A stretch of DNA of 64,000 nucleotides. It comes from Acidisoma sp. PAMC 29798 (GTDB lineage: Bacteria > Pseudomonadota > Alphaproteobacteria > Acetobacterales > Acetobacteraceae). The stretch covers positions 4,335,001 to 4,399,000 of the forward strand of contig NZ_CP126994.1 in NCBI RefSeq assembly GCF_030252425.1. The letters are read 5' to 3'. The notes below the pieces were generated by a model. That model ran no database searches. It saw only the letters and a list, made by a program, of their open reading frames with translations, and was not told the DNA's origin. The translations under genes and the position numbers were made by a program. This document shows, piece by piece, positions 1-64,000 of this stretch (position 1 is its first letter; each line of letters begins with the position of its first letter).

Positions 1-880
1 CGCCCAGATTGCCCATGAGGGCGGCCAGCTCATCGTCACTGCGGCGCTCGATCAAGGCAGAGACCGCGCCCTGGTCACCGAGGTCGTTCAGCAGGCGTTT
101 TCGCCAGGCGGCGCCGCCCTGAAAGATGAGGGCGGAATAGAGCTGATTGGGGCAGCTTTCGATCCATTGGCGCAAGGCCGCGCCGCCGGGTTCGGTAAAG
201 GCCGCCTGCTGGAGGGTGCCATGGCGCAGCACCACCACATCCCAGCCGAAGTTGCGGAAGGTCGCTTCCAGCCGCGACCAAAGCCCTTCCCGCACCACCG
301 CATCCAGGCTCTGGCGATTGTAGTCCACCACCCACCAGGTATTGCGCAGCCCGTGTTTCCATCCTTCGAGCAGCGCTTCGAAGATATTGCCTTCATCCAT
401 TTCAGCGTCGCCGAGCAGCGCCACCATGCGCCCCTCAGGGCGATCGACGCCCCAGCCGCGGACCCGCAGGTAATCCTGCACCAGGGACGAGAATAGCGTC
501 TGCGCAACACCGAGACCGACCGATCCGGTGGAGAAGTCGACGTCGTCGGTGTCTTTGGTGCGGGAGGGATAGGATTGCGCGCCGCCATAACCGCGAAAGG
601 CTTCCAGCTTTTCGCGCGTCTGGTTGCCGAGCAGATATTGAATGGCGTGAAACACCGGCGCCGCATGTGGCTTGACCGCGACGCGATCCTCGGGCCGCAG
701 CACCGCCAGGTAGAGCGCCGTCATGATGGTGGCGGAGGAGGCAGAGGAAGCCTGATGGCCGCCGACCTTCAGCCCATCCTGGCTAATCCGCAGGTGGTTG
801 GCATTGTGGATGGTCCAGACCGCCAACCAGAGGATCTTGCGCTCCAGGTCCGCAAGGATGTCCAGCCGTCGATCCGTCAT
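1..880 (-). CDS. Pyruvate dehydrogenase E1 / transketolase-like protein (MdeB-like), 3' part outside the window
   Basis: Thiamine-diphosphate-dependent 2-oxoacid dehydrogenase E1-type protein; 293 codons are visible and the C-terminal part lies beyond the left edge. The N-terminus (KVGGHQASSASSATIMTALY) follows the homodimeric AceE/transketolase fold. The ThDP-binding region reads LLGDAEMDEG about 165 residues in, with a later DYNRQSLD, so the usual GDG is GDA. The start is an ATG at 880 with GAGGAG just upstream; an in-frame ATG 15 bases earlier overlaps that Shine-Dalgarno and is less likely. A divergent Lrp/AsnC gene lies 129 bases away. This recalls the mdeB/mdeR pairing of Pseudomonas, where the E1-like protein acts on 2-oxobutyrate from methionine. 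No methionine gamma-lyase gene is in view, so the substrate is inferred and could equally be pyruvate. Confidence 0.8.
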   Translation of the reverse strand, partial: MTDRRLDILADLERKILWLAVWTIHNANHLRISQDGLKVGGHQASSASSATIMTALYLAVLRPEDRVAVKPHAAPVFHAIQYLLGNQTREKLEAFRGYGGAQSYPSRTKDTDDVDFSTGSVGLGVAQTLFSSLVQDYLRVRGWGVDRPEGRMVALLGDAEMDEGNIFEALLEGWKHGLRNTWWVVDYNRQSLDAVVREGLWSRLEATFRNFGWDVVVLRHGTLQQAAFTEPGGAALRQWIESCPNQLYSALIFQGGAAWRKRLLNDLGDQGAVSALIERRSDDELAALMGNLG

Positions 881-978
881 GGTGATGCTCCTCATTATGG
901 GACGAGCTTACGCCACGACGGTGGGTGGTTTTGACTAAAGTGAGCCTTCGTTCGAGCCCATTGGGGTGCTAATCTGCC

Positions 979-998
979 GCCAAGACCATAAACTTGGC
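979..998. promoter_or_regulatory. Inverted repeat upstream of the Lrp-type regulator
   Basis: A perfect 6-bp inverted repeat, GCCAAG-N8-CTTGGC, ends 11 bases before the regulator's ATG and sits in the divergent region shared with the E1-like gene. Lrp/AsnC proteins often bind their own upstream region, so this is a candidate operator. It could instead be a small hairpin in the leader. Confidence 0.3.
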
Positions 999-1009
999 AG
1001 GAACGGCTA

Positions 1010-1480
1010 ATGCCGCATTTGGACGCCATCGATCGGAAGATCATCGCCGCCTTGCAGGCGGATGGTCGGCAGACGGTTCAGGATCTGGCCGGCCAGTGTG
1101 GGCTTTCCCCGTCGCCATGCCTGCGCCGGGTGCGGCTGCTGGAGGAGAGTGGCGTCATCAAGGGCTATACTGCGGTCATCGACCAGGAGAAGGTCGGTCT
1201 TCCGGTCAGCGTCTTCGCCTCGATCAAGTTGGAGCGAACGCGGGAAGAAGAGCTGGACCGTTTTTCGATGATGATCGCGCGGTGGCCGGAAGTCGTGGAT
1301 TGTTATTTGATGACTGGACCGCGCGACTATCTTTTGCGGATCGTAGTGCGGGACGTGCAGGCATATGAGCGATTCCTGAAGACGAAGCTGACGCGGTTAG
1401 ACGGCATCGCGTCGATTGAATCGAGCTTCGCTTTGGGTCAGGTCAAGACTTCTGGGGCCTTGCCTGTTCTGGAAGGGTAG
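1010..1480 (+). CDS. Lrp/AsnC family transcriptional regulator
   Basis: A 156-residue regulator of normal family length. Residues 5-50 are the AsnC-type helix-turn-helix (DAIDRKIIAALQADGRQ, then GLSPSPCLRRVRLLEESG). Residues 70-145 are the RAM/effector-binding alpha-beta domain, including VVDCYLMTGPRDYLLRIV. Such proteins bind DNA as dimers to octamers and sense amino acids or related small molecules. The gene is divergent from the E1-like gene, which suggests it controls that gene, as MdeR is thought to do for mdeB. The effector cannot be read from the sequence. Confidence 0.92.
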   Translation: MPHLDAIDRKIIAALQADGRQTVQDLAGQCGLSPSPCLRRVRLLEESGVIKGYTAVIDQEKVGLPVSVFASIKLERTREEELDRFSMMIARWPEVVDCYLMTGPRDYLLRIVVRDVQAYERFLKTKLTRLDGIASIESSFALGQVKTSGALPVLEG

Positions 1481-1584
1481 GAGCCGATCCTGCGCTTTTC
1501 CCAGACATCGTTACAGCATTCCGTGCTCGCATTTTCCCGAGGCGATATTTAGTCTCGAACTCATAATGTCCGGCGGGATGTCAG

Positions 1585-3498
1585 ATGGTGGTCCAGATCA
1601 GCGATCTCGGCGGCAAGACACCCATGGGTGCGACCCCTGCGCTGACGGGCACCTATTTCCGCTGTTGGGCACCGTCGGCGACACGGGTCGCGCTTATCCA
1701 GGACGCCTCCGCCACACCCTTGGCGGGCGATGCGCTGCACCCGCTCGGCGACGGCAGCTGGGCGGGCTTTGCGCCGAACCTGCGGGACGGCGACACCTAT
1801 ATGTTCTGGATCGACGGTCCTGATCCGACACAGAAATGGGGCTCTGGCGCCAAGCGAGATCCACAGGCACGGGAGCTTGCGCTGCAACCGGCGTTTCCGG
1901 CTTGCGCCTGCGTGGTGCGCGATCCGAATGGCTACGCCTGGCAATTCCCGCAATGGCGCACGCCCGAGTTTTCAGATTTGATCCTCTATCAGCTGCACGT
2001 CGGAACCTGGCATATCGCCGACCCAGCGAGACATGGCACCTTCCTCGATGTGGCCGCGCACCTTCCTTATCTCGCGGCACTGGGTGTCAATGCGATCCAG
2101 TTACTGCCTGTGCAGGAGTTCGAATCGCAGTTCAGCATGGGCTATAACGGCGTCGACTATTTCTCGCCGGAGGGTGACTATCTGGTCCCGCCGGGCGAGG
2201 TCGCGTCTTACAGTGCCGTGCTTGGCCCGTTGTTTCAGCAATTTGGCGGAACACTGCCGCCGCTGACGCGGGGCATCGACCAGTTGAAATGTCTGGTCGA
2301 CTTGGCGCATGCCCATGGCATCGCGATGATTTTCGACCTCGTCTATAATCACGCGGGCGGCAGCTTCGACGATGGCAGCCTGTTCTTTTTTGACTGCCGT
2401 CCCCGTGGCAATAATAATGACAGCCTCTACTTCACCGACCAAGGCTGGGCGGGCGGCCTCATCTTCGCATACTGGAATGCAGATGTGCGGCAGTTTCTGA
2501 TCGATAACGCCGCGTTCTTCTTGCGCGAATACAGAATCGACGGCATTCGCTACGACGAGGTCCGCGTCATCTCGGACAATGGCGGACGGCAGCTCTGTCA
2601 GGATCTCACCTCCACACTGCGCTTCCTCAAACCCTCGGCCATCGGCATTGCAGAGTATTGGGATCCTGACCGGCCCACGGCCGTGACGCCGCCCTCTGCC
2701 GGGCTCGGGTTCGATGCCGAACTTGGTGACGGCTTGCGCAATGCGGTTCGGGATGTGCTGACGCAGGCTGCGGCCGGTGAGACCGCGTCGATCGACCTCG
2801 ACCCTGTTGCAAGCGGCCTTGTCGCTGTGGTGGGGGAGGGATGGCAGTTGGTCCAATGCCTTGAAAACCAGGACCTCACCTATTGGGGCCATGGGGATGC
2901 GGCTCGTGTCGCCGGACTAGCCGATCCCTCGGACGCGACATCCTGGTTCGGGCGCAGCCGTGCCCGCGTCGCTCTCGCGATCCTGCTCGCGGCGCGGGGC
3001 ATTCCTGCCTTGTTCATGGGCCAGGAGACGCTTGAATGGCACCTTTGGTCGGACAATCCCGCTTTGGTCGCGAACCACATCGATTGGGCCGCTGCGGCCT
3101 CGGACAAGAACCGCGCCGACTTTCTCCGTTTCACTCAGGACATGATCCGCGCGCGCCGCGATTGGACCGCACTCCGGGGCCCGAATCTTCGTGTGTCGCG
3201 GGTCAATAGCTTTGACCGGGTTCTTGTCCTCCATCGCTGGCTCGAAGGGCTTGGCCAAGATGTCATTCTTGTTATAAGCCTAGACGAGCACACAAAGTTT
3301 GGATACCGCATCGGACTGCCCTTGGCGGGCGCGTGGCGCGAAGTCCTCAATAGCGACGTCTATGACAATTTTCCGAATCCGCAGCCCACTGGCAACGGCG
3401 GCGGCCTGATGGCCGAAGGCGTGCCGTGTGACGGATTTCCGGCATCCGCCACGATGGTCATTCCCGCGAACGGCGCGCTGCTGCTCGTGCCGGGTTAA
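1585..3498 (+). CDS. GH13 family alpha-glucan enzyme (branching-enzyme / trehalohydrolase-like)
   Basis: A 637-residue protein with an N-terminal CBM48-like beta domain (about residues 15-110), a GH13 (beta/alpha)8 barrel (about 130-490) and a C-terminal beta domain. Conserved regions: DLVYNH at 251-256, GIRYDE with presumed nucleophile D324, GIAEYW with presumed acid/base E357, and ENQD with the third acidic residue D430. The last motif normally carries His (NHD/SHD); here Gln replaces it. LAARGIPALFMGQE and the following WSDNP resemble GlgB-like and malto-oligosyltrehalose trehalohydrolase-like proteins. No other glycogen or trehalose gene is nearby, so the reaction (branching, hydrolysis or transfer) is open. 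The start at 1585 follows a GGCGGG-rich stretch. Only 21 bases separate the stop from the convergent livM stop. Confidence 0.8.
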   Translation: MVVQISDLGGKTPMGATPALTGTYFRCWAPSATRVALIQDASATPLAGDALHPLGDGSWAGFAPNLRDGDTYMFWIDGPDPTQKWGSGAKRDPQARELALQPAFPACACVVRDPNGYAWQFPQWRTPEFSDLILYQLHVGTWHIADPARHGTFLDVAAHLPYLAALGVNAIQLLPVQEFESQFSMGYNGVDYFSPEGDYLVPPGEVASYSAVLGPLFQQFGGTLPPLTRGIDQLKCLVDLAHAHGIAMIFDLVYNHAGGSFDDGSLFFFDCRPRGNNNDSLYFTDQGWAGGLIFAYWNADVRQFLIDNAAFFLREYRIDGIRYDEVRVISDNGGRQLCQDLTSTLRFLKPSAIGIAEYWDPDRPTAVTPPSAGLGFDAELGDGLRNAVRDVLTQAAAGETASIDLDPVASGLVAVVGEGWQLVQCLENQDLTYWGHGDAARVAGLADPSDATSWFGRSRARVALAILLAARGIPALFMGQETLEWHLWSDNPALVANHIDWAAAASDKNRADFLRFTQDMIRARRDWTALRGPNLRVSRVNSFDRVLVLHRWLEGLGQDVILVISLDEHTKFGYRIGLPLAGAWREVLNSDVYDNFPNPQPTGNGGGLMAEGVPCDGFPASATMVIPANGALLLVPG

Positions 3499-3519
3499 CC
3501 GATCGCGCCACCGGGCCGG

Positions 3520-4455
3520 TTAGAGCTGGGTGCGAAGCCGATACGCGACTTCGCCGATGATGCCCCGGCGGAAGACCAGGACGCAGGCCATGAAGATGGC
3601 GCCTTGGATCACCACGACCCAGGCGCCGAACGGCGCCAGGTAATACTGCATGGCAATGACGATCAGGGCGCCCAGGATCGGCCCGAAGATGGTGCCGATG
3701 CCACCCAACAGGACCATCAGCACCACAAGGCCGGAGGTGCTGCCGCCGACGTCTGACAGCGTCTGGATGCCCATCACCATCGCCTTGGTGCCACCCGCGA
3801 CACCCGCGAGCGCGGCGGCGAGCACGAAGATGATCCACTTATAGCTTTCAACTTTGTAGCCGAGGGACATGGCACGCGGCTCACTATCCCTGATCGCCTT
3901 GATCACCTGGCCGAAGGGCGAATGCACCACACGGTGAATGAAGATCACACCGGCGAGGAAGATGACCGCGACCAGGGCGTACATCGCGCGGTCGCTCGCC
4001 AAAGGCAGGAACCCGAATAGCGCGCCGCGCGGAATGCCCTGAATACCGTTCTCGCCGCCGGTGAAACCCGTCACCTGCACCGCCCCGAAATAGACGATCT
4101 GCGCGAGCGCCAGGGTTATCATCGCGAAATAGATGGCCTGGCGGCGGATGGCGAGCCAGCCGAACGCGCCGCCGAGGGCGGCGCCGGCCACGCCGCCTGC
4201 GACGATGCCGAGTTCCGGCGTCAAGCCGACGCTCTGCACCAGATAGCCCGCGACATAGCCGCCGAGGCCGAAATAGGCGGCCTGGCCCAGAGAGAGCAGG
4301 CCGACCGACCCCATCAGCAAGTTCGTACCCATGGCGAAGATCGCGTAGCACATCACCTGCATGACGACGATCGGATACAGAACGAAGGGCGCGCCGATCA
4401 CCAGGATGAGCAGGAGGACGAAGCTGAGTTGCTGGCCGCGATTGAACCCAAACAT
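3520..4455 (-). CDS. livM: Branched-chain amino acid-type ABC transporter permease LivM
   Basis: Inner-membrane permease of 311 residues and the last gene of the five-gene minus-strand uptake operon. Hydrophobic helices cover most of the length, with the LivM-type segment MGTNLLMGSVGLLSLGQAA near residue 45 and the cytoplasmic EAA-like loop around IRDSEPRAMSLGY. It should pair with LivH to form the channel. Its ATG directly follows the livH TGA with no gap, so translation is probably coupled. Confidence 0.93.
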   Translation of the reverse strand: MFGFNRGQQLSFVLLLILVIGAPFVLYPIVVMQVMCYAIFAMGTNLLMGSVGLLSLGQAAYFGLGGYVAGYLVQSVGLTPELGIVAGGVAGAALGGAFGWLAIRRQAIYFAMITLALAQIVYFGAVQVTGFTGGENGIQGIPRGALFGFLPLASDRAMYALVAVIFLAGVIFIHRVVHSPFGQVIKAIRDSEPRAMSLGYKVESYKWIIFVLAAALAGVAGGTKAMVMGIQTLSDVGGSTSGLVVLMVLLGGIGTIFGPILGALIVIAMQYYLAPFGAWVVVIQGAIFMACVLVFRRGIIGEVAYRLRTQL

Positions 4456-5343
4456 TCAGGCGACCTTGCCGAACAGGCCGGCGGGCCGGCCCAACAGCAC
4501 CACCGCCATGACCACGAAAACCACCACCGCCGATCCGGGCGGATAGAAGACATCCGTGAAACCTTCGATGATGCCGAGCCCGAAGCCGGTGAGGATGGCG
4601 CCGCCGATCGACCCCATGCCACCGATGACGACGACGGCGAAGACCGTGTCGATGAGGTCCGATCCCATGGCGGGGTTGACCGAGTAGAGGGGCGCCGCGA
4701 GGACGCCGGCGAGCGCCGCCAAAGCGACGCCGCCGCCGAAGGTCAGCGCGATCAGGCGCGGCACATTGACGCCGAAGGACTGCACCAGGGACGGGTTTTC
4801 CGTCGCGGCGCGCAGCAGGGCGCCGAGCTTGGTCTTCTCCACCGCGAACCAGGTGACGGCGCAAATGATGATGGCCGCGATCACCACGAAGCCGCGATAG
4901 ACCGGCAGATACATGAAGCCGAGATTGAGCACGCCCGACAGCGCCGGCGGCGCGTCGTAACTCACGCCGGAACTGCCGAAGTAATTGGTCGCCAAGCCTT
5001 GCAGCACCTGCGCCATGCCAAAGGTGAGCAAGAGGCCATATAGGATATCGAGCTTGTAGATCGGCCGGATGAAGGCGCGTTCGAGCAGAAGCCCGAAGGC
5101 GCCGACAATCACCGGGGCGCAGATCAGTGCCGCCCAGAAGCCGACACCCAAATAGGTGAACAGCCCCCAGGTGACGAAGGCGCCGACCATGAACATCGCG
5201 CCATGGGCGAAGTTGATGATCTTCAGCAAGCCGAAGATGATCGCGAGACCCATCGACAGCATCGCGTAGAAGGAACCGTTGATGATGCCGAGCAGCAATT
5301 GCCCGAACAGCAACGGCGCCGGCTTGCCGAGGATCATCACCAT
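4456..5343 (-). CDS. livH: Branched-chain amino acid-type ABC transporter permease LivH
   Basis: Inner-membrane permease, 295 residues from the ATG at 5343. The frame stays open upstream to 5541, but that extension is Arg-rich, overlaps the substrate-binding gene and does not look like family sequence, so it is rejected. Typical LivH features are the N-terminal QLLLGIINGSFYAMLSMG segment, the FGLLKIINFAHGAMFM motif and a late loop LGALLRAATENPSLVQSFG. The gene lies 10 bases after the binding-protein gene and abuts livM. An ATG two codons downstream (5337) is an alternative start. Confidence 0.93.
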   Translation of the reverse strand: MVMILGKPAPLLFGQLLLGIINGSFYAMLSMGLAIIFGLLKIINFAHGAMFMVGAFVTWGLFTYLGVGFWAALICAPVIVGAFGLLLERAFIRPIYKLDILYGLLLTFGMAQVLQGLATNYFGSSGVSYDAPPALSGVLNLGFMYLPVYRGFVVIAAIIICAVTWFAVEKTKLGALLRAATENPSLVQSFGVNVPRLIALTFGGGVALAALAGVLAAPLYSVNPAMGSDLIDTVFAVVVIGGMGSIGGAILTGFGLGIIEGFTDVFYPPGSAVVVFVVMAVVLLGRPAGLFGKVA

Positions 5344-5353
5344 GGCGTGGCTC

Positions 5354-6586
5354 TTACGCCTTGACCAAGGGACAGCCTTCCGTCGCCAGGGGCGCGAAGG
5401 TCTGCTCCGCCGAGGACGTATGGATGAGGTTGTAATAGTCCCAGGGGTATTTGCTCTCGGCCGGCGTCTTGACGCGAAACAGATAGGACGGACACATGAA
5501 CCGCCCGTCCTCGCGCACCGAACATTCCCCGAACGCGTCATCGCTCGTCGGCATTTTCTTCATCTGGGCGATGATTGCCGCACCGCTCTTGTTGGCGGCA
5601 TCGAGACCCATCGTATCGACCGCCTTCATGAAATGCGTCGTGCCGCTGTAGCAGCCGGCCTGCGCCATCGAGGGATAGTTGTTCGGCGTGCGCGGCAGCA
5701 CGCGCTTGGTGAAGGCGCGGGTCTTGTCGTTCAGGTCCCAATAGAAGCTTTCCGTCAGCACCAATCCCTGCGCGATGTCCAAGCCCATGCCATGGATATC
5801 GTTACAGTAGATCAGCAAGCCCGCGATCTTCATGCCGCTTTGCGTAATGCCGAACTGATGCGCCTGCTTGATGGAATTGACCGTGTCCTTGCCGGCATTC
5901 GCGAGGCCGAGAACCTGCGCGCCGGAGGATTGCGCCTGCACCAGAAAGGACGAGAAGTCGGTCGTCTGCGGAAAGGGATAGGCGACGCCACCCACCACCG
6001 TGCCACCGGCCGCCTTGATCACCGCCGTTGTCTGGTCACGCAGAAGATGGCCGAAGGCGTAATCGGCGGTGATGAAGAACCAGCTCTTGCCGCCGGCCGC
6101 GACCATGGCGCCGCCGGTCGAATGCGACAGCATATAGGTGTCGTAGGACCAGTGGATGGTATTGGCGTTGCACTTCGGCCCGGTGAGGGCGGAGGTCGCG
6201 GCATTGGTGTTGATATAGGCCTTGTTCTTGGCGGCAGCGACGCCGGCAATGGCGAGCGCGACGGCAGAGTTCGGCACATCAATGAGCAGATCGACACCAT
6301 TGTCGAACCACTGCCGCGCCAGACCGGCGCCGACGTCCGGCTTGTTCTGGTGATCACCCTTGATGACCGTGACATCATAGCCCTTGGCGGCCGCGCCCCA
6401 ATCCGCAAGTGCCTGCTGCACGCAAGCGACGGAGGTATTGCCGCCGACATCGCTATAGGTGCCGGAAAAGTCGCTGCAAACGCCGATGGTGAGCGGCTTT
6501 CCGGCTGCGCGCGCCTTGACACTGGGTAAGGCGAGTGCCGATGCAGCGACGGCGCTGCCGAGAATAGTGCGTCTTGTGACGGTCAT
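5354..6586 (-). CDS. ABC transporter substrate-binding protein, LivK/AmiC-like
   Basis: Periplasmic binding protein of 410 residues, the third gene in the operon (livG, livF, this gene, livH, livM). The N-terminus TRRTILGSAVAASALAL has a twin-arginine followed by a hydrophobic stretch and an Ala-x-Ala-type site near residue 28, suggesting Tat export. The rest is a type I periplasmic-binding fold: TIGVCSDFSGTYSDVGG at the start, WFFITADYAFGHLLRDQT in the middle and TTHFMKAVD later. Liv-type binding proteins of this subgroup bind amino acids, amides, urea or aromatic acids. The ligand cannot be assigned from sequence alone. Confidence 0.9.
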   Translation of the reverse strand: MTVTRRTILGSAVAASALALPSVKARAAGKPLTIGVCSDFSGTYSDVGGNTSVACVQQALADWGAAAKGYDVTVIKGDHQNKPDVGAGLARQWFDNGVDLLIDVPNSAVALAIAGVAAAKNKAYINTNAATSALTGPKCNANTIHWSYDTYMLSHSTGGAMVAAGGKSWFFITADYAFGHLLRDQTTAVIKAAGGTVVGGVAYPFPQTTDFSSFLVQAQSSGAQVLGLANAGKDTVNSIKQAHQFGITQSGMKIAGLLIYCNDIHGMGLDIAQGLVLTESFYWDLNDKTRAFTKRVLPRTPNNYPSMAQAGCYSGTTHFMKAVDTMGLDAANKSGAAIIAQMKKMPTSDDAFGECSVREDGRFMCPSYLFRVKTPAESKYPWDYYNLIHTSSAEQTFAPLATEGCPLVKA

Positions 6587-6615
6587 TATTGTATCCCCTT
6601 TTGGTTGAGTCGCGT

Positions 6616-7308
6616 TTAGACCCCGAGCCTCTTTTGCAATTGCGCCATCCGCGCCCCTAAGGCGTGGTTCGGGATCATATCGACGATCTGCCCGTGCTCG
6701 ACGACATAGTGACGGTCAGCGAGTTTCGAGGCGAAGCGAAAATTCTGCTCGACCAGAAGCACCGTAAAGCCGCGCCGTTTGATCTCGGCGATCATCACCC
6801 CGATCTGCTGCACGATGACGGGTGCCAGACCCTCGGTCGGCTCATCGAGAAGCAAAAGCTTCGCCCCAGTGCGCAGGATGCGCGCGATGGCTAACATCTG
6901 CTGCTCGCCGCCGGAAAGCTTGGTGCCGGGGCTGCGCGCCCGCTCCTTCAGGTTTGGAAACAGGCGGTGAATTTCATCGACCGTCATGCCGCCGGGGGCG
7001 ATGATCGGCGGCAGAAGCAGATTTTCCGTCACACTGAGGCCGGCGAAGATGCCGCGCTCTTCTGGACAAAAGCCGATGCCACTGCGCCCGACAACATCGG
7101 GCCGCGCGCGAACCAGCTCGGCACCGCGAAATTTGATGCTCCCCTCGCGGCGCGGCACCAGGCCCATGATCGATTTCAGCGCCGTGGTCTTGCCGGCGCC
7201 GTTGCGGCCGAGCAGGGTGACGACCTCACCTTCCCGCACCTCGAAATCCAGGCCATGGAGGACATGGCTTTCATCATACCAAGTGTTCAGACCTCGAACC
7301 TCAAGCAT
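6616..7308 (-). CDS. livF: Branched-chain amino acid-type ABC transporter ATPase LivF
   Basis: Cytoplasmic ATPase, 230 residues from the ATG at 7308. Walker A GRNGAGKTT (34-42), signature LSGGEQQ (131-137) and Walker B LLLLDEP (152-158) are intact. The frame is open 20 codons further upstream, but that part overlaps livG and is not family-like. The start overlaps the livG stop by 8 bases, indicating translational coupling. The substrate-binding gene follows after 29 bases. Confidence 0.95.
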   Translation of the reverse strand: MLEVRGLNTWYDESHVLHGLDFEVREGEVVTLLGRNGAGKTTALKSIMGLVPRREGSIKFRGAELVRARPDVVGRSGIGFCPEERGIFAGLSVTENLLLPPIIAPGGMTVDEIHRLFPNLKERARSPGTKLSGGEQQMLAIARILRTGAKLLLLDEPTEGLAPVIVQQIGVMIAEIKRRGFTVLLVEQNFRFASKLADRHYVVEHGQIVDMIPNHALGARMAQLQKRLGV

Positions 7309-8053
7309 GATCGGTGCCGAGATAGGCCGTGATGACAGCGGGGTCCTTGGCCACCGCCTCGTAATCACCTTCGGCCAGAACCCGGCCGCGCGTCAGCACG
7401 GTGATGCGGTCGGATAGGCCGGATACGACGGACAAGTTGTGTTCCACCATGAGGATGGTGCGGCCGGTGCGCAGTCGCCGGATCAAGGCGACGATGCGGC
7501 TGACATCGGCCTCGGTCATGCCGGCGGTCGGTTCGTCCAGCAACATCAACACCGGATTGAGGGCGAGCGTTGTGGCAATTTCAAGCGCGCGTTTGCGGCC
7601 ATAAGACAATTCGGCGGCCGGACTGTCCGCGACATCCTCAAGCCCGACATCCGCCAGCAGCGCGCGCGCGCGTGCGTCATAGCGGTTCAGCACCCGGTCG
7701 GACCGCCAGAAGTCGAAGCTGGCGCCCCGATCACGCTGCAAGGCGATGCGCACGTTTTCGAGAGCGGTGAGATGGCCGAAGACGGCAGAGATTTGGAAGC
7801 TGCGCACCATGCCCCGGCGCGCGATTTCTGCCGGTTTCAGGCGCGTGATATTCTCACCCTTGAAGCGGATCGTACCCGCGCTGGGCTGGAGGAATTTGGT
7901 CAAGAGGTTGAAGCAGGTGGTTTTGCCGGCGCCATTCGGGCCGATCAGGGCGTGGATACTGCCCGCCTCGACGCGGAGGTCAACGCGATCGACGGCCGAG
8001 AAACCCCCGAAAACCTTCGATAGCCCAGATGTTTCCAGGATCGTCTCGGTCAA
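7301..8053 (-). CDS. livG: Branched-chain amino acid-type ABC transporter ATPase LivG
   Basis: First gene of the uptake operon, 250 residues. It has Walker A GPNGAGKTT (38-46) and Walker B LMLLDEP (169-175). The signature motif is LSYGRKRAL (149-157) rather than LSGGQ; the LSYG variant is normal for LivG. The family-typical insertion with IARRGMVRSFQ lies near residue 85. It forms the ATPase pair with LivF on the LivHM permease. The upstream region is shared with a divergent DUF1275 gene. Confidence 0.95.
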   Translation of the reverse strand: MTETILETSGLSKVFGGFSAVDRVDLRVEAGSIHALIGPNGAGKTTCFNLLTKFLQPSAGTIRFKGENITRLKPAEIARRGMVRSFQISAVFGHLTALENVRIALQRDRGASFDFWRSDRVLNRYDARARALLADVGLEDVADSPAAELSYGRKRALEIATTLALNPVLMLLDEPTAGMTEADVSRIVALIRRLRTGRTILMVEHNLSVVSGLSDRITVLTRGRVLAEGDYEAVAKDPAVITAYLGTDHA

Positions 8054-8170
8054 TCGTACCCATCCCAGATCATCGTTATTTTAAAGAGGAGCTTACAGGG
8101 ACTGGCCCATGACGCAATGGCATTCGGGGGTCTGTTGCCTCCCCGAGACCGCACCCATAAGGTCCCGCCC

Positions 8171-8884
8171 ATGCAGCGTGTCGAGCATTCCGCCTTCGTG
8201 ATTGGCCTCGGCTTCGTCGCCGGCTTTATCGACGTCTTCGGTTTTACCACCCTCGGTGGGCTGCTGCCCGCCCATGTCACCGGCAACCTGGTCTTCCTCG
8301 CGATCGACCTCGCGCATCATCAGTACCACGTCATCCTCAACGTCATTGCGGTGCCGATCTTCTGTGCGGCGGTCATGGCATCGGCCTGGTTTATCGGCGC
8401 GCTCGCGGAACGCCGGCGGGATCCGTTCCTGCCGGCGCTTCTGCTGGAAGCGGCGTTGCTTTTCTGTGCGGCCATCGGCCTGATCGCTTTACCGCCGGCG
8501 CTTAACCCGAACGACGAGACCACCATCATCGTCGGCACCTTCACCCTCATGGCCATGGCGTTGCAGAACACCATCATGCGGCTGATCCTCAACAACCTGC
8601 CGCCCTCGACCGTCATGACCGGCAATATCACCCAGGTCCTGAGCGATACCGTCGCCCATTTCTGTCACTTCCGTTCCATCAGCCGCACCACAGATCAGCG
8701 AGTCATCCTCGAACGGCAGGCCAAGCGGATGCTGATGACGGTGCTCAGCTTCCTTGGCGGCTGCCTTGTGGCCGGGTTCAGTGCGCCTTGGATCGGGGCC
8801 GCATCCCTCATTTTTCCGATCCTGGCCATTCTGGGCCTTGTCGGCTTCGGCCGACGGACACTCGGCCCGCCGCCGGTGGTCTAA
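8171..8884 (+). CDS. DUF1275 (YoaK-like) integral membrane protein
   Basis: A 237-residue inner-membrane protein with about six hydrophobic helices. The family hallmarks are GFVAGFIDVFGFTTLGGLLP near the N-terminus followed by AHVTGNLVFLA, and AMALQNTIMRLILNN with MTGNITQVL in the second half. The start is taken at 8171 (MQRVEH) with an AAGGT upstream. An in-frame ATG at 8117 would add 18 residues that are not hydrophobic and look unlike the family. The function of DUF1275 proteins is unknown; some are reported as transport-related. The gene is divergent from livG. Confidence 0.85.
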   Translation: MQRVEHSAFVIGLGFVAGFIDVFGFTTLGGLLPAHVTGNLVFLAIDLAHHQYHVILNVIAVPIFCAAVMASAWFIGALAERRRDPFLPALLLEAALLFCAAIGLIALPPALNPNDETTIIVGTFTLMAMALQNTIMRLILNNLPPSTVMTGNITQVLSDTVAHFCHFRSISRTTDQRVILERQAKRMLMTVLSFLGGCLVAGFSAPWIGAASLIFPILAILGLVGFGRRTLGPPPVV

Positions 8885-8989
8885 ACCCCTCCGGGGAACC
8901 GCTATGCGCCGGAAAGACCACGGAAATCTTGACCTTCCGGTGATTGTGGCGTCTTCGTCCGCCATATCCTTCGCATAAGAGGTCTTCCC

Positions 8990-9319
8990 ATGGTTGCCGC
9001 GGCACTCGGCGCTAAGCGTACCTGTTCGTCCTGTGGAACGAGGTTCTTTGACCTTGGCAAGCCGCAACCCCTCTGCCCGAAATGCGGCGTCATGCAGGCC
9101 GCCGAGGTCGCGCGTCTGAAGCCCGGCACCTATAAGCCCTTCGACAAGAAGGCGAAGGCGCTCGAAATCTCCCATGTCGAAGCGCCGGCTGAAGCGGCAG
9201 ACGACGCCGAGGACGAAGAAGAGGAAGACGAAGTCGAGAAGCTGGACGAGGACGATGATGACAGCGATGTCGTCGCCGAAGAGATCGTCGGCGGCGCGGT
9301 GGGCAAGGACGACCTCTGA
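8990..9319 (+). CDS. FYDLN-acid family protein (TIGR02300)
   Basis: A 109-residue cytosolic protein found mainly in alphaproteobacteria, function unknown. Residues 8-35 form a zinc-ribbon-like module with two CxxC pairs (CSSC and CPKC) flanking TRFFDLGKPQP, the place where most members read TRFYDLN. Residues 63-105 are an almost unbroken Glu/Asp tract, the 'acid' tail of the family. The start at 8990 gives the family-typical KRTCSSCG near the N-terminus. A strong hairpin follows the stop. Confidence 0.9.
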   Translation: MVAAALGAKRTCSSCGTRFFDLGKPQPLCPKCGVMQAAEVARLKPGTYKPFDKKAKALEISHVEAPAEAADDAEDEEEEDEVEKLDEDDDDSDVVAEEIVGGAVGKDDL

Positions 9320-9335
9320 CGGGTTCCGTTCCAAA

Positions 9336-9365
9336 CGTCATGGCCCGCCTTCGCGGGCCATGACG
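9336..9365. terminator. Perfect 13-bp hairpin after the FYDLN-acid gene
   Basis: CGTCATGGCCCGC, loop CTTC, then its exact complement, 16 bases after the stop codon. The position fits transcription termination, but no T-run follows (AGAGACC), so it is not a classic intrinsic terminator. It may be an RNA 3'-end stabiliser or a Rho-assisted stop. Confidence 0.5.
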
Positions 9366-9417
9366 AGAGACCAAAGGCCTCTTAAAGTCATCATCCTGGC
9401 TTTCGAAAGGCTGTGTG

Positions 9418-9915
9418 ATGCGGGATTTACTCCCCAAGGCTGAGGCGGTCGGGGCCATCCTTAAGGCCCGACAGCAGACCGTCGCGGTGTCGGAATCCTC
9501 CTCGGGCGGCCTGGTCTCCGCCGCACTGCTCGCAGTGCCCGGCGCCAGCGCCTATTTCATGGGCGGCGCCGTGGTCTATACCCAGCGCGCCCGCACCAGC
9601 CTGCTCGCCATCACTGAGCAGGATATGGCAGGCATCCGCTCCTCCTCCGAACCCTATGCCCAGTTGCTCGCCCGGCGCGTCCGGGCGCGTTTCGGCACCG
9701 ATTGGGGTATTGCCGAAACCGGCGCGGCTGGTCCCAGCGGCAATCGCTACGGCGACGCCTCCGGCCATAGCTGCATCGCCATCAGCGGCCCGATCGAGCG
9801 CGTCATCACCCTCGAGACCGGCAGCGACGACCGCGTCGCGAATATGCGCGCCTTCGCCGGGGCTTTGCTCGATCTGCTCAGTGACGCTTTGGCGGAAACC
9901 TCTCAGGCACAGTAA
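9418..9915 (+). CDS. CinA C-terminal domain protein (nicotinamide-nucleotide amidase type)
   Basis: A single-domain protein of 165 residues that corresponds to the CinA C-terminal amidase (PncC), which hydrolyses NMN to nicotinate mononucleotide. Family features are VAVSESSSGGLVSAALLAVP near residue 20, where the usual SCTGG is SSSGG, then GGAVVYT and the conserved IAETGAAGPSG. The N-terminal molybdopterin-binding-like half of full-length CinA is absent. The ATG at 9418 is preceded by GAAAGG; the adjacent GTG three bases earlier is less well spaced. uxaC follows after 12 bases. Confidence 0.87.
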   Translation: MRDLLPKAEAVGAILKARQQTVAVSESSSGGLVSAALLAVPGASAYFMGGAVVYTQRARTSLLAITEQDMAGIRSSSEPYAQLLARRVRARFGTDWGIAETGAAGPSGNRYGDASGHSCIAISGPIERVITLETGSDDRVANMRAFAGALLDLLSDALAETSQAQ

Positions 9916-9927
9916 CGAGGTCCGACC

Positions 9928-11328
9928 ATGGCGCTGCATCCTGACAGGCTATTGCCGATCGAAGCCGAAGCCCGCGCCATCGCGCGCCGGCTGTATGATG
10001 GCGTCGCCACGCTGCCCATCTTGTCGCCGCATGGCCATACCGATCCCCGCTGGTATGCCGAGAATGAGGCGTTCAGCGATCCCACCACGCTTTTCGTCAA
10101 GCCGGACCATTACGTCACGCGCATGCTCTATTCGCAGGGCGTTTCGCTGGAAGCGCTCGGCATCGCGCGGCGGGACGGCGGCCCGACCGAGACTGACAAT
10201 CGTGCCGTCTGGCGGCTCTTCGCCCGGCACTTCCCGCTGTTTCGCGGCACGCCGACTCGGCTGTGGTTCGAGCAAGCCCTGGCGGATGTCTTCGGCATCA
10301 CCGAGCGCCTGTCGGAGGCCAATTCCGACCGGCTGTATGACCAGATCGCCGATTGCCTCACCCGACCGGAGTTTCGGCCGCGCGCCCTGTTCGAGCGCTT
10401 CAACATCGAGGCGATTGCCACAACGGACGGCGCGCTGAGCGACCTCCGCGATCACCAGACCATCCGCGCCTCCGGCTGGCCGGGCCGCGTTATCCCCTGC
10501 TATCGCCCCGATTTCGTCGTCGATCCCGAGCGTGAGGGCTTCGCGGCCAATGTGGCGCAATTCGCCGCACTGACCGATACGGCGATGACCTGGCACGGCT
10601 ATCTCGACGCGCATCGCATCCGCCGCGCCTTCTTCAAGAGCCTCGGTGCGACCGCGACCGATCACGGCCACTCCACCGCCGCGACAGCCGACCTCGATGT
10701 CGCCGATGCCGCGCGGCTGTTCGAGACTGTGACGCGCGGCAACGCGACACCCGTTGAGGCGGAGATGTTCCGCGCCCAGATGCTGACCGAAATGGCGCGG
10801 ATGAGCACGCAGGATGGTCTGGTGATGCAGATCCATCCGGGCTCCTTCCGCAATCACAACCCCGCTGTCTTTGCGCGCTTCGGCACCGACATTGGCGCCG
10901 ATATTCCGACCGCGACAGATTACGTGCGGGCGCTGAAACCGCTGCTGGACGCGGTGGGCAATGACCCGCGCTTGACGCTTGTGCTGTTCACCCTGGATGA
11001 GACCAGCTTCGGCCGCGAATTGGCGCCGCTCGCCGGGCATTATCCCGCCTTGCGGCTGGGGCCGCCCTGGTGGTTCTTCGATAGCCCCGAGGGCATGAAG
11101 CGCTTTCGGGAATTGACGACGGAGACAGCGGGTTTCGGGAATACAGTTGGGTTCAACGACGATACCCGCGCCTATCTCTCCATTCCCGCGCGCCATGACA
11201 TGGCGCGGCGATGCGATTGCGCATTCCTCGCCAAGCTCGTTGCCGATCATCGGCTTGACGAGGATGAAGCGCATGACCTCGCCCACGACCTCGCCTATCG
11301 ATTGGTCAAGCAGGCCTATCGGCTTTAG
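9928..11328 (+). CDS. uxaC: Uronate (glucuronate/galacturonate) isomerase
   Basis: A 466-residue cytoplasmic aldose-ketose isomerase that converts D-glucuronate to fructuronate and D-galacturonate to tagaturonate, the first step of hexuronate breakdown. It has the amidohydrolase-like N-terminal metal motif SPHGHTDPRWY, where many homologs have HxHL, and conserved blocks FKSLGATATDHGHSTA, MQIHPGSFRNHN and GFNDDTRAYLSIPARHD. The length is normal. The start ATG follows ACGAGGTCCG. No uxaB, uxuA or kdg gene is in this window. A PhyH-like dioxygenase and LacI-type regulator lie immediately downstream and may belong to the same regulon. Confidence 0.95.
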   Translation: MALHPDRLLPIEAEARAIARRLYDGVATLPILSPHGHTDPRWYAENEAFSDPTTLFVKPDHYVTRMLYSQGVSLEALGIARRDGGPTETDNRAVWRLFARHFPLFRGTPTRLWFEQALADVFGITERLSEANSDRLYDQIADCLTRPEFRPRALFERFNIEAIATTDGALSDLRDHQTIRASGWPGRVIPCYRPDFVVDPEREGFAANVAQFAALTDTAMTWHGYLDAHRIRRAFFKSLGATATDHGHSTAATADLDVADAARLFETVTRGNATPVEAEMFRAQMLTEMARMSTQDGLVMQIHPGSFRNHNPAVFARFGTDIGADIPTATDYVRALKPLLDAVGNDPRLTLVLFTLDETSFGRELAPLAGHYPALRLGPPWWFFDSPEGMKRFRELTTETAGFGNTVGFNDDTRAYLSIPARHDMARRCDCAFLAKLVADHRLDEDEAHDLAHDLAYRLVKQAYRL

Positions 11329-11337
11329 CCGCCTGGC

Positions 11338-12531
11338 TTACGTCAACCGCCGCTCGCTCTGCGCCACCAGATCGGCTTCGAACGCATAGGCCGACCGTCC
11401 CTCCGTCAAGGCCGCCAGCATCAGCGCCTGCTGGCTCGGCGGCGCGAGGCCCCCGATCGGTGGGTCACGGTCGAGGTTGGTCGGGAAGGGATAGCCCTCC
11501 GCGCAGGCCGCAATGGCATTGGCTGCCTGCGCCATCGACAGTCTGCCATCCGCCACCATAGCCAGCAGCGCCGGATACAGCGCCGCACTCATGCGGCTGC
11601 GGTCCATGCTCTCCATCGCGCGGCCAAAGGCCGAGGAGACCTGGATCAGATTGGCCATGCGCCGCACATCGGCCGAGCGATTGGTGCCGGCGGCATGAAA
11701 CAGAGCCGGGTTGAAGAACGCCGCGTCACCCTTCGCCAAAGGCAGTTGCACCAGATGCGCATCGAAATAGGCGGCGAAGTCTGGCTTCGTCACGGCGAGA
11801 TAGCCGGGCTCGTATTGCTGCGAATAGGGCAGGTACAGCGTGGGCCCCGTCTCGACCGGCATGTCGCAATGCGCGACTGCCCCCTGCAGCGTCAGGGCCG
11901 GTGACAGCCGATGCACATGGGCGGGGTACCGCTCCATCTGCGTCGGCGTCAGAAAGCCGAGGTGGTAGTCGCGATGCGCTGATTGGGCCGCGCCGCCGGG
12001 GTTCACGACATTGACCTGCGTCGTGACCTGATAGGCTGGCCCGAGCCAGGCCTCGGAGATCAGCGCCACGATGTCGTTTGCGAAATAGGCGGCGAAGGTC
12101 TCTGGTGCGCGGAGGCACAGCTTCTCCTGCGCATTCCAGATACGGTCATTGGCGCCGGGCTTGGCAAAATGGTCGCCGCCGCCGGTGTTATGGGCGTGCT
12201 GGTCGGCAATGATGGCGCGAAACGTGTCCGATGCCGCGTCGATGGTCGCCATATCGGTGAAGGCCCGCCGCAGCACGATGATGCCCGGCCCAGTCATCAA
12301 GGCTTCGGCCCATTCCGCCAGCACGGCCCGCCGCGTCTGCGGCGCCGCGACCGCCGCGCGAATGGCATCGCAGTCATAGACCAGGACCTTCGACGCTACC
12401 TCGGCCGCGAAGGGATAGTCGTCCAGGCTGGTCTCGCGCGTCACGAGTGGCAGAAGATCATCCAGCCAGGCGCTGTCCTGGGTGAGGAAGACCCGATCGG
12501 CGCGCAGTTGACCGAGATTGTCGGTTTTCAT
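11338..12531 (-). CDS. Phytanoyl-CoA dioxygenase (PhyH) family protein
   Basis: A 397-residue Fe(II)/2-oxoglutarate-dependent oxygenase candidate. The iron-binding HxD is in QSAHRDYHLGF (middle of the protein), and the distal His and 2OG-binding Arg are in LFHAAGTNRSADVRRM. The N-terminal 150 residues and the C-terminal 80 residues lie outside the double-stranded beta-helix core. Bacterial PhyH proteins hydroxylate varied small molecules, and the substrate here is unknown. The gene is divergent from a LacI-type regulator, with a dyad between them, and convergent with uxaC (9-base gap), which suggests a link to sugar-acid metabolism. Confidence 0.85.
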   Translation of the reverse strand: MKTDNLGQLRADRVFLTQDSAWLDDLLPLVTRETSLDDYPFAAEVASKVLVYDCDAIRAAVAAPQTRRAVLAEWAEALMTGPGIIVLRRAFTDMATIDAASDTFRAIIADQHAHNTGGGDHFAKPGANDRIWNAQEKLCLRAPETFAAYFANDIVALISEAWLGPAYQVTTQVNVVNPGGAAQSAHRDYHLGFLTPTQMERYPAHVHRLSPALTLQGAVAHCDMPVETGPTLYLPYSQQYEPGYLAVTKPDFAAYFDAHLVQLPLAKGDAAFFNPALFHAAGTNRSADVRRMANLIQVSSAFGRAMESMDRSRMSAALYPALLAMVADGRLSMAQAANAIAACAEGYPFPTNLDRDPPIGGLAPPSQQALMLAALTEGRSAYAFEADLVAQSERRLT

Positions 12532-12544
12532 GGCACGGTCCCTG

Positions 12545-12577
12545 TTTCCGTTTCTGTCATGAGACTAGAACCGGAAG
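12545..12577. promoter_or_regulatory. Candidate LacI-type operator between phyH-like gene and regulator
   Basis: An imperfect dyad centred at 12561. Left arm TTTCCGTTTCT and right arm AGAACCGGAAG are complementary at 9 of 11 positions, separated by 11 bases. It lies in the 96-base divergent promoter region, 14 bases upstream of the phyH-like start codon. The location fits a repressor site, although the spacing is longer than a typical compact LacI operator. Confidence 0.35.
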
Positions 12578-12627
12578 CGGTCCTCGGCACCGTCACGAAT
12601 CCCTCAAAAAACCCTCAAAGGCGCTCC

Positions 12628-13653
12628 ATGTCGCGGGACTTTCTGGTCAAGGAAATCGCCGTCCAGGCCGGTGTCAGCGAAGCGACGGTCGATCGCGTCT
12701 TGAACAGGCGCGGGGGGGTGCGCAGCCTGACGGTCCAGCGCGTGACGGAAGCGATGGACGCCCTTACGACCCAGAGCCGCCAACGCGCCCTGACCGGCCG
12801 GCGCTTCACCATCGATCTGGTCATGGAGGCGCCGACGCGATTCAGCGCCGAAGTGCGTATCGCGCTGGAGACGGAGCTGCCCATGCTGCAGCCGGCGGTC
12901 TTCCGGTCCCGCTTCCATCTGACGGAAGCGCTGCCGACCACCGAGATGGTCGAAACGCTGGAGCGGATCGGCCGGCGCGGCAGCCATGGCGTCATCCTCA
13001 AGGCCCGCGACCTGCCCGAGGTGGTGGCGGCCGTGGACCGGCTGGTGCGGGCGGGCATTCCAGTGGTGACCATCGCGACGGATCTTCCGCATGCCCGCCG
13101 CTGCGCCTATGTCGGCATCGACAATCGCGCGGCGGGGGAAACCGCCGCCTATCTCATCGGCGCCTGGCTGGGCGCCCTGCCGGCCAAAATCCTTGTCACC
13201 CTCAGCAGCAACCGATTTCGGGGTGAGGAGGAGCGGGAGGTCGGCTTTCGCCAGGCGCTTCGCCTGCGCCACCCCACCATCGGCATCGTCGAAATTAGCG
13301 AAGGCCATGGCATCGACCGGGAGACGGCGGCCCTCGCCCGCCGCGCCCTGACGGAGGACGACGCCATCCTCGGCGCCTATTCCATCGGCGGCGGCAATAC
13401 CGCCGTGCTCGCGGCCTTCGCGGATGTCGGCCGGCCCTGCATGGTCTATGTCGCGCATGATCTGGACAGCGACAATGCGCGCCTGCTGCGGGCCGGCAGG
13501 GTCAGCGCCGTTCTGCATCATGACCTGCGGCAGGATATGCGCCTGGCATGCCGGCACATCATGCAAGCGCAGGGCGCTCTACGGGACAGTCCCGGCCCTG
13601 CGCTGTCGGCTGTTCAGATCATCACACCGTTCAACCTGCCGCCTGCCGGCTAG
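12628..13653 (+). CDS. LacI-family transcriptional regulator
   Basis: A 341-residue repressor-type protein. Residues 4-30 are the LacI helix-turn-helix (VKEIAVQAGVSEATVDRVLN). From about residue 60 there is a periplasmic-binding-protein-like effector domain with GIPVVTIATDLP and YVGIDNRAAGETAAYL, resembling sugar-binding regulators. The frame is open far upstream, but the ATG at 12628 places the HTH at the N-terminus as in the family. The likely target is the divergent PhyH-like gene and perhaps uxaC. The TAG stop overlaps the stop of the convergent pssA within a CTAG. Confidence 0.93.
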   Translation: MSRDFLVKEIAVQAGVSEATVDRVLNRRGGVRSLTVQRVTEAMDALTTQSRQRALTGRRFTIDLVMEAPTRFSAEVRIALETELPMLQPAVFRSRFHLTEALPTTEMVETLERIGRRGSHGVILKARDLPEVVAAVDRLVRAGIPVVTIATDLPHARRCAYVGIDNRAAGETAAYLIGAWLGALPAKILVTLSSNRFRGEEEREVGFRQALRLRHPTIGIVEISEGHGIDRETAALARRALTEDDAILGAYSIGGGNTAVLAAFADVGRPCMVYVAHDLDSDNARLLRAGRVSAVLHHDLRQDMRLACRHIMQAQGALRDSPGPALSAVQIITPFNLPPAG

Positions 13654-14528
13654 AAAACGTCGAGCTGTCCGCCCGTTCGCATGTCCTCAGCTTCCTGCCG
13701 CAGACGCCGAAAACTCCGCATGCTGAACGGCAGCATGGCGACATAGATCAGACCGCCGGCCGCAAGCGCGGCCCAGGGCTCCGCGAATAGGATGGCCGCG
13801 AAGACACCGGTTCCGAGCAGCAGCGGCAGCACGTATTCGGCCGGAACCTTGAAGTTTTTGAAGCTCCAGACCGGCACTGTGGAGACCAGCAGGATTGCGG
13901 TGCCGATCAGCACCAAGGCCACGATGCTCGGCGCATGAGACAGGTTGGTTAGCCAGGGCAGGTCGCGCGTGCGCGCCTCCAAACCCACGAAGACAGGGAA
14001 TAGCGCGAGGCCGGCGCCGGCCGGCGCCGGCACGCCGGTGAAGAAGCCGGCCGTATACGTGGCGACGGGCGTGGCATCGAGCGCCGCATTGAAGCGCGCC
14101 AGGCGCAGCGCCATGCAGACCGCGAACATGAGGGACGGGATGAACCCCAAGCCGCCATAGGCGCTGAGGGACCACATATAGAGGATGAAGGCGGGCGCGA
14201 CACCGAAGCACAGAAAGTCGGCCAGACTGTCGAACTCGGCCCCGAAGCGGGACGTGCCCTTCAGCAGCCGCGCGATGCGACCGTCCAACCCGTCGATCAA
14301 CCCGGCGACGGCGATGGCCACCACGGCGGCATCGAAATGACCTGCGAGGGCGAAGCGAATGCCGGTCAGCCCGGCGCAGAGGCCGAGCATGGTCAGGATA
14401 TTCGGCAGCACGCGATTGAAGGATGGTCCTTTGAATCGCGGCCGATGCGGTGGGCGCGCGCGCCGCGGGCGTCGTCGAACCGGCCAGATCCGGCCGTCCG
14501 GCTCACCGGGGGCGCGGGGCGCGCTCAA
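13650..14528 (-). CDS. pssA: CDP-diacylglycerol--serine O-phosphatidyltransferase
   Basis: Membrane enzyme of 292 residues making phosphatidylserine from CDP-diacylglycerol and L-serine. The CDP-alcohol phosphotransferase motif DGx2ARx8Gx3Dx3D is complete (D82-G83, A86-R87, G96, D100, D104). About eight hydrophobic segments follow. The first 35 residues are Arg/Pro-rich and probably cytosolic. It forms an operon with psd upstream, whose TGA overlaps this ATG by 4 bases. A 22-bp perfect DNA palindrome (14010-14031) lies inside the gene and encodes Pro-Ala-Gly-Ala. Confidence 0.95.
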   Translation of the reverse strand: MSAPRAPGEPDGRIWPVRRRPRRARPPHRPRFKGPSFNRVLPNILTMLGLCAGLTGIRFALAGHFDAAVVAIAVAGLIDGLDGRIARLLKGTSRFGAEFDSLADFLCFGVAPAFILYMWSLSAYGGLGFIPSLMFAVCMALRLARFNAALDATPVATYTAGFFTGVPAPAGAGLALFPVFVGLEARTRDLPWLTNLSHAPSIVALVLIGTAILLVSTVPVWSFKNFKVPAEYVLPLLLGTGVFAAILFAEPWAALAAGGLIYVAMLPFSMRSFRRLRQEAEDMRTGGQLDVF

Positions 14529-15244
14529 AAGAAACTGCCGCCTGAGACCGAAGGCGCGGCGCTGAAAGCGGGCTCGGCGGATAGCTCAGCAATCACGCTC
14601 TCGCCGCCCACCATCTTCTGGCCTTCCGAGACCAAGGGCAGCACGCCTTCGGGCAGATAGAGATCGGTGCGGCTTCCAAAGCGGATGATGCCGAAGCGGC
14701 CACCCGCCTGGACATGATCGCCTTCGCGCACATTGCAGACGATGCGGCGCGCGATTAGGCCGGCGATCTGCACGACCGCGATCTCCCGCCCGTCCGGCAG
14801 GCGGATGGCCAGGGCATTGCGCTCATTCTCATCGGCCGATTTATCGAGGTTGGCGCTGAGGAACTTGCCGTGACGATAGGCGATGCGCGTCACCGTGCCA
14901 TCCGCCGGCATGCGGTTCACATGCACGTCCAGCACCGACAGGAAGATGGCGACGCGCCAACGCGGCAGGGCACCAAGACCCAGTTCCTGCGGCGGCACGG
15001 CGAGCGAGACGCTCACGATATGGCCATCGGCCGGGGCCAGCAGCGCGCCGGGGCGCGGCGGCGGGAACCGCTCGGGGTCGCGGAAGAAATAGAGGCAGAA
15101 CAGCAGGAACAGGACGCCGATCCAGGCGAGCCACCCCGCGAAGACAAGCCCCGCGAGCACGACCACCCCGGCGATCACCAGGAAGGGGCGTGCCGCCGGA
15201 TGAGGCGGGGAGAAGACGAAGCGGAAAGCGCTGCCATGGGCCAT
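14525..15244 (-). CDS. psd: Phosphatidylserine decarboxylase proenzyme
   Basis: A 239-residue proenzyme of the short (PSD-A / archaetidylserine decarboxylase-like) type. It converts phosphatidylserine to phosphatidylethanolamine. Two N-terminal membrane segments (about residues 20-55) precede the catalytic part with SVLDVHVNRMPADG and the self-cleavage site RFGSRTDLY. Cleavage between G190 and S191 would create the pyruvoyl group. It overlaps pssA by 4 bases (ATGA), so both lipid-synthesis steps are co-translated. The LysM gene upstream ends 21 bases before its start. Confidence 0.95.
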   Translation of the reverse strand: MAHGSAFRFVFSPPHPAARPFLVIAGVVVLAGLVFAGWLAWIGVLFLLFCLYFFRDPERFPPPRPGALLAPADGHIVSVSLAVPPQELGLGALPRWRVAIFLSVLDVHVNRMPADGTVTRIAYRHGKFLSANLDKSADENERNALAIRLPDGREIAVVQIAGLIARRIVCNVREGDHVQAGGRFGIIRFGSRTDLYLPEGVLPLVSEGQKMVGGESVIAELSAEPAFSAAPSVSGGSFF

Positions 15245-15265
15245 GATGGCGGCGTGTTACCAGTT

Positions 15266-16459
15266 CTACCCCTTGCTTGTCTTGCCCCCTTCGTGACGTG
15301 GCAGCGGTGGCGGCGCATGGGCAGCTTCGTCGGCGGTCGGCATCCGGAAGGCCTGGCCCGGATAGATCAAGGCGGGATCACGGATTTGGTCGAGATTGGC
15401 CTGGAAGATGGCGGTGTATTGCACGCCGTGGCCATAGCTCTGCCGCGCAATGGTCCAGAGGCAATCGCCCGGCTGCACAATGGCTTGGCCGGCGTTCAGA
15501 CCCTTCGTCACGTCCGCTCGCGCGAAGGGGACCTCGCTGCGCGCCGCGACCTTGCCCGTGGGCGCCAGCTCATCCGTGCGCAGCTTATGCAGCCCCGGCG
15601 CCAGGTCGTTCGTGGGACTGAGGGACCATTGGCCGCTGGGATCCGCGACGGCATCGCCCACGGCCTGGTTATCGACATAGAGGCGCACGGTGCGGCCGGC
15701 ATGGGCATGGCCGGTGAAGCGGATGCGGCCCTTGTCGTCATATTGCACGACATCCAGGCCGACCACGCCGGGATGGCTGCCGGGCGGGGCGAGCAAGAGG
15801 CGTGGCGCGGCGGTGCCTTGGCTGACGACGACCAGCGGTCCCGCATTCAAGGCGGTGGCCGGGGTCGTGGTGCCCGATACGGTCGCCGTCGCAGCGGGGC
15901 CGCCGACGGTCGGAACATTGAGCAGCACCGTCGTCCGTGCCGCCGGGTTTTGAACGGCCGTGACGCCCTGGCTCGACAGGCTGAGCTGATGAACCCCGGC
16001 GGGCAGCGGCGCATCGGGTAGGAAGACCCATTGGCCATTGGGGTCGGCCGTGGCCTGGCCGAGCACCGTTTCCCCGTTGCGGACGGTGACCGTCTCTCCG
16101 GCCGGGGCCTGACCCGCCATGACCAAGGCGCCATTCTTATCGACTCGCACGACATCGACGGTCGGTGCAGGCGCTGCTGTCACGGCGGGCGCGGCTTGCG
16201 GCGTTGTGGCGTGCTGCGTTGAGGCGGGCTGCGTCATGGCCTGTTGTGGCGCTGGCTTGGGCGCGGCGGGCGATGACGCGATCGGCTGCGGCTGAGGCGC
16301 GACGACGGCGGCGACATGGCTTGGCGCGGCTGTGCGGTTCTTGTCGTAGAGGTAGACGCCGCCGGCCCCGAGCAGGCAGAGCAGGATCAGAATCGCCGGC
16401 ACGGCCGAGCGCGCGGGGCGGCCCGCGGGGGCTGTTCGATTATGTGTCGCCTCAGTCAT
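15266..16459 (-). CDS. LysM protein with one N-terminal membrane anchor and two Ig-like repeats
   Basis: A 397-residue membrane-anchored, probably periplasmic protein. A hydrophobic helix at residues 21-38 follows a short cytosolic tail. A long Pro/Ala/Gln linker comes next (about 45-95). Two homologous beta-rich modules follow, one starting VDVVRVDKNGALVMAGQAPA and the other LDVVQYDDKGRIRFTGHAHA; each contains an AdPxGQW core. The C-terminus is a LysM domain (VQPGDCLWTIARQSYG, with YPGQAFRMP at its end). LysM suggests peptidoglycan binding. Similar Ig-LysM proteins are common in alphaproteobacteria but have no firm function. The gene is probably first in the LysM-psd-pssA operon. Confidence 0.88.
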   Translation of the reverse strand: MTEATHNRTAPAGRPARSAVPAILILLCLLGAGGVYLYDKNRTAAPSHVAAVVAPQPQPIASSPAAPKPAPQQAMTQPASTQHATTPQAAPAVTAAPAPTVDVVRVDKNGALVMAGQAPAGETVTVRNGETVLGQATADPNGQWVFLPDAPLPAGVHQLSLSSQGVTAVQNPAARTTVLLNVPTVGGPAATATVSGTTTPATALNAGPLVVVSQGTAAPRLLLAPPGSHPGVVGLDVVQYDDKGRIRFTGHAHAGRTVRLYVDNQAVGDAVADPSGQWSLSPTNDLAPGLHKLRTDELAPTGKVAARSEVPFARADVTKGLNAGQAIVQPGDCLWTIARQSYGHGVQYTAIFQANLDQIRDPALIYPGQAFRMPTADEAAHAPPPLPRHEGGKTSKG

Positions 16460-16634
16460 GCGCGATTCTCGATTCGGAAACTGTCATCTCGGCGCGGTAG
16501 ATATCATGATTTTGGGACAGCCGCCTGGTTTTGGGTTCGGTGTCCAGCTGGCGGGGCGCATCCATAAGGGTTGCGTCCCCGGACTGGCCCTGCCACCAAG
16601 ATCAGGCGTTTCTCGCCTTGGAAAGGACCTGCCC

Positions 16635-17219
16635 ATGCCGGCGATCAAGTCAGTCAGTGTGTTCGGCGGCGCCTCCTCCGGCAGCGATCCCGCGTGCCGT
16701 CAGGCCGCGACCCTGCTCGGGCGGCTGCTGGCTGAAGCCGGAATCGCCGTGATCTATGGCGGCGGCAGCATCGGCATCATGGGGGCGGTGGCCGATGGCG
16801 CGCTTTCGGCCGGCGGCGCGGTGATCGGCATTATTCCGGACTTTCTCGCCCGGCGCGAGATCGCCCATACCGGCATATCCGAAATGATCGTGACCGACAG
16901 CATGCATAGCCGCAAGCGCCGGATGTTCGAAATGTCGGATGCTTTCGTCACGCTACCGGGTGGCTTGGGCACGCTGGACGAAACGGTGGAGATGATCACC
17001 TGGCGCCAGCTCGACCTTCACGCCAAGCCGATCCTGATCTGCGACGTCGCCGGCTGGGCGGCGCCCTTTCTGGCGCTGGTGCAGTCCCTCATCGACCAGG
17101 GCTTCGCGCCGGCCGCCAGCCATAGTTTCTATGAGGTGCTGGACGGCCCGGCGGCGTTGGTCGCACGACTGACCGAGTTGCCGGTGATTGAGGACGCAGC
17201 GGTGGTGTCGCGGCTTTGA
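16635..17219 (+). CDS. LOG family protein (TIGR00730, cytokinin riboside 5'-monophosphate phosphoribohydrolase type)
   Basis: A 194-residue Rossmann-fold protein. It has the N-terminal SVFGGASSGSDP nucleotide loop, the SMHSRKRRM segment with the catalytic Arg, and the family motif LPGGLGTLDE with the catalytic Glu. LOG enzymes hydrolyse nucleoside 5'-monophosphates to base and ribose 5-phosphate. The ATG at 16635 is preceded by GAAAGGACC; the longer open frame from 16458 adds non-family sequence. A decayed copy of its 3' end lies about 150 bases downstream. Confidence 0.93.
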   Translation: MPAIKSVSVFGGASSGSDPACRQAATLLGRLLAEAGIAVIYGGGSIGIMGAVADGALSAGGAVIGIIPDFLARREIAHTGISEMIVTDSMHSRKRRMFEMSDAFVTLPGGLGTLDETVEMITWRQLDLHAKPILICDVAGWAAPFLALVQSLIDQGFAPAASHSFYEVLDGPAALVARLTELPVIEDAAVVSRL

Positions 17220-17356
17220 CGTGACCCGGAAGCAACTACAGCGTCGTCAACGAGTAATGGTGAACGCTTTTGGTTTCGGTGCCGACGAATTTGCATCTAA
17301 GAGATCGCCGACGTCGGTGGGCCAAGCCTCCAGTCACCGTTCTTAGACCAGGGGGT

Positions 17357-17408
17357 GGACCGGCCGCAGGCGGTGGTTGCACGGCTGACCGAGCTGCCGG
17401 TGATCGGG
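17357..17408 (+). pseudogene. Remnant of the LOG gene 3' end
   Basis: About 50 bases closely resemble the last part of the preceding LOG gene (about 17143-17194), including near-identical CTGACCGAGxTGCCGGTGAT. The matching translation is VARLTELPVI. No start, no upstream LOG sequence and no proper stop are preserved. It is best read as the tail of a lost second LOG copy or of an old tandem duplication. The 237-base stretch 17220-17456 contains no other recognisable gene. Confidence 0.55.
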
Positions 17409-17456
17409 AAACGACGGTGTTTAGGGTCACGCCTTTTTGCACTATGGTCCGGCGTC

Positions 17457-19802
17457 TCAGTATAGCATCCTAGAGGCGCACGAGCCCTTGTCCCGCGCTG
17501 CAAGTTTGGCCACGCGCTCCGCAAGCCTCATATAGATGGAACGTGCGAAATGGGCCCCGTTGCCGTCCGGCTCCGCGAGATCGGCCGCGTCGCAGACAAA
17601 GTCGTTCATTTCGACGATATGGCAACCAAAGGCTTGCGCGACCGTGCGCACCAGATCGTTAATTTCCGCAAAGCGGTTCAGTAGCCAACTATCATTACCA
17701 ATCTTACTATTCAGCATCAACACGATCACTGTCTTCTGATGCAACATTTCGAATATCCGAGAAACATCAGCCGCTAGAAGTGCTTTGTCGAACGGCTTGA
17801 GAGCCTCAAACTCCTCTTGCATGAAGCACCATTGCTCCGACGTCATGCCTACACTGACTCCGGCCTTGACCATGTCTTCGTAGCTCACCTCGGCGAAGGA
17901 ACGACTCCCAAAGGCCCCGCATGCGAACGGCAGGATCAACCCTGTTGAGCGGGAGCGATGCATCGTGGAAAAGATCTCCGACACGAAAGACAACACATAG
18001 ACATCTGCCTCCCCGCTCAGAATGGCGGAGTCGAAGCGTTTCGGTGGCATGCCTGGAATGCGGGCAAGCAGCCCTGCACCTTCCCCATGCTGTAGGTCTG
18101 GAGCGACCGCCACCGCTCGCGCTGCTGGATGGATACCCCAGCCCTGATAAGGGAAGGTGAATTCCTCAATCGTCTCGAATCCGGTTCGCAGATAATGCGT
18201 CATCATCAAAAGGTCGCAAGCACTTCGGACGCAAAGCCTTCGGCGTGGCACCGCGCCGACATCGACAGGTGCGGCCGTCGCATTCTCCACAACGCTGATC
18301 CAATCCGGCTTTGGCCCAAAAGTCGAGACCACTTCTCCGCTGACCGGCACGAAAGGGCGGCCGACCTTGTGCCAGACGAATTGCTCAATTCCCATATTGA
18401 GCGACCGGCAGGAAAACAAGAAATGCTGCGCAATGTCCTCGCCAACCAGGTAGAATCCACAAATGCCGTAGTCGCCATATTTGTCAGCGACTTTCACATA
18501 GCCGGCGTGGCTATTGAAATTCTCCTCAAGCTCTCCGCTGAGTTGCGCGCGGGCCTCGGTCTCGTTTTCGGACCAGCGCCGTTTCGTGAAATTTAGCTGG
18601 TTGGTTCGGTTGACCAGGTCATGGAGGCGTGGAAATTCCGACATCAGATCGTGGTGAAAACTGATTCTAACATCGCTCTGACGCAAGAACTCTAGATTTC
18701 CGCCTGTAGATTCTTCGCGCTTAAGTCGTTTCTGCTCTAAAATTTTGTAGTGCGCGAGCCGCTCGTACCGTGGATCCGGTTTGCCACGCAACCGAGAGTC
18801 CGTCAGCAGTTGGGGGATCGCTGCCGGATCTGCGGTCTGAATCCCTGGATTATAGTGTCGTGCCTCTTCAAGATTCATGGGATTGTCGTCTAGAAACAGC
18901 ACGGACGGGGCGCGCAACTGGGCGGAGTCAATGATGTCCGCGACCATCGATCCCTTTGGGGCAAAGGCGATGCGGGGAAAAATAAAAAACTCCCAAATTC
19001 CAAGACGCCGAAGCATCGCTTCCGCCGCGGCGAAATCATTTTTCGAGCAAATGCCGTTCACGATGCCCCGGGCAGTCAGCGTTCGAACAAACTCAAGGTG
19101 CGCCGGCACCGCCGTGATCGTACCTTCCGCCAAAGTGCCAAGCCAGAAGGTCTCATCGAGGTCCCAGATCACTAGCTTCACGCTGTCATCCTCCGGCTTC
19201 CCCTCCACCGCCACGATTGGGCGGGTAGGTGCTTCAGGCCCGGCTATCGAGGGCTGGCGGCGCAGTTCGAAGTAAAGTTCCATCAACGGGTTCGGCGCAT
19301 AAAATCCGACGAGCCGCGCCGCAGCGCCGTCCTGTATTAGCGGCCCAAAACGCCACGTCAGACGACCACTCTCGTTGAGTATCTGCAATTCCCCATTCTC
19401 GAGACGCCAGAAACCTTCATTCACATTCTTGTAGCCACCAATGCGGCTGTTTTCGGCAAAATGAAACGTATGGCAGGCCGCCGGTTTGCCAACCTCACCA
19501 AAGCTCCAAACATTGTCGGCCAACTCTTCCATTGTAACGGGCGTCGGCGTGGTCTCTGTCCAATGCGCGCTCGTAAAGAAGCAAATTTCTTCTTTAATAG
19601 GCACTGTCCCATCGACGATTGCATTGTCGATGACGAGATGCGATCCAATCTCACCTACAAGGCGGCCTTGAAGTCGGCTACCTGGCGGCAGAAACACCAC
19701 CTCTTCGTCGGAGAGGGCGTTGCGCTGAGTCTTCCGGGCCTTGCCGAAGGTAGCGGAAATCGACGTCCATTGATGCGACAGTCCTGAAACCAGATCGGCC
19801 AT
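17457..19802 (-). CDS. FkbH-type HAD-IIIC protein fused to N-terminal beta module and C-terminal SGNH-like domain
   Basis: A 781-residue protein with three parts. Residues 1-195 are a beta-rich module with NEGFWRLENGELQILN, a pattern seen in surface-glycan proteins. Residues 205-560 are the FkbH region: HAD nucleophile motif WDLDETFW (D214, D216), CSKND and LDDNP (about 305-307), followed by the GNAT-like part with RTNQLNFTKRRW. The last 220 residues look SGNH-like, with a possible nucleophile in CVRSACDLLM and a D-x4-H near the C-terminus (PDGNGAHFAR). FkbH proteins load or transfer acyl or glyceryl groups. The ATG at 19802 is preceded by GGTGGA and preferred over a GTG nine bases earlier. 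The gene looks AT-richer than its neighbours, hinting at transfer. Confidence 0.82.
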   Translation of the reverse strand: MADLVSGLSHQWTSISATFGKARKTQRNALSDEEVVFLPPGSRLQGRLVGEIGSHLVIDNAIVDGTVPIKEEICFFTSAHWTETTPTPVTMEELADNVWSFGEVGKPAACHTFHFAENSRIGGYKNVNEGFWRLENGELQILNESGRLTWRFGPLIQDGAAARLVGFYAPNPLMELYFELRRQPSIAGPEAPTRPIVAVEGKPEDDSVKLVIWDLDETFWLGTLAEGTITAVPAHLEFVRTLTARGIVNGICSKNDFAAAEAMLRRLGIWEFFIFPRIAFAPKGSMVADIIDSAQLRAPSVLFLDDNPMNLEEARHYNPGIQTADPAAIPQLLTDSRLRGKPDPRYERLAHYKILEQKRLKREESTGGNLEFLRQSDVRISFHHDLMSEFPRLHDLVNRTNQLNFTKRRWSENETEARAQLSGELEENFNSHAGYVKVADKYGDYGICGFYLVGEDIAQHFLFSCRSLNMGIEQFVWHKVGRPFVPVSGEVVSTFGPKPDWISVVENATAAPVDVGAVPRRRLCVRSACDLLMMTHYLRTGFETIEEFTFPYQGWGIHPAARAVAVAPDLQHGEGAGLLARIPGMPPKRFDSAILSGEADVYVLSFVSEIFSTMHRSRSTGLILPFACGAFGSRSFAEVSYEDMVKAGVSVGMTSEQWCFMQEEFEALKPFDKALLAADVSRIFEMLHQKTVIVLMLNSKIGNDSWLLNRFAEINDLVRTVAQAFGCHIVEMNDFVCDAADLAEPDGNGAHFARSIYMRLAERVAKLAARDKGSCASRMLY

Positions 19803-19891
19803 TAAATCCACCGCGTTTATAGAAAGCCAATATCAAGTCGCGCTACGACCTCTTCATTTGCGAGGCTGCCTCATTTGCGTAGCTTGGTCTT

Positions 19892-21085
19892 TCACCCTTC
19901 GGCTTCGATCGCACCGAGGATTGTCCTCAGCCTAATCGGATCGACGACAAATGGTCCGTGTCCTTGGGCATGGGTGCGGGTCAGTAGACGGCCAAAGATT
20001 TCGGAGTAGTGGACACCGCCTTGGCTTGCCAAATCCCAAAAGAAGGGGTCGGGGAAGTCACTCGGGGACAATGTAATGAGATGGGTACCCGCTGTGCAGA
20101 ATAAGACATTGGTGAGTGCCGCACCCTTGACCCCGACGATGATCTTGGCGCTCCGAAACAGCTCCGCCTGTGCTTCGAGCGTCAGCCGTTCCGGACGCAC
20201 GGCCATGAAGCCGAATTCGGCACAGACGCCGAGGATTTCGTCTTCATTGACCAATCTTCGCGTCGTCGCGTCCCCCCGGGAGATGAACAGCCGTCGTGTC
20301 TGCGCCCCGGCGGTAAGATGACCACTGACCACCAGGGATCTTAGGCAAGACAGTGCCTCCGGATGCTTGTACAGCGGCGGCACATGGACGGGCGTCAGGT
20401 AATGCAGAGACGCGAATTCCCAGGTTTCTGCCGATGGACGCTCAAGAATGTCGATCCCAGGGGCCAGCCGCGCGATGGTTTCCAGCACAATCGCTCGCAT
20501 CCCCGGGCTTTGCGCGCCGACGACAATTTGCCAGTCTGCCGGCATGGCCACCCGGGCAACCAACGCTAACAGGGCGGCACTGTCGATCAGCCAATGGCCG
20601 TAATTTCCGAACCAGGGTCTCTGTAAAACGAGGGTTGGTCGTTCGATGCGCCGGTTGGGCGGGGCCACCAGCGACATGCCGCCATCCGGTCCGTTGATGC
20701 ATCCGTCCGGCGGGCGTTTCGCGGCAAGGAATTCCAAAGCGCTTTCACGCACCAGACAATAGTCGCGTGTAATGACCGTGCCCTGGCCGGTCACCAGGGC
20801 GTCGGTCATGACCGCATGATCGATCCCGCCATAGGGCTGTTCCAGATGGGAGCGATACGATGCAAGAAGTGTCGTCTGATCTTCGTCAAGATCGCTGGCA
20901 TCGATAAAATAAAAGGGAGCACGCTGATAGCTGCCCGCCGGGGATATGCGGGCCCGTATGGTCACGCCGGCATCCTCGGCGGCCGACGCATCTTCGCGCA
21001 AATCGGCTACAGCCATGACGGTGAGGTCCGCATTATGCATATCCACATTCTTCCGTGGTGCTGCCTCTAAACACATAGATGGCAC
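19892..21085 (-). CDS. Glycosyltransferase family 61 (DUF563) protein
   Basis: A 397-residue predicted cytosolic glycosyltransferase. GT61 features are GNYGHWLIDSAALLALV in the middle, LFISRGDATTRRLVNEDEI and the late VGVKGAALTNVLFC with a following LITLSP. Bacterial GT61 enzymes transfer sugars in capsule, LPS or exopolysaccharide synthesis. The start at 21085 is a GTG with GAGG upstream; the ATG at 21040 is an alternative that removes 15 residues. Neighbours are the FkbH fusion downstream and an NPDV-repeat protein upstream, all on the minus strand, so the four genes probably form one glycan operon. Confidence 0.88.
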   Translation of the reverse strand: MPSMCLEAAPRKNVDMHNADLTVMAVADLREDASAAEDAGVTIRARISPAGSYQRAPFYFIDASDLDEDQTTLLASYRSHLEQPYGGIDHAVMTDALVTGQGTVITRDYCLVRESALEFLAAKRPPDGCINGPDGGMSLVAPPNRRIERPTLVLQRPWFGNYGHWLIDSAALLALVARVAMPADWQIVVGAQSPGMRAIVLETIARLAPGIDILERPSAETWEFASLHYLTPVHVPPLYKHPEALSCLRSLVVSGHLTAGAQTRRLFISRGDATTRRLVNEDEILGVCAEFGFMAVRPERLTLEAQAELFRSAKIIVGVKGAALTNVLFCTAGTHLITLSPSDFPDPFFWDLASQGGVHYSEIFGRLLTRTHAQGHGPFVVDPIRLRTILGAIEAEG

Positions 21086-21143
21086 GGGGACCTCGGTCGT
21101 CGGTCATTCCGGAGTTTTCAGGGCTAGGTGATTGGCGGCATGA

Positions 21144-21644
21144 TCAGGATGTCGCTGGCGACGGGCCAGCGCTGTCACTGCGCTCGACGGTCGTGCTCGG
21201 CACCTTTTCCGCATCCGGCTTCGCGGCGAGCAGAAGATCCCTCCAGAACTGAAAGTCGTCCAGCGTCTCCTTGTTCGGACAACGCCATTCGAACATACCG
21301 CGCGTATAATAATGCGTTTCACCCGACACCCAGTCCCCGGACTTGATGGCGCGGCCGACATCGGCATTGGCCTTGCCATACCAGGCTTCGTTGACATCGA
21401 GGCCCGCGCCGCCACGATCCTCAAAATAGCCCGATTTGGAGAAGTGCTGCTTTCCCGTCGCCCATTCGCCCTTGCGGATCGAGGCCGCGACATCGGGGTT
21501 GTGTCGCAGGTAGCGGTCCTCGTCGAACTCCGCCTGCGACTGCAAACTCATCAGCAGGAAATCGAGCAGCTTCTTCGGAATCGTTACCTTGCCATCCACG
21601 ACCGGACAGAGATGGGTGAGCAGCTTATAGGGGATGACGAACAT
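21144..21644 (-). CDS. Small protein with two 'NPDV' repeats, unknown function
   Basis: A 166-residue protein without signal peptide or membrane helix. Residues 39-78 and 82-121 are two copies of one motif: a hydrophobic D-x3-(R/A)(Y/W), then NPDV in copy 1 and NADV in copy 2, then AIxxGxW(A/V)(T/S)Gx2H(F/Y)x3Gx(F)E. This motif usually occurs as a linker or accessory unit in large bacterial glycosyltransferases. The ATG at 21644 has a very good GGAAGG 6 bases upstream; the longer open frame to 21707 lacks one. It lies between GT61 and the large GT gene, so a role as a glycosyltransferase partner is inferred. Confidence 0.7.
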   Translation of the reverse strand: MFVIPYKLLTHLCPVVDGKVTIPKKLLDFLLMSLQSQAEFDEDRYLRHNPDVAASIRKGEWATGKQHFSKSGYFEDRGGAGLDVNEAWYGKANADVGRAIKSGDWVSGETHYYTRGMFEWRCPNKETLDDFQFWRDLLLAAKPDAEKVPSTTVERSDSAGPSPATS

Positions 21645-21759
21645 TTTGGTCCTTCCGACGATCACCGAGCAAGGGCGTTGTGGCGGCGTGGTCCCCGCCC
21701 CGAACACTATCTCTAGCGGCTATGCCCTAAGAGATATCTTCGTCCGCATGTAGAAAGTC

Positions 21760-24700
21760 CTAATGTCCACCGCCGGAACTCAGGCGAAGGAATGCGCTTA
21801 GGATTTGCTTCGTCGGCATGCCCAGAGGCAGAAGAATCCCTCCCTCATGGGCGCGGATTCGTTCGCTCGGGGTTCCGATATCGAAGGCCACCACGGGCAA
21901 ACCGGCGTCCCAGAACTGTGTCAGCACATAGGACCAAGTCTCCGGCCACAGCGCCGGCAGAAACGCAACATCGGTATCCTGCCGCCGGATCAGATCAACC
22001 GCTTCCGGTTCCTCGTAGCGGCCGGTAATGCGCACCCGGCCGGTTTCGAGAAGCCGCAAATCGTCACAGGTGAAGCCCGCGACCACGAATTCGATCGGCA
22101 GTCGCGCTTCCGCAGCCATGCGGGCGCAGCTCAACAGAATTTCGTAGCCCTTCTCGTATCCGATGGCGCCGGCAACACAGATGCGCCGCACCTCACCGTC
22201 CCGAACTGGCCGCAGCGGCTTGAGCTTGAGCGCGCGGGTCGTGCTCTCCCACGGCTCGATCGCCGGCTGCACAGGGAAGCGCGCGGCAATTCGGCGGGCC
22301 ACATCACCCGATGGCACGATCACGCTGCGGGCGCCGAGGAACAGCCGTGCCGAACGCTCCTGCAAGGCCGCCGGCATGATATCCTCGCCGAGATTGGAGC
22401 CGTGATCGCGGACGCAGGTCGTGCAGCCGGCAAGGTTCGGCTCCCCGCAATAGCGGCTATTGTCATTGGTCAGGGTAATGCGCGGGCAGAACCACGAATA
22501 ATCATGGATATAGACTTCGTAGGGCAGCCCAAGCTCCGTGATGATCTCGAAGAGCGCCTGATTCTGGCCGATGAAATGGTGAACCTCGACCAGGGTCACG
22601 TTGCAGCGGATCAGAAAGGCGATAAAGGCGGCACGCTCCCGATCGAGGTCGAAACGTAGATTGGGATAGGCCTCCTCGGACGGGCTCTCGACCAGCAGGA
22701 AGCGGCCCTGCGCGGTGTTGTGCGGCTTGAGAACGATGTCGCGAAACCCGCGTTCGGAGGCATCGATGGCGCGCTTGTTGACGTGTTTCAGCACGCCACC
22801 GCTGCGATCATGCGCGACCAGCAGCAAGGAGTCGCGATCGCCCTGGGATGCGAACCAGCGCGTGAGGTCGATCGCCCGCCGATACAGGGCGAGCGGCGCC
22901 TCCGTCTGCCATGCTGCGATCAACCGGTCATAGCCAGGATGAAGGCGATTGAGGATCGCAAGATTGCGCTTGGTGAGATGCGTCTTTGCGGCCGTGAAGG
23001 ACTGCCCCTCGATATGGCCGACGTAAGCACCGGGCACCGCGACGTGACGCCAGCCGAGGTGACGCGCGCGCATGCAGAAATCGTTTTCCTCGCCATAGCC
23101 CTGGCCGAAGACGTCATCGCGCAGCAGGCCGGTTTCCAACAGACATTCGTATCGAATGTAGATGCAGAAACCGTGGCCGGTCGGTACATCGACCACGGCG
23201 TCGCCGTTCGCCGCCCGTGCCGCGATGGCCAAGGCACAGGCATCGTCCAGATCGGGAATCGGATTGGTCCGGTCGGTATCGGGATAGCTGAAGATGGTCG
23301 CGGCATTCGATAGCGGCGTCGCGGTGCCGATATCATCGCCGCTGTCCACCGCTGCGCGCAGCATCTCCACCCATCCCGGCGTCACCAAGGTATCGCTGTT
23401 GAGAAGAATGACGTCGCGGTCGCGCTCCGCCGCCGCGCGCAAGCCGACGTTGGCGGTGATGGGAAAGCCGCGATTGATCGGCTGCAACGACAAAGTGATC
23501 TTGCCGGCCGTCGCCAAGCGGCGAAGCCGCTCGACGAGCAGAGGATCGGGTGAGGCATCGACGACGACGAGAATCTCTTGCTCCGGGGTCAGCGCCAGCA
23601 GAACGCTCTCGATGCAGTCGAGCGTGACCTGCAAGCCGCGATAGACAGGGATGACGATGAGAATGTCCCGGCGGTGGGGCGGTGCGGGCTGGGCGGATCG
23701 CAAGCCGCGACGCCCAGCGGGAATGCTCATCTCGCTGGCATCGTCGTCGAGCGGCCCCTCTGGCGCGCCGAGAGCGGGGAAGCGGCGTGCCAGCCGCGTC
23801 GCGATGGCGACGGCGCTGCGCGTCTCCCCCAAGGGGTTGAGCGGGCTGCCATACAGCGCGCCGCCATTGGGCCCCACCACATCCACGCCGCCCCCCAGGG
23901 CGAGAATCTGCTGCGGCGTAAGGTCGAAGCTCTTGCGCAGCGCCAGGGTCTTGAGGTTCTCGACATCCTCGACGTAACGGGCCTCGGTTTCGATGATGAG
24001 GCTGCTATCGCTGCGGCTGCGCATCAGAATTCGGGGGTCGATCCCCGGCTGGCCGGGAAGCCAGCACCAGCCGTGCAAGGCGCCATGATCGGAGGAGACG
24101 AAGCCTTCAATCCGGCGCACGGATTGAACGGCGATCGGACTGCCAATCAGTGGCACGCCTTTCGCGGCCACGCGCAGCAGCGCGCCGTTCGCCCATTCCC
24201 CTCTGATCCGAAAACGACGCGGCGCCGCGCCGACGCGCGCGCCGTAGCCGGTAACCTGAAGCGGCTCCCCATCCAGCGTGATGGCGATGTCGGACCGGTC
24301 ACGGCCGGCCGCCGCGCCGCCCACCATGACGATCCCCTGATTGTCGAGGCCGCACCAGCCGAAGGCGCCGGTGGCATCGGCGATGTCATTGGCCAGGGCC
24401 CACATCGCTGCACTGCGATCGGGCGCATTACGACTGAGCGTCTCATGCAGATCGGCGGCCGCCTGCGTCGCTTCCCCGAACAGCAGCCGCGTCCGCGCCA
24501 TGCGCAGCCACATGCCGCTCCATCCGGTGCGCCGGATGAGCAGGTCGAAGGGCTCGGCCGCGTCGCGCCGCCCGAGCGACAGGCGTAGATCCCCGATCAG
24601 CAGTGTGATCAGGCTTTGCGACGGGGACAGCCGTTGGGCGTATTCGAGATGCCGCAGCGCCTCCTCCGGGCGATCGGCCAGCAGGGATGCGAGGGCCGCG

Positions 24701-24828
24701 CCGATAATCTTGGCGACGGCGGCATCGGGCTCCAAAGCCTGGAAGGCGGCCAGGAAGGGAGTCAGGGATTCGCTGCCACCGGTGAGGTAATGGAAGGACC
24801 CCATCAGCGTTTCGAGAAATTCAGCCAT
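21760..24828 (-). CDS. Multidomain glycosyltransferase (TPR-like, beta module, GT2, GT4)
   Basis: A 1022-residue protein. Residues 1-125 look TPR-like (EEALRHLEYAQRLSPSQSLI). Residues 130-390 form a beta-rich region with ALHGWCWLPGQPGIDP. Residues 390-640 are a GT2 domain: ILIVIPVYRGLQVTLDCIES, then LLNSDTLVTPGWVEML (DxD-like NSD) and GQGYGEENDFCMRARHLGW. The final 330 residues are GT4-like: VPSGDVARRIAARFPVQP, GAIGYEKGYEILL and WPETWSYVLTQFWDAGLPVV. It may add two different sugars during surface-polysaccharide assembly. It is the first gene of the minus-strand glycan block; no clear Shine-Dalgarno precedes the ATG. rlmJ is divergent 144 bases away. Confidence 0.87.
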   Translation of the reverse strand: MAEFLETLMGSFHYLTGGSESLTPFLAAFQALEPDAAVAKIIGAALASLLADRPEEALRHLEYAQRLSPSQSLITLLIGDLRLSLGRRDAAEPFDLLIRRTGWSGMWLRMARTRLLFGEATQAAADLHETLSRNAPDRSAAMWALANDIADATGAFGWCGLDNQGIVMVGGAAAGRDRSDIAITLDGEPLQVTGYGARVGAAPRRFRIRGEWANGALLRVAAKGVPLIGSPIAVQSVRRIEGFVSSDHGALHGWCWLPGQPGIDPRILMRSRSDSSLIIETEARYVEDVENLKTLALRKSFDLTPQQILALGGGVDVVGPNGGALYGSPLNPLGETRSAVAIATRLARRFPALGAPEGPLDDDASEMSIPAGRRGLRSAQPAPPHRRDILIVIPVYRGLQVTLDCIESVLLALTPEQEILVVVDASPDPLLVERLRRLATAGKITLSLQPINRGFPITANVGLRAAAERDRDVILLNSDTLVTPGWVEMLRAAVDSGDDIGTATPLSNAATIFSYPDTDRTNPIPDLDDACALAIAARAANGDAVVDVPTGHGFCIYIRYECLLETGLLRDDVFGQGYGEENDFCMRARHLGWRHVAVPGAYVGHIEGQSFTAAKTHLTKRNLAILNRLHPGYDRLIAAWQTEAPLALYRRAIDLTRWFASQGDRDSLLLVAHDRSGGVLKHVNKRAIDASERGFRDIVLKPHNTAQGRFLLVESPSEEAYPNLRFDLDRERAAFIAFLIRCNVTLVEVHHFIGQNQALFEIITELGLPYEVYIHDYSWFCPRITLTNDNSRYCGEPNLAGCTTCVRDHGSNLGEDIMPAALQERSARLFLGARSVIVPSGDVARRIAARFPVQPAIEPWESTTRALKLKPLRPVRDGEVRRICVAGAIGYEKGYEILLSCARMAAEARLPIEFVVAGFTCDDLRLLETGRVRITGRYEEPEAVDLIRRQDTDVAFLPALWPETWSYVLTQFWDAGLPVVAFDIGTPSERIRAHEGGILLPLGMPTKQILSAFLRLSSGGGH

Positions 24829-24972
24829 CGAGGATCAGGTACCGGGGTGTTGGTTGCGCAGCCACGCGACACCCTAGGGTTCAGACGTTACCAGTGGGTT
24901 AGTGGCCCATGACCGCTGCATTGAGCTTGGTGGCTGGTGTCTCTACTCTGGCCAACCCGTTTGGATGGTCCC

Positions 24973-25800
24973 GTGAATTATCGACACGCCTTTCACGCCG
25001 GCAATTTCGCCGACTGCATGAAGCACGCCTTGCTGATCTGGCTGCTGCGTGCCCTCGCCCGCAAAGACAGCGGCTTTTGCGTGCTCGATACCCATGCCGG
25101 GTCCGGCCGCTACGACCTCAGCGGCCCCCAAGCCGAGCGCACTGGGGAATGGCGGGATGGCATCGCCCGGCTGATGGAGGATCCCCATGCCCGGCAAAAC
25201 CCGGCCATCGCTGATTACGTGACGACCGTGGCCGGTCTCGGCCTCTACCCCGGTTCGCCCCGCATCACCCGTGCGCTGCTGCGTCCGCAGGATCGTCTGG
25301 TGGCCTGCGAGCTGCATCCCGAGGAGCAGCTTTCGCTCCGCCGCCTGTTTCGCGCGGACGCGCAGGTCGCGGTCCATTTGCGTGACGGATATGAAGGCCT
25401 CCGCGCCTTCCTGCCCCCGAAGGAGCGTCGTGGCCTGGTGCTGATCGATCCGCCCTTCGAGGAATTGGGGGAGTTCGATCGTCTGCTTGCCGGCTTGCAA
25501 GAGGGCGTGTCCCGCTTCCCGAGTGGGGTTTTCGCCGCCTGGTATCCGATCAAATACCGCGCCCGGGTGCGGGCGTTTTACCTTGCGGTGGCCGAGAGCG
25601 GCTTACGGGATGTGGTGGCGACCGAGTTCATGCTCCGTCCGCCGAACGAATTCGACCATCTGGGCGGCTGCGGCCTGCTGGTGATCAACCCGCCCTTCCG
25701 CTTCGAGGAGGACGCGGCGCCCATGCTATCGGCGCTGGTCGAGAGCATCGGCGAGCCCCGCGTCAGCCAGGCCGTGGTAACGCGACTGGTGGCTGAGTAG
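24973..25800 (+). CDS. rlmJ: 23S rRNA (adenine(2030)-N(6))-methyltransferase RlmJ
   Basis: A 275-residue SAM-dependent rRNA methyltransferase. The family start NYRHAFHAGNFADCMKHALL is intact when translation begins at the GTG at 24973; a 12-codon extension to an upstream ATG is not family-like. The N6-adenine catalytic motif DPPF is in LIDPPFEELGEFDRLL, and VLDTHAGSGRYDLSG is part of the SAM pocket. The length is close to E. coli RlmJ (280). The last 38 bases overlap antisense with the 3' end of the Nudix gene. Confidence 0.95.
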   Translation: MNYRHAFHAGNFADCMKHALLIWLLRALARKDSGFCVLDTHAGSGRYDLSGPQAERTGEWRDGIARLMEDPHARQNPAIADYVTTVAGLGLYPGSPRITRALLRPQDRLVACELHPEEQLSLRRLFRADAQVAVHLRDGYEGLRAFLPPKERRGLVLIDPPFEELGEFDRLLAGLQEGVSRFPSGVFAAWYPIKYRARVRAFYLAVAESGLRDVVATEFMLRPPNEFDHLGGCGLLVINPPFRFEEDAAPMLSALVESIGEPRVSQAVVTRLVAE

Positions 25801-26386
25801 ACTCGATCGGGTTCAGCTTGGCCCATTGCAGCAGCATGATGGTCTTGGCATCCACGATGCGGCCGTCGGAGATCATTGCCACCGCCTCATCGAGGGGCAT
25901 TTCCAGCACCTCGATATCTTCGCCTTCATCGGCCAACCCGCCCCCGCGACCGATGCGGTCGGCCTGATCATAGGTCGCCACGAAGAAGGACAGCTTCTCC
26001 GAAAAGCAGCCGGGACTCATGAAGGCGTCGAAGACCCGGCGCGGATGGGAAATGCGATAGCCGATCTCCTCCTGCGCCTCGCGCACAATCGCCGTCTCGG
26101 GGTCGTCGCTTTCCAGCATCCCGGCGCAGACTTCGATGATCGGATGCGGATGGCCGCTCAGATAGGTCACGAAGCGGATTTGTCGCACCAAAAGCACGGT
26201 GCCGCGCTTGGGGTCATAGGGCAGCACGGCGGCGGCATTGCCGTGGTCGTACAGCTCGCGCGTCAGCTTCAGCCACCGCCCGTCGCGGCGGCGCTGCTCG
26301 AACTCCATCCGCCGCAGGAGGAAATGTTCGTCCGAAAGCACCGTCTCCGTCAGGTTACGGATCGGGCTCTCGTCCTTCTCCGCCAT
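25763..26386 (-). CDS. Nudix hydrolase, YffH/AdpP (NudK) family
   Basis: A 207-residue nucleoside-diphosphate-sugar pyrophosphatase. The Nudix box Gx5Ex7REUxEExGU is complete, starting GMLESDDPETAIVREAQEEI. N-terminal RWLKLTRELYDHGNAAAVLP and LLVRQIRF match the TIGR00052 group that hydrolyses GDP-mannose or ADP-ribose. It is the last gene of the minus-strand run rnd - 2OG oxygenase - Nudix, starting 5 bases after the oxygenase stop. Its 3' end overlaps rlmJ by 38 bases. Confidence 0.9.
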   Translation of the reverse strand: MAEKDESPIRNLTETVLSDEHFLLRRMEFEQRRRDGRWLKLTRELYDHGNAAAVLPYDPKRGTVLLVRQIRFVTYLSGHPHPIIEVCAGMLESDDPETAIVREAQEEIGYRISHPRRVFDAFMSPGCFSEKLSFFVATYDQADRIGRGGGLADEGEDIEVLEMPLDEAVAMISDGRIVDAKTIMLLQWAKLNPIESTQPPVALPRPG

Positions 26387-26391
26387 GAGGC

Positions 26392-27024
26392 TCAGGAGGC
26401 CATGGTCAGGCGTTTGACGAAGGCGGAGACCTTGTGGCGCCGCATTTCGGACCGCGCCTCGCCGTCACTCGTCATGTAATTGAGCTGGATGACATAGCGG
26501 GTGCCAACGAATTGCTTATGGCCGTGCCAGGTCGTGGGGCCATTGGGAAACACCAGCAGCGTGCCGTTCACGGGCGGCACTTCCACCGCGTAATCCTCGA
26601 TATCATCCGGGCCGCGCAGTAGGCGCAGGCAGCCCTCGCGCCGCGCCCAGGCCTCGGTCTCTGGATTGAGATACAGCAAGATCGTGACGCGCTTCGTGTG
26701 GCTGTCGCAATGGATGCGCCCATCCTTCTCGCGGCTCGCCCCGCGCAGCGTCACCATCGTCGGCGCATCAGCGAGGTCGAGGCCGAATTTCCGCGCCACC
26801 GCCGCGCGGAAGCGCGGGCCTTCCAGCGCCTTCATCAACTCAGTTGCATGAGGCCCGAGGCGCAGTGAGCCGATCGGGAAGGAGCCGCCCTTATCCAGCT
26901 TGGGCAGTTCGCGCACGACTTCGCCGAGCGAGGCGGGTTTCACGAAATTTTCGACCAGGATGTGGTCATAGGGGTCGGACGAGACGGGCGTTGCGTCGAA
27001 GGCTTGGTAATCGAGATCGATCAT
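26392..27024 (-). CDS. 2-oxoglutarate/Fe(II)-dependent oxygenase-like protein
   Basis: A 210-residue protein with a double-stranded beta-helix oxygenase signature: HxD in GRIHCDSHTKRVTILLY, distal His in TTWHGHKQFVG and the 2OG-binding Arg in GTRYVIQLNY. The N-terminal PYDHILVENFVKPASLGEVV resembles prolyl-4-hydroxylase-like proteins found beside glycan genes. The ATG at 27024 has GGTGGA upstream. An ATG at 27132 adds 36 Pro/Ala-rich residues, overlaps rnd by 35 bases and has no good Shine-Dalgarno, so it is the second choice. The substrate is unknown. Confidence 0.82.
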   Translation of the reverse strand: MIDLDYQAFDATPVSSDPYDHILVENFVKPASLGEVVRELPKLDKGGSFPIGSLRLGPHATELMKALEGPRFRAAVARKFGLDLADAPTMVTLRGASREKDGRIHCDSHTKRVTILLYLNPETEAWARREGCLRLLRGPDDIEDYAVEVPPVNGTLLVFPNGPTTWHGHKQFVGTRYVIQLNYMTSDGEARSEMRRHKVSAFVKRLTMAS

Positions 27025-27097
27025 GGCCGTTTCCACCACTTGCACATCACTCTCAACTAGCACGACCGGCTGCGCTGGGGCAGGCGCCGCCCGCGTA

Positions 27098-27760
27098 TCA
27101 GCCGCGATGGGCGTAGATATCGGGCTCATCATAGCCCAGGAGATCGAGTTCGCAGCGTGCCGGCAGAAAGTCGAAGCACGCTTGCGCGAGGGCGAGCCGG
27201 TTCTCCCGGATCAGCAGCGCCTCGAGCCGCGCCCAGAGCGCGTGCAGGTGCAAGACGTCAGACGCGGCATAGGCCAGTTGCTCGGCCGAAAGCTCCGGCG
27301 CACCCCAGTCGCTGGTCTGCTGCTGCTTGCTGATATCGACGCCCAGAATCTCCTTGCACAAATCGCGCAGGCCATGGCGGTCGGTGAAGGTGCGCACCAG
27401 CTTGGCGGCGATCTTGGTGCATTTGACCGGCGTCGCCCGAATGCCCAGGGCGTGGAACAGCATCGCCACGTCGAAGCGCGCGAAATGCATCAGCTTCACC
27501 CGCGCCGGGTCGGCCAGCAGGGCCTTGAGGTTGGGGCAGTCATAGCCGTGACCGCCCAGGCTCGGGGGAATGAGCTGCACCAGATGGGCCTGCCCGTCCC
27601 CAGCGGAAAGCTGGATCAAGCACAGCCGGTCCCGCCGCGGGTCGAGGCCCATGGTCTCGGTATCCACGGCGATGACGGCACCGAGGTCGAGCCCGGGCGG
27701 CAGGTCGTGCCGGTGCAGATGGATGGTGGCATTGGGCATGAACTGGGTGATGTCGGCCAT
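27098..27760 (-). CDS. rnd: Ribonuclease D (short form, DEDD exonuclease)
   Basis: A 220-residue 3'-5' exoribonuclease with the DEDDy residues in AVDTETMGLDPRRDRLCLIQ, KLMHFARFDVAML and QLAYAASDVLHLHALW. It lacks the HRDC domains of E. coli RNase D, as is usual in alphaproteobacteria. The ATG at 27760 is chosen because homologs begin shortly before the exonuclease strand. A GTG at 27790 and an ATG at 27739 are alternatives, and none has a clear ribosome-binding site. First gene of a three-gene run with the oxygenase and Nudix genes. Confidence 0.92.
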   Translation of the reverse strand: MADITQFMPNATIHLHRHDLPPGLDLGAVIAVDTETMGLDPRRDRLCLIQLSAGDGQAHLVQLIPPSLGGHGYDCPNLKALLADPARVKLMHFARFDVAMLFHALGIRATPVKCTKIAAKLVRTFTDRHGLRDLCKEILGVDISKQQQTSDWGAPELSAEQLAYAASDVLHLHALWARLEALLIRENRLALAQACFDFLPARCELDLLGYDEPDIYAHRG

Positions 27761-27823
27761 GCGCCGTGCTAGCGGATGGCGGCCCCTCACTCAATATGGG
27801 GCGACCAGAGGACTGTCAGACCC

Positions 27824-28645
27824 ATGGAACACTCCGATCTTGACGCGCGCTTCGCCTTCGCTTCCCGGCTGATCGAGGAGGCAGGCGCCCTGGCACTCGG
27901 CTATTTCCAGAGGCTCGGCAGCCTCACCGTCACCAGCAAGGGCCCGCAGGACATGGCGAGCGAGGCCGACCTCAATACCGAAATTCTGATCAAGGATCGG
28001 ATCGCGGCGGCCTTCCCCGAGGATGCCTTTCTCGGCGAGGAAACCGGCCGCACCGAGGTCGCCGCCACGGCGCGCGGTATTTGGGTTGTGGACCCGATCG
28101 ACGGCACGCAGCCCTTCGTGAGCGGCATGCCCGGTTGGTGCGTCTCCATCGCTTTCGTGTTCGACGGGATCGCGGAACTGGGCTTCGTCTTCAGCCCAGC
28201 GCAGAACGAGCTTTTCGTCGGCCGGCGCGGCGGTGGCGCGACGCTGAACGGCCAGCCGATTGCGGTGCGCCCCAATGCGCGCATCACGGATGGCCTAGTC
28301 GGCCTTGGGTATAACAACAAGATCCCCGCCGCCGACTTCCTGCCGCTGGTGTCGGCTTTGCTGGACCAGGGCGCGACCTTCTATCGCAACGGCTCGGGTG
28401 CCCTGATGCTATGTTACGTCGGTTGCGGGCGCCTGCTGGGCTACGTGGAGCAGCGCATCAATAGCTGGGACTGTCTGGGCGCGCTCGCGGTGATCGAAGC
28501 CGCCGGGGGCACGGTTAGCGATTTCCTCGCCGATGAGGGAATGTGGACCGGCCATGCCCTTGCCGCCGGTGCGCCCGAGGTTTTCCCCACCCTCGCGGCG
28601 CTCGTGGGGGTCATCGCGAAGCCGTACGCCGTCAGGCCAGAATGA
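27824..28645 (+). CDS. Inositol monophosphatase family phosphatase
   Basis: A 273-residue Mg-dependent phosphatase of the SuhB/HisN superfamily. Metal-binding motifs are FLGEETG, then WVVDPIDGT, and NSWDCLGALAVIEAAGG near the C-terminus. The residue after DGT is Gln where most members have Asn (DGTxNF), so the substrate may be other than inositol phosphate. Histidinol-phosphate and sugar phosphates are possibilities. The start at 27824 (MEHSDLD) is preferred over the open frame from 27776. The 3' end overlaps the convergent hypothetical gene by 14 bases. Confidence 0.88.
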   Translation: MEHSDLDARFAFASRLIEEAGALALGYFQRLGSLTVTSKGPQDMASEADLNTEILIKDRIAAAFPEDAFLGEETGRTEVAATARGIWVVDPIDGTQPFVSGMPGWCVSIAFVFDGIAELGFVFSPAQNELFVGRRGGGATLNGQPIAVRPNARITDGLVGLGYNNKIPAADFLPLVSALLDQGATFYRNGSGALMLCYVGCGRLLGYVEQRINSWDCLGALAVIEAAGGTVSDFLADEGMWTGHALAAGAPEVFPTLAALVGVIAKPYAVRPE

Positions 28646-29126
28646 GGGCACACACGGCTTCTTCGAAGGTTTCCGGTAGGAGAAGCTTGGGTTTGCCCGC
28701 GTTGCGGCTGCGGCGCGCAATGAACCACCGCGCGCTCGCCCCGTCGGAGACCAGTTTGTAGATGAAGTAATCATCGGTGCGCGACAGGCCATCCGCGCGC
28801 TTGAGTTTGATCTCATTGCGAATATTCGCGCATGTCGTGCCGGTGGGCGTCACGGTCACTTCAATGCCGGCCGTCGGAACAGGCCGGATCGACAAGGCGG
28901 GCACGGTCAGTTCGCCCAATTCGGGGTCGATGACGATCATCTGTATTCGGCGCGACTGGATCTTTTCTTCAGCCACATAAGGCTGCATCCAATCGTCCAA
29001 TGTTTTGAACAAGGCTTCGTAGGTGCTGACCTCCGCGTCGCGGCGCGAAACGCAATTCGCCTGGAGCGCGGCATTTGCTTGCGCGCGCTGCTGCACGGCG
29101 TCGACGGCATCTCGCAAGCGCATCAT
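28632..29126 (-). CDS. Hypothetical protein
   Basis: A 164-residue soluble protein with no family I recognise. A helical N-terminus (LRDAVDAVQQRAQANAALQ) is followed by a mixed region with QMIVIDPELGELTVPALSI, and the C-terminus ends in a hydrophobic helix. The ATG at 29126 (followed by a second ATG) has GGGAGG 8 bases upstream, which fixes the start. It lies downstream of two other small unknown genes on the same strand. Confidence 0.6.
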   Translation of the reverse strand: MMRLRDAVDAVQQRAQANAALQANCVSRRDAEVSTYEALFKTLDDWMQPYVAEEKIQSRRIQMIVIDPELGELTVPALSIRPVPTAGIEVTVTPTGTTCANIRNEIKLKRADGLSRTDDYFIYKLVSDGASARWFIARRSRNAGKPKLLLPETFEEAVCALILA

Positions 29127-29220
29127 TGGATGACCTCCCTTTTCTTGAGAAAACTCAAGCACAAGCGACCGATCATGTCGAATTCAATCCGAGCCCCGCA
29201 GAGCTATCCGGGAGGGATGA

Positions 29221-29469
29221 TTATGCGCCTTTGGGAGGATCGATGTCTTCAACCATCTGAGGCGACGGTTGCTTGAGGATGACGTAATGGGCATCCCGAA
29301 GGGCTTGCACGACCTCCGCCGCCACATGCGCCGCCATCGTGCGGTCGCCCGGATGGGCCGATCTGCGGCCCAGGCGCTGCACGCCGGCGCGCGCCGCCCG
29401 ATGCAACGCGGCCTCATCGGGCGCCTCATAGCGGGCCTCGGAGGAGGGCAGAAGATAGGGCTCGATCAT
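29221..29469 (-). CDS. Small hypothetical protein
   Basis: An 82-residue protein (MIEPYLLPSSEARYEAPDEA at the N-terminus) with a central Arg-rich helix-like stretch and AAEVVQALRDAHYVILK near the end. No known domain is recognised. The ATG at 29469 has GAAGGAG upstream, supporting real translation. The spacing to neighbours is about 80-95 bases on each side, so the operon status is unclear. Confidence 0.5.
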   Translation of the reverse strand: MIEPYLLPSSEARYEAPDEAALHRAARAGVQRLGRRSAHPGDRTMAAHVAAEVVQALRDAHYVILKQPSPQMVEDIDPPKGA

Positions 29470-29548
29470 GCAGGGGTCTCCTTCTCGCGAAGAGAACAAA
29501 GCATGAACTAGAGCTGGAGGGGAGTCCCCTCTTATCGAACCATGCGTG

Positions 29549-29869
29549 TCAGTCGGCCTCGGCTTGCCGCGCCAGCTGATGGTAGATATCGACGATTTCT
29601 TCGGCGATATGGCTCAGCTCGAAATCCCACCATTGCGCGAGGACGAGGGGCGCCCGTTGATCCGGCGCCAGCTCATGCACCACGGCTTCAAACCGCCGGC
29701 CAAGGTCGGCCCGAGGGAAGTCTTCGGCCCGCAAGGCCATGACCTCTGGCGTCAGGGCCGCCCGCAAGCGCGCCTTCAGGGGGCCCATGCCGGCCGCAAG
29801 ACTGCGGGTGGCGTGATAAAGCTGCTCTCTGGCGGTGTGGCCTTCGTTCACGGCTCCGGCGATCCTCAT
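29549..29869 (-). CDS. Small hypothetical protein
   Basis: A 106-residue, largely helical protein (AREQLYHATRSLAAGMGPLK, later ELSHIAEEIVDIYHQLARQ). No family is recognised and no signal or membrane segment is seen. The ATG at 29869 follows a weak GGGACTGG. It is probably first in a minus-strand group of three small unknown genes (29869 to 28632). Confidence 0.5.
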   Translation of the reverse strand: MRIAGAVNEGHTAREQLYHATRSLAAGMGPLKARLRAALTPEVMALRAEDFPRADLGRRFEAVVHELAPDQRAPLVLAQWWDFELSHIAEEIVDIYHQLARQAEAD

Positions 29870-29927
29870 CCAGTCCCATCAGGCATGCGTGTTACCATGG
29901 CCACAGCTTCAAACGATAAGGCAAGAG

Positions 29928-29949
29928 CGGTGCAAGCGATGTTGCACCG
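29928..29949. repeat. Perfect 8-bp inverted repeat
   Basis: CGGTGCAA-GCGATG-TTGCACCG in the 162-base divergent region between the small hypothetical gene and the Dabb gene. There is no T-run, so a terminator is unlikely. It could be a protein-binding site for one or both divergent genes. The rest of 29870-30031 shows nothing I recognise. Confidence 0.35.
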
Positions 29950-30031
29950 TCTCGGATATCTGGACTTCGCGTTGAGGATCACTCACAGACTGTGCGGTCG
30001 ATGTCATCTGTGAAACCGCTGGGAGCCGATC

Positions 30032-30334
30032 ATGATCAAGCACATCGTCATGTGGAACGTCTCTGGCGACAGCCCGGATGAAAAGGGTCGATCGGCCATC
30101 CGCGTCAAGCACGCCTTCGAAGGATTGCGCGGTAAGATTCCCGGTCTTCTCCATCTCGAAGTCGGCATCGATATCAGCCGCATCTCCTACGCCTGCGATG
30201 TCGTTCTGTATTCTGAGTTCGCGGATGCCGCCGCCCTCACGGCGTATGCGCAGCATCCTGCGCATCTCGATGTCCGTGATCAGCTCGAGGGGATTCGCAT
30301 CGCACGCCATCAGGTCGATTACGCGGTGGAATGA
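30032..30334 (+). CDS. Dabb (stress-responsive alpha/beta-barrel) domain protein
   Basis: A 100-residue single-domain ferredoxin-fold protein of the Dabb family. It begins MIKHIVMWNV, contains KIPGLLHLEVGIDISR, and later AYAQHPAHLDVRDQL, all typical of the family. Members dimerise; their roles range from stress response to cyclase and hydrolase chemistry, so no reaction is assigned. The stop lies 15 bases from the convergent maeB stop. Confidence 0.88.
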   Translation: MIKHIVMWNVSGDSPDEKGRSAIRVKHAFEGLRGKIPGLLHLEVGIDISRISYACDVVLYSEFADAAALTAYAQHPAHLDVRDQLEGIRIARHQVDYAVE

Positions 30335-30349
30335 CCGAGGCGCGTCCCA

Positions 30350-32632
30350 CTACTCCATGCTCGTCGCAGCCAGACAGGCAAAGACCACAAGGTCGGAGAC
30401 CTTGCTGTCCATGGGCACGATCTGCACGGGGCGTTCCAGCCCCGTCAATACCGGACCGATCACGCGCGCTTCACCCAGGCGCGACACCATCTGCGTGGTG
30501 ATCTGCGCCGCGTCCAGGCTCGGCATGACCAGCACATTGGCATTGCCCGTCAACCGGCAGAAGGGATAGCCCTCCCGCAAACTGGGATCGAGCGCCACAT
30601 CCGGGCTGAGATCGCCATCGAATTCGAAGTCGACGTTCCGCGCCTCCAATAGCCGGATAGCGGCGGCGATGCGTTCGGCGCCCTCATTTGGCGGTAACCC
30701 GAAGGTGGAGTGAGAGCAGAAAGCAACGCGGGGCGTTTGGCCTAAAGCGCGCATACGGAGCGCGGTGCCGATTGCAATCGCCGCCAGTTCTTCCGCCGTG
30801 GGTTCGTGATGGACCAGCGTGTCGGCCACCAGCAGGGTGGTGCGCTGCGTCACGATCATCGACAAGCCAAAGGACACGCCGCCGGGCTTGGGATCGATGG
30901 CGAGTCGCACCGCTTCCAGCGCCTGGCTCGATGCGCGACTGAGGCCTGTCACCATGCCATCCGCATCGCCCAGCGCGACCGCGACGGCGGCGAAGACATT
31001 GCGGTCCTGGTTGACCATGCGCTGCACGTCCCGCAGCAGATAGCCCTTCCTTTGCAGCCTGCCATACAGGAAATCGACATAGCGCGCGTTGTGCGGATCC
31101 TCCGCTTCAGACAGGCGCGCATTACGAATCTCGATGCCATCTTCCAACACCAGTCCCAGCCGATCGAAGGCGGCACGCACGCGCACTTCGTTCCCGATCA
31201 GGATCGGAGTACCGAACCCCTCCTTATGGAATTGTGCTGCCGCCCGCACCATCGTTTCATGCTCGCCCTCGGCGAAGACCATGCGGCGGGGTTGATCGCG
31301 CACCCCTTCCATGATGAGGTCGAGGGTGTTCATGGCGGTATCCAACCGCGCTGCCAGCTCCCGCCCGTAGCGGCGCGATTCGGTCAGCGGCCGACGCGCG
31401 ACACCGCTCTCCATCGCGGCCCGCGCGACGGCGATGGGAATGCGCGTGATCAGGCGTGGATCGAAGGCATTGGGAATGATGTAGTCCGGCCCGAAGCGCA
31501 GCTGTCGCGCCGCCGCACGATGCACTTCATCGGGCACATCTTCCCGCGCGAGCACGGCGAGCGCCTGTGCGGCGGCGGCCTTCATCGCCTCATTGATGGT
31601 GCTTGCGCGCACATCCAATGCGCCGCGAAAAATATAGGGAAAGCCGAGCACGTTGTTGACTTGATTGGGATAGTCCGAGCGGCCTGTGGCAACGATCGCA
31701 TCCGGGCAGGCGGCACGCGCTTCCTCGGGCGTGATTTCGGGATCGGGATTGGCGAGGGCGAAGATGATCGGCTTGGGCGCCATGCTGCGCACCATGTCCT
31801 GCGTCAGCGCGCCCCGCGCGGAGAGGCCCAGAAACACGTCCGCGCCGCGCATCGCCTCGGCCAGTGTGCGCAGCGGCGTCTCGACCGCATGGGCCGATTT
31901 CCATTGATTGAGATCGGTGCGGTCACGATGAATGACGCCCTTGGTATCGCAGGCGAGGATATTCTCCCGCCTCATACCAAGGGTCAGTAGAAGATCGATG
32001 CAGGCGATGCCGGCGGCTCCGGCGCCATTGACCACGAGCGTCGTCGTGGCGAGCGTGCGCCCCGTCAGCAGACAGGCATTGATCAACCCGGCCGCCGCCA
32101 CGATGGCGGTGCCATGCTGGTCGTCATGAAAGACCGGGATATCCATCAACTCGCGCAACCGGCTTTCGATGATGAAGCATTCCGGCGCCTTGATATCTTC
32201 CAGGTTGATACCGCCGAAAGAAGGTCCGAGCAGGCGCACGCAATTGACGAATTCCTCAACGTCTTCGGTGGACACTTCGAGATCGATGCCATCAATATCG
32301 GCAAAGCGCTTGAACAGCGCGACCTTGCCCTCCATCACAGGCTTGGAGGCGAGGGCGCCGATATTGCCGAGGCCAAGCACCGCCGTGCCGTTGGAGATGA
32401 CCGCGACCATATTGCCGCGCGTAGTATAGGTATAAGCCAAATCAGGGTTGGCGGCGATTTCCAGGCAAGGCGCGGCGACGCCGGGCGAATAGGCGAGAGA
32501 CAGGTCGCGTGCCGTGGCCAAGGGTTTCGAGATGCGCGTTTCCAGCTTGCCCGGCCGTCCCGAGGCATGGAGGTCTAGCGCGCTTTTTGCGAGAAAAGCC
32601 CGCTGAGACTCGATCGTGTCATGATTGGCCAT
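30350..32632 (-). CDS. maeB: NADP-dependent malic enzyme with C-terminal phosphotransacetylase-like domain
   Basis: A 760-residue hybrid malic enzyme converting malate to pyruvate, CO2 and NAD(P)H. Residues 1-430 are the malic enzyme part (SLAYSPGVAAPCLEI, VFHDDQHGTAIV, nucleotide-binding VVNGAGAAGIACIDLL). Residues 440-760 are the phosphotransacetylase-like regulatory part (MVFAEGEHETMVRAAAQFHK, LNVLVMPSLD-type end). Acetyl-CoA inhibition through this second domain is known for the family. The ATG at 32632 has AAGGA 10 bases upstream. Confidence 0.95.
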   Translation of the reverse strand: MANHDTIESQRAFLAKSALDLHASGRPGKLETRISKPLATARDLSLAYSPGVAAPCLEIAANPDLAYTYTTRGNMVAVISNGTAVLGLGNIGALASKPVMEGKVALFKRFADIDGIDLEVSTEDVEEFVNCVRLLGPSFGGINLEDIKAPECFIIESRLRELMDIPVFHDDQHGTAIVAAAGLINACLLTGRTLATTTLVVNGAGAAGIACIDLLLTLGMRRENILACDTKGVIHRDRTDLNQWKSAHAVETPLRTLAEAMRGADVFLGLSARGALTQDMVRSMAPKPIIFALANPDPEITPEEARAACPDAIVATGRSDYPNQVNNVLGFPYIFRGALDVRASTINEAMKAAAAQALAVLAREDVPDEVHRAAARQLRFGPDYIIPNAFDPRLITRIPIAVARAAMESGVARRPLTESRRYGRELAARLDTAMNTLDLIMEGVRDQPRRMVFAEGEHETMVRAAAQFHKEGFGTPILIGNEVRVRAAFDRLGLVLEDGIEIRNARLSEAEDPHNARYVDFLYGRLQRKGYLLRDVQRMVNQDRNVFAAVAVALGDADGMVTGLSRASSQALEAVRLAIDPKPGGVSFGLSMIVTQRTTLLVADTLVHHEPTAEELAAIAIGTALRMRALGQTPRVAFCSHSTFGLPPNEGAERIAAAIRLLEARNVDFEFDGDLSPDVALDPSLREGYPFCRLTGNANVLVMPSLDAAQITTQMVSRLGEARVIGPVLTGLERPVQIVPMDSKVSDLVVFACLAATSME

Positions 32633-32684
32633 CGTCGACGTTTCCTTAGCCTTGTTATGCGTTGAGCACAGCGACTTTCAGGAA

Positions 32685-32816
32685 TTAGGGGGTCCGCGAG
32701 GTCTCCAGCGCGTTGGTGCGGGCGCGGCCCATCGCCTGTTTCAGTCGGCTGCGGAGGACAGCAAGGGGGCGGACAATCCAGCCGAGGCGCGGGTTGTCCG
32801 CTCGCGCGTCGGTCAT
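32685..32816 (-). CDS. Putative 43-residue basic small protein
   Basis: A small ORF in the 306-base gap between pcaF and maeB, on the same strand. The ATG at 32816 is preceded by a strong purine-rich GAGGGAGGG about 9 bases upstream. The product begins MTDARADNPRLGWIVRP and continues with a basic helix (LRSRLKQAMGRARTNAL). It ends 52 bases before the maeB start. It may be a genuine small protein or a leader ORF. The remainder of 32633-32938 contains nothing I recognise. Confidence 0.4.
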   Translation of the reverse strand: MTDARADNPRLGWIVRPLAVLRSRLKQAMGRARTNALETSRTP

Positions 32817-32938
32817 TCTTGCCGCCCTCCCTCGTCTTTTTTGTCAGTCTCTTGCGCCAAGTCTACCAACGGCCGGCGGCGTAGCGAGCGTCAAAATGTT
32901 CAACTTGGACAAAATCGCGAATCCATGAGCATCCGCGA

Positions 32939-34144
32939 CTAGACCCGCTCGATCAACATGGCGATGCCTTGGCCGACGCCGATGCACATGGTGACGATGG
33001 CGCGCCGCCCGCCCCGCATTTCCAGCGTGTGCACGGCCGTCATCGCGAGGCGGGCGCCGGACATGCCGAGCGGATGGCCAAGGGCGATGGCGCCGCCATG
33101 CGGGTTCACATGCGGCGCGTCGTCCGGCAGGCCGAGGCGTCGCAACACCGCCAAGGCCTGGCTGGCAAAAGCCTCATTCAATTCGATCAGGTCGATGTCC
33201 TTGATCGATAGCCCCGTGCGGGCCAGCAGCTTTTCGGTCGCGGGTGCGGGCCCGATGCCCATGATTGCGGGCTCAACGCCCGCAGTCGCCATCGCGACGA
33301 CACGGGCGCGCGGCGTGAGGCCGTGCCGTACTGCGCCCGCTTCACTCGCCAGAATCAGCGCGGCCGCGCCATCATTGACGCCGGAGGCATTGCCGGCGGT
33401 GACGGAGCCGCCATCGCGCCGGAAGGGCGTCTTGAGCTTCGCCAAAGCCTCCAGCGTCGTCTCCGGGCGCGGATGCTCATCGACCGCCACGACCGTGTCG
33501 CCCTTGCGGCCCTTGATGGTGATCGGCGTGATCTCGCGCGCAAAATAGCCCTCGTCCTGCGCGGCCTTGGTGCGCTGTTGGGACCGCCATGCGAAGGCAT
33601 CCTGATCGGCGCGGGAAATATCGAAGCGCTCCGCCACATTCTCCCCCGTCTCCGGCATGGTATCGACGCCGTAGATGGCCTTCAGCGCGGGGTTGACGAA
33701 GCGCCAGCCGATGGTGGTGTCCTGCAACTCCGCCTGGCGGGAAAAGGCCTCGGTCGCTTTGCCCATGACGAAGGGTGCACGCGTCATGCTCTCCACGCCG
33801 CCGGCCAGCAAAAGATCGCCGTCGCCCGTGCGGATCATGCGCGCGGCGGTGCCGACGGCATCAAGACCAGAACCGCAGAGACGATTGACGGTGCCGCCCG
33901 GCGTGCCGACTGGGTAGCCCGCGAGCAGCACCGCCATGCGCGCGACATCGCGATTATCCTCGCCCGCCTGATTGGCACAGCCGAGATAGCAATCGTCCAC
34001 AGCATCCCAATCGACCGAGGTATTGCGTTCCCGCAGCACGCGCAGCGGATGCGCTGCCAGATCATCGGCGCGGACGTCGCGCAGAGCGCCCGCGTAGCGG
34101 CCGATCGGCGTGCGGGTAAAGTCACAGATGAAGGCTTCAGCCAT
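32939..34144 (-). CDS. pcaF: 3-oxoadipyl-CoA thiolase / acetyl-CoA acyltransferase
   Basis: A 401-residue thiolase. The acylated Cys is in GGTVNRLCGSGLDAV (about residue 90), the catalytic His is in NPHGGAIALGHPLGMSGAR and the second Cys is in MCIGVGQGI near the C-terminus. The length and the adjacent CoA-transferase genes fit PcaF, which cleaves 3-oxoadipyl-CoA to succinyl-CoA and acetyl-CoA. The ATG overlaps the pcaJ stop by 8 bases. An acetoacetyl-CoA thiolase role cannot be excluded from sequence alone. Confidence 0.9.
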   Translation of the reverse strand: MAEAFICDFTRTPIGRYAGALRDVRADDLAAHPLRVLRERNTSVDWDAVDDCYLGCANQAGEDNRDVARMAVLLAGYPVGTPGGTVNRLCGSGLDAVGTAARMIRTGDGDLLLAGGVESMTRAPFVMGKATEAFSRQAELQDTTIGWRFVNPALKAIYGVDTMPETGENVAERFDISRADQDAFAWRSQQRTKAAQDEGYFAREITPITIKGRKGDTVVAVDEHPRPETTLEALAKLKTPFRRDGGSVTAGNASGVNDGAAALILASEAGAVRHGLTPRARVVAMATAGVEPAIMGIGPAPATEKLLARTGLSIKDIDLIELNEAFASQALAVLRRLGLPDDAPHVNPHGGAIALGHPLGMSGARLAMTAVHTLEMRGGRRAIVTMCIGVGQGIAMLIERV

Positions 34145-34805
34145 CGATTGTCTCCGCCATGCGCAGAGGCGCGCCGGTGCGTGTTTGAAGCGCGTCCAAG
34201 GTCAGCCCCGGCACCATTTCGCGCACCAGGAATCCATCCGCCGTGACGTCGATCACGGCCAGATTTGTGTAGATGCGGCTGACCGCGCCCAGCGCCGTCA
34301 GCGGGTAGCTGCAACGATCGACCAGCTTGGGCGCGCCGTCCTTGGTGGTGTGCTCGGTCATCGCCCAGATGCGTTTTGCGCCCACGGCGAGATCCATGGC
34401 GCCGCCGACCGCCGGCGCCGCATCGGCGTTGGAGGTCGCCCAATTGGCGAGATCGCCGTTCTGCGCCACCTCGAACGCGCCAAGCACACAAAGGTCGATA
34501 TGGCCGCCACGGATCATCGCGAAGCTGTCGGCATGATGGAAGAACGCGCCACCCTGAAGCAGCGTCACATGCTGTTTGCCCGCATTGATCAGCCAGGGAT
34601 CGATAGTGTCCGGCGCAGGCGCGGCACCCATGCCGAGAATGCCGTTTTCAGAATGCAGCAGCACCTCGCGTCCCTCGGGGATGCAATCGGCGATCAGGGT
34701 CGGGATGCCGATGCCGAGATTGACGTACCATCCCTCCAGAATGTCGACCGCGACACGACGGGCCATGTCCTTGCGGCTTAAGGGCGTGAAATCGCTCATG
34801 CTCAT
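34137..34805 (-). CDS. pcaJ: 3-oxoacid (3-oxoadipate) CoA-transferase subunit B
   Basis: A 222-residue beta subunit of a class I CoA-transferase. The catalytic Glu is in LLHSENGILGMG (about residue 50), followed by INAGKQHVTLLQGGAFFHH and AVGGAMDLAVGAKRIW. PcaIJ transfers CoA from succinyl-CoA to 3-oxoadipate. The ATG at 34805 has GAGGAG close upstream; a second ATG at 34799 is also well placed. It lies 7 bases after pcaI and overlaps pcaF by 8. Confidence 0.9.
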   Translation of the reverse strand: MSMSDFTPLSRKDMARRVAVDILEGWYVNLGIGIPTLIADCIPEGREVLLHSENGILGMGAAPAPDTIDPWLINAGKQHVTLLQGGAFFHHADSFAMIRGGHIDLCVLGAFEVAQNGDLANWATSNADAAPAVGGAMDLAVGAKRIWAMTEHTTKDGAPKLVDRCSYPLTALGAVSRIYTNLAVIDVTADGFLVREMVPGLTLDALQTRTGAPLRMAETIDG

Positions 34806-34812
34806 TGTCTCC

Positions 34813-35493
34813 TCAACCACGGGGATCGCCATAGGGGACATGGACGACCCGGTTGACGAAGATGCCCGGGGTGACGATCACTTCCGGGTCCAGCGACCCC
34901 AAGGGCACGATGTGTTGCGCTTGCACCACCGTCAGCGCGGCGGCGGTCGCCATCACCGGATTGAAGTTCCGTCCGCTTTTGCGGAAGGTACAGTTACCCC
35001 AACGGTCGGCTTCCCAGGCTTCGACGAGCGCGACGTCGCCGGGCAGGGCGTATTCCAGAACCTGGTGCCGGCCGCCGATCTCGCGCGTTTCCTTCTTGTC
35101 CGAAAGCTTGGTGCCGTAGGATGTGGGTGTGTAGAAGGCGCCGACGCCGGCACCGGCGGCGCGAATGCGCTCGGCGAGCGTGCCCTGCGGCACGATCTCC
35201 AACTCCAGGCGGCCCGCCTTGAACAATTCCTCGAAGACGACGGATCCGGCCGAGCGCGGGAAGGAGCAGATGATCTTCCGCACGCGCCCCGCATCCAGCA
35301 GCTTGGCGAGGCCGACCCGCCCCGCGCCGGCATTATTGGCGACAATCGTCAGGTCACGCGCGCCTTGCTCGATCAAGCCTTCGATCAGCACATCCGGCTG
35401 CCCGACGGCGCCGAACCCGCCGACGAGCACCGTCGCGCCATCTGCGATTCCCTCCAGCGCCGAAGCGACGCTGCCGACGATCTTGTCGATCAT
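34813..35493 (-). CDS. pcaI: 3-oxoacid (3-oxoadipate) CoA-transferase subunit A
   Basis: A 226-residue alpha subunit with the CoA-transferase glycine loop VLVGGFGAVGQPDVLI and the PcaI-like block DRWGNCTFRKSGRNFNPVMA. It is the first gene of pcaIJF, which carries 3-oxoadipate to TCA-cycle units. No aromatic-ring-cleavage genes (pcaGH, pcaB, pcaC, pcaD) or PcaQ/PcaR regulator are present here, so the operon either serves a pathway encoded elsewhere or handles another 3-oxoacid. Confidence 0.9.
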   Translation of the reverse strand: MIDKIVGSVASALEGIADGATVLVGGFGAVGQPDVLIEGLIEQGARDLTIVANNAGAGRVGLAKLLDAGRVRKIICSFPRSAGSVVFEELFKAGRLELEIVPQGTLAERIRAAGAGVGAFYTPTSYGTKLSDKKETREIGGRHQVLEYALPGDVALVEAWEADRWGNCTFRKSGRNFNPVMATAAALTVVQAQHIVPLGSLDPEVIVTPGIFVNRVVHVPYGDPRG

Positions 35494-35661
35494 CTTGATT
35501 GCTCTCCCACGTCACAGCCCAAACCGGGTCTATCCTATAAGGCTGTCATAGCGGGTCGGGTTTGGCCAGCGCCCGCGCTCGGCCCTCACCTCGTCATGCC
35601 TCTGGACCATATGGGGTGCCAAAGCGCGTCATGTCGGTTTCGACCTCTTCGCGCGCCTGTC

Positions 35662-35690
35662 TGGACAGGGCAGCGCCGCGGGGATATAAC
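35662..35690 (+). promoter_or_regulatory. Predicted sigma70-type promoter of the second glycan block
   Basis: TGGACA (35662-35667) and TATAAC (35685-35690) with a 17-base spacer, ending 33 bases before the ATG of the methyltransferase-GT4 gene. Each hexamer differs from consensus by one base. The -35 sits inside an inverted repeat CCTGTC-TG-GACAGG (35656-35669), which could be an operator. The rest of the 230-base region 35494-35723 shows no gene. Confidence 0.55.
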
Positions 35691-35723
35691 TGTGCTGTAT
35701 CGTAACGAATAAGTCAGGGTGTG

Positions 35724-38700
35724 ATGAACCTCAAGCTCGGCGGCGCCATGGCCCGTGCGCAGCCGGCTTTGCCGGACAAGGACTATGTTTCACCCGGTCT
35801 CGCCGTCATCATGCCGGATGCAGCCTTCCCGAACATGGTGGTGGGGGATACCCGCGTGCCGCGCTGGCCGTGGTTGCGGCGCTGGGTGGAGCAGAACTGG
35901 TACACCGACCGCCGCAATCCGGATGCCGGATTCGCCAGCCGCGATGAGGCGGCGATCCTGTATAACAGCGCCCTTCTGGTCCGCGGCAAACCCTGCCTGG
36001 AAGTGGGATGCTGGCGCGGTTGGTCGACGGTCCACCTCGCCCTCGGTGCAGGCGCGGTGCATACCGTCGATCCCATCCTGGGGGACCGCGACTTTGCCGA
36101 AAGCCTGCGCGCCTCCTGCAAGGGCGCCGGCGTCATCGACCGTGTGAGCGTCCACGAAGGGTCCAGCCCCGGCGCCATCGACACGCTGTCCCAATCCACC
36201 GGGACCCGCTGGTCCCTCATTTTCATCGATGCCGATCACGAGGGTGATGCACCCTGCCGCGATGCGGAAGCGGCCCTCAGGAATGCGGCGGACACCGCCC
36301 TGGTGCTGTTCCACGATCTGGCCTCCCCGTTTGTGGCGGCCGGGCTTGATGTGATGCGCAACGCGGGCTGGCGCACGATGGTTTACCAGACCATGCAGAT
36401 CATGGGCGTGGCCTGGCGCGGCGAGATCGAGCCGATCGCGCATATCCCCGATCCTCGGATGTTCTGGACACTTCCTGCGCATCTCGCGGGTTACGAGGTC
36501 AGCGGCTGGAAACGCCCGACACTGCCCCGCATCGATGGTGGGTGGTGGCCGAACATGACCTTGGAGGATCGTGTTCGCGCGGCGGCCTTCCGGGCGCAGG
36601 CGGCCGAAGATGACCGCACGGCCATCCTGCTCGAGCATCGGGCCGCCATGGCGTGCGCCCAGGGCGAGATGGACCACCTTCGCGCCATGGTCGCGACTGA
36701 GCGTGCCGGCGCGGGGCGCGCCGAGGCGCGTCTGGTTCCCTTGGCGGAGCGGCTGGGTGCCGCCGCGCTCGAATGCGACCAACTTCTGCGCCGTGCCCAG
36801 GCCGCTGAAAGCCGCCTGGAGGACTTGGCGGCGTCGCAGCGACAACAGGAAATCGCGCATCAAGCCCTCGACACCCAACGCCGGCAGAGGCTGGCCCGTG
36901 CCCTGGGCCAGAGCCATGAGCAGGAGAACGGAGCCATTTTTGAATTGGCGCGATGGGCGGCGCGCAAACGCGTATTGATCGGGTTGCTGCGGCGGTCCGC
37001 CCCTGAACGCAATGCCATTCTGGGTAGACAGATCGTCGTTCTTGGCATCCGCGCCCCGATCGGAGCGCCACTCATAGCGTCGCTTTTGCATCGAGCCGGG
37101 GTATTGCGGTTGCTGCGGCGATCCACGTCATCAGCCGAGGCGATAGTGGCGTCCCAGCTTTTGCGGGCGGCGATGACCTGCCGTGACCGTGCGCTGACGG
37201 GGGCGCTGACGGAGGCGCTGATGCCGGCGCTGAACCCGCCGGATGCCGGCGCCCCGCCGCTTCCGCCGCGCGCGGAGGCGGAGGCATTTGGGGAGATGGC
37301 GGCGCTCGATGAGGCCGTCGCACGCGTTCATGCCACCGCCTTGTTCGATAGCGACGACTATCGGGCACGCGCGGGTCTGGATCAGCGGACGATCGATCCG
37401 GCGTTGCATTATGTGCTGCTGGGGGAAGCGCTGGGGATCGGACCCTGCCCGACCTTCGACCCATCCTATTATGCCGCGCGCTACCCGGATGTTTTACACG
37501 CCGGCCTCGGTCTATTTCTGCATTATGCCGAGCATGGCCGGGCGGAGGGCCGATCCGGCACCATGCCCGTCCTGTCCCATGCCACTGCGCGGCAGGGCGC
37601 GCCGGACCGTGAGAACGTCATAGTCGTCGTGCATGAAAGCTCGCGCAGTGGCGCGCCGATCCTGGGCTGGAACATCGCCCGGCATTTGGCCGCGCGCTAC
37701 AATGTGTTCACGGTTCTCCTCGGCGATGGGCCATTGACGCAGGACTTCCAGGCCGTGAGCGCCGAGACCTATGGACCTTTTCCGCCAAGCCAACGTGAGG
37801 GCGTGGATATCGCCTACGGCTTACGGTCGTTGTTCGCGAACCGCCGCTTCCGATACGCGATCGTCAATAGTTCCGAATCGCGCCGGGCCGTGGAAGTCTG
37901 CGCCCGGCACGGGGTGCCGACGCTCTTTCTGCTCCATGAGTTCGGGACCTATGTGCAGCCTGTCGCCGAACTTCGGAGCGCCTTTGACTGGGCAACCGAG
38001 ATCGTCTTTCCGGCAGCCATTGTGGCGCGATCGTCTGAAACCGTGCATCCGGCGCTGAAGGATCGCCCGATCCACATTCTTCCGCAGGGCATGTCGGTGG
38101 TGCCCAAGGGCAAGTCGCTGCCCAAACCCATGCCGCTGGCCACGCTTGGCGGCCTTGCGCAGGCGCGGGAATTGGGGACGTTCCTGGTGCTGGGTGCCGG
38201 TTCTGTGGAGTTCCGCAAGGGTGTGGATCTTTTCCTGGCGACGGCGTCCACGACGGTATCAGGATCCCGTCGCGGCGGCCTTGCGCGTCCCTTGCAGTTC
38301 GTTTGGGTCGGTCATGGCTATGAGCCGACCGAGGACATGGAGTATTCGCTTTACTTGCATGAGCAGATACAGCGATCGGGCCTGGAGGATCATGTGACCT
38401 TCCTCAGTGAGGTTGCGGATCTGGAGCCGATTTATGCCCTGGCGGATGCCTTTCTGTTGTCCTCGCGGCTCGACCCGCTGCCCAATGTCTCCATCGACGC
38501 AGCCTGTCGCGGGATTCCCGTCATCTGTTTTCGGGACTCCAGCGGTATGGCGGACCTGATGCTGGCGGACCCGCTGACGGCGGCCGGCGTCGTGCCGCAT
38601 CTCGATGCCGAAGCGGCGGGACGGGAGATCACGCGTCTCGCATCGGACCCTGCCGCGTGCCGCGGAATGTCGGAGGCGACGATGCGTCTGGCGCATGAGA

Positions 38701-38774
38701 TCTTCGACATGGAGCGCTATATCGGCCAGCTTGATGCCTTGGGTCGGGCGCATGGACCGGGGGCGGGGCGGTGA
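35724..38774 (+). CDS. SAM methyltransferase - 'NPDV' motif - GT4 glycosyltransferase fusion
   Basis: A 1016-residue fusion. Residues 75-230 are a class I methyltransferase (LEVGCWRGWSTVHLALGAGA, later SLIFIDADHEGD). Residues 290-400 are a probable coiled coil rich in Ala, Glu and Arg. Around residues 545-615 are two 'NPDV'-type units (FDSDDYRARAGLD..., then FDPSYYAARYPDVLHAGLGL). The last 380 residues are a GT4 domain: LFLLHEFGTYVQPVAELRSA, VLGAGSVEFRKGVDLFL, SSRLDPLPNVSIDAACRGIP. It probably modifies and extends a cell-surface glycan. The ATG at 35724 follows CAGGGT; a GTG directly before it is the alternative. It overlaps the epimerase gene by 4 bases. Confidence 0.87.
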   Translation: MNLKLGGAMARAQPALPDKDYVSPGLAVIMPDAAFPNMVVGDTRVPRWPWLRRWVEQNWYTDRRNPDAGFASRDEAAILYNSALLVRGKPCLEVGCWRGWSTVHLALGAGAVHTVDPILGDRDFAESLRASCKGAGVIDRVSVHEGSSPGAIDTLSQSTGTRWSLIFIDADHEGDAPCRDAEAALRNAADTALVLFHDLASPFVAAGLDVMRNAGWRTMVYQTMQIMGVAWRGEIEPIAHIPDPRMFWTLPAHLAGYEVSGWKRPTLPRIDGGWWPNMTLEDRVRAAAFRAQAAEDDRTAILLEHRAAMACAQGEMDHLRAMVATERAGAGRAEARLVPLAERLGAAALECDQLLRRAQAAESRLEDLAASQRQQEIAHQALDTQRRQRLARALGQSHEQENGAIFELARWAARKRVLIGLLRRSAPERNAILGRQIVVLGIRAPIGAPLIASLLHRAGVLRLLRRSTSSAEAIVASQLLRAAMTCRDRALTGALTEALMPALNPPDAGAPPLPPRAEAEAFGEMAALDEAVARVHATALFDSDDYRARAGLDQRTIDPALHYVLLGEALGIGPCPTFDPSYYAARYPDVLHAGLGLFLHYAEHGRAEGRSGTMPVLSHATARQGAPDRENVIVVVHESSRSGAPILGWNIARHLAARYNVFTVLLGDGPLTQDFQAVSAETYGPFPPSQREGVDIAYGLRSLFANRRFRYAIVNSSESRRAVEVCARHGVPTLFLLHEFGTYVQPVAELRSAFDWATEIVFPAAIVARSSETVHPALKDRPIHILPQGMSVVPKGKSLPKPMPLATLGGLAQARELGTFLVLGAGSVEFRKGVDLFLATASTTVSGSRRGGLARPLQFVWVGHGYEPTEDMEYSLYLHEQIQRSGLEDHVTFLSEVADLEPIYALADAFLLSSRLDPLPNVSIDAACRGIPVICFRDSSGMADLMLADPLTAAGVVPHLDAEAAGREITRLASDPAACRGMSEATMRLAHEIFDMERYIGQLDALGRAHGPGAGR

Positions 38775-39721
38775 GCGAGCACCACCTGATCCTCGGCGGT
38801 GGCGGCTTCATCGGCAAGCATGTGGCTCTGCTATTGGCGCAAGCCGGCCATCAGGTCACCCTCGCCGGGCGTCGGCCTCTTGTCCATGCGATGCCCGCCG
38901 CCTTGGCGGACCGCGTTACGTTCCGGCGTTTGGAACTCGGTTCCGCCGACTGGGATGCCCTGGTGGCGAAAGCGGACGTGGTCCATCACTACGCATGGGG
39001 ATCGCTGCCGGCGAGCGCCAATGCCAATCCCGGTGGCGATCTGCGCACCAATGTCGGTTTGACGATCGACATGCTCGACGCGCTGCATCGCCGCGGGGCT
39101 GGTCGTGTGGTCTTCTCCTCATCGGGCGGCACGGTCTACGGCAAGCTGCATGCAGTTCCGGTATCGGAAGATCATCCCATGGCGCCCATCACGGCCTACG
39201 GCGCGGGCAAGGCGACGGCGGAGGTCTATCTCGGTCTCTATCGGGCCATGCATGGCCTTGATTGTCGGATCGCGCGTATCGCCAACCCCTATGGTGCGGG
39301 CCAGGACCTGTCACGCGGGCTTGGCGCGGTCACCACCTTTTTGCATCACGCTCTGAACGGTCTGCCGATTACCATCTGGGGAACCGGTGACGTGGTGCGG
39401 GACTATATCCACATCGCCGATGCGGCGCAGGCCCTGGTCGCTCTGGCGGCAGCCCCCCGCCATGAGACCTTCATCTTCAATGTCGGGAGTGGGGTCGGCA
39501 TCAGCCTCAATGAGATCGTGGCCGAGCTGGAAACCCGGCTGGGCCGAACCCTGGATGTGACCCGGACCGCGACGCGGGCCTTCGACGTTCCGATCAGCCT
39601 CCTGTCGGTCGCGCGGGCGAAGTCTGTGCTGGGTTGGGCACCCGCGCTGTCCTTCACGGATGGTATGGCCCGTACGCTGGACGATCTGCGCCGCAACCTG
39701 CCGTTCTCAACCTTGAACTGA
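38771..39721 (+). CDS. NAD-dependent epimerase/dehydratase family protein
   Basis: A 316-residue extended short-chain dehydrogenase. The NAD-binding loop is LGGGGFIGKHVALLL, and the catalytic Tyr/Lys pair is in ITAYGAGKATAEV (YxxxK). VFSSSGGTVYG holds the active-site Ser. Such enzymes make or interconvert nucleotide sugars (UDP-glucose 4-epimerase type). The start is a GTG overlapping the previous TGA (GTGA), so it is translationally coupled to the methyltransferase-GT4 protein. The last 15 bases overlap the convergent GT39-like gene. Confidence 0.9.
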   Translation: MSEHHLILGGGGFIGKHVALLLAQAGHQVTLAGRRPLVHAMPAALADRVTFRRLELGSADWDALVAKADVVHHYAWGSLPASANANPGGDLRTNVGLTIDMLDALHRRGAGRVVFSSSGGTVYGKLHAVPVSEDHPMAPITAYGAGKATAEVYLGLYRAMHGLDCRIARIANPYGAGQDLSRGLGAVTTFLHHALNGLPITIWGTGDVVRDYIHIADAAQALVALAAAPRHETFIFNVGSGVGISLNEIVAELETRLGRTLDVTRTATRAFDVPISLLSVARAKSVLGWAPALSFTDGMARTLDDLRRNLPFSTLN

Positions 39722-41458
39722 GACGCCGCACTGGGGCGGAGTAAGGGCGGGCGTCCATACACCGATCATCTGGCCGTCCGGGGCTGGCCAAAGGTGACGT
39801 TGCACGAACCCCGCCTGGCGCGCCGCTTCGGCCACCATCGGCCGATCGATCGCCGGCGGGAAATCCCCGCCAAGTCGATCGGACGTGAGCAGGGCGCAGG
39901 CGCTGGCGCTCACGGTCTTGAGCCAGTCGCGATAGCCCGCCACGGACGGGCGCGTCACGGCGGGATCGATTTGGATTTCGGCGAAGGCGCCATGCGCGTG
40001 CAGGAGTTCCGCCAGGTTGACGGTGTTGACGTTAAACAGCCCGTTCCGAAAGGCGAAGGCGATCGTGGCATGGAGACCGAAGGTTTGCGTCAGCCAATCG
40101 GCGGCGACGGTGCTGAGCGTGACCCAGGCGCGACTGGTCGTGCGATCGACGGGTTCGACCGCGCCCCTTGCCCCGTATCCGACGAAGGCTTGCGCGATCT
40201 GGATGGTGCCGCGCCCCTGCGTGACGGTGATGCCCGTGAGAACGGGCAGGCCGAGGACGGTTTCACGGGCCAGCGGTGACCGGAGATCCAGGCTCGGCAC
40301 GGTGCCCAGAATCGCCACAAGGGCGACGAGAATGGCCACCGTCGCATCGACCCGGCGGGACGTGCTGAGTCGCCACAGGCTCCATGCCGTGAGTGCCAGC
40401 AAGCTCGGCACGATGGGCGCGAAGAAGCCGGTGCCCTTGTTGTTGGATGTGGTGAGGACGAGCACGGCTTCCGCCGCGACAATGACCACGGGCAGTGCCT
40501 GTGACTGCAGGATGCGGCGCGCGGTCTGCGCTGCGCCATCGGCCGCCGCGCTCCGCACTGTGATGGCGAGCAGACCGAGAAAGCCCAGGATGATCATTAG
40601 GAGATGCGGCAGATAGAGGCTGCTGCCGAAGTCCTGCAGCATAGCGCGCCAGGCGTCGAACCCAAGCTTGGAGGTATGCGGCCCATAATTCCGCGCGTGA
40701 CCGCCATAGCCGTAACTCAGAAGGTAGTGCGTCACCAGACGGCCGTTGGGCCAGAGCCAGGTCGCACTGACCGACCCGGCCAGGACAAGGCTGCCGAGGA
40801 GCACGCCGAGGCGGCGGATCCGGTGCAGGGGATCGACGATCACGACGATGAAGGCCGCCGCCACGAGGCCGGGCACGAAGGCGATGGTCATCGTCCGCGC
40901 CAGCGGCATCAAGCCGAGGCAGAGCCCGAAGGCGGCGCCCCAGGACACACGCGCGAAGCGCGCGGAGCGGAGGATCGCGACGAGGGCGAGCGTCGTGACA
41001 AGCGCGGCCGGCATCGCGAACTGGAAGGCCCGGGCATAGATGATGATGACGGGGCAGGAGGCGGTAAGCACAGCCGCCATCAGGCCGACACGGCGCGTGC
41101 CGAGCACGCGTCCCATCATGGAAGCGGCGAGGATGCATCCGGCGCCTGCCGCCAGGGGCACGACGAACCCGGCTATGACATGCGGCCCGACGAGTGCGAA
41201 CACCAGAGACGCGAGGGCCGTGGTCAAGGGCGCCTGGATGCTGGGCATGTCGATCGCGGCGATCCAGCCGTGCAGCCCGCCATACAGCAGGCCGTTATAA
41301 TCGACGACGGCGAGGCAGAGATAACCGGCCTCGTCGATATCGAGCGTGAGGCCATGTCGGTAGACCCAGATCCAGCGCGCGCCGATGCCGATGAACAGCA
41401 GCACGATGGCGAGCAGGCACCGCCGATACCAAAGGATGCTCGTCGCCCGCCGCTCCAC
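39707..41458 (-). CDS. GT39-like integral membrane glycosyltransferase
   Basis: A 583-residue protein with about 11-12 hydrophobic helices and a periplasmic C-terminal part. The acidic motif LDIDEAGYL (near residue 40) after the first helix is the DE motif of the ArnT/PMT (GT39, GT-C) superfamily, which uses polyprenyl-phosphate sugars. The start is a GTG at 41458 with GGCGAGGCG about 10 bases upstream; the G of this GTG is the last base of the TAG of the preceding small ORF. It is convergent with the epimerase and probably acts on the same glycan. Confidence 0.83.
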   Translation of the reverse strand: MERRATSILWYRRCLLAIVLLFIGIGARWIWVYRHGLTLDIDEAGYLCLAVVDYNGLLYGGLHGWIAAIDMPSIQAPLTTALASLVFALVGPHVIAGFVVPLAAGAGCILAASMMGRVLGTRRVGLMAAVLTASCPVIIIYARAFQFAMPAALVTTLALVAILRSARFARVSWGAAFGLCLGLMPLARTMTIAFVPGLVAAAFIVVIVDPLHRIRRLGVLLGSLVLAGSVSATWLWPNGRLVTHYLLSYGYGGHARNYGPHTSKLGFDAWRAMLQDFGSSLYLPHLLMIILGFLGLLAITVRSAAADGAAQTARRILQSQALPVVIVAAEAVLVLTTSNNKGTGFFAPIVPSLLALTAWSLWRLSTSRRVDATVAILVALVAILGTVPSLDLRSPLARETVLGLPVLTGITVTQGRGTIQIAQAFVGYGARGAVEPVDRTTSRAWVTLSTVAADWLTQTFGLHATIAFAFRNGLFNVNTVNLAELLHAHGAFAEIQIDPAVTRPSVAGYRDWLKTVSASACALLTSDRLGGDFPPAIDRPMVAEAARQAGFVQRHLWPAPDGQMIGVWTPALTPPQCGVSVQG

Positions 41459-41622
41459 TAGCGCAGTCGCGCCTCGCCGGGGGTCACACCGCCGCGGCGC
41501 TTGACCATGCGATCGAAGGTCGGCTGATCGATGACGCCGTTGCGGAACAGGTTTGATTCGATACGGAACGATGTTACGCCATTCGTTACCGTTGTCGTAA
41601 GCCGGCTGGTGCTTGCCGTCAT
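41458..41622 (-). CDS. Putative small protein coupled to the GT39-like gene
   Basis: A 54-residue ORF (MTASTSRLTTTVTNGVTSFR at the N-terminus, then NLFRNGVIDQPTFDRMVKRR) whose TAG stop shares one base with the GTG start of the GT39-like gene (TAGTG), an arrangement typical of translational coupling. The ATG at 41622 has AGGAG directly against it, which is too close to be ideal. The frame stays open well upstream without another usual start codon, so the true start is uncertain. The product matches nothing I recognise. Confidence 0.38.
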   Translation of the reverse strand: MTASTSRLTTTVTNGVTSFRIESNLFRNGVIDQPTFDRMVKRRGGVTPGEARLR

Positions 41623-41748
41623 CTCCTGACAGGGCAGGCGAACCTGAGACGGTGGATCAATTTTCAGACTCTCGCTTTGAGACAGGGAACCTACTCCGTC
41701 ATGCCGAAACGAGGCTAACCGAATGGAACTGTTGGGGGAAACGCTTTC

Positions 41749-42849
41749 GTGACGATAATGTGCCGAATGGGTCGTGCGGCGATGATGTCCGCGTGTTTGT
41801 TGGCATGGGGATCAGTGGCCCATGCCGCCGATATCCCATCTTACATGGATGATATCGTTGCGGCGACGCCTCCCGCTGCGCCGCAAAGTGCCACGGACAA
41901 CGTCATCGCGCTGAACAATGCGATGTTCGATCTCTATGGTCAGGCGGGCGCCTTGGCTCAGCAAAGTATTCTTGCGCGGCATCCGATCATTCTGGGTCTG
42001 TTTTCGGGTGCTGGCGGGCAGCTTATCCTGTATCGGCCCGGCCAGCCGCCCGTCACCGCGCCGTCCGTGCCGGTCGTCTATCAACTTCTGAAGTCGATCG
42101 GCCACAGCACGATGGTGCTGGCCGTCGTTGCCGGACCGCATCTCGACAAGCCGGACGATCAATCCTGGCGCGGCCCCATCCAGGCCTATCGCACACGGAT
42201 GCAGACGGCCCTCGACAGTCTGGCTGCGACCGCGATGCCGGCCGAATGGTTGGACAACAACCGGGTCATCCTGAAGCAGAACATTGCCTTCATGGATGAC
42301 TGCCTGGCCAAGGGCGTCATTACCTTTCCGGCCTTGCAGGCCTTTGCCGAGGCGCAGAAAGCCCCGATCAAGCTGGATGTCCAATGGGCCGCCGAAACGC
42401 AGGTTCATCATTGGATGGATGTCATCGCCGGCTGGAAAAAAGAACTCGGACCAAGCTGGGCCGACACCTATGCCGCCAGCAACACGATCTATGTGGCGCG
42501 TCAGAACAACGTTATTTTCAGTACTCTGGCTCAGTTCTTCGACAAGGATGCGATGAATTCGCGCCTGATCCTGATCGAGACCATGGGCTTCACGACGACG
42601 CCGCAGGATATGCTGGATTCGCTGACGCGAATCATTTCGGATCGGGCTGTCGGTGCGTTGTTCTTCGGCAATGACAGGTTGATGGATTACGAACTGATGG
42701 GGGGCAATGCGCGTGATGCCCTGATCAAGGAAGCGACCGCGCGCGGGATGACACCCTTCCTGCCGCCGGCTGTGCCCTTCGGCTCGCATCAATGGCCGAT
42801 GTTGGTCAGCACCGGTCCCGGTGCTACGTCGATCACACAGCTTCCCTGA
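41749..42849 (+). CDS. Exported protein of unknown function beside molybdenum hydroxylase genes
   Basis: A 366-residue protein with a cleavable signal peptide (CLLAWGSVAHAAD, cleavage after AHA around residue 27). The mature part is mixed alpha/beta with IALNNAMFDLYGQAGALAQQ, LILYRPGQPPV and LFFGNDRLMDYELMGG; no family is recognised. The start is a GTG at 41749 with GGGGGAA 9 bases upstream, and the ATG at 41758 is an alternative. The FAD subunit gene of the Mo hydroxylase starts 41 bases after its stop on the same strand. A periplasmic substrate-binding or accessory role is only inferred. Confidence 0.75.
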   Translation: MTIMCRMGRAAMMSACLLAWGSVAHAADIPSYMDDIVAATPPAAPQSATDNVIALNNAMFDLYGQAGALAQQSILARHPIILGLFSGAGGQLILYRPGQPPVTAPSVPVVYQLLKSIGHSTMVLAVVAGPHLDKPDDQSWRGPIQAYRTRMQTALDSLAATAMPAEWLDNNRVILKQNIAFMDDCLAKGVITFPALQAFAEAQKAPIKLDVQWAAETQVHHWMDVIAGWKKELGPSWADTYAASNTIYVARQNNVIFSTLAQFFDKDAMNSRLILIETMGFTTTPQDMLDSLTRIISDRAVGALFFGNDRLMDYELMGGNARDALIKEATARGMTPFLPPAVPFGSHQWPMLVSTGPGATSITQLP

Positions 42850-42890
42850 TAGCCTGCGCCCGCGGCCACTCGAACAAGAAGAGAAACACG

Positions 42891-43730
42891 ATGGATCTCG
42901 TCTCGATCAAGGATGTCCGCCATCCCCGGTCGGATAACGACATTCCGCCCTGGCGCGCCGGCTATGGCTGGCTCGCCGGCGGGACCTGGTTGTTTTCCGA
43001 GCCGCAATGGGCGCTCGATACCTTGATCGATCTCGAAGGGCTCGGTTGGCCTGCGCTCCAAATTTCGCCTGAAGGGTTGGAGATCGCGGCGACCTGCCCG
43101 ATCGCCTTGGTCGATCGCTTCGTCGCACCGCCCGAATGGACGGCTGCGCCGCTTTTCGCATTCTGCTGCCAGTCCCTTCTGGCGTCGTTCAAGGTTAAGT
43201 ATTCAGCGACGGTCGGCGGCAATATCTGCATGTCTTTGCCCGCTGGCGCGTTGACATCGCTCGCCGTGGCGCTGGAGGCGACCTATACGCTGTGGCCACG
43301 GGACGGCGAGCCGCGTGTCGTGCCATCGGCCAGCTTTATCACGGGCAACCACGCCAATATCCTGGCCCCGGGGGAGCTGATGCGTAGCATCCACATTCCC
43401 ATCGCGGCGCTGACGAAGCGGTTCGCCTGTCGCCATATGTCGCTGACCCATCTCGGCCGCTCCGCCGCACTGATCATCGGCACACGCGGCGTGGATGAGG
43501 CGGGCTTCCTGCTGACCATCACGGCGGCGACGCCCACGCCGGTGCAGATCCATTTTGCGGAGATGCCGACTGCCGAGGAACTGCGGCAGGCGATCATGGA
43601 CAGGATCGACGACGAACACGGGTATTTCGAAGATCCCCATGGGCGCGCGGACTACAAGCGGCACCTCACCCGCGCCTTCGCCGAGCAGATCAGGGTCGAA
43701 CTCTCAGCCCCGACGGAAGCCGCCGCATGA
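42891..43730 (+). CDS. Molybdenum hydroxylase FAD-binding subunit (CoxM-like)
   Basis: A 279-residue medium subunit of a xanthine dehydrogenase/CO dehydrogenase-type enzyme. The FAD-binding segments are GYGWLAGGTWLFSEPQ near the N-terminus and YSATVGGNICMSLPAGA about residue 105. The C-terminal CODH flavoprotein domain follows. The start at 42891 follows AGAAGAGAAA; the open frame to 42792 is unlike the family. The stop overlaps the next gene by 4 bases (ATGA). It should pass electrons from the 2Fe-2S clusters of the large subunit to an acceptor. Confidence 0.9.
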   Translation: MDLVSIKDVRHPRSDNDIPPWRAGYGWLAGGTWLFSEPQWALDTLIDLEGLGWPALQISPEGLEIAATCPIALVDRFVAPPEWTAAPLFAFCCQSLLASFKVKYSATVGGNICMSLPAGALTSLAVALEATYTLWPRDGEPRVVPSASFITGNHANILAPGELMRSIHIPIAALTKRFACRHMSLTHLGRSAALIIGTRGVDEAGFLLTITAATPTPVQIHFAEMPTAEELRQAIMDRIDDEHGYFEDPHGRADYKRHLTRAFAEQIRVELSAPTEAAA

Positions 43731-46450
43731 ACGCCATCACGCCCGTCCCGAAGTCCATCCTGATCGATGGTGAGACGGTCACGGCCGAGCCGGGTCCGGG
43801 TCAGTGCCTGCGCACCTTCCTGCGCGACCAGGGCGCCTTCGGGGTCAAGAAAGGGTGCGACCAAGGCGATTGCGGCGCCTGCACCGTCTGGCTCGACGGA
43901 CATCCAGTTCATTCCTGCATCACCCCGGCCGGGCGCGCGATGGGACATGCGGTCACCACCATTCGCGGCCTCGCCCCGCCGGGCGAGTTGCATCCCGTGC
44001 AGCAAGCCTTCCTGAACGCGCAGGCCTATCAATGCGGTTTCTGTACCGCCGGCATGATCATGACGGTGGCGACGTTCGATGATGCGCAGCGCGCTGATCT
44101 GCCGCGGAACCTCAAGGGCAATCTCTGTCGCTGCACCGGCTACCGGTCGATCGACGATGCGATTCATGGCCTGACTGAAGTTGAGACGGACACGGCCGGC
44201 AAGGCCTGCGGCACCAATTTGCCCAATCCCTTCGGACCCGGAATCGTCACCGGCCACGCCCATTACACGATGGATATCGCCCCGCCCGAGGGGCTGGTGC
44301 ATTTGAAGGTTCTGCGGTCACCGCATCCGCATGCGCGGATCACCGCCATCGGTCGCGACAAGGCCTTGGCGATACCCGGCGTGGTGGCAGTATTTACCTG
44401 GGAAGATGTGCCGCAACGCTTGTTCAGCACGGCAACGCATGAGGATCATCTGGTCGATCCCGACGACACCAAGGTCTTGGACAATGTCGTGCGTTTCGTC
44501 GGGCAGCGGATCGCGGCCGTGGTGGCTGAAACGGTCGCGGCGGCCGAGGAAGGTTGCCGCGCGCTGGATGTGAGTTACGAGATCCTGCCGGCAGTCTTCG
44601 ATCCCGAGGAGGCGATGGCGCCGGGCGCCCCGCAGATTCATGCCGAGCCAGGCGCGGAGCGCGACAATGTCTTCGCCGATATCCATGGCGAAGTCGGCAG
44701 CGTGGCAAAGGGCTTTGCCGAAGCGGACATCATTCACGAAAAAACCTATTCGACATCGCGGGTACAGCATTCGCATCTGGAAACGCATGGGTCCATCGCA
44801 TGGACCGGCGAGGATGGCCGGATGCATGTGCGCACGAGCACCCAGGCGCCGTTCATCGCCAAACAGAAGCTGTGCCATATCTTCGACTTGAAGCCGATGA
44901 AACTGCATGTCTTTACCGAGCGTGTCGGTGGTGGCTTCGGCGGTAAGCAGGAAATGCTGTCCGAGGATCTGTGCGTTCTCGCGACCATGAAGCTCGGTCG
45001 GCCGGTGAAGTGGGAGTTTACGCGCGAGGAGCAGTTCATCGGCGCCAGCACGCGCCATCAGATGACGACGCATGTGAAACTCGGCGCCAAGAGCGACGGC
45101 AAGCTGACCGCGATCGAGATCCGCGTCGTCTCCAACACCGGCGCCTATGGCGGCCATGGCAGCGAAACCCTGGGGGCATCCCTGGGCAGCCCGATGAGCG
45201 CCTATGTCTGCGCCAACAAGAAGGCCCAGGGCTTTGCGGTCTATACCAACATGGTCCCGGCCGGTGGCTTTCGCGGCTATGGCGCGTCCCAGAGCACCTT
45301 CGCCATCGAATGCGCAATCGACGATCTCGGCCGTAGCCTCGGCATCGACCCCTTTACGATCCGGCGCCGTAACATGATCGGACCCAATGACTGGATCCAA
45401 TCGGTGTGGGAGGAAACGGCGGATGTCGGCTTCGGCAGCTACGGGCTCGACCAATGCATGGATCTTGTCGAGGCGGCGCTCGCGGAAGACGGCGGTTTGC
45501 CGATGCCGGCTGGCGCGGATTGGGCCGAGGGCACTGGCGTCGCGCTTGCCATGCTCGATTGCGGACCGCCGACGGAGCATCGCTCAGGCGCCTTGATGGG
45601 CCTCAAAGGCGACGGCACCTATCATCTCGCGGTCGGATCGACCGAGATGGGCAATGGCTCCGTCACCTCGCACCGGCAGATTGCGGCGTCGGTGCTGGGG
45701 GCGCGTGCCGGGTCCATCGCCATCATCAATGCCGATACCGATCGCACGCCCTACGATACGGGAACCTTCGCGAGTACCGGCACTGTGGTGGCCGGTCAGG
45801 CCGTCAATCTGGCGGCCGTGGCGCTGCGGGACAATATCCTGAGTTTCGCGGCCCGGCATACGGGCACGGACCGCGAGGCCTGGGGCCTTGAAGCCGATGT
45901 CGCGGTGGCCGGCAACCACCGGATTCCTCTCACCGAGTTGCATGCCGCTGGCCGAGCTGTCGGCCATCGGTTCGAGGCGATGCGCAAAGCCTATCTGTCC
46001 CCACGCACGACCGCATTCAACGTGCAGGGCTTCCGCCTTGCGGTGAACCGGGTCACGGCGGAGATTCGAATCCTGCGCAGCGTTCATGCTGCGGATATCG
46101 GCACGCCGATCAATCCGATGCAGTGTCGGGGCCAAATCGACGGGGCCATCGCGATGGGCCTCGGCTGGGCGCTGACCGAGCAGATGCTGTATGACGATCA
46201 TGGAACGATGACCAATCCAGCGTTGCGCAACTACCGGATTCCCGCCTTCTCCGACACGCCGCGCACCGAGGTGATGTTCGCCAAGACGCATGACACGATC
46301 GGGCCGCTGGGCGCCAAATCCCAGGGTGAATGCGCGATCAACCCCGTGGCGCCGGCCATTTCCAACGCCTTGGCGGCGGCGACCGGGGTGCGCTTGGCGC
46401 ATCTGCCCTTCTTGGCAGATCGCATCTACAAAGATTTGCAGACCGCATGA
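43727..46450 (+). CDS. Molybdenum hydroxylase, fused 2Fe-2S and molybdopterin-binding subunit
   Basis: A 907-residue protein with the iron-sulfur and Mo domains on one chain. Plant-type 2Fe-2S cluster ligands are C44, C49, C52 and C64 (GCDQGDCGAC); the second cluster uses C103, C106, C134 and C136 (QCGFC and LCRC). From residue 165 on are the aldehyde oxidase/xanthine dehydrogenase Mo-binding domains with VGGGFGGKQ and MVPAGGFRGYGASQ. The catalytic Glu is in GAKSQGECAINP near the C-terminus. The domain order and length resemble Desulfovibrio aldehyde oxidoreductase, yet a separate FAD subunit is present. The substrate is probably an aldehyde or N-heterocycle. No XdhC-type maturase is encoded nearby. 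Confidence 0.92.
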   Translation: MNAITPVPKSILIDGETVTAEPGPGQCLRTFLRDQGAFGVKKGCDQGDCGACTVWLDGHPVHSCITPAGRAMGHAVTTIRGLAPPGELHPVQQAFLNAQAYQCGFCTAGMIMTVATFDDAQRADLPRNLKGNLCRCTGYRSIDDAIHGLTEVETDTAGKACGTNLPNPFGPGIVTGHAHYTMDIAPPEGLVHLKVLRSPHPHARITAIGRDKALAIPGVVAVFTWEDVPQRLFSTATHEDHLVDPDDTKVLDNVVRFVGQRIAAVVAETVAAAEEGCRALDVSYEILPAVFDPEEAMAPGAPQIHAEPGAERDNVFADIHGEVGSVAKGFAEADIIHEKTYSTSRVQHSHLETHGSIAWTGEDGRMHVRTSTQAPFIAKQKLCHIFDLKPMKLHVFTERVGGGFGGKQEMLSEDLCVLATMKLGRPVKWEFTREEQFIGASTRHQMTTHVKLGAKSDGKLTAIEIRVVSNTGAYGGHGSETLGASLGSPMSAYVCANKKAQGFAVYTNMVPAGGFRGYGASQSTFAIECAIDDLGRSLGIDPFTIRRRNMIGPNDWIQSVWEETADVGFGSYGLDQCMDLVEAALAEDGGLPMPAGADWAEGTGVALAMLDCGPPTEHRSGALMGLKGDGTYHLAVGSTEMGNGSVTSHRQIAASVLGARAGSIAIINADTDRTPYDTGTFASTGTVVAGQAVNLAAVALRDNILSFAARHTGTDREAWGLEADVAVAGNHRIPLTELHAAGRAVGHRFEAMRKAYLSPRTTAFNVQGFRLAVNRVTAEIRILRSVHAADIGTPINPMQCRGQIDGAIAMGLGWALTEQMLYDDHGTMTNPALRNYRIPAFSDTPRTEVMFAKTHDTIGPLGAKSQGECAINPVAPAISNALAAATGVRLAHLPFLADRIYKDLQTA

Positions 46451-47403
46451 TGGACGCGACCATGGCGGAGGCGACCGTCGTCACCCAGACCGGCGTGCGG
46501 CTGGACCGCACTGCCGAATTCGACATCTGGCAGAGCGAGACCAGCCGCATCATTGCAGGATTTCCCGGTTTCCTGAAGCAGACCGTGCTGCCGCCGAGCC
46601 CGCCGGCGCAGGATGACTGGGTCATTCTGCAGCGCTTCGCGGATTCGGTTTCGGCGATCCATTGGCTCAATTCGCCCGAGCGATTGGCGCGCCTGACCAC
46701 GGTGCAACCGTTGCTGAATGGACGCGCCGATGTTCATGTCGTGCGCGGGGCGGCCGAGGCGCCTGCGTCGCCCCCCGTTTCCGCCATCATCTCGACCCGC
46801 GTGAAACCCGGTTGCGAGGAGGCCTATCGGCGCTGGGAGCAAAGGATTGCCGTTGCGCAGTCTGCGGCTGTGGGCCTGCAAGGCTATCGGTTCGAGCCGC
46901 CGATCGCCGGTGTGCAGGATGATTGGCTGGCCATCCTGCGCTTCGACACGCAGGACAATTTGCAAGCCTGGCTGGATTCGCCGACGCGCAAGGCGATGGT
47001 GGCGGAGGCAGAGCCGCTTACGGAAGAGTTCCACTACCGCATCGCGCGTACCGGCTTCGATCAATGGTTTCCGGTTCCGCGTGAGGGGGAAAAGCCCCCC
47101 GCCATCTGGAAGCAGAACCTCATTGTTCTGTCGATGCTCTACCCCGTGGTGTTTCTGTTCGGCCACTTCGTGCAGATGCCGCTGCTCGTCACGGCCTGGG
47201 GTATCCCCTTCGCGATTGCCTTGCTGATCGGCAATGGCGCCAGCATCATCCTGCTGAACTGGCTGGTGCCCTGGACCAGTAACAGGTTCCTGTGGTGGTT
47301 GAGCCCAAAGGCCCGTTCCGGCCCACGCGTGGATGCCCTCGGCGCCGGCATCCTGGCCGGTGTCCTTGTCGTGTTGGCGCTGATCTTCTGGCGTCTGTTC
47401 TAG
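46447..47403 (+). CDS. Tandem antibiotic-biosynthesis-monooxygenase (ABM) domain membrane protein
   Basis: A 318-residue protein with two ABM-type ferredoxin-fold domains (about residues 8-95 and 105-200). The first contains RIIAGFPGFLKQTVLPP and the second VKPGCEEAYRRWEQRI. Three membrane helices follow (SMLYPVVFLFGHFVQMPLLV, then FAIALLIGNGASIILLNWLV, then ILAGVLVVLALIFWRLF). The ATG overlaps the Mo-subunit TGA (ATGATG), so it belongs to the same operon. Related ABM-membrane proteins exist in proteobacteria without a defined role. Quinone or heterocycle chemistry is conceivable given the neighbours, but this is inference. Confidence 0.85.
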   Translation: MMDATMAEATVVTQTGVRLDRTAEFDIWQSETSRIIAGFPGFLKQTVLPPSPPAQDDWVILQRFADSVSAIHWLNSPERLARLTTVQPLLNGRADVHVVRGAAEAPASPPVSAIISTRVKPGCEEAYRRWEQRIAVAQSAAVGLQGYRFEPPIAGVQDDWLAILRFDTQDNLQAWLDSPTRKAMVAEAEPLTEEFHYRIARTGFDQWFPVPREGEKPPAIWKQNLIVLSMLYPVVFLFGHFVQMPLLVTAWGIPFAIALLIGNGASIILLNWLVPWTSNRFLWWLSPKARSGPRVDALGAGILAGVLVVLALIFWRLF

Positions 47404-47415
47404 CGGGCAGCGCGG

Positions 47416-48060
47416 CTACGGGCTTTCGCGCTTTGTGCTGCCGCGCACGGTTTCGCTTCCGGTCATGATCGTGGCGCCACGGAGCAGCACGGCCGCGAGC
47501 GCCGCCTGGGAATTCATGCCGGTCTGCGCGAGAAGTTTTTTCATGCGCGTGCGGACGGTCCCGATCGGGAGCCGCCGGGTCTGCGAGAATTCGGACAGAT
47601 TGACACCGACGGCCAGGCATTCCGCCAAAGACGCATTCTGAGGCGAAAAGCCGAAGGCGAGTTTCGCCCAACCCTCGTCCAGCAGCATGGGTGCGCGAAG
47701 CTCCGCCACGCAGACGACGACCAGATCTTGCCCCGCAACAGGCTCAACCCGCAGGAGAGCGGTCACCTCGCCCTGCCGTGTGAGGAAGCGGATCAGTTCG
47801 GATTGCTTGGTCGTCGCGACGCGGGTGACCGTTTCGGTCAAGACGTGGGTGTCGCTTTTCCGGCGGATCACCAGCCGGCGGTCCTGCGACCGGTAAAACA
47901 TGCGCGCGACGCGGAGAAGGTCGTTTCCCGCGCGGTTGGAATCGAGGATCAGACACTCTGGGCTCAAGGTGAAGACAGGCACAGAAATGATATCCATTGC
48001 CACACGGGTCGCCGCGACGATTGAAGGTCCGTCCCGTATGGCCGTGTTCTCAAGCTGCAT
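47416..48060 (-). CDS. LuxR-type HTH regulator with PAS-like N-terminus
   Basis: A 214-residue regulator. The N-terminal 120 residues resemble a PAS-type sensor (VFTLSPECLILDSNRAGNDL). Residues 135-200 form a LuxR-type HTH with LAECLAVGVNLSEFSQTRRL followed by IGTVRTRMKKLLAQTGMNSQ. Its stop lies 12 bases from the convergent ABM gene, and the gene is divergent from the hydroxyproline epimerase, so it may regulate the epimerase, the Mo operon or both. Confidence 0.82.
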   Translation of the reverse strand: MQLENTAIRDGPSIVAATRVAMDIISVPVFTLSPECLILDSNRAGNDLLRVARMFYRSQDRRLVIRRKSDTHVLTETVTRVATTKQSELIRFLTRQGEVTALLRVEPVAGQDLVVVCVAELRAPMLLDEGWAKLAFGFSPQNASLAECLAVGVNLSEFSQTRRLPIGTVRTRMKKLLAQTGMNSQAALAAVLLRGATIMTGSETVRGSTKRESP

Positions 48061-48220
48061 GACGTTTTCCGCCTATTCATAGCCTGCCGCGCTTTGGGCG
48101 CGATGAGCGGTATCGCCGATGGCGAGATGCCTGAAGATTAAGGACTATTCGTAAAGGAAACACTGCGGAGGTAAAGGGAGAGTCGAAGACGAGGCTCCGG
48201 GTAGAAGGATATGTCCCAGA

Positions 48221-49234
48221 ATGACGGCAGCGACGGCCTTCCATACCTTTCAGTGCATTGACGGCCATACCTGCGGCAATCCGGTCCGGTTGGTTTCGGG
48301 CGGCGGCCCCTTGCTGCGCGGAACCAGCATGAGCGAGCGGCGGCAGGACTTTATGGCGCATCATGACTGGGTGCGCCGTGCGCTGATGTTCGAGCCGCGC
48401 GGACATGACGTGATGAGTGGCTCCATCCTCTATCCGCCGACGCGCGAGGACTGCGACATCGGGATTCTGTTCATCGAGGTGTCAGGCTGCCTGCCGATGT
48501 GCGGGCATGGCACCATCGGCACGGTCACCATGGCGATCGAAAACGGGCTGGTAACGCCGCGAGAGGAGGGGCGCCTGGTTCTGGACGCCCCGGCCGGCCG
48601 GGTGGTGGCGGAATACCGGCGTGACGGTCGTTTCGTGGACAGCGTTCGCATCCATAACGTGCCGTCGTACCTCGCGGCAGAGGGCGTGCGGATCGACGTG
48701 CCTGGGCTGGGCGCGCTTGTGGTCGATGTCGCCTATGGCGGGAATTTCTACGCCATCATCGACCCGCAGCGGAATTTTGCGGGCGTCGAGACCTTATCGG
48801 TGGGCGAGATCCAGCGCCTCAGCCCCATCGTGCGCCAACTGATGCAGGAGGCTGTGACGGTGGTGCATCCCGAGGACCCGACCATCAACGGCGTCAGCCA
48901 TGTGCAATGGACCGGCGCGCCGCGCGATAAGCGCGCGCACGGGCGCAACGCGGTCTTTTACGGCGACAAGGCGATCGATCGGTCGCCCTGCGGCACCGGC
49001 ACTTCGGCGCGCATGGCGCAGCTCGCGGCCAAGGGCCGGCTCAAGGTCGGGGATGAGTTCATCCACGAGAGCATCATCGGCAGCCTGTTCGAGGGCCGGG
49101 TCGAGAGCGCGGTGACGGTTGGCAATCAGAGCGGGATAAGGCCGAGCATCGCCGGCTGGGCGCGCATGCACGGCTACAACACCATCTTCGTCGATCCGCG
49201 CGATCCCTTCGCGCATGGGTTTCAGGTGATTTAG
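48221..49234 (+). CDS. 4-hydroxyproline 2-epimerase (proline racemase family)
   Basis: A 337-residue proline racemase superfamily enzyme. The two catalytic Cys are C94 in LPMCGHGTIGT and C257 in DRSPCGTGTSARM, so it should be a racemase/epimerase rather than the dehydratase type (Thr in place of the second Cys). HTCGNPVRLV near residue 15 is also typical. The likely reaction is trans-4-hydroxy-L-proline to cis-4-hydroxy-D-proline. The other hydroxyproline-degradation genes are not in view. The gene is divergent from the LuxR-type regulator. Confidence 0.9.
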   Translation: MTAATAFHTFQCIDGHTCGNPVRLVSGGGPLLRGTSMSERRQDFMAHHDWVRRALMFEPRGHDVMSGSILYPPTREDCDIGILFIEVSGCLPMCGHGTIGTVTMAIENGLVTPREEGRLVLDAPAGRVVAEYRRDGRFVDSVRIHNVPSYLAAEGVRIDVPGLGALVVDVAYGGNFYAIIDPQRNFAGVETLSVGEIQRLSPIVRQLMQEAVTVVHPEDPTINGVSHVQWTGAPRDKRAHGRNAVFYGDKAIDRSPCGTGTSARMAQLAAKGRLKVGDEFIHESIIGSLFEGRVESAVTVGNQSGIRPSIAGWARMHGYNTIFVDPRDPFAHGFQVI

Positions 49235-49253
49235 ATTAGGCCGGGGCCGAAAT

Positions 49254-50339
49254 TCAGGTCAAAAATCGTTCCATCCGCGCCACTTCAGACTCGAAGGCGC
49301 GGCGGAAATTCTCGCCCTTCGGGGCGGGGCCGACGAAACCGTGCTCCACCTTTACTGTCCCGTCCGCAATCGAAACATTGGCCCAGCCGATGACGCGGTC
49401 CCGCCACAGCATTGGCATGGCGTAATAGCCGAACTGGCGCAGGGGCGCCGGCGTATAGGCCTCGAACCGATAGGCCCAACCCCAGAGATGCTCGAAGCGG
49501 CGCCGGTCCCAGACAGTGGGATCGAAGGGCGCCAGAAAGCGCACGCGGGCGGGCTGATCGTCGGTCGCCACGACGTCGGTGACAGCGGGCCAGAGATAGC
49601 GTTCGCGGTCGATCTCACCGCTTTCCAATGCGCCGGAGGCGAGCAAGGTGTGGATCGCCGATCCCATAGGGCCGAGACCCGGCGCGCCCCGGCGCATCAG
49701 GGACAGCGTTCCCCGCAGGCTGACCTCCGAGATCGGGGCGAGGATGCCCGCCACCAGCAGAATGAGGCGCCGGATGCGCTCGTCCGCCGACAGGGGCTCC
49801 GGCGGCTCGGGCGCGGCGGCATAGGTGCGAATGCCCTCCTGCCGCCGAATGACCCGCAGCAAGCCGTGGTAATGCAGCTCGTGCAGCACCTGCGTTGTCG
49901 CTTTGGAGAACCCGCCCCAGGCATTGGTCGCGCGATCACGACCGAACACGGCTTCGAGGTCTTTCGGATGGGTGGTGGCGCGCGCCCGCACGAGGGTCAG
50001 AACCTCGGCGGCGAGGCCGGTCGGAGCATAGGCCTTGTCCGGATCGGTGCGATCAGGGCGCGGATGCAGCAGGCGCATCGTCTCGGGCGGCATGAAGCCA
50101 TAGGCATAGAGGAAGTCTTCCTCCAGGCCGAGCTTGCCGAAGCGTTGCTCCAGATCGCCGGCGCGATAGCCGCTGACACGCTGGCGCAGAATGAGATCCT
50201 GGGCGCGGGCAGGGGCGCGGATCGGGTCCGCCTGGACGAAGCCGAGCCTGGCGACGGCATCGGCGAGGGTCGTTGGCTTGAACAGCGAGGCTTGGAGCGC
50301 GCGCGCGCGGAGTGTGCCGATCGTGAGGGGAAGCGTCAT
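49254..50339 (-). CDS. HTH_42 family DNA glycosylase-like protein (AlkX/YcaQ type)
   Basis: A 361-residue winged-helix protein of the HTH_42 (formerly DUF1006) superfamily, whose characterised members are DNA glycosylases removing alkylated bases and unhooking interstrand crosslinks. The Q-phi-D catalytic motif of the AlkX/YcaQ branch is visible as QAD (36-38) in GFVQADPIRAPARAQD. LAPFDPTVWDRRRFEHLWG and VKVEHGFVGP are typical of the C-terminal half. The length fits. The gene is divergent from the tRNA-Gly gene. Confidence 0.87.
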   Translation of the reverse strand: MTLPLTIGTLRARALQASLFKPTTLADAVARLGFVQADPIRAPARAQDLILRQRVSGYRAGDLEQRFGKLGLEEDFLYAYGFMPPETMRLLHPRPDRTDPDKAYAPTGLAAEVLTLVRARATTHPKDLEAVFGRDRATNAWGGFSKATTQVLHELHYHGLLRVIRRQEGIRTYAAAPEPPEPLSADERIRRLILLVAGILAPISEVSLRGTLSLMRRGAPGLGPMGSAIHTLLASGALESGEIDRERYLWPAVTDVVATDDQPARVRFLAPFDPTVWDRRRFEHLWGWAYRFEAYTPAPLRQFGYYAMPMLWRDRVIGWANVSIADGTVKVEHGFVGPAPKGENFRRAFESEVARMERFLT

Positions 50340-50418
50340 GCGGGCCCGGTCAACCTCGGCGTCCTGCGACGCGGACTTGCGAAAGAGGGTCGTCGGGCGG
50401 TATCAACCTCTCCGGCGC

Positions 50419-50492
50419 GCGGGCGTAGCATAGTGGTAATGCTCTAGCCTTCCAAGCTAGCTAGGAGGGTTCGATTCCCTTCGCCCGCTCCA
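50419..50492 (+). tRNA. tRNA-Gly (anticodon UCC)
   Basis: A full cloverleaf can be folded. Acceptor stem GCGGGCG pairs with CGCCCGC. The D-arm is GCATAGTGGTAATGC. The anticodon stem CTAGC/GCTAG encloses CTTCCAA with TCC at 50451-50453. The T-arm has TTCGATT, the discriminator base is T and CCA is encoded (50490-50492). The 3' part overlaps, on the opposite strand, the C-terminal coding region of a methyltransferase gene. Confidence 0.97.
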
Positions 50493-51331
50493 GCCGGCTT
50501 GCGATAGACCAACAGGCAATAGCGCATCGAATGCGTGCGGTAAGCGACCAACAGCCTCACTAGAGTCAGCGCGAAAATGCGGTTCTCGGCCGAGCGCTGC
50601 AACAGAAACCGCCGATAGCGGTCGTCGCTCACGATCTTCCCGGCGACCCGCTTCAGGCAGATCCACCAGGTCTTGCGGACCCGGTCGCTGATATCGGCCT
50701 GGCCCTGAATCTCGAATCCCGCATGCTCGGCCATCGCGGCGTAATCAGCTTCGTCCCCCATGCTCGGAAGCCTGCCCTCGCGACAGATCGGCTCCAGCAA
50801 ATGCCGCACTTCCCATGGCCGCGGATCGGTTTTGGACAGCCAGGCATAGACGCCGAGAAGTCCGCCAGGCCGCAGGGTGCGGAAGGCCTCATCGAAAAAG
50901 CGCTGCTTGTCCGGCATATGCTCGGAACTCTCGATCGAATAGGCGCGGTCGAAGCAGGCGTCGGGCAGGCCGTTCGTGAGCCAGTCCTGCACGCGAATAT
51001 CCACGCCCGGCACAGGTTTGGTGGCGGCATAGGCGGCTTGGGCGGCCGAGACGGTGAAGCCGGTCATGCGCACGTCCCGCGTCTGCGCCAGATAGCGCGC
51101 CGTCGCGCCATAGCCGCAGCCGATATCCATGACATCCAGATCAGGTGCCAGATTCAGATGATCGGCGAGGAATTCGATCAGCGCGACCGCTGCCTCGGGC
51201 GGTGTCTCGCGTCCGGTCACCCAATAGCCGTGATGGACATGGTCGCCCCAGATCTCGCGATAGAAGGCGTCGAGATCGTCGTAATGGGCCGCGACGGCGG
51301 CGGTGGTCTGGACAGTCTTGGGATGGATCAT
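50444..51331 (-). CDS. SAM-dependent methyltransferase (tocopherol-methyltransferase-like), 3' end antisense to tRNA-Gly
   Basis: A class I methyltransferase of up to 295 residues. The SAM loop is VMDIGCGYGATARYLAQ (about residue 67), with YSIESSEHMPDKQRFFDEA and LRPGGLLGVYAW later. The fold resembles small-molecule methylases such as gamma-tocopherol or sarcosine/dimethylglycine methyltransferases and CFA-synthase relatives. No stop occurs before the tRNA gene, so the last ~16 residues (AGEGNRTLLASLEG) are the antisense translation of tRNA-Gly, ending at a TAG inside it. The start overlaps the preceding methyltransferase stop by 4 bases (ATGA), making a coupled pair. Confidence 0.82.
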   Translation of the reverse strand: MIHPKTVQTTAAVAAHYDDLDAFYREIWGDHVHHGYWVTGRETPPEAAVALIEFLADHLNLAPDLDVMDIGCGYGATARYLAQTRDVRMTGFTVSAAQAAYAATKPVPGVDIRVQDWLTNGLPDACFDRAYSIESSEHMPDKQRFFDEAFRTLRPGGLLGVYAWLSKTDPRPWEVRHLLEPICREGRLPSMGDEADYAAMAEHAGFEIQGQADISDRVRKTWWICLKRVAGKIVSDDRYRRFLLQRSAENRIFALTLVRLLVAYRTHSMRYCLLVYRKPAGAGEGNRTLLASLEG

Positions 51332-51990
51332 TTCAACCGCCCGACACAGTAGCGAAAGGCCATGCGCCAGCGGATGGTGGCAGGCACCCCGGCCTCGGTG
51401 GTCAGCCGCGCCCAGTCCGCGCGGCGAAAGCTGCGGGCGATGGAGACGGTGCCGTCATACCGCACGATGCGGTGCCAGCCCATCAGCCTAGCGAGCAGCC
51501 GGAAGCCGTAATAGGGGAAGGCGTGGCGGTGAAGGTCTGCGATGAACCAGCCGGCACGGGCGTGGCGTTCCATCCAACGCAGGAAATCCACCACCTGGCC
51601 GTCGGTCAGATGATGGGTGAATTGCGAACTGACGATGAAGTCCGGCGCCGGATCGGGGGCATAGGCAAAAACGTCGCCGATGCGCCAGGCGATGCCCATG
51701 TCGGGCGGCGTCGCGAGGCCGGCGGCAATAGAGCTGCGGGGATTGAGGTCGATGCCTTCCAGCATCGGCCGGAAGCCGCGCCCGATCGCCCAGCCGTGGA
51801 TGGCGCGCAGCAGATCGCCGTGGCCGGAGGCCACGTCAAGGATCGATATCGTGGCCCCGGGCGGATAGCCGCGTGTCGCCTCATCCAGCCATCGCAATGT
51901 CGGGCGATGGGTAAATGTGACGCGGTTGACGGTTTCGAGGTCGGCCAGGCAACGGGCATAATCCGCAGCACTGACCGTCTCGTCATCCAT
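51328..51990 (-). CDS. SAM-dependent methyltransferase
   Basis: A class I methyltransferase, 220 residues from the ATG at 51990. The SAM loop is ILDVASGHGDLLRAIHGW, and DFIVSSQFTHHLTDGQVVDF marks the post-motif region. The reading frame is open upstream into the argG stop region, and the preceding residues ([13 protein letters not shown]) look like the start seen in related proteins, so a non-ATG start shortly upstream is possible. It sits between argG (37 bases) and the second methyltransferase (4-base overlap). The two may modify the same lipid or quinone-like metabolite, but no third biosynthetic gene is present. Confidence 0.8.
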   Translation of the reverse strand: MDDETVSAADYARCLADLETVNRVTFTHRPTLRWLDEATRGYPPGATISILDVASGHGDLLRAIHGWAIGRGFRPMLEGIDLNPRSSIAAGLATPPDMGIAWRIGDVFAYAPDPAPDFIVSSQFTHHLTDGQVVDFLRWMERHARAGWFIADLHRHAFPYYGFRLLARLMGWHRIVRYDGTVSIARSFRRADWARLTTEAGVPATIRWRMAFRYCVGRLK

Positions 51991-52027
51991 CAATTCGGCG
52001 GCGGTGCTCCGCCTGGACAGATCGATC

Positions 52028-53257
52028 TTAAAGGCTCCCGCCCTTGCGGCCGACGGCAGCGCCGAGGCGCAGCCGCAGCGCTTGGAGCTTGATGAAGCCC
52101 TGGGCATCGACCTGATTATAGGCGCCCTGATCGTCCTCGAAGGTGACGACCTTGGCCGAGTAGAGGCTATGCGGGCTTTCGCGGCCGATGACGGTGACAT
52201 TGCCCTTATAGAGCTTCAGCCGCACGCGACCGGTGACGGAATGCTGGCTCTCATCGATCAGCGCCTGAAGCATCCGCCGCTCCGGGCTGAACCAGAAGCC
52301 GTTATAGATCATCTCGGCGTAGCGCGGCATCAGGCTGTCCTTGAGATGGGCGGCCTCGCGGTCCAGCGTGATGCTTTCGATACCGCGATGGGCGGCGAGC
52401 AGAATGGTCCCGCCCGGCGTCTCATAGATGCCGCGCGACTTCATGCCGACGAAGCGATTCTCGACCAGATCCAGCCGGCCGATGCCATTGGCGCGGCCAA
52501 GTTCATTGAGCCGCGTCAGCAGGGTGGCGGGGGACAGCGCTTCGCCATCGATCGCGACGGCGTCGCCCTTCGCGAAGTCCATGCTGATGACGGTGGGGGT
52601 GTCCGGCGCATCCTCGGGCCGGATGGTGCGCTGATAGACGATTTCATCGGCTTCGATGGAAGGGTCTTCCAGGATCTTGCCCTCGGAGGAGGAGTGCAGA
52701 AGATTGGCGTCCACCGAGAAGGGCGCCTCGCCGCGCTTGTCCTTGGTCACGGGGATCTGGTTCTGCTCGGCGAATTCGATCAGCCGCGTGCGGCTGGTGA
52801 GGTCCCATTCGCGCCAGGGCGCGATGACCGTCACATCGGGTTTGAGGGCGTAATAGGCGAGTTCGAACCGGACCTGGTCATTGCCCTTGCCGGTGGCGCC
52901 ATGGGCCACGGCGTCGGCCCCGACCATTTCGGCGATTTCGATCTGGCGCTGGGCGATGAGCGGCCGCGCAATGGAGGTGCCGAGCAGATATTGCCCCTCA
53001 TACAGCGTATTGGCGCGGAACATCGGAAAGACGAAGTCCTTCACGAAGGTCTCCCGCAGATCGTCTACGAAGATCTGCTTCACGCCCATCATCTCGGCCT
53101 TGCGGCGGGCGGGCTCCAACTCCTCACCCTGGCCAAGGTCGGCCGTGAAGGTCACGACCTCGCAGCCATAGGTGGTTTGCAGCCAGCGGAGGATGACGCT
53201 GGTATCGAGGCCGCCGGAATAGGCGAGCACGACTTTCTTTACGGATTTGGCGGCCAT
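52028..53257 (-). CDS. argG: Argininosuccinate synthase
   Basis: A 409-residue cytoplasmic enzyme that joins citrulline and aspartate using ATP in arginine synthesis. The N-type ATP pyrophosphatase loop [12 protein letters not shown] lies near the N-terminus, followed by [25 protein letters not shown] and [12 protein letters not shown]. The ATG at 53257 has GGAG upstream; a 20-codon upstream extension is not family-like. The methyltransferase pair follows on the same strand after 37 bases. argH is not in the window. Confidence 0.97.
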
Positions 53258-53343
53258 GGGGGGATCTCCAGACTGTCTGTTGCCCCGAGGCATAAGGTCG
53301 GGCCAGGGTGGCGGCAAGCGCCCGCATGACGATATGGAGTGCC

Positions 53344-54390
53344 ATGACCAAAAGGCGACGCATCCGGCGGGTTCTGGCCGGGCTCATTCTGCTGCTGATC
53401 CTGGTCGGCGCGGCCTGGACCGGCGTGTGGTTCATCGTGGCCGGCAGGCTTGCCGACCATCTGGCGGCCTGGGAGCAACAGGAAAAGGCGCAGGGCTGGA
53501 CCATCACGCATGGCACCCCCAGCCGCACCGGCTGGCCGATGGCGGCCGGCATCACCTTGCCCGATTTCTCCGTGACCGGCGGCGACGATATCCTGCCCGG
53601 CGGCATCGCCTGGAACGCTGAGGCGGTGACCCTGGCGCTCGATATCCGTCATCCCAATGATCTGTTCGTAGGCGTGACGGGGCGGGAGCAGATCCGCGTG
53701 GCCCAGGCCGCGCCGATTCCCTTTCAGGCGACGCGACTGACTGGGCAGGTGGAAATCCTGCCCGGCGATACGCCCGGCCTGGTCCAGACTCATGCCACCG
53801 GTGTTCTTGCCGCCTTCAATGGCGCGGCGCTTTCGGTGACAGACGTCAATGCCGCGCTGCGCGCCGATGGCAGTGCCGATGCCGAGCATGACGCGCTGAT
53901 CGTGGCCGCCACGGCGACCGGTATCGGTCTGCCACCGAGCGTCACGCACGCCTTGGGCTCGTCGGTGAAGACCTTCGCCTTCGATGCGGCGGTGACGGGA
54001 CCGGTGCCGCTGGCCGGGGCGGCGCCCGATCCTGTCGCCGCTGCGAATGGATGGCGCGATGCCGGCGGTAGCCTGACGCTGCGCGCGCTGCATCTTGATG
54101 ACGCGCCCCTGGTACTCGACGCGCAGGGCCGCTTTCAACTCGATGCCACGCTGAAACCCACAGGCGATCTCGCTGTTCATGCGGTGGGCCTCAATGCGAG
54201 CCTGGACCGAATGGCCGCCGCGCGCGATATTCCCCACTCCGTCGCGGTGGCGGTCAAAGCCATGCTGGGCCTGCTGATCACACCCGCCAATACGCTTTCG
54301 CCTGAGAAGGCACCGCTTGACGCGACTCTCTCCCTGCGGGACGGCCTGATCAGCCTCGGCGCCATCCCGCTCCTGCGGCTTCCCGACTGA
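53344..54390 (+). CDS. DUF2125 domain protein
   Basis: A 348-residue protein anchored by one N-terminal helix ([20 protein letters not shown]), with the rest predicted periplasmic and beta-rich. DUF2125 proteins are common in alphaproteobacteria and have no defined role. [18 protein letters not shown] and [13 protein letters not shown] fit the family. The ATG at 53344 has GGAG 5 bases upstream. hslO follows after 10 bases, so the two are probably co-transcribed. Confidence 0.85.
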
Positions 54391-54400
54391 TGAGCATGCC

Positions 54401-55390
54401 ATGACCGATAGCCCCGCTTTCGTCGCCCCGGCCTTTCTCGATAGCGGCCGTCCGGCCGTGCCCGACATCGTTGTGCCGCGCGGGATCACGCCCTTCTACC
54501 TGCCCGGTCGCCCCGTGCGGGGCCGTTTGGTGCGCCTGGGCGCGCTCGCGGATGCGCTGCTGACGCGGCATGAGAATCATCCGGCCGTCACCCGCCTCGC
54601 CGGCAAGACCTTGGCGCTGACGGCGGCCCTCGCCACGGCGCTGAAGTTCAAGGGTACCTTCAGCATCCAAGCCAAAGGGGATGGCCCCGTCGATCTGCTG
54701 CTCGCGGACTGCACCGACCAGGGTGCGCTGCGCGGCTATGCCCGCGCCGATGCCGATCGGCTGCAGGCGACACTGGCCTTCGGCGAGGATCCGACCGATG
54801 CGGCGCTTTTGGGCAAGGGCTACCTCGCCTTCACAGTCGATCAGGGGCCTGAGACGGAGCGCCACCAGGGCATCGTCTCGATCGACGGTGAGACCATGAC
54901 GGACATGGCGCTGCACTACTTCGCGATCAGCGACCAGTTGCAATGCGACCTGCATATCGCCTGCGCCCAAACGCCGGCGGGCTGGCGCGCCAGCGCGTTG
55001 GTGTTGGAGCGCATCGCGCCGGGCGGGGAAGGCAACCTCACGGCCACCGAGTCCGAGCAGGACGAAGCCTGGAGCACCGCCAAGACCTTGGCTTCGACCA
55101 TCACGGCGGCTGAGCTTCTGGACGATACCCTGTCCCCCGAGCGGCTGCTGTATCGGCTGTTCCATACCGAGGGCGTGGCCGCCGACCTTGCCCGCGCGCT
55201 GGGCTATGGCTGTCGCTGCTCACGCGCCAAGCTCACCGGTATTCTCGAAGGATTCACGCCCGAGGAACTGGACGAGATGAGCACGGGACACGACATCGTC
55301 ATGACCTGCGAGTTCTGCAACGTCGATTTCCGGTTCCCCCGCGTGGATATCCGGGGTCAGACGGCAGACGGTTCTCGCGAGACGCCCTAA
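54401..55390 (+). CDS. hslO: Redox-regulated chaperone Hsp33
   Basis: A 329-residue chaperone activated by oxidation. The C-terminal zinc-binding redox switch is complete: CRC in YGCRCSRAK and CEFC in VMTCEFCNVDF. The N-terminal substrate-binding domain starts at about residue 20 (RGITPFYLPGRPVRGRLVRL). A short tail follows the zinc site. It is the second gene after DUF2125. Confidence 0.95.
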   Translation: MTDSPAFVAPAFLDSGRPAVPDIVVPRGITPFYLPGRPVRGRLVRLGALADALLTRHENHPAVTRLAGKTLALTAALATALKFKGTFSIQAKGDGPVDLLLADCTDQGALRGYARADADRLQATLAFGEDPTDAALLGKGYLAFTVDQGPETERHQGIVSIDGETMTDMALHYFAISDQLQCDLHIACAQTPAGWRASALVLERIAPGGEGNLTATESEQDEAWSTAKTLASTITAAELLDDTLSPERLLYRLFHTEGVAADLARALGYGCRCSRAKLTGILEGFTPEELDEMSTGHDIVMTCEFCNVDFRFPRVDIRGQTADGSRETP

Positions 55391-55424
55391 ACCTTATCCA
55401 GCCTGCGATTTAGGAGAAGACCCG

Positions 55425-56459
55425 TTGAGACGCTCCCCCTTCCGTCACATGATGCTCGGCGCCTGCCTGATGGCGCCCTTCCTGCTGGCCGGCTGCGCCG
55501 GAGGGGATGAGGGCGTACCGCAGAGCTTTCCGCCGCTCCGCTATACCTATCTCGCGCCACTATCGCTCAATGTCGGGCAGATCGTGACGCAGGTTCTGTA
55601 TGTCCCGGCGGCCGACGGTAGCAGCGTCGATGCCATGAGCCCTGAATCGCCCCTCGATGCGGCGCGGCAGTTGATCCAGGATCGCCTGGTCGCAGGCGGT
55701 GGTGGCGGCATCGCGACCGTCACCATCAACAGCGCGTCCTTGACCCGGGTGACCGACACGGTGGTCGGCAATATCTCCATCCATCTCACGGTGCGCTCGG
55801 CCGATGGGCGCAGCAGCGGTGTTGTGGATGCCACGGCCACCCGCACTGGAACGACGCCGGCCGATACCAGCCCCGATGCCATGCGCGCCTTCCTGTATCA
55901 GCTGACGCAGCAGTTGGTCAGCGCCGAGAATGTCGAGCTTGAGTATCAGATTCGCCAGCGTTTGGGGTCGTGGCTCGTCGGCGGTGGGGCTTCGGCCGTC
56001 GGTGGTCCGGCGGCGCCGATCCCGGTGCAGGCGCAGGACCTTGGCGGCGCATCTGCGCCGGTGGCCATGCCGAGCACGGGCGGTCCGACGCCGCTGATCG
56101 CGCCCGCACCGATGGGCACGGCGGCCCCGATGCCGCAGTTGGTGGCACCGTCGCAACTCACGACGCCGACCCCCGCACCAATGGCCATGCCGATGACGAT
56201 GCCTGCGGTATCTGCGCCAGCGGTCGCGCCGGAGCCGCCGACGGTGGAGATGCCGAGCGGCAGCGTCGGTCTGCCCGAGGGCAATCCCGTGCCGCAATAC
56301 GTGCCGCCGCCGGCCGCAACGACCGCGCCGGTATCGTTGACACCCGCGACCAGCACGCCGCCGCCGAGTGCGGTTCCGATGCCGACGCCCGCGCCCGCGC
56401 CGGCAGCACCTGCGTCCAGCAGCGCCTTGCCGCCCTTGCCGGCCGGCATCACGCCGTAA
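55425..56459 (+). CDS. Lipoprotein with Pro/Ala-rich C-terminus (TTG start)
   Basis: A 344-residue predicted lipoprotein. The signal ends in a lipobox LLAGC (Cys about residue 25), followed by GGDEG, which does not look like an inner-membrane retention signal. Residues 35-185 form one compact domain (PLSLNVGQIVTQVLYVPAAD, later LYQLTQQLVSAENVELEYQI). Residues 190-344 are a low-complexity Pro/Ala/Thr/Met region suited to span the periplasm. The start is TTG at 55425, supported by TAGGAG 8 bases upstream; no ATG or GTG fits better. Function unknown. Confidence 0.8.
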   Translation: MRRSPFRHMMLGACLMAPFLLAGCAGGDEGVPQSFPPLRYTYLAPLSLNVGQIVTQVLYVPAADGSSVDAMSPESPLDAARQLIQDRLVAGGGGGIATVTINSASLTRVTDTVVGNISIHLTVRSADGRSSGVVDATATRTGTTPADTSPDAMRAFLYQLTQQLVSAENVELEYQIRQRLGSWLVGGGASAVGGPAAPIPVQAQDLGGASAPVAMPSTGGPTPLIAPAPMGTAAPMPQLVAPSQLTTPTPAPMAMPMTMPAVSAPAVAPEPPTVEMPSGSVGLPEGNPVPQYVPPPAATTAPVSLTPATSTPPPSAVPMPTPAPAPAAPASSSALPPLPAGITP

Positions 56460-56466
56460 CTCTCAC

Positions 56467-56534
56467 GGCGGAATGCGCTACGCTTTTCCGCCCTACACGT
56501 TCACGTAGGGTGGAAGAGCGAAGCGTATTCCACC
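56467..56534. repeat. 68-bp palindromic intergenic repeat, copy 1
   Basis: An imperfect inverted repeat beginning GGCGGAATGCGCTACGC and ending GAAGCGTATTCCACC, with arms around a central CCCTACACG/CGTAGGG. It fills the 91-base gap between the convergent lipoprotein and tldD genes. A second copy of the same length lies at 62175-62242 in the same kind of site. It probably serves as a bidirectional terminator or RNA 3'-end stabiliser. Confidence 0.85.
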
Positions 56535-56550
56535 AATGTGATTGTCTTGT

Positions 56551-58002
56551 TTACCCCGCCGTGCCGCCGATGGTGAGGCCGGCCATCTTCATATGCGGCT
56601 GGCCAACGCCCACCGGGACGCCCTGGCCCTGCTTGCCGCAGGTCCCGATACCCGGATCGAGGGCGAGGTCGTTCCCGATCATCTCGACCTTGGTCAGCGC
56701 ATCCGGCCCATTGCCGATGATGGTCGCGCCCTTCACCGGCGCGCCGATTTTGCCGTCCTCGATCATGTAGGCCTCGCTCGCCGAGAAGACGAACTTGCCC
56801 GAGGTGATATCGACCTGGCCGCCGCCGAAATTCACGGCATAGAGACCGCGCTTGACCGAGCGGATCATTTCCTCGGCGGTGTTCGGGCCATTGAGCATGA
56901 TGGTATTGGTCATGCGCGGCATCGGCGCATGGGCATAGGATTGCCGCCGGCCATTGCCGGTGGCGCGCATGCCCATCAGCCGGGCGTTCATCCGGTCCTG
57001 AATGAAGCCGACCAGGATGCCGTCTTCGATCATCGTCGTGCGGCTGGTGGGCGTGCCTTCGTCATCCACCGTCAGGCTGCCACGGCGATCCGGCAAAGTG
57101 CCGTCATCCACCACCGTCACGCCGGGGCTCGCGATGCGCTGACCGAGCAGGCCCGAAAAGGCCGAGGTCTTCTTGCGGTTGAAATCACCTTCGAGGCCGT
57201 GGCCGATCGCCTCATGCAGCAGAATGCCGGGCCAGCCATTGCCGAGCACGACTTCCATCTCACCCGCCGGGGCCGCGACGCTGTCGAGATTGAGGCGCGC
57301 CTGACGCAGCGCCTCATCGGCCGCACCACGCCAGACGGCGCCGTCCATGACATGGCTATAGCTGAAGCGCCCGCCGGTGCCGTGGCTTCCCGTCTCGCGG
57401 CGACCATTATGCTCGATCACCACACTGACATTGAGCCGCACCAGGGGGCGCAGATCGGCAACGCGGCTGCCATCGGCGCGCAGGATTTGCACCGCCTGCC
57501 ACTCTCCATACATCGACGCCATCACTTGCGTGACGCGAGGATCGAGGGCGCGGGCATAGGCGTCGATTTCCGACAACAGAGCGGCGCGCACCGAAAACTC
57601 GGTGGTGCGAAGCGGATTATCTCCGGAATAGAGGCGCTGATTGGTGGCGCGGGGCGCTGCGTTGAACTCGCCCGCATGGCCGCCGCGCACGGTGCGTACG
57701 CTTTCGGCGGCGCGGCGCAGCGCGTCATGCGACAGCTCGCCGGCATGGGCATAGCCGGTCGCCTCGCCGGAGACGGCGCGCAGGCCGAAGCCGAGTGTGG
57801 TGTCGGAACTCGCGGTGCGAATGCGCCCGTCTTCGAGGGCGAGGGCCTCACTCTCCCGGTATTCCAGGAACAGCTCGCCGTCATCGGCGCCGTCTAGCGT
57901 CTGGGCGACCAGGGTTTCGGCTTCCTGGCGGTCGAACCGGCCGCCATCCTGCCCGAAGAACAGGCCGTCCGTCGTGTCCAATGGGGTCGCCAAGGGCTGC
58001 AT
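56551..58002 (-). CDS. tldD: Metalloprotease TldD
   Basis: A 483-residue zinc protease subunit of the TldD/TldE (PmbA) pair that trims small peptides such as microcins or cofactor precursors. The HExxxH motif is in LLHEAIGHGLEGDFNR. Also typical are TSSDTTLGFGLRAVSGE near the N-terminus and VGFIQDRMNARLMGMRATGN. The ATG at 58002 follows CTAGGT. A 13-codon upstream extension would overlap ctaA and is not family-like. tldE is not in the window. ctaA ends 10 bases upstream, so they may be co-transcribed. Confidence 0.95.
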   Translation of the reverse strand: MQPLATPLDTTDGLFFGQDGGRFDRQEAETLVAQTLDGADDGELFLEYRESEALALEDGRIRTASSDTTLGFGLRAVSGEATGYAHAGELSHDALRRAAESVRTVRGGHAGEFNAAPRATNQRLYSGDNPLRTTEFSVRAALLSEIDAYARALDPRVTQVMASMYGEWQAVQILRADGSRVADLRPLVRLNVSVVIEHNGRRETGSHGTGGRFSYSHVMDGAVWRGAADEALRQARLNLDSVAAPAGEMEVVLGNGWPGILLHEAIGHGLEGDFNRKKTSAFSGLLGQRIASPGVTVVDDGTLPDRRGSLTVDDEGTPTSRTTMIEDGILVGFIQDRMNARLMGMRATGNGRRQSYAHAPMPRMTNTIMLNGPNTAEEMIRSVKRGLYAVNFGGGQVDITSGKFVFSASEAYMIEDGKIGAPVKGATIIGNGPDALTKVEMIGNDLALDPGIGTCGKQGQGVPVGVGQPHMKMAGLTIGGTAG

Positions 58003-58012
58003 TGCGAATGAC

Positions 58013-59107
58013 CTAGGTAAGAGAATAGCGACGGGCGCCACGCAGGCTGTGGAGGGCGATCATGCCCGCACTCAGAAGGAGAACGGCCACGACCTGATGC
58101 AGGGTCGCGAGATCGACCGGCACCCTCAGCACCAATGTGGAGACGCCAAGGACATATTGCACCACCACTGTCGCGCCGAGGGCAAGCATCGCGTCACGCG
58201 GGCCATGCGGCAACAGCAACCGGCGGCTGGTACCCCAGACCGCCGCGATCAACGCCGTGATCGCCGTACAGGTGGCGAGCAGACGGTGGTCGAACTGGAT
58301 GGCGGCGAGGTTCTGGAACCAATTGAGCCAAAAGGGCGTGAGATGCGCATAGCCCGGCGGCACCACATGCCCGTCCATCAATGGGAAGGTGTTGAAGACG
58401 TAGCCGGCGCGACTGCCGGCGGTGAAGCCACCCGCAATGATGGTGACGGCGGTGAGCGTGACGACGACGCGGATCAACGTCCGCAGACCAACGGCCCCCG
58501 GGACCGCGACGGGCACCGGCGCCCATTCGGTCAGCGCCACCCATAGGATGGCGGCATAGAGCACTAGGGCCAGGGTCAGGTGAGCGACGAGCCGGATCGT
58601 TGCGACATGCTCGGAATCCGGAAAGAAGCCGGAGGCGACCATGAACCAGCCGACGAAGCCCTGCATGGCGCCGAGGAAGAAGATGACGATCAGTCCGGGC
58701 AGCAGGCGACTGCGGATCTGGCCGGTGACGGCGAAGTAGATCAGGGGCAGCAGGAAGGCGATGCCGGTGAGCCGACCCCAGAACCGGTGAATCCATTCCA
58801 GCCAGAAGATCTGTTGAAAGCCGGACAGGCCGAAGCCTTCATGCTGCAGTTTGTATTGGGGAATGGTCTTGTAGATGTCGAACAGATGCTCCCACTGCGC
58901 GTGAGACAGCGGTGGCAGGATGCCGCTGATCGGCGCCCATTCCATGATGGACAGGCCCGAACCAGTGAGGCGTGTGGCGCCCCCGAGGGCGATCATGCCC
59001 AGCAGCATGAAGCAGATGATGAAGAGCCAGACCGAGACGGCCCGCCGCGAGCGGGCCATGGGAACGGCATCCTGGCGGCCGTGGGCAAGTGCGAGATCAA
59101 GGGACAT
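58013..59107 (-). CDS. ctaA: Heme A synthase (COX15/CtaA type 2)
   Basis: A 364-residue inner-membrane monooxygenase with eight predicted helices, converting heme O to heme A for cytochrome oxidase. Family features are GGATRLTGSGLSIMEW near residue 42, the heme-binding WLEWIHRFWGRLTG and a second pair of His including AIQFDHRLLA in the C-terminal half. Its presence implies an aa3-type terminal oxidase elsewhere in the genome. Confidence 0.95.
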   Translation of the reverse strand: MSLDLALAHGRQDAVPMARSRRAVSVWLFIICFMLLGMIALGGATRLTGSGLSIMEWAPISGILPPLSHAQWEHLFDIYKTIPQYKLQHEGFGLSGFQQIFWLEWIHRFWGRLTGIAFLLPLIYFAVTGQIRSRLLPGLIVIFFLGAMQGFVGWFMVASGFFPDSEHVATIRLVAHLTLALVLYAAILWVALTEWAPVPVAVPGAVGLRTLIRVVVTLTAVTIIAGGFTAGSRAGYVFNTFPLMDGHVVPPGYAHLTPFWLNWFQNLAAIQFDHRLLATCTAITALIAAVWGTSRRLLLPHGPRDAMLALGATVVVQYVLGVSTLVLRVPVDLATLHQVVAVLLLSAGMIALHSLRGARRYSLT

Positions 59108-59201
59108 GGACCCATATAGCGGCTTCTTGCGTCCCTCGATAACCTATCTCAAGGAATGACAGGTCCTCGGCGTTTTGCGGGTTACGCCGTTCACAGTCAT
59201 G

Positions 59202-59465
59202 TCAGTGCAAGGCGAGGCTGTGGTCGACATGCCGCCAGGCCGGCGGCGCGATGAGGGTGCCGGCAGCCGCGACACGCACGGAATGCAGCGCGCCTTCCAA
59301 CTCCCGCGACCAGAAATCCAGGAACTTCTTCAACGCAGGGAAATCCGGCGCGCGGTCCATATCCTGCCAGACATAGCTTTGCAGAACGGCTGGATGGTCG
59401 GGCAGGCGGTAGAGGATTTCGGCAGTGGTCAGGCGGTAATCACGAAGCTGGAGGGCCAGGCTCAT
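59202..59465 (-). CDS. usg: Usg family protein
   Basis: An 87-residue alphaproteobacterial protein of unknown function, named after a gene near the tryptophan operon in some species. The family blocks YRLTTAEILYRLPDHPAVLQ, YVWQDMDRAPDFPALKKFLD and FWSRELEGALHSVRVA are almost complete. The start at 59465 (MSLALQL) is preferred over the frame opening at 59516. trp genes are not nearby here. Divergent from groES. Confidence 0.9.
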   Translation of the reverse strand: MSLALQLRDYRLTTAEILYRLPDHPAVLQSYVWQDMDRAPDFPALKKFLDFWSRELEGALHSVRVAAAGTLIAPPAWRHVDHSLALH

Positions 59466-59555
59466 CCTATCGTCCTTTGCTGCGAAGCCACGGATGACAG
59501 GACGATGACAAAACAATGCCGCCCAAACAACAAAAAACGTATCATTGTCAGCAGG

Positions 59556-59582
59556 TTAGCACTCTTCGACGACGACTGCTGC
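59556..59582 (+). promoter_or_regulatory. Degenerate CIRCE-like element upstream of the groESL promoter
   Basis: The left half is the exact CIRCE consensus TTAGCACTC, followed by a 9-base spacer and GACTGCTGC, which matches GAGTGCTAA at 6 of 9 positions. It lies just upstream of the -35 hexamer, 64 bases before the good CIRCE. It could be a weak second HrcA site or a decayed one. Confidence 0.5.
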
Positions 59583-59589
59583 TGGATGC

Positions 59590-59618
59590 TTGACAGCGGA
59601 ATAGGCATTTCTTAGATG
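59590..59618 (+). promoter_or_regulatory. groESL promoter (sigma70-type)
   Basis: TTGACA (59590-59595) with a 17-base spacer to TAGATG (59613-59618). The -35 is perfect consensus. The CIRCE operator begins directly after the -10, so HrcA binding there would block the start site. Confidence 0.7.
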
Positions 59619-59619
59619 G

Positions 59620-59646
59620 TTGGCACTCTCACGAAGAGAGTGCCAA
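59620..59646 (+). promoter_or_regulatory. CIRCE operator (HrcA binding site)
   Basis: TTGGCACTC-N9-GAGTGCCAA, a perfect inverted repeat extended by GG/CC on each side (59618-59648). It is the standard heat-shock operator of groESL. It differs from the consensus TTAGCACTC by G for A in both arms, keeping symmetry. The groES ATG is 78 bases downstream. Confidence 0.95.
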
Positions 59647-59723
59647 CCGCGCTGGACGGTGCCGCTGCTCAAGGGCCTCCCGCGCGGAGCAAAAGCTCAA
59701 CAGCCCATTCAGGAGCGATCCGA

Positions 59724-61722
<1,999 letters not shown>

Positions 61723-61755
61723 AAGCCGACCGCCTGGCGTTGAGTCTTGCTGTCA

Positions 61756-61781
61756 GGGGCGGGATTTTTCCCGCCCCTTTT
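61756..61781 (+). terminator. Intrinsic terminator of groESL
   Basis: Stem GGGGCGGGA, loop TTTT, complementary TCCCGCCCC, then TTTT. It starts 34 bases after the groEL stop. Confidence 0.92.
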
Positions 61782-61957
61782 CGTTTCTGCCCATGGGGAG
61801 CCAATCCCAATTGACAAGGGCCGGCGTTTTCTGCATGGGTGATGAGCGAGCGATTTCCGGCCTGTCTTGTTGCGCCTCCGCCCAAGCGGTGCTGCCAAGC
61901 TTTCAGGCCCCGGGTGTTGAGCGGCGCGGTTTTATTCGAGACGGGGATAGTTACGCT

Positions 61958-62161
61958 ATGGCGATCGGCACTGTGAAGTGGTTCAACACCACGAAGGGTT
62001 TTGGCTTCATCATGCCCCAGGACGGCGGCAAGGACGTTTTCGTCCATATCACAGCCGTCCAGGCAGCCGGTCTTCGCGGCCTCAATGAGGGCCAGAAGGT
62101 CAGCTACGATGTGGCGATGGAGCGCGGCAAGGCCGCCGCCACCAACCTCAAGGCGATCTGA
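61958..62161 (+). CDS. Cold-shock protein (CspA family)
   Basis: A 67-residue OB-fold RNA/DNA-binding protein with RNP1 KGFGFI and RNP2 VFVHI, beginning [15 protein letters not shown]. Its length is standard. The frame is open back into groEL, but the ATG at 61958 is the family start. The 170-base leader between the groEL terminator and the gene has a perfect TTGACA at 61811 without a convincing -10. A long leader is typical of cold-shock mRNAs. A 68-bp palindromic repeat follows. Confidence 0.97.
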
Positions 62162-62174
62162 TTTAGGATTGGTT

Positions 62175-62242
62175 GGTGGAATAGGCTGCGCTTTTCCCCC
62201 CTACGACGTGATGTAGGGCGGAAAAGCGAAGCGTTATCCGCC
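62175..62242. repeat. 68-bp palindromic intergenic repeat, copy 2
   Basis: It begins GGTGGAATAGGCTGCGC and ends GAAGCGTTATCCGCC, with a central CCCTACGACG/GTAGGG. It has the same length and the same orientation of unequal arms as copy 1 (56467-56534), with only scattered substitutions. It lies in the 91-base gap between the convergent cold-shock and GT4 genes. Confidence 0.85.
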
Positions 62243-62252
62243 AAATACGCCG

Positions 62253-63305
62253 TTAGCGGACCAAGCGCAGCTTGGGCCGGCGCGCGGCCGAGATATTCCG
62301 GTAGATCGACAGATAGTCATCGGCCATCCGGCGCGACGTAAAGCGCTTCTCGAAGGTGGCGCGAACCGTCGCCCGTGACAGAGACGATAGGCGCCGCGTC
62401 GCGGCGATGGCGCTCATCTCATCTTCGACGACAAAGCCCGTCACGCCCTCGTCGATAATTTCCGGCACCGAGCCGTGGTTATAAGCAATGACCGGCGTGC
62501 CGCAGGCCATGGCTTCGATCATCACAAGGCCAAAGGGTTCCGGCCAATCGATCGGCATCAGCAGGGCCTTCGCGCCGCTGAGGAAGGCCGGCTTCTGCGC
62601 CTCGTTGATCTCACCCACCAATTCGACGCCACCCTCGGCGATCATCGGCTTGATGACCGCCTCGAAATACTCGGCATCGACCTTATCGATCTTGGCCGCC
62701 ATCTTCAGCGGCATGCCGGCGGCACGCGCGATGCGAATGGCGCGATCCGGGCGCTTCTCCGGGCAGATGCGGCCGAGGAAGGCGAGGTAGGTCTGCTCGC
62801 CGCCCTGCGGCGTCAGCAGATCGGCGGGCAGGCCATGCAGCACCGTGCCGACATAATTCGCTTCCTGGAGCGGCCGACGCTGCGATTCCGAAATCGATAC
62901 GACGTTCATGTTCGGCAGCGCCGCATAGACCGGCTTCAGCTCCGGCAGATCGAGACGGCCGTGCAGCGTCGTCACATAAGGAATGTTGTGTCGCGCAAAG
63001 AGGGACGCGGGCCAATAATCGAGATGAAAATGCAACACGTCGAACTCATCCGCCCGCTGGCGCACCCGCTCCAAAAGCAGGGCGAGGGGGGCGGACCAAT
63101 CGCGAATGGTGGGGTCGAGCCGCAGGGCTTGCGGCCAGACCGCGTCCAACTCGGCGTTGGTCACGGAATCGCCACTCGCGAACAGCGTGACCTCGTGACC
63201 GAGATCGACCAGCTCTTCCGTGAGATAGGAAACCACCCGCTCCGTCCCGCCATAGAACTTGGGGGGAACCGCTTCGGCCAAGGGAGCAATCTGCGCAATC
63301 CGCAT
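62253..63305 (-). CDS. Glycosyltransferase family 4 protein
   Basis: A 350-residue GT-B enzyme. The N-terminal acceptor domain begins MRIAQIAPLAEAVPPKFYGG, followed by TERVV. The GT4 nucleotide-sugar region is EPFGLVMIEAMACGTPVIAY (E-x7-E motif), and YLAFLGRICPEKRPDRAIRI marks the linker. The ATG at 63305 has AGGAG 9 bases upstream; the longer frame to 63407 adds low-complexity sequence. No glycan partner lies next to it, so the acceptor is unknown. Confidence 0.93.
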   Translation of the reverse strand: MRIAQIAPLAEAVPPKFYGGTERVVSYLTEELVDLGHEVTLFASGDSVTNAELDAVWPQALRLDPTIRDWSAPLALLLERVRQRADEFDVLHFHLDYWPASLFARHNIPYVTTLHGRLDLPELKPVYAALPNMNVVSISESQRRPLQEANYVGTVLHGLPADLLTPQGGEQTYLAFLGRICPEKRPDRAIRIARAAGMPLKMAAKIDKVDAEYFEAVIKPMIAEGGVELVGEINEAQKPAFLSGAKALLMPIDWPEPFGLVMIEAMACGTPVIAYNHGSVPEIIDEGVTGFVVEDEMSAIAATRRLSSLSRATVRATFEKRFTSRRMADDYLSIYRNISAARRPKLRLVR

Positions 63306-63479
63306 CTGTTCAGTCTCCTGCGTGGAACGGCTATCTGCCTTGCTGAACAAACAGATAGGAGGAGATCGCGGCAACGGTGGGGCGGACGCGTGCCGCAGTT
63401 GCGGCATGACGCCATAAATCCATGATTCATCTGGATTTAATTGTTTTCACATTTCGGTGGACTGGCAAATCGGACAAAG

Positions 63480-63512
63480 AAAAAGCCCGCCGGGCGAACC
63501 CGCGGGCTTTTT
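63480..63512 (-). terminator. Intrinsic terminator of rpsU (bidirectional)
   Basis: AAAAAGCCCGC, an 11-base loop and GCGGGCTTTTT. The A-run and T-run on both sides allow termination in either direction. It lies 29 bases beyond the rpsU stop. Confidence 0.88.
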
Positions 63513-63540
63513 CAAACACGAAGCTTATGGCAAAGGCGAA

Positions 63541-63744
63541 TTAGAAGCCTTCGCGCTCCAGGCGCTTGCGCTCCATCTTCCGCGCCCGGCGCACCGCTTC
63601 GGCGGCTTCCCGCGCGCGACGCTCCGACGGCTTCTCGAAATGGCGACGCAGCTTCATTTCACGGAAAATACCTTCCCGCTGCATCTTCTTCTTGAGCGCC
63701 TTGAGCGCCTGATCAACATTGTTGTCACGAACGAGAACCTGCAC
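63541..63744 (-). CDS. rpsU: 30S ribosomal protein S21
   Basis: A 67-residue basic ribosomal protein, begun by GTG at 63744 ([20 protein letters not shown] as coded). The C-terminal half is Arg-rich ([20 protein letters not shown]). The length and sequence are typical of alphaproteobacterial S21, and a good terminator follows. Upstream, TTTTTATAGC at about 63770 may be the -10 region. Confidence 0.97.
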
Positions 63745-63888
63745 TGGGTCGCCTGCTCCATCACTGGATTGCTATAAAAACGCCGATAGCGGGGTAAACA
63801 ACCACCCCCGCCACGGATCAGGCGGGCGCTATATCATGATCGTTCGGCGACACCAAACCCTTTCCGTCTTTCCGGAGCTGGAACCTCG

Positions 63889-64000
63889 ATGGCTATTCTG
63901 AAGATCGCGCGCATGGGCCACCCGGTTCTGCTTCAAAAGGCACACCCTGTGGAAGACCCGACCGCGCCGGAGATCAAGCGCCTGGTGGAGGATATGATCG
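63889..64000 (+). CDS. def: Peptide deformylase, 5' end only
   Basis: The first 37 codons of a peptide deformylase (MAILKIARMGHPVLLQKAHP, then TAPEIKRLVEDMI), cut by the right edge. The enzyme removes the formyl group from new proteins. The metal-binding motifs lie beyond the window. The ATG at 63889 follows CCGGAGC. The gene is divergent from rpsU, 144 bases away. Confidence 0.93.
   Translation, partial: MAILKIARMGHPVLLQKAHPVEDPTAPEIKRLVEDMI

Follow-up and report, generated by a model that had tools for sequence, protein, structure and literature searches.

What reaction would bring together, in one set of four genes, a molybdenum (Mo) hydroxylase, an exported protein of unnamed family and a membrane protein with tandem ABM domains? 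This question is raised by a locus in the 64-kb stretch of DNA analysed here (the window), and we address it through the layout of the genes, their relatives in other genomes and the partners that they keep or exchange.

An operon-like unit around a Mo hydroxylase

The genes EXP, FAD, MO and ABM form an operon-like unit on the plus strand (Table 1), with a gap of 41 bp between EXP and FAD and with ATGA overlaps at FAD/MO (43727-43730) and MO/ABM (46447-46450), the overlaps by which an earlier note on this DNA had joined the last three genes. That note had also proposed the four genes and their link, with which the gene calls, the domains and the conserved order in other genera agree; because the identical gene order was found again in other genera, the operon goes beyond chance. 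Scans for sigma-70 promoters and terminators gave signals at or below chance.

Table 1. Positions of the operon genes and of the facing open reading frame in the window
Feature	Position	Strand	Description
EXP	41749..42849	+	366 aa, GTG start; predicted exported protein, unnamed family
FAD subunit of Mo hydroxylase (FAD)	42891..43730	+	279 aa; FAD_binding_5 5.5e-14
Fused 2Fe-2S/molybdopterin subunit (MO), clade I	43727..46450	+	907 aa; Fer2, Fer2_2, Ald_Xan_dh_C, MoCoBD_1, MoCoBD_2
Tandem ABM domains and three C-terminal membrane helices (ABM)	46447..47403	+	318 aa; Pfam ABM 7.5e-8, second copy
Possible LuxR-like regulator directed towards the operon; may or may not belong to it	47416..48060	-	similarity to GerE regulator at L157

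The LuxR-like open reading frame gave no match in the Pfam search and shares 23% identity over 185 aa (E 4e-6) with the GerE regulator, which lies downstream of ABM at L157. Upstream of the operon (35721-41458) lie genes for a glycosyltransferase, an NAD-dependent epimerase-like protein and a PMT_2-type membrane protein, names that, PMT_2 excepted, were assigned by reading the sequence. A gene for a 4-hydroxyproline epimerase (48221-49234; NF010578, 592 bits against a cut-off of 376) is apparently separate from the operon.

The exported protein and the membrane protein

EXP carries a Sec-type signal ending AHA/AD, and in-frame ATGs at 41758 and 41767 follow its GTG start. It gave no Pfam match at E ≤ 0.1 and no NCBIfam match at E ≤ 0.01, which bears out the earlier description of an unrecognised secreted protein. 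Its predicted structure (AF2, pLDDT 85.8) is mainly helical with a small sheet. Some 85 positions do not vary among 37 homologues (two of them His, several Arg, Asp or Glu, many Trp/Tyr), and neither a conserved Cys nor CxxCH was found, a pattern that would fit an enzyme or a ligand-binding protein better than a redox carrier.

In ABM, the Pfam model was detected in the second copy only (32.9 bits against a cut-off of 23.1), and the fold is that of the ABM superfamily. The structural model (pLDDT 86) contains two beta-alpha-beta-beta-alpha-alpha-beta units, so that both copies of the double ABM noted earlier appear though Pfam detects one, followed by the expected three membrane helices (220-250, 255-280 and 292-317); the best Foldseek matches were two-domain ABM proteins. 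Segments rich in Arg/Lys before helix 1 and between helices 2 and 3 suggest a cytoplasmic orientation of the ABM domains. ABM is the only protein of the operon that is predicted to be anchored in the membrane.

MO as a xanthine oxidase family enzyme with a non-standard pocket

MO contains both 2Fe-2S domains, the hammerhead domain and both Moco-binding domains (Pfam), keeps the catalytic Glu and has a FAD_binding_5 partner, all of which place it in the xanthine oxidase family (molybdenum hydroxylases). The GGT and TVGGN motifs are retained in the FAD subunit. The motif GPLGAKSQGE or GPLGAKAQGE is present in MO and in all of its clade I relatives (see below). No export signal was found in the MO and FAD sequences, nor any membrane helix in MO. 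The enzyme had been called MOP-like; its fused 2Fe-2S/Mo polypeptide and separate FAD subunit stand, but it is closest to 4-hydroxybenzoyl-CoA reductase alpha and to enzymes of the XdhA type, with MOP only second.

The best NCBIfam score of MO was to XdhA (NF043082; 542.6 bits, below the cut-off of 780), and MO also fell below the cut-offs of the xanthine dehydrogenase equivalog (TIGR02965; 291.5 against 849.5) and of Se_sel_red_Mo, the XdhD type (TIGR03313; 458.8 against 1101.9). At the positions of Glu802, Arg880, Phe914 and Phe1009 of mammalian xanthine dehydrogenase (XDH), MO has Gln, Ala, Tyr and a gapped Pro region, respectively. Since Arg880 and Phe1009 are missing and Glu802 is replaced by Gln, the pocket is not a standard xanthine site.

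Conservation of the window-type operon

A search of GTDB species genomes returned 113 relatives of EXP, of which the best 80 (58-66% identity) were analysed; because these loci are the best-scoring of the 113 and many are from Bradyrhizobium, the counts are not independent. The order EXP-FAD-MO-ABM was found in 10 loci (L036, L041, L042, L071, L080, L095, L096, L106, L107 and L110), and one further locus of the best 80 shows EXP-FAD before its stored stretch ends. The hosts, about a dozen genomes, belong to Rhodomicrobium, Microvirga, Dankookia, Belnapia, Polaromonas and unclassified Alphaproteobacteria. The window-type loci are partly redundant, L036 and L042 being, by the EXP tree, from one genome or two nearly identical ones and L071 and L106 being identical to the family genomes G367 and G559.

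Among 299 genomes of the family (Acetobacteraceae), relatives of MO form two groups, clade I (at least 68% identity) and clade II (50-56%), in both of which the FAD gene adjoins MO. ABM adjoins MO in all clade I members (G506, G559, G367, G378, G535 and G022). EXP is present in 5 of these 6 genomes versus 1 of the 293 others (Fisher p about 2e-9, window genome excluded and kinship ignored); the exception among clade I genomes, G022, has FAD-MO-ABM and no EXP, and in the sole other genome with EXP, G006, the gene is cut by a contig end. Clade II consists of FAD-MO with neither EXP nor ABM adjoining. This co-occurrence makes an undescribed oxidation unit with a predicted periplasmic component, as proposed in the earlier note, well supported, but not the membrane site given there, as MO has neither signal nor membrane helix. 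A distant relative of EXP (22% identity, with a signal peptide) lies in another genome of the family (G028, L117:8380-9384).

The earlier note had counted it against its reading if EXP and ABM occurred mostly without Mo genes. For ABM this is partly the case, as homologues stand apart from clade I-type MO in five genomes (G001, G002, G003, G004 and G318); for EXP it is not (see below). In the last four of these genomes, a second group of ABM-three-helix proteins is followed by a TadA-like deaminase (L119:8594-15304 in G003; L118, L120 and L156), and at the G003 locus there are also genes for a Tat-type-like Mo subunit, for a 2Fe-2S subunit and for a cytochrome in which CxxCH occurs three times.

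Clade II and the case for purine breakdown

Adenine deaminase is encoded next to clade II MO in G002 (TIGR01178, 575 bits against a cut-off of 472.5) and G005, and TRZ/ATZ-type aminohydrolases in G465 and G397. Of the 282 family genomes that lack clade II, 103 have standard XDH; of the 17 that have clade II, none does (p 0.0009, kinship ignored), and the two alternate inside the genera g1, g19, g27 and g28. Because of these neighbours and of the exclusion of standard XDH, clade II is probably an XDH replacement, and it offers a testable candidate for the xanthine dehydrogenase missing from many genomes of the family. Clade II FAD-MO loci include L113:6611-10125 (G002), L115, L165 and L169; the Rieske neighbour at L165 is not claimed as a urate oxygenase, its sole NCBIfam match being weak (65.7 against 600).

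By extension, clade I MO might be a xanthine/hypoxanthine dehydrogenase variant and the whole operon ordinary purine breakdown, as its top score to XdhA and the behaviour of its sister clade would suggest. We consider this possible but unlikely. In the window genome and in G022 clade I occurs together with standard XDH, and in G535 together with clade II; it is therefore not simply an XDH replacement. Moreover, although clades I and II share the catalytic Glu and the Gln at Glu802, the Arg880 position is Ala in 14 of 14 clade I sequences and His in 13 of 13 clade II sequences, and it is not clade I but clade II or the second ABM group that has the purine-related genes next to it.

EXP is shared with a second Mo hydroxylase

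EXP adjoins another Mo hydroxylase, here called Tat-type, in 61 of the best 80 of the 113 loci. Its Mo subunit of about 920 aa has a twin-arginine signal in 60 of 61 cases, and its operon contains a 2Fe-2S subunit without a signal and a cytochrome c with two CxxCH in 59 of 60. Eight of the 80 loci are without an adjacent Mo gene, and seven of these eight genomes hold one elsewhere: six carry a Tat-type Mo subunit (64-71% identity), and the seventh (L038), identical with G506, has clade I MO. In the remaining one, the metagenome-assembled genome of L093, a genome search found no Tat-type enzyme. A Mo hydroxylase, mostly of this other type, is thus present in 79 of the 80 EXP genomes.

A Tat-type ortholog was found in none of the nine window-type genomes searched, one of which has a paralog at 41%; judged from these genomes, the two Mo types are near-exclusive. 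Well-supported branches of the EXP tree force at least five changes of partner type; as read from this tree, EXP is constant while the Mo enzyme is exchanged. That EXP is shared by two types of Mo hydroxylase suggests one unstudied breakdown route with interchangeable enzymes. Over 353 residues the two kinds of Mo subunit are only about 27% identical, which counts against a common substrate; that they have one is suggested by linkage.

Alternatively, EXP may contact Mo hydroxylases as a partner in their assembly, stability or electron transfer and not act on the substrate, a role in keeping with its tie to Mo enzymes of either type in nearly all of these genomes and with its many invariant positions, which suggest tight constraint. 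However, EXP carries an export signal and clade I MO and FAD have none, so that contact would be unexpected at the predicted locations; EXP has no conserved Cys or CxxCH; and Mo partners so far apart over their aligned parts would offer a poor common docking surface. We therefore regard a contact role as quite improbable. That the linkage reflects inherited synteny or mobile catabolic islands with no functional tie is very hard to uphold: many EXP loci are from Bradyrhizobium with common surroundings, and the presence of EXP in the window genome alone of five congeneric genomes makes transfer likely, yet the place of EXP relative to the Tat-type genes varies (upstream 49, downstream 9, opposite orientation 3), so that simple inheritance of one arrangement fails to explain the link, its partner changes repeatedly on the tree, and unlinked loci still have a Mo enzyme elsewhere in the genome.

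Recurrent neighbours and the substrate class

An exported PuuE-like protein adjoins EXP in 12 distinct loci that cover both Mo types: Tat-type loci (L049, L075, L103, L104, L108 and L109), window-type loci (L110 and G506, the latter being the same place as L038) and loci whose Mo partner is not adjacent (L082, L093 and G006); the set includes L142 and L116. A search of the 64-kb window found no PuuE-like gene, which speaks against the module proposed below. AraC regulators, related to one another at 38-84%, stand in divergent orientation next to EXP, ABM or Mo operons of differing types: beside the window-type operon at L095, beside EXP alone at L054 and L065, beside the second ABM group operon with its Tat-type-like Mo enzyme at L119, which is from the window's own genus, and, as an apparently broken copy, beside a Tat-type operon at L075. 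We read the PuuE-like protein and the AraC regulators around both types as support for a single catabolic module. A common branched-chain-type ABC transporter at L161 and L060 was considered and rejected, as the binding proteins align at 20% only.

PuuE belongs to a family of cyclic-amide hydrolases, the allantoinase family. The PuuE-like neighbour, the adenine deaminase and aminohydrolases beside clade II and the TadA-like deaminase of the second ABM group all point to an N-heterocycle, purine-like or other, as the likely substrate class.

A proposed catabolic module

We propose that these genes belong to a catabolic module in which either of two Mo hydroxylases can serve, a proposal that we judge to have an even chance of being right and of which the substrate class is the weakest part. 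The small molecule that the module would break down is most likely an N-heterocycle (purine or similar ring). EXP would handle the compound first, in the periplasm; since it is retained with either Mo enzyme, it is expected to follow the substrate or product and not one enzyme. In the window genome, the compound or the EXP product would then enter the cytoplasm, where MO and the FAD subunit may hydroxylate a ring carbon next to nitrogen, with electrons passing from Mo through two 2Fe-2S clusters and FAD to a soluble acceptor. ABM, presumably on the inner membrane face, might process the product or couple the step to the membrane. Elsewhere, equivalent chemistry would take place in the periplasm through the Tat-exported Mo subunit, the 2Fe-2S subunit and the di-CxxCH cytochrome c, with EXP retained.

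A bolder version, which we advance tentatively and think somewhat doubtful, is that EXP founds an unrecognised periplasmic substrate-processing family in whose pathway the Mo hydroxylase has been swapped on five or more occasions, the alternatives being a FAD-linked enzyme of the cytoplasm and a cytochrome-linked one of the periplasm. If so, identical chemistry would have changed sides of the membrane while its first step stayed where it was. Many Mo hydroxylases of environmental genomes have no known substrate, and a constant partner such as EXP would be a handle on it: if the module exists as proposed, two different and separately testable enzymes should share one compound, and the pair would let one oxidation be compared in nature on the two sides of the inner membrane.

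Comparison with known systems

In titles and abstracts we found neither the operon nor EXP described, nor lpg1979 or a periplasmic Mo enzyme linked to PuuE. The sole full-length fold match of EXP, and its best in the PDB, is 4jx2, the putative secreted protein lpg1979 of Legionella (Foldseek E 8e-5, probability 1.00); both proteins are putatively secreted. Their superposition reaches Z 13.2 over 274 residues at 6.1 Å, a level (Z 13-14) that helical models also attain without kinship, and they share only 12-14% identity; a search of PDB sequences with the EXP profile did not return lpg1979. That search gave a weak, short match to a plant terpene synthase (E 0.27), taken as chance. RNase-H/ASKHA-like and ion-channel helix fold matches, middling and covering part of the model, were set aside, and the fold search in BFVD gave nothing significant.

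The PuuE-like protein beside EXP matches PuuE allantoinase (TIGR03212; PDB 3cl6) over its full length, but differs from it by scores far below the cut-off (55-71 bits against 424.6) and by a signal peptide in several loci.

With XdhABC-type xanthine dehydrogenase, MO shares the domain set and the catalytic Glu, but it differs by its fused 2Fe-2S domain, its sub-cut-off score and the Ala at Arg880. E. coli XdhD/YgfM (TIGR03313, TIGR03312) likewise has 2Fe-2S and Mo parts fused in one polypeptide and FAD on a small protein of its own, though the window FAD subunit scores only 16.8 against the YgfM cut-off of 241.5. We know of no exported partner and no ABM protein for XdhD/YgfM.

The second partner of EXP shares its design with Tat-exported periplasmic Mo hydroxylases (PaoABC and isoquinoline 1-oxidoreductase-like enzymes with cytochrome c), namely a twin-arginine Mo subunit, a 2Fe-2S subunit and a cytochrome c. 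In PaoABC itself, the Tat signal sits on the 2Fe-2S subunit. The Tat-type Mo subunit scores 118 bits against a PaoC cut-off of 1180, and the window enzyme differs from this design in that it is not predicted to be exported.
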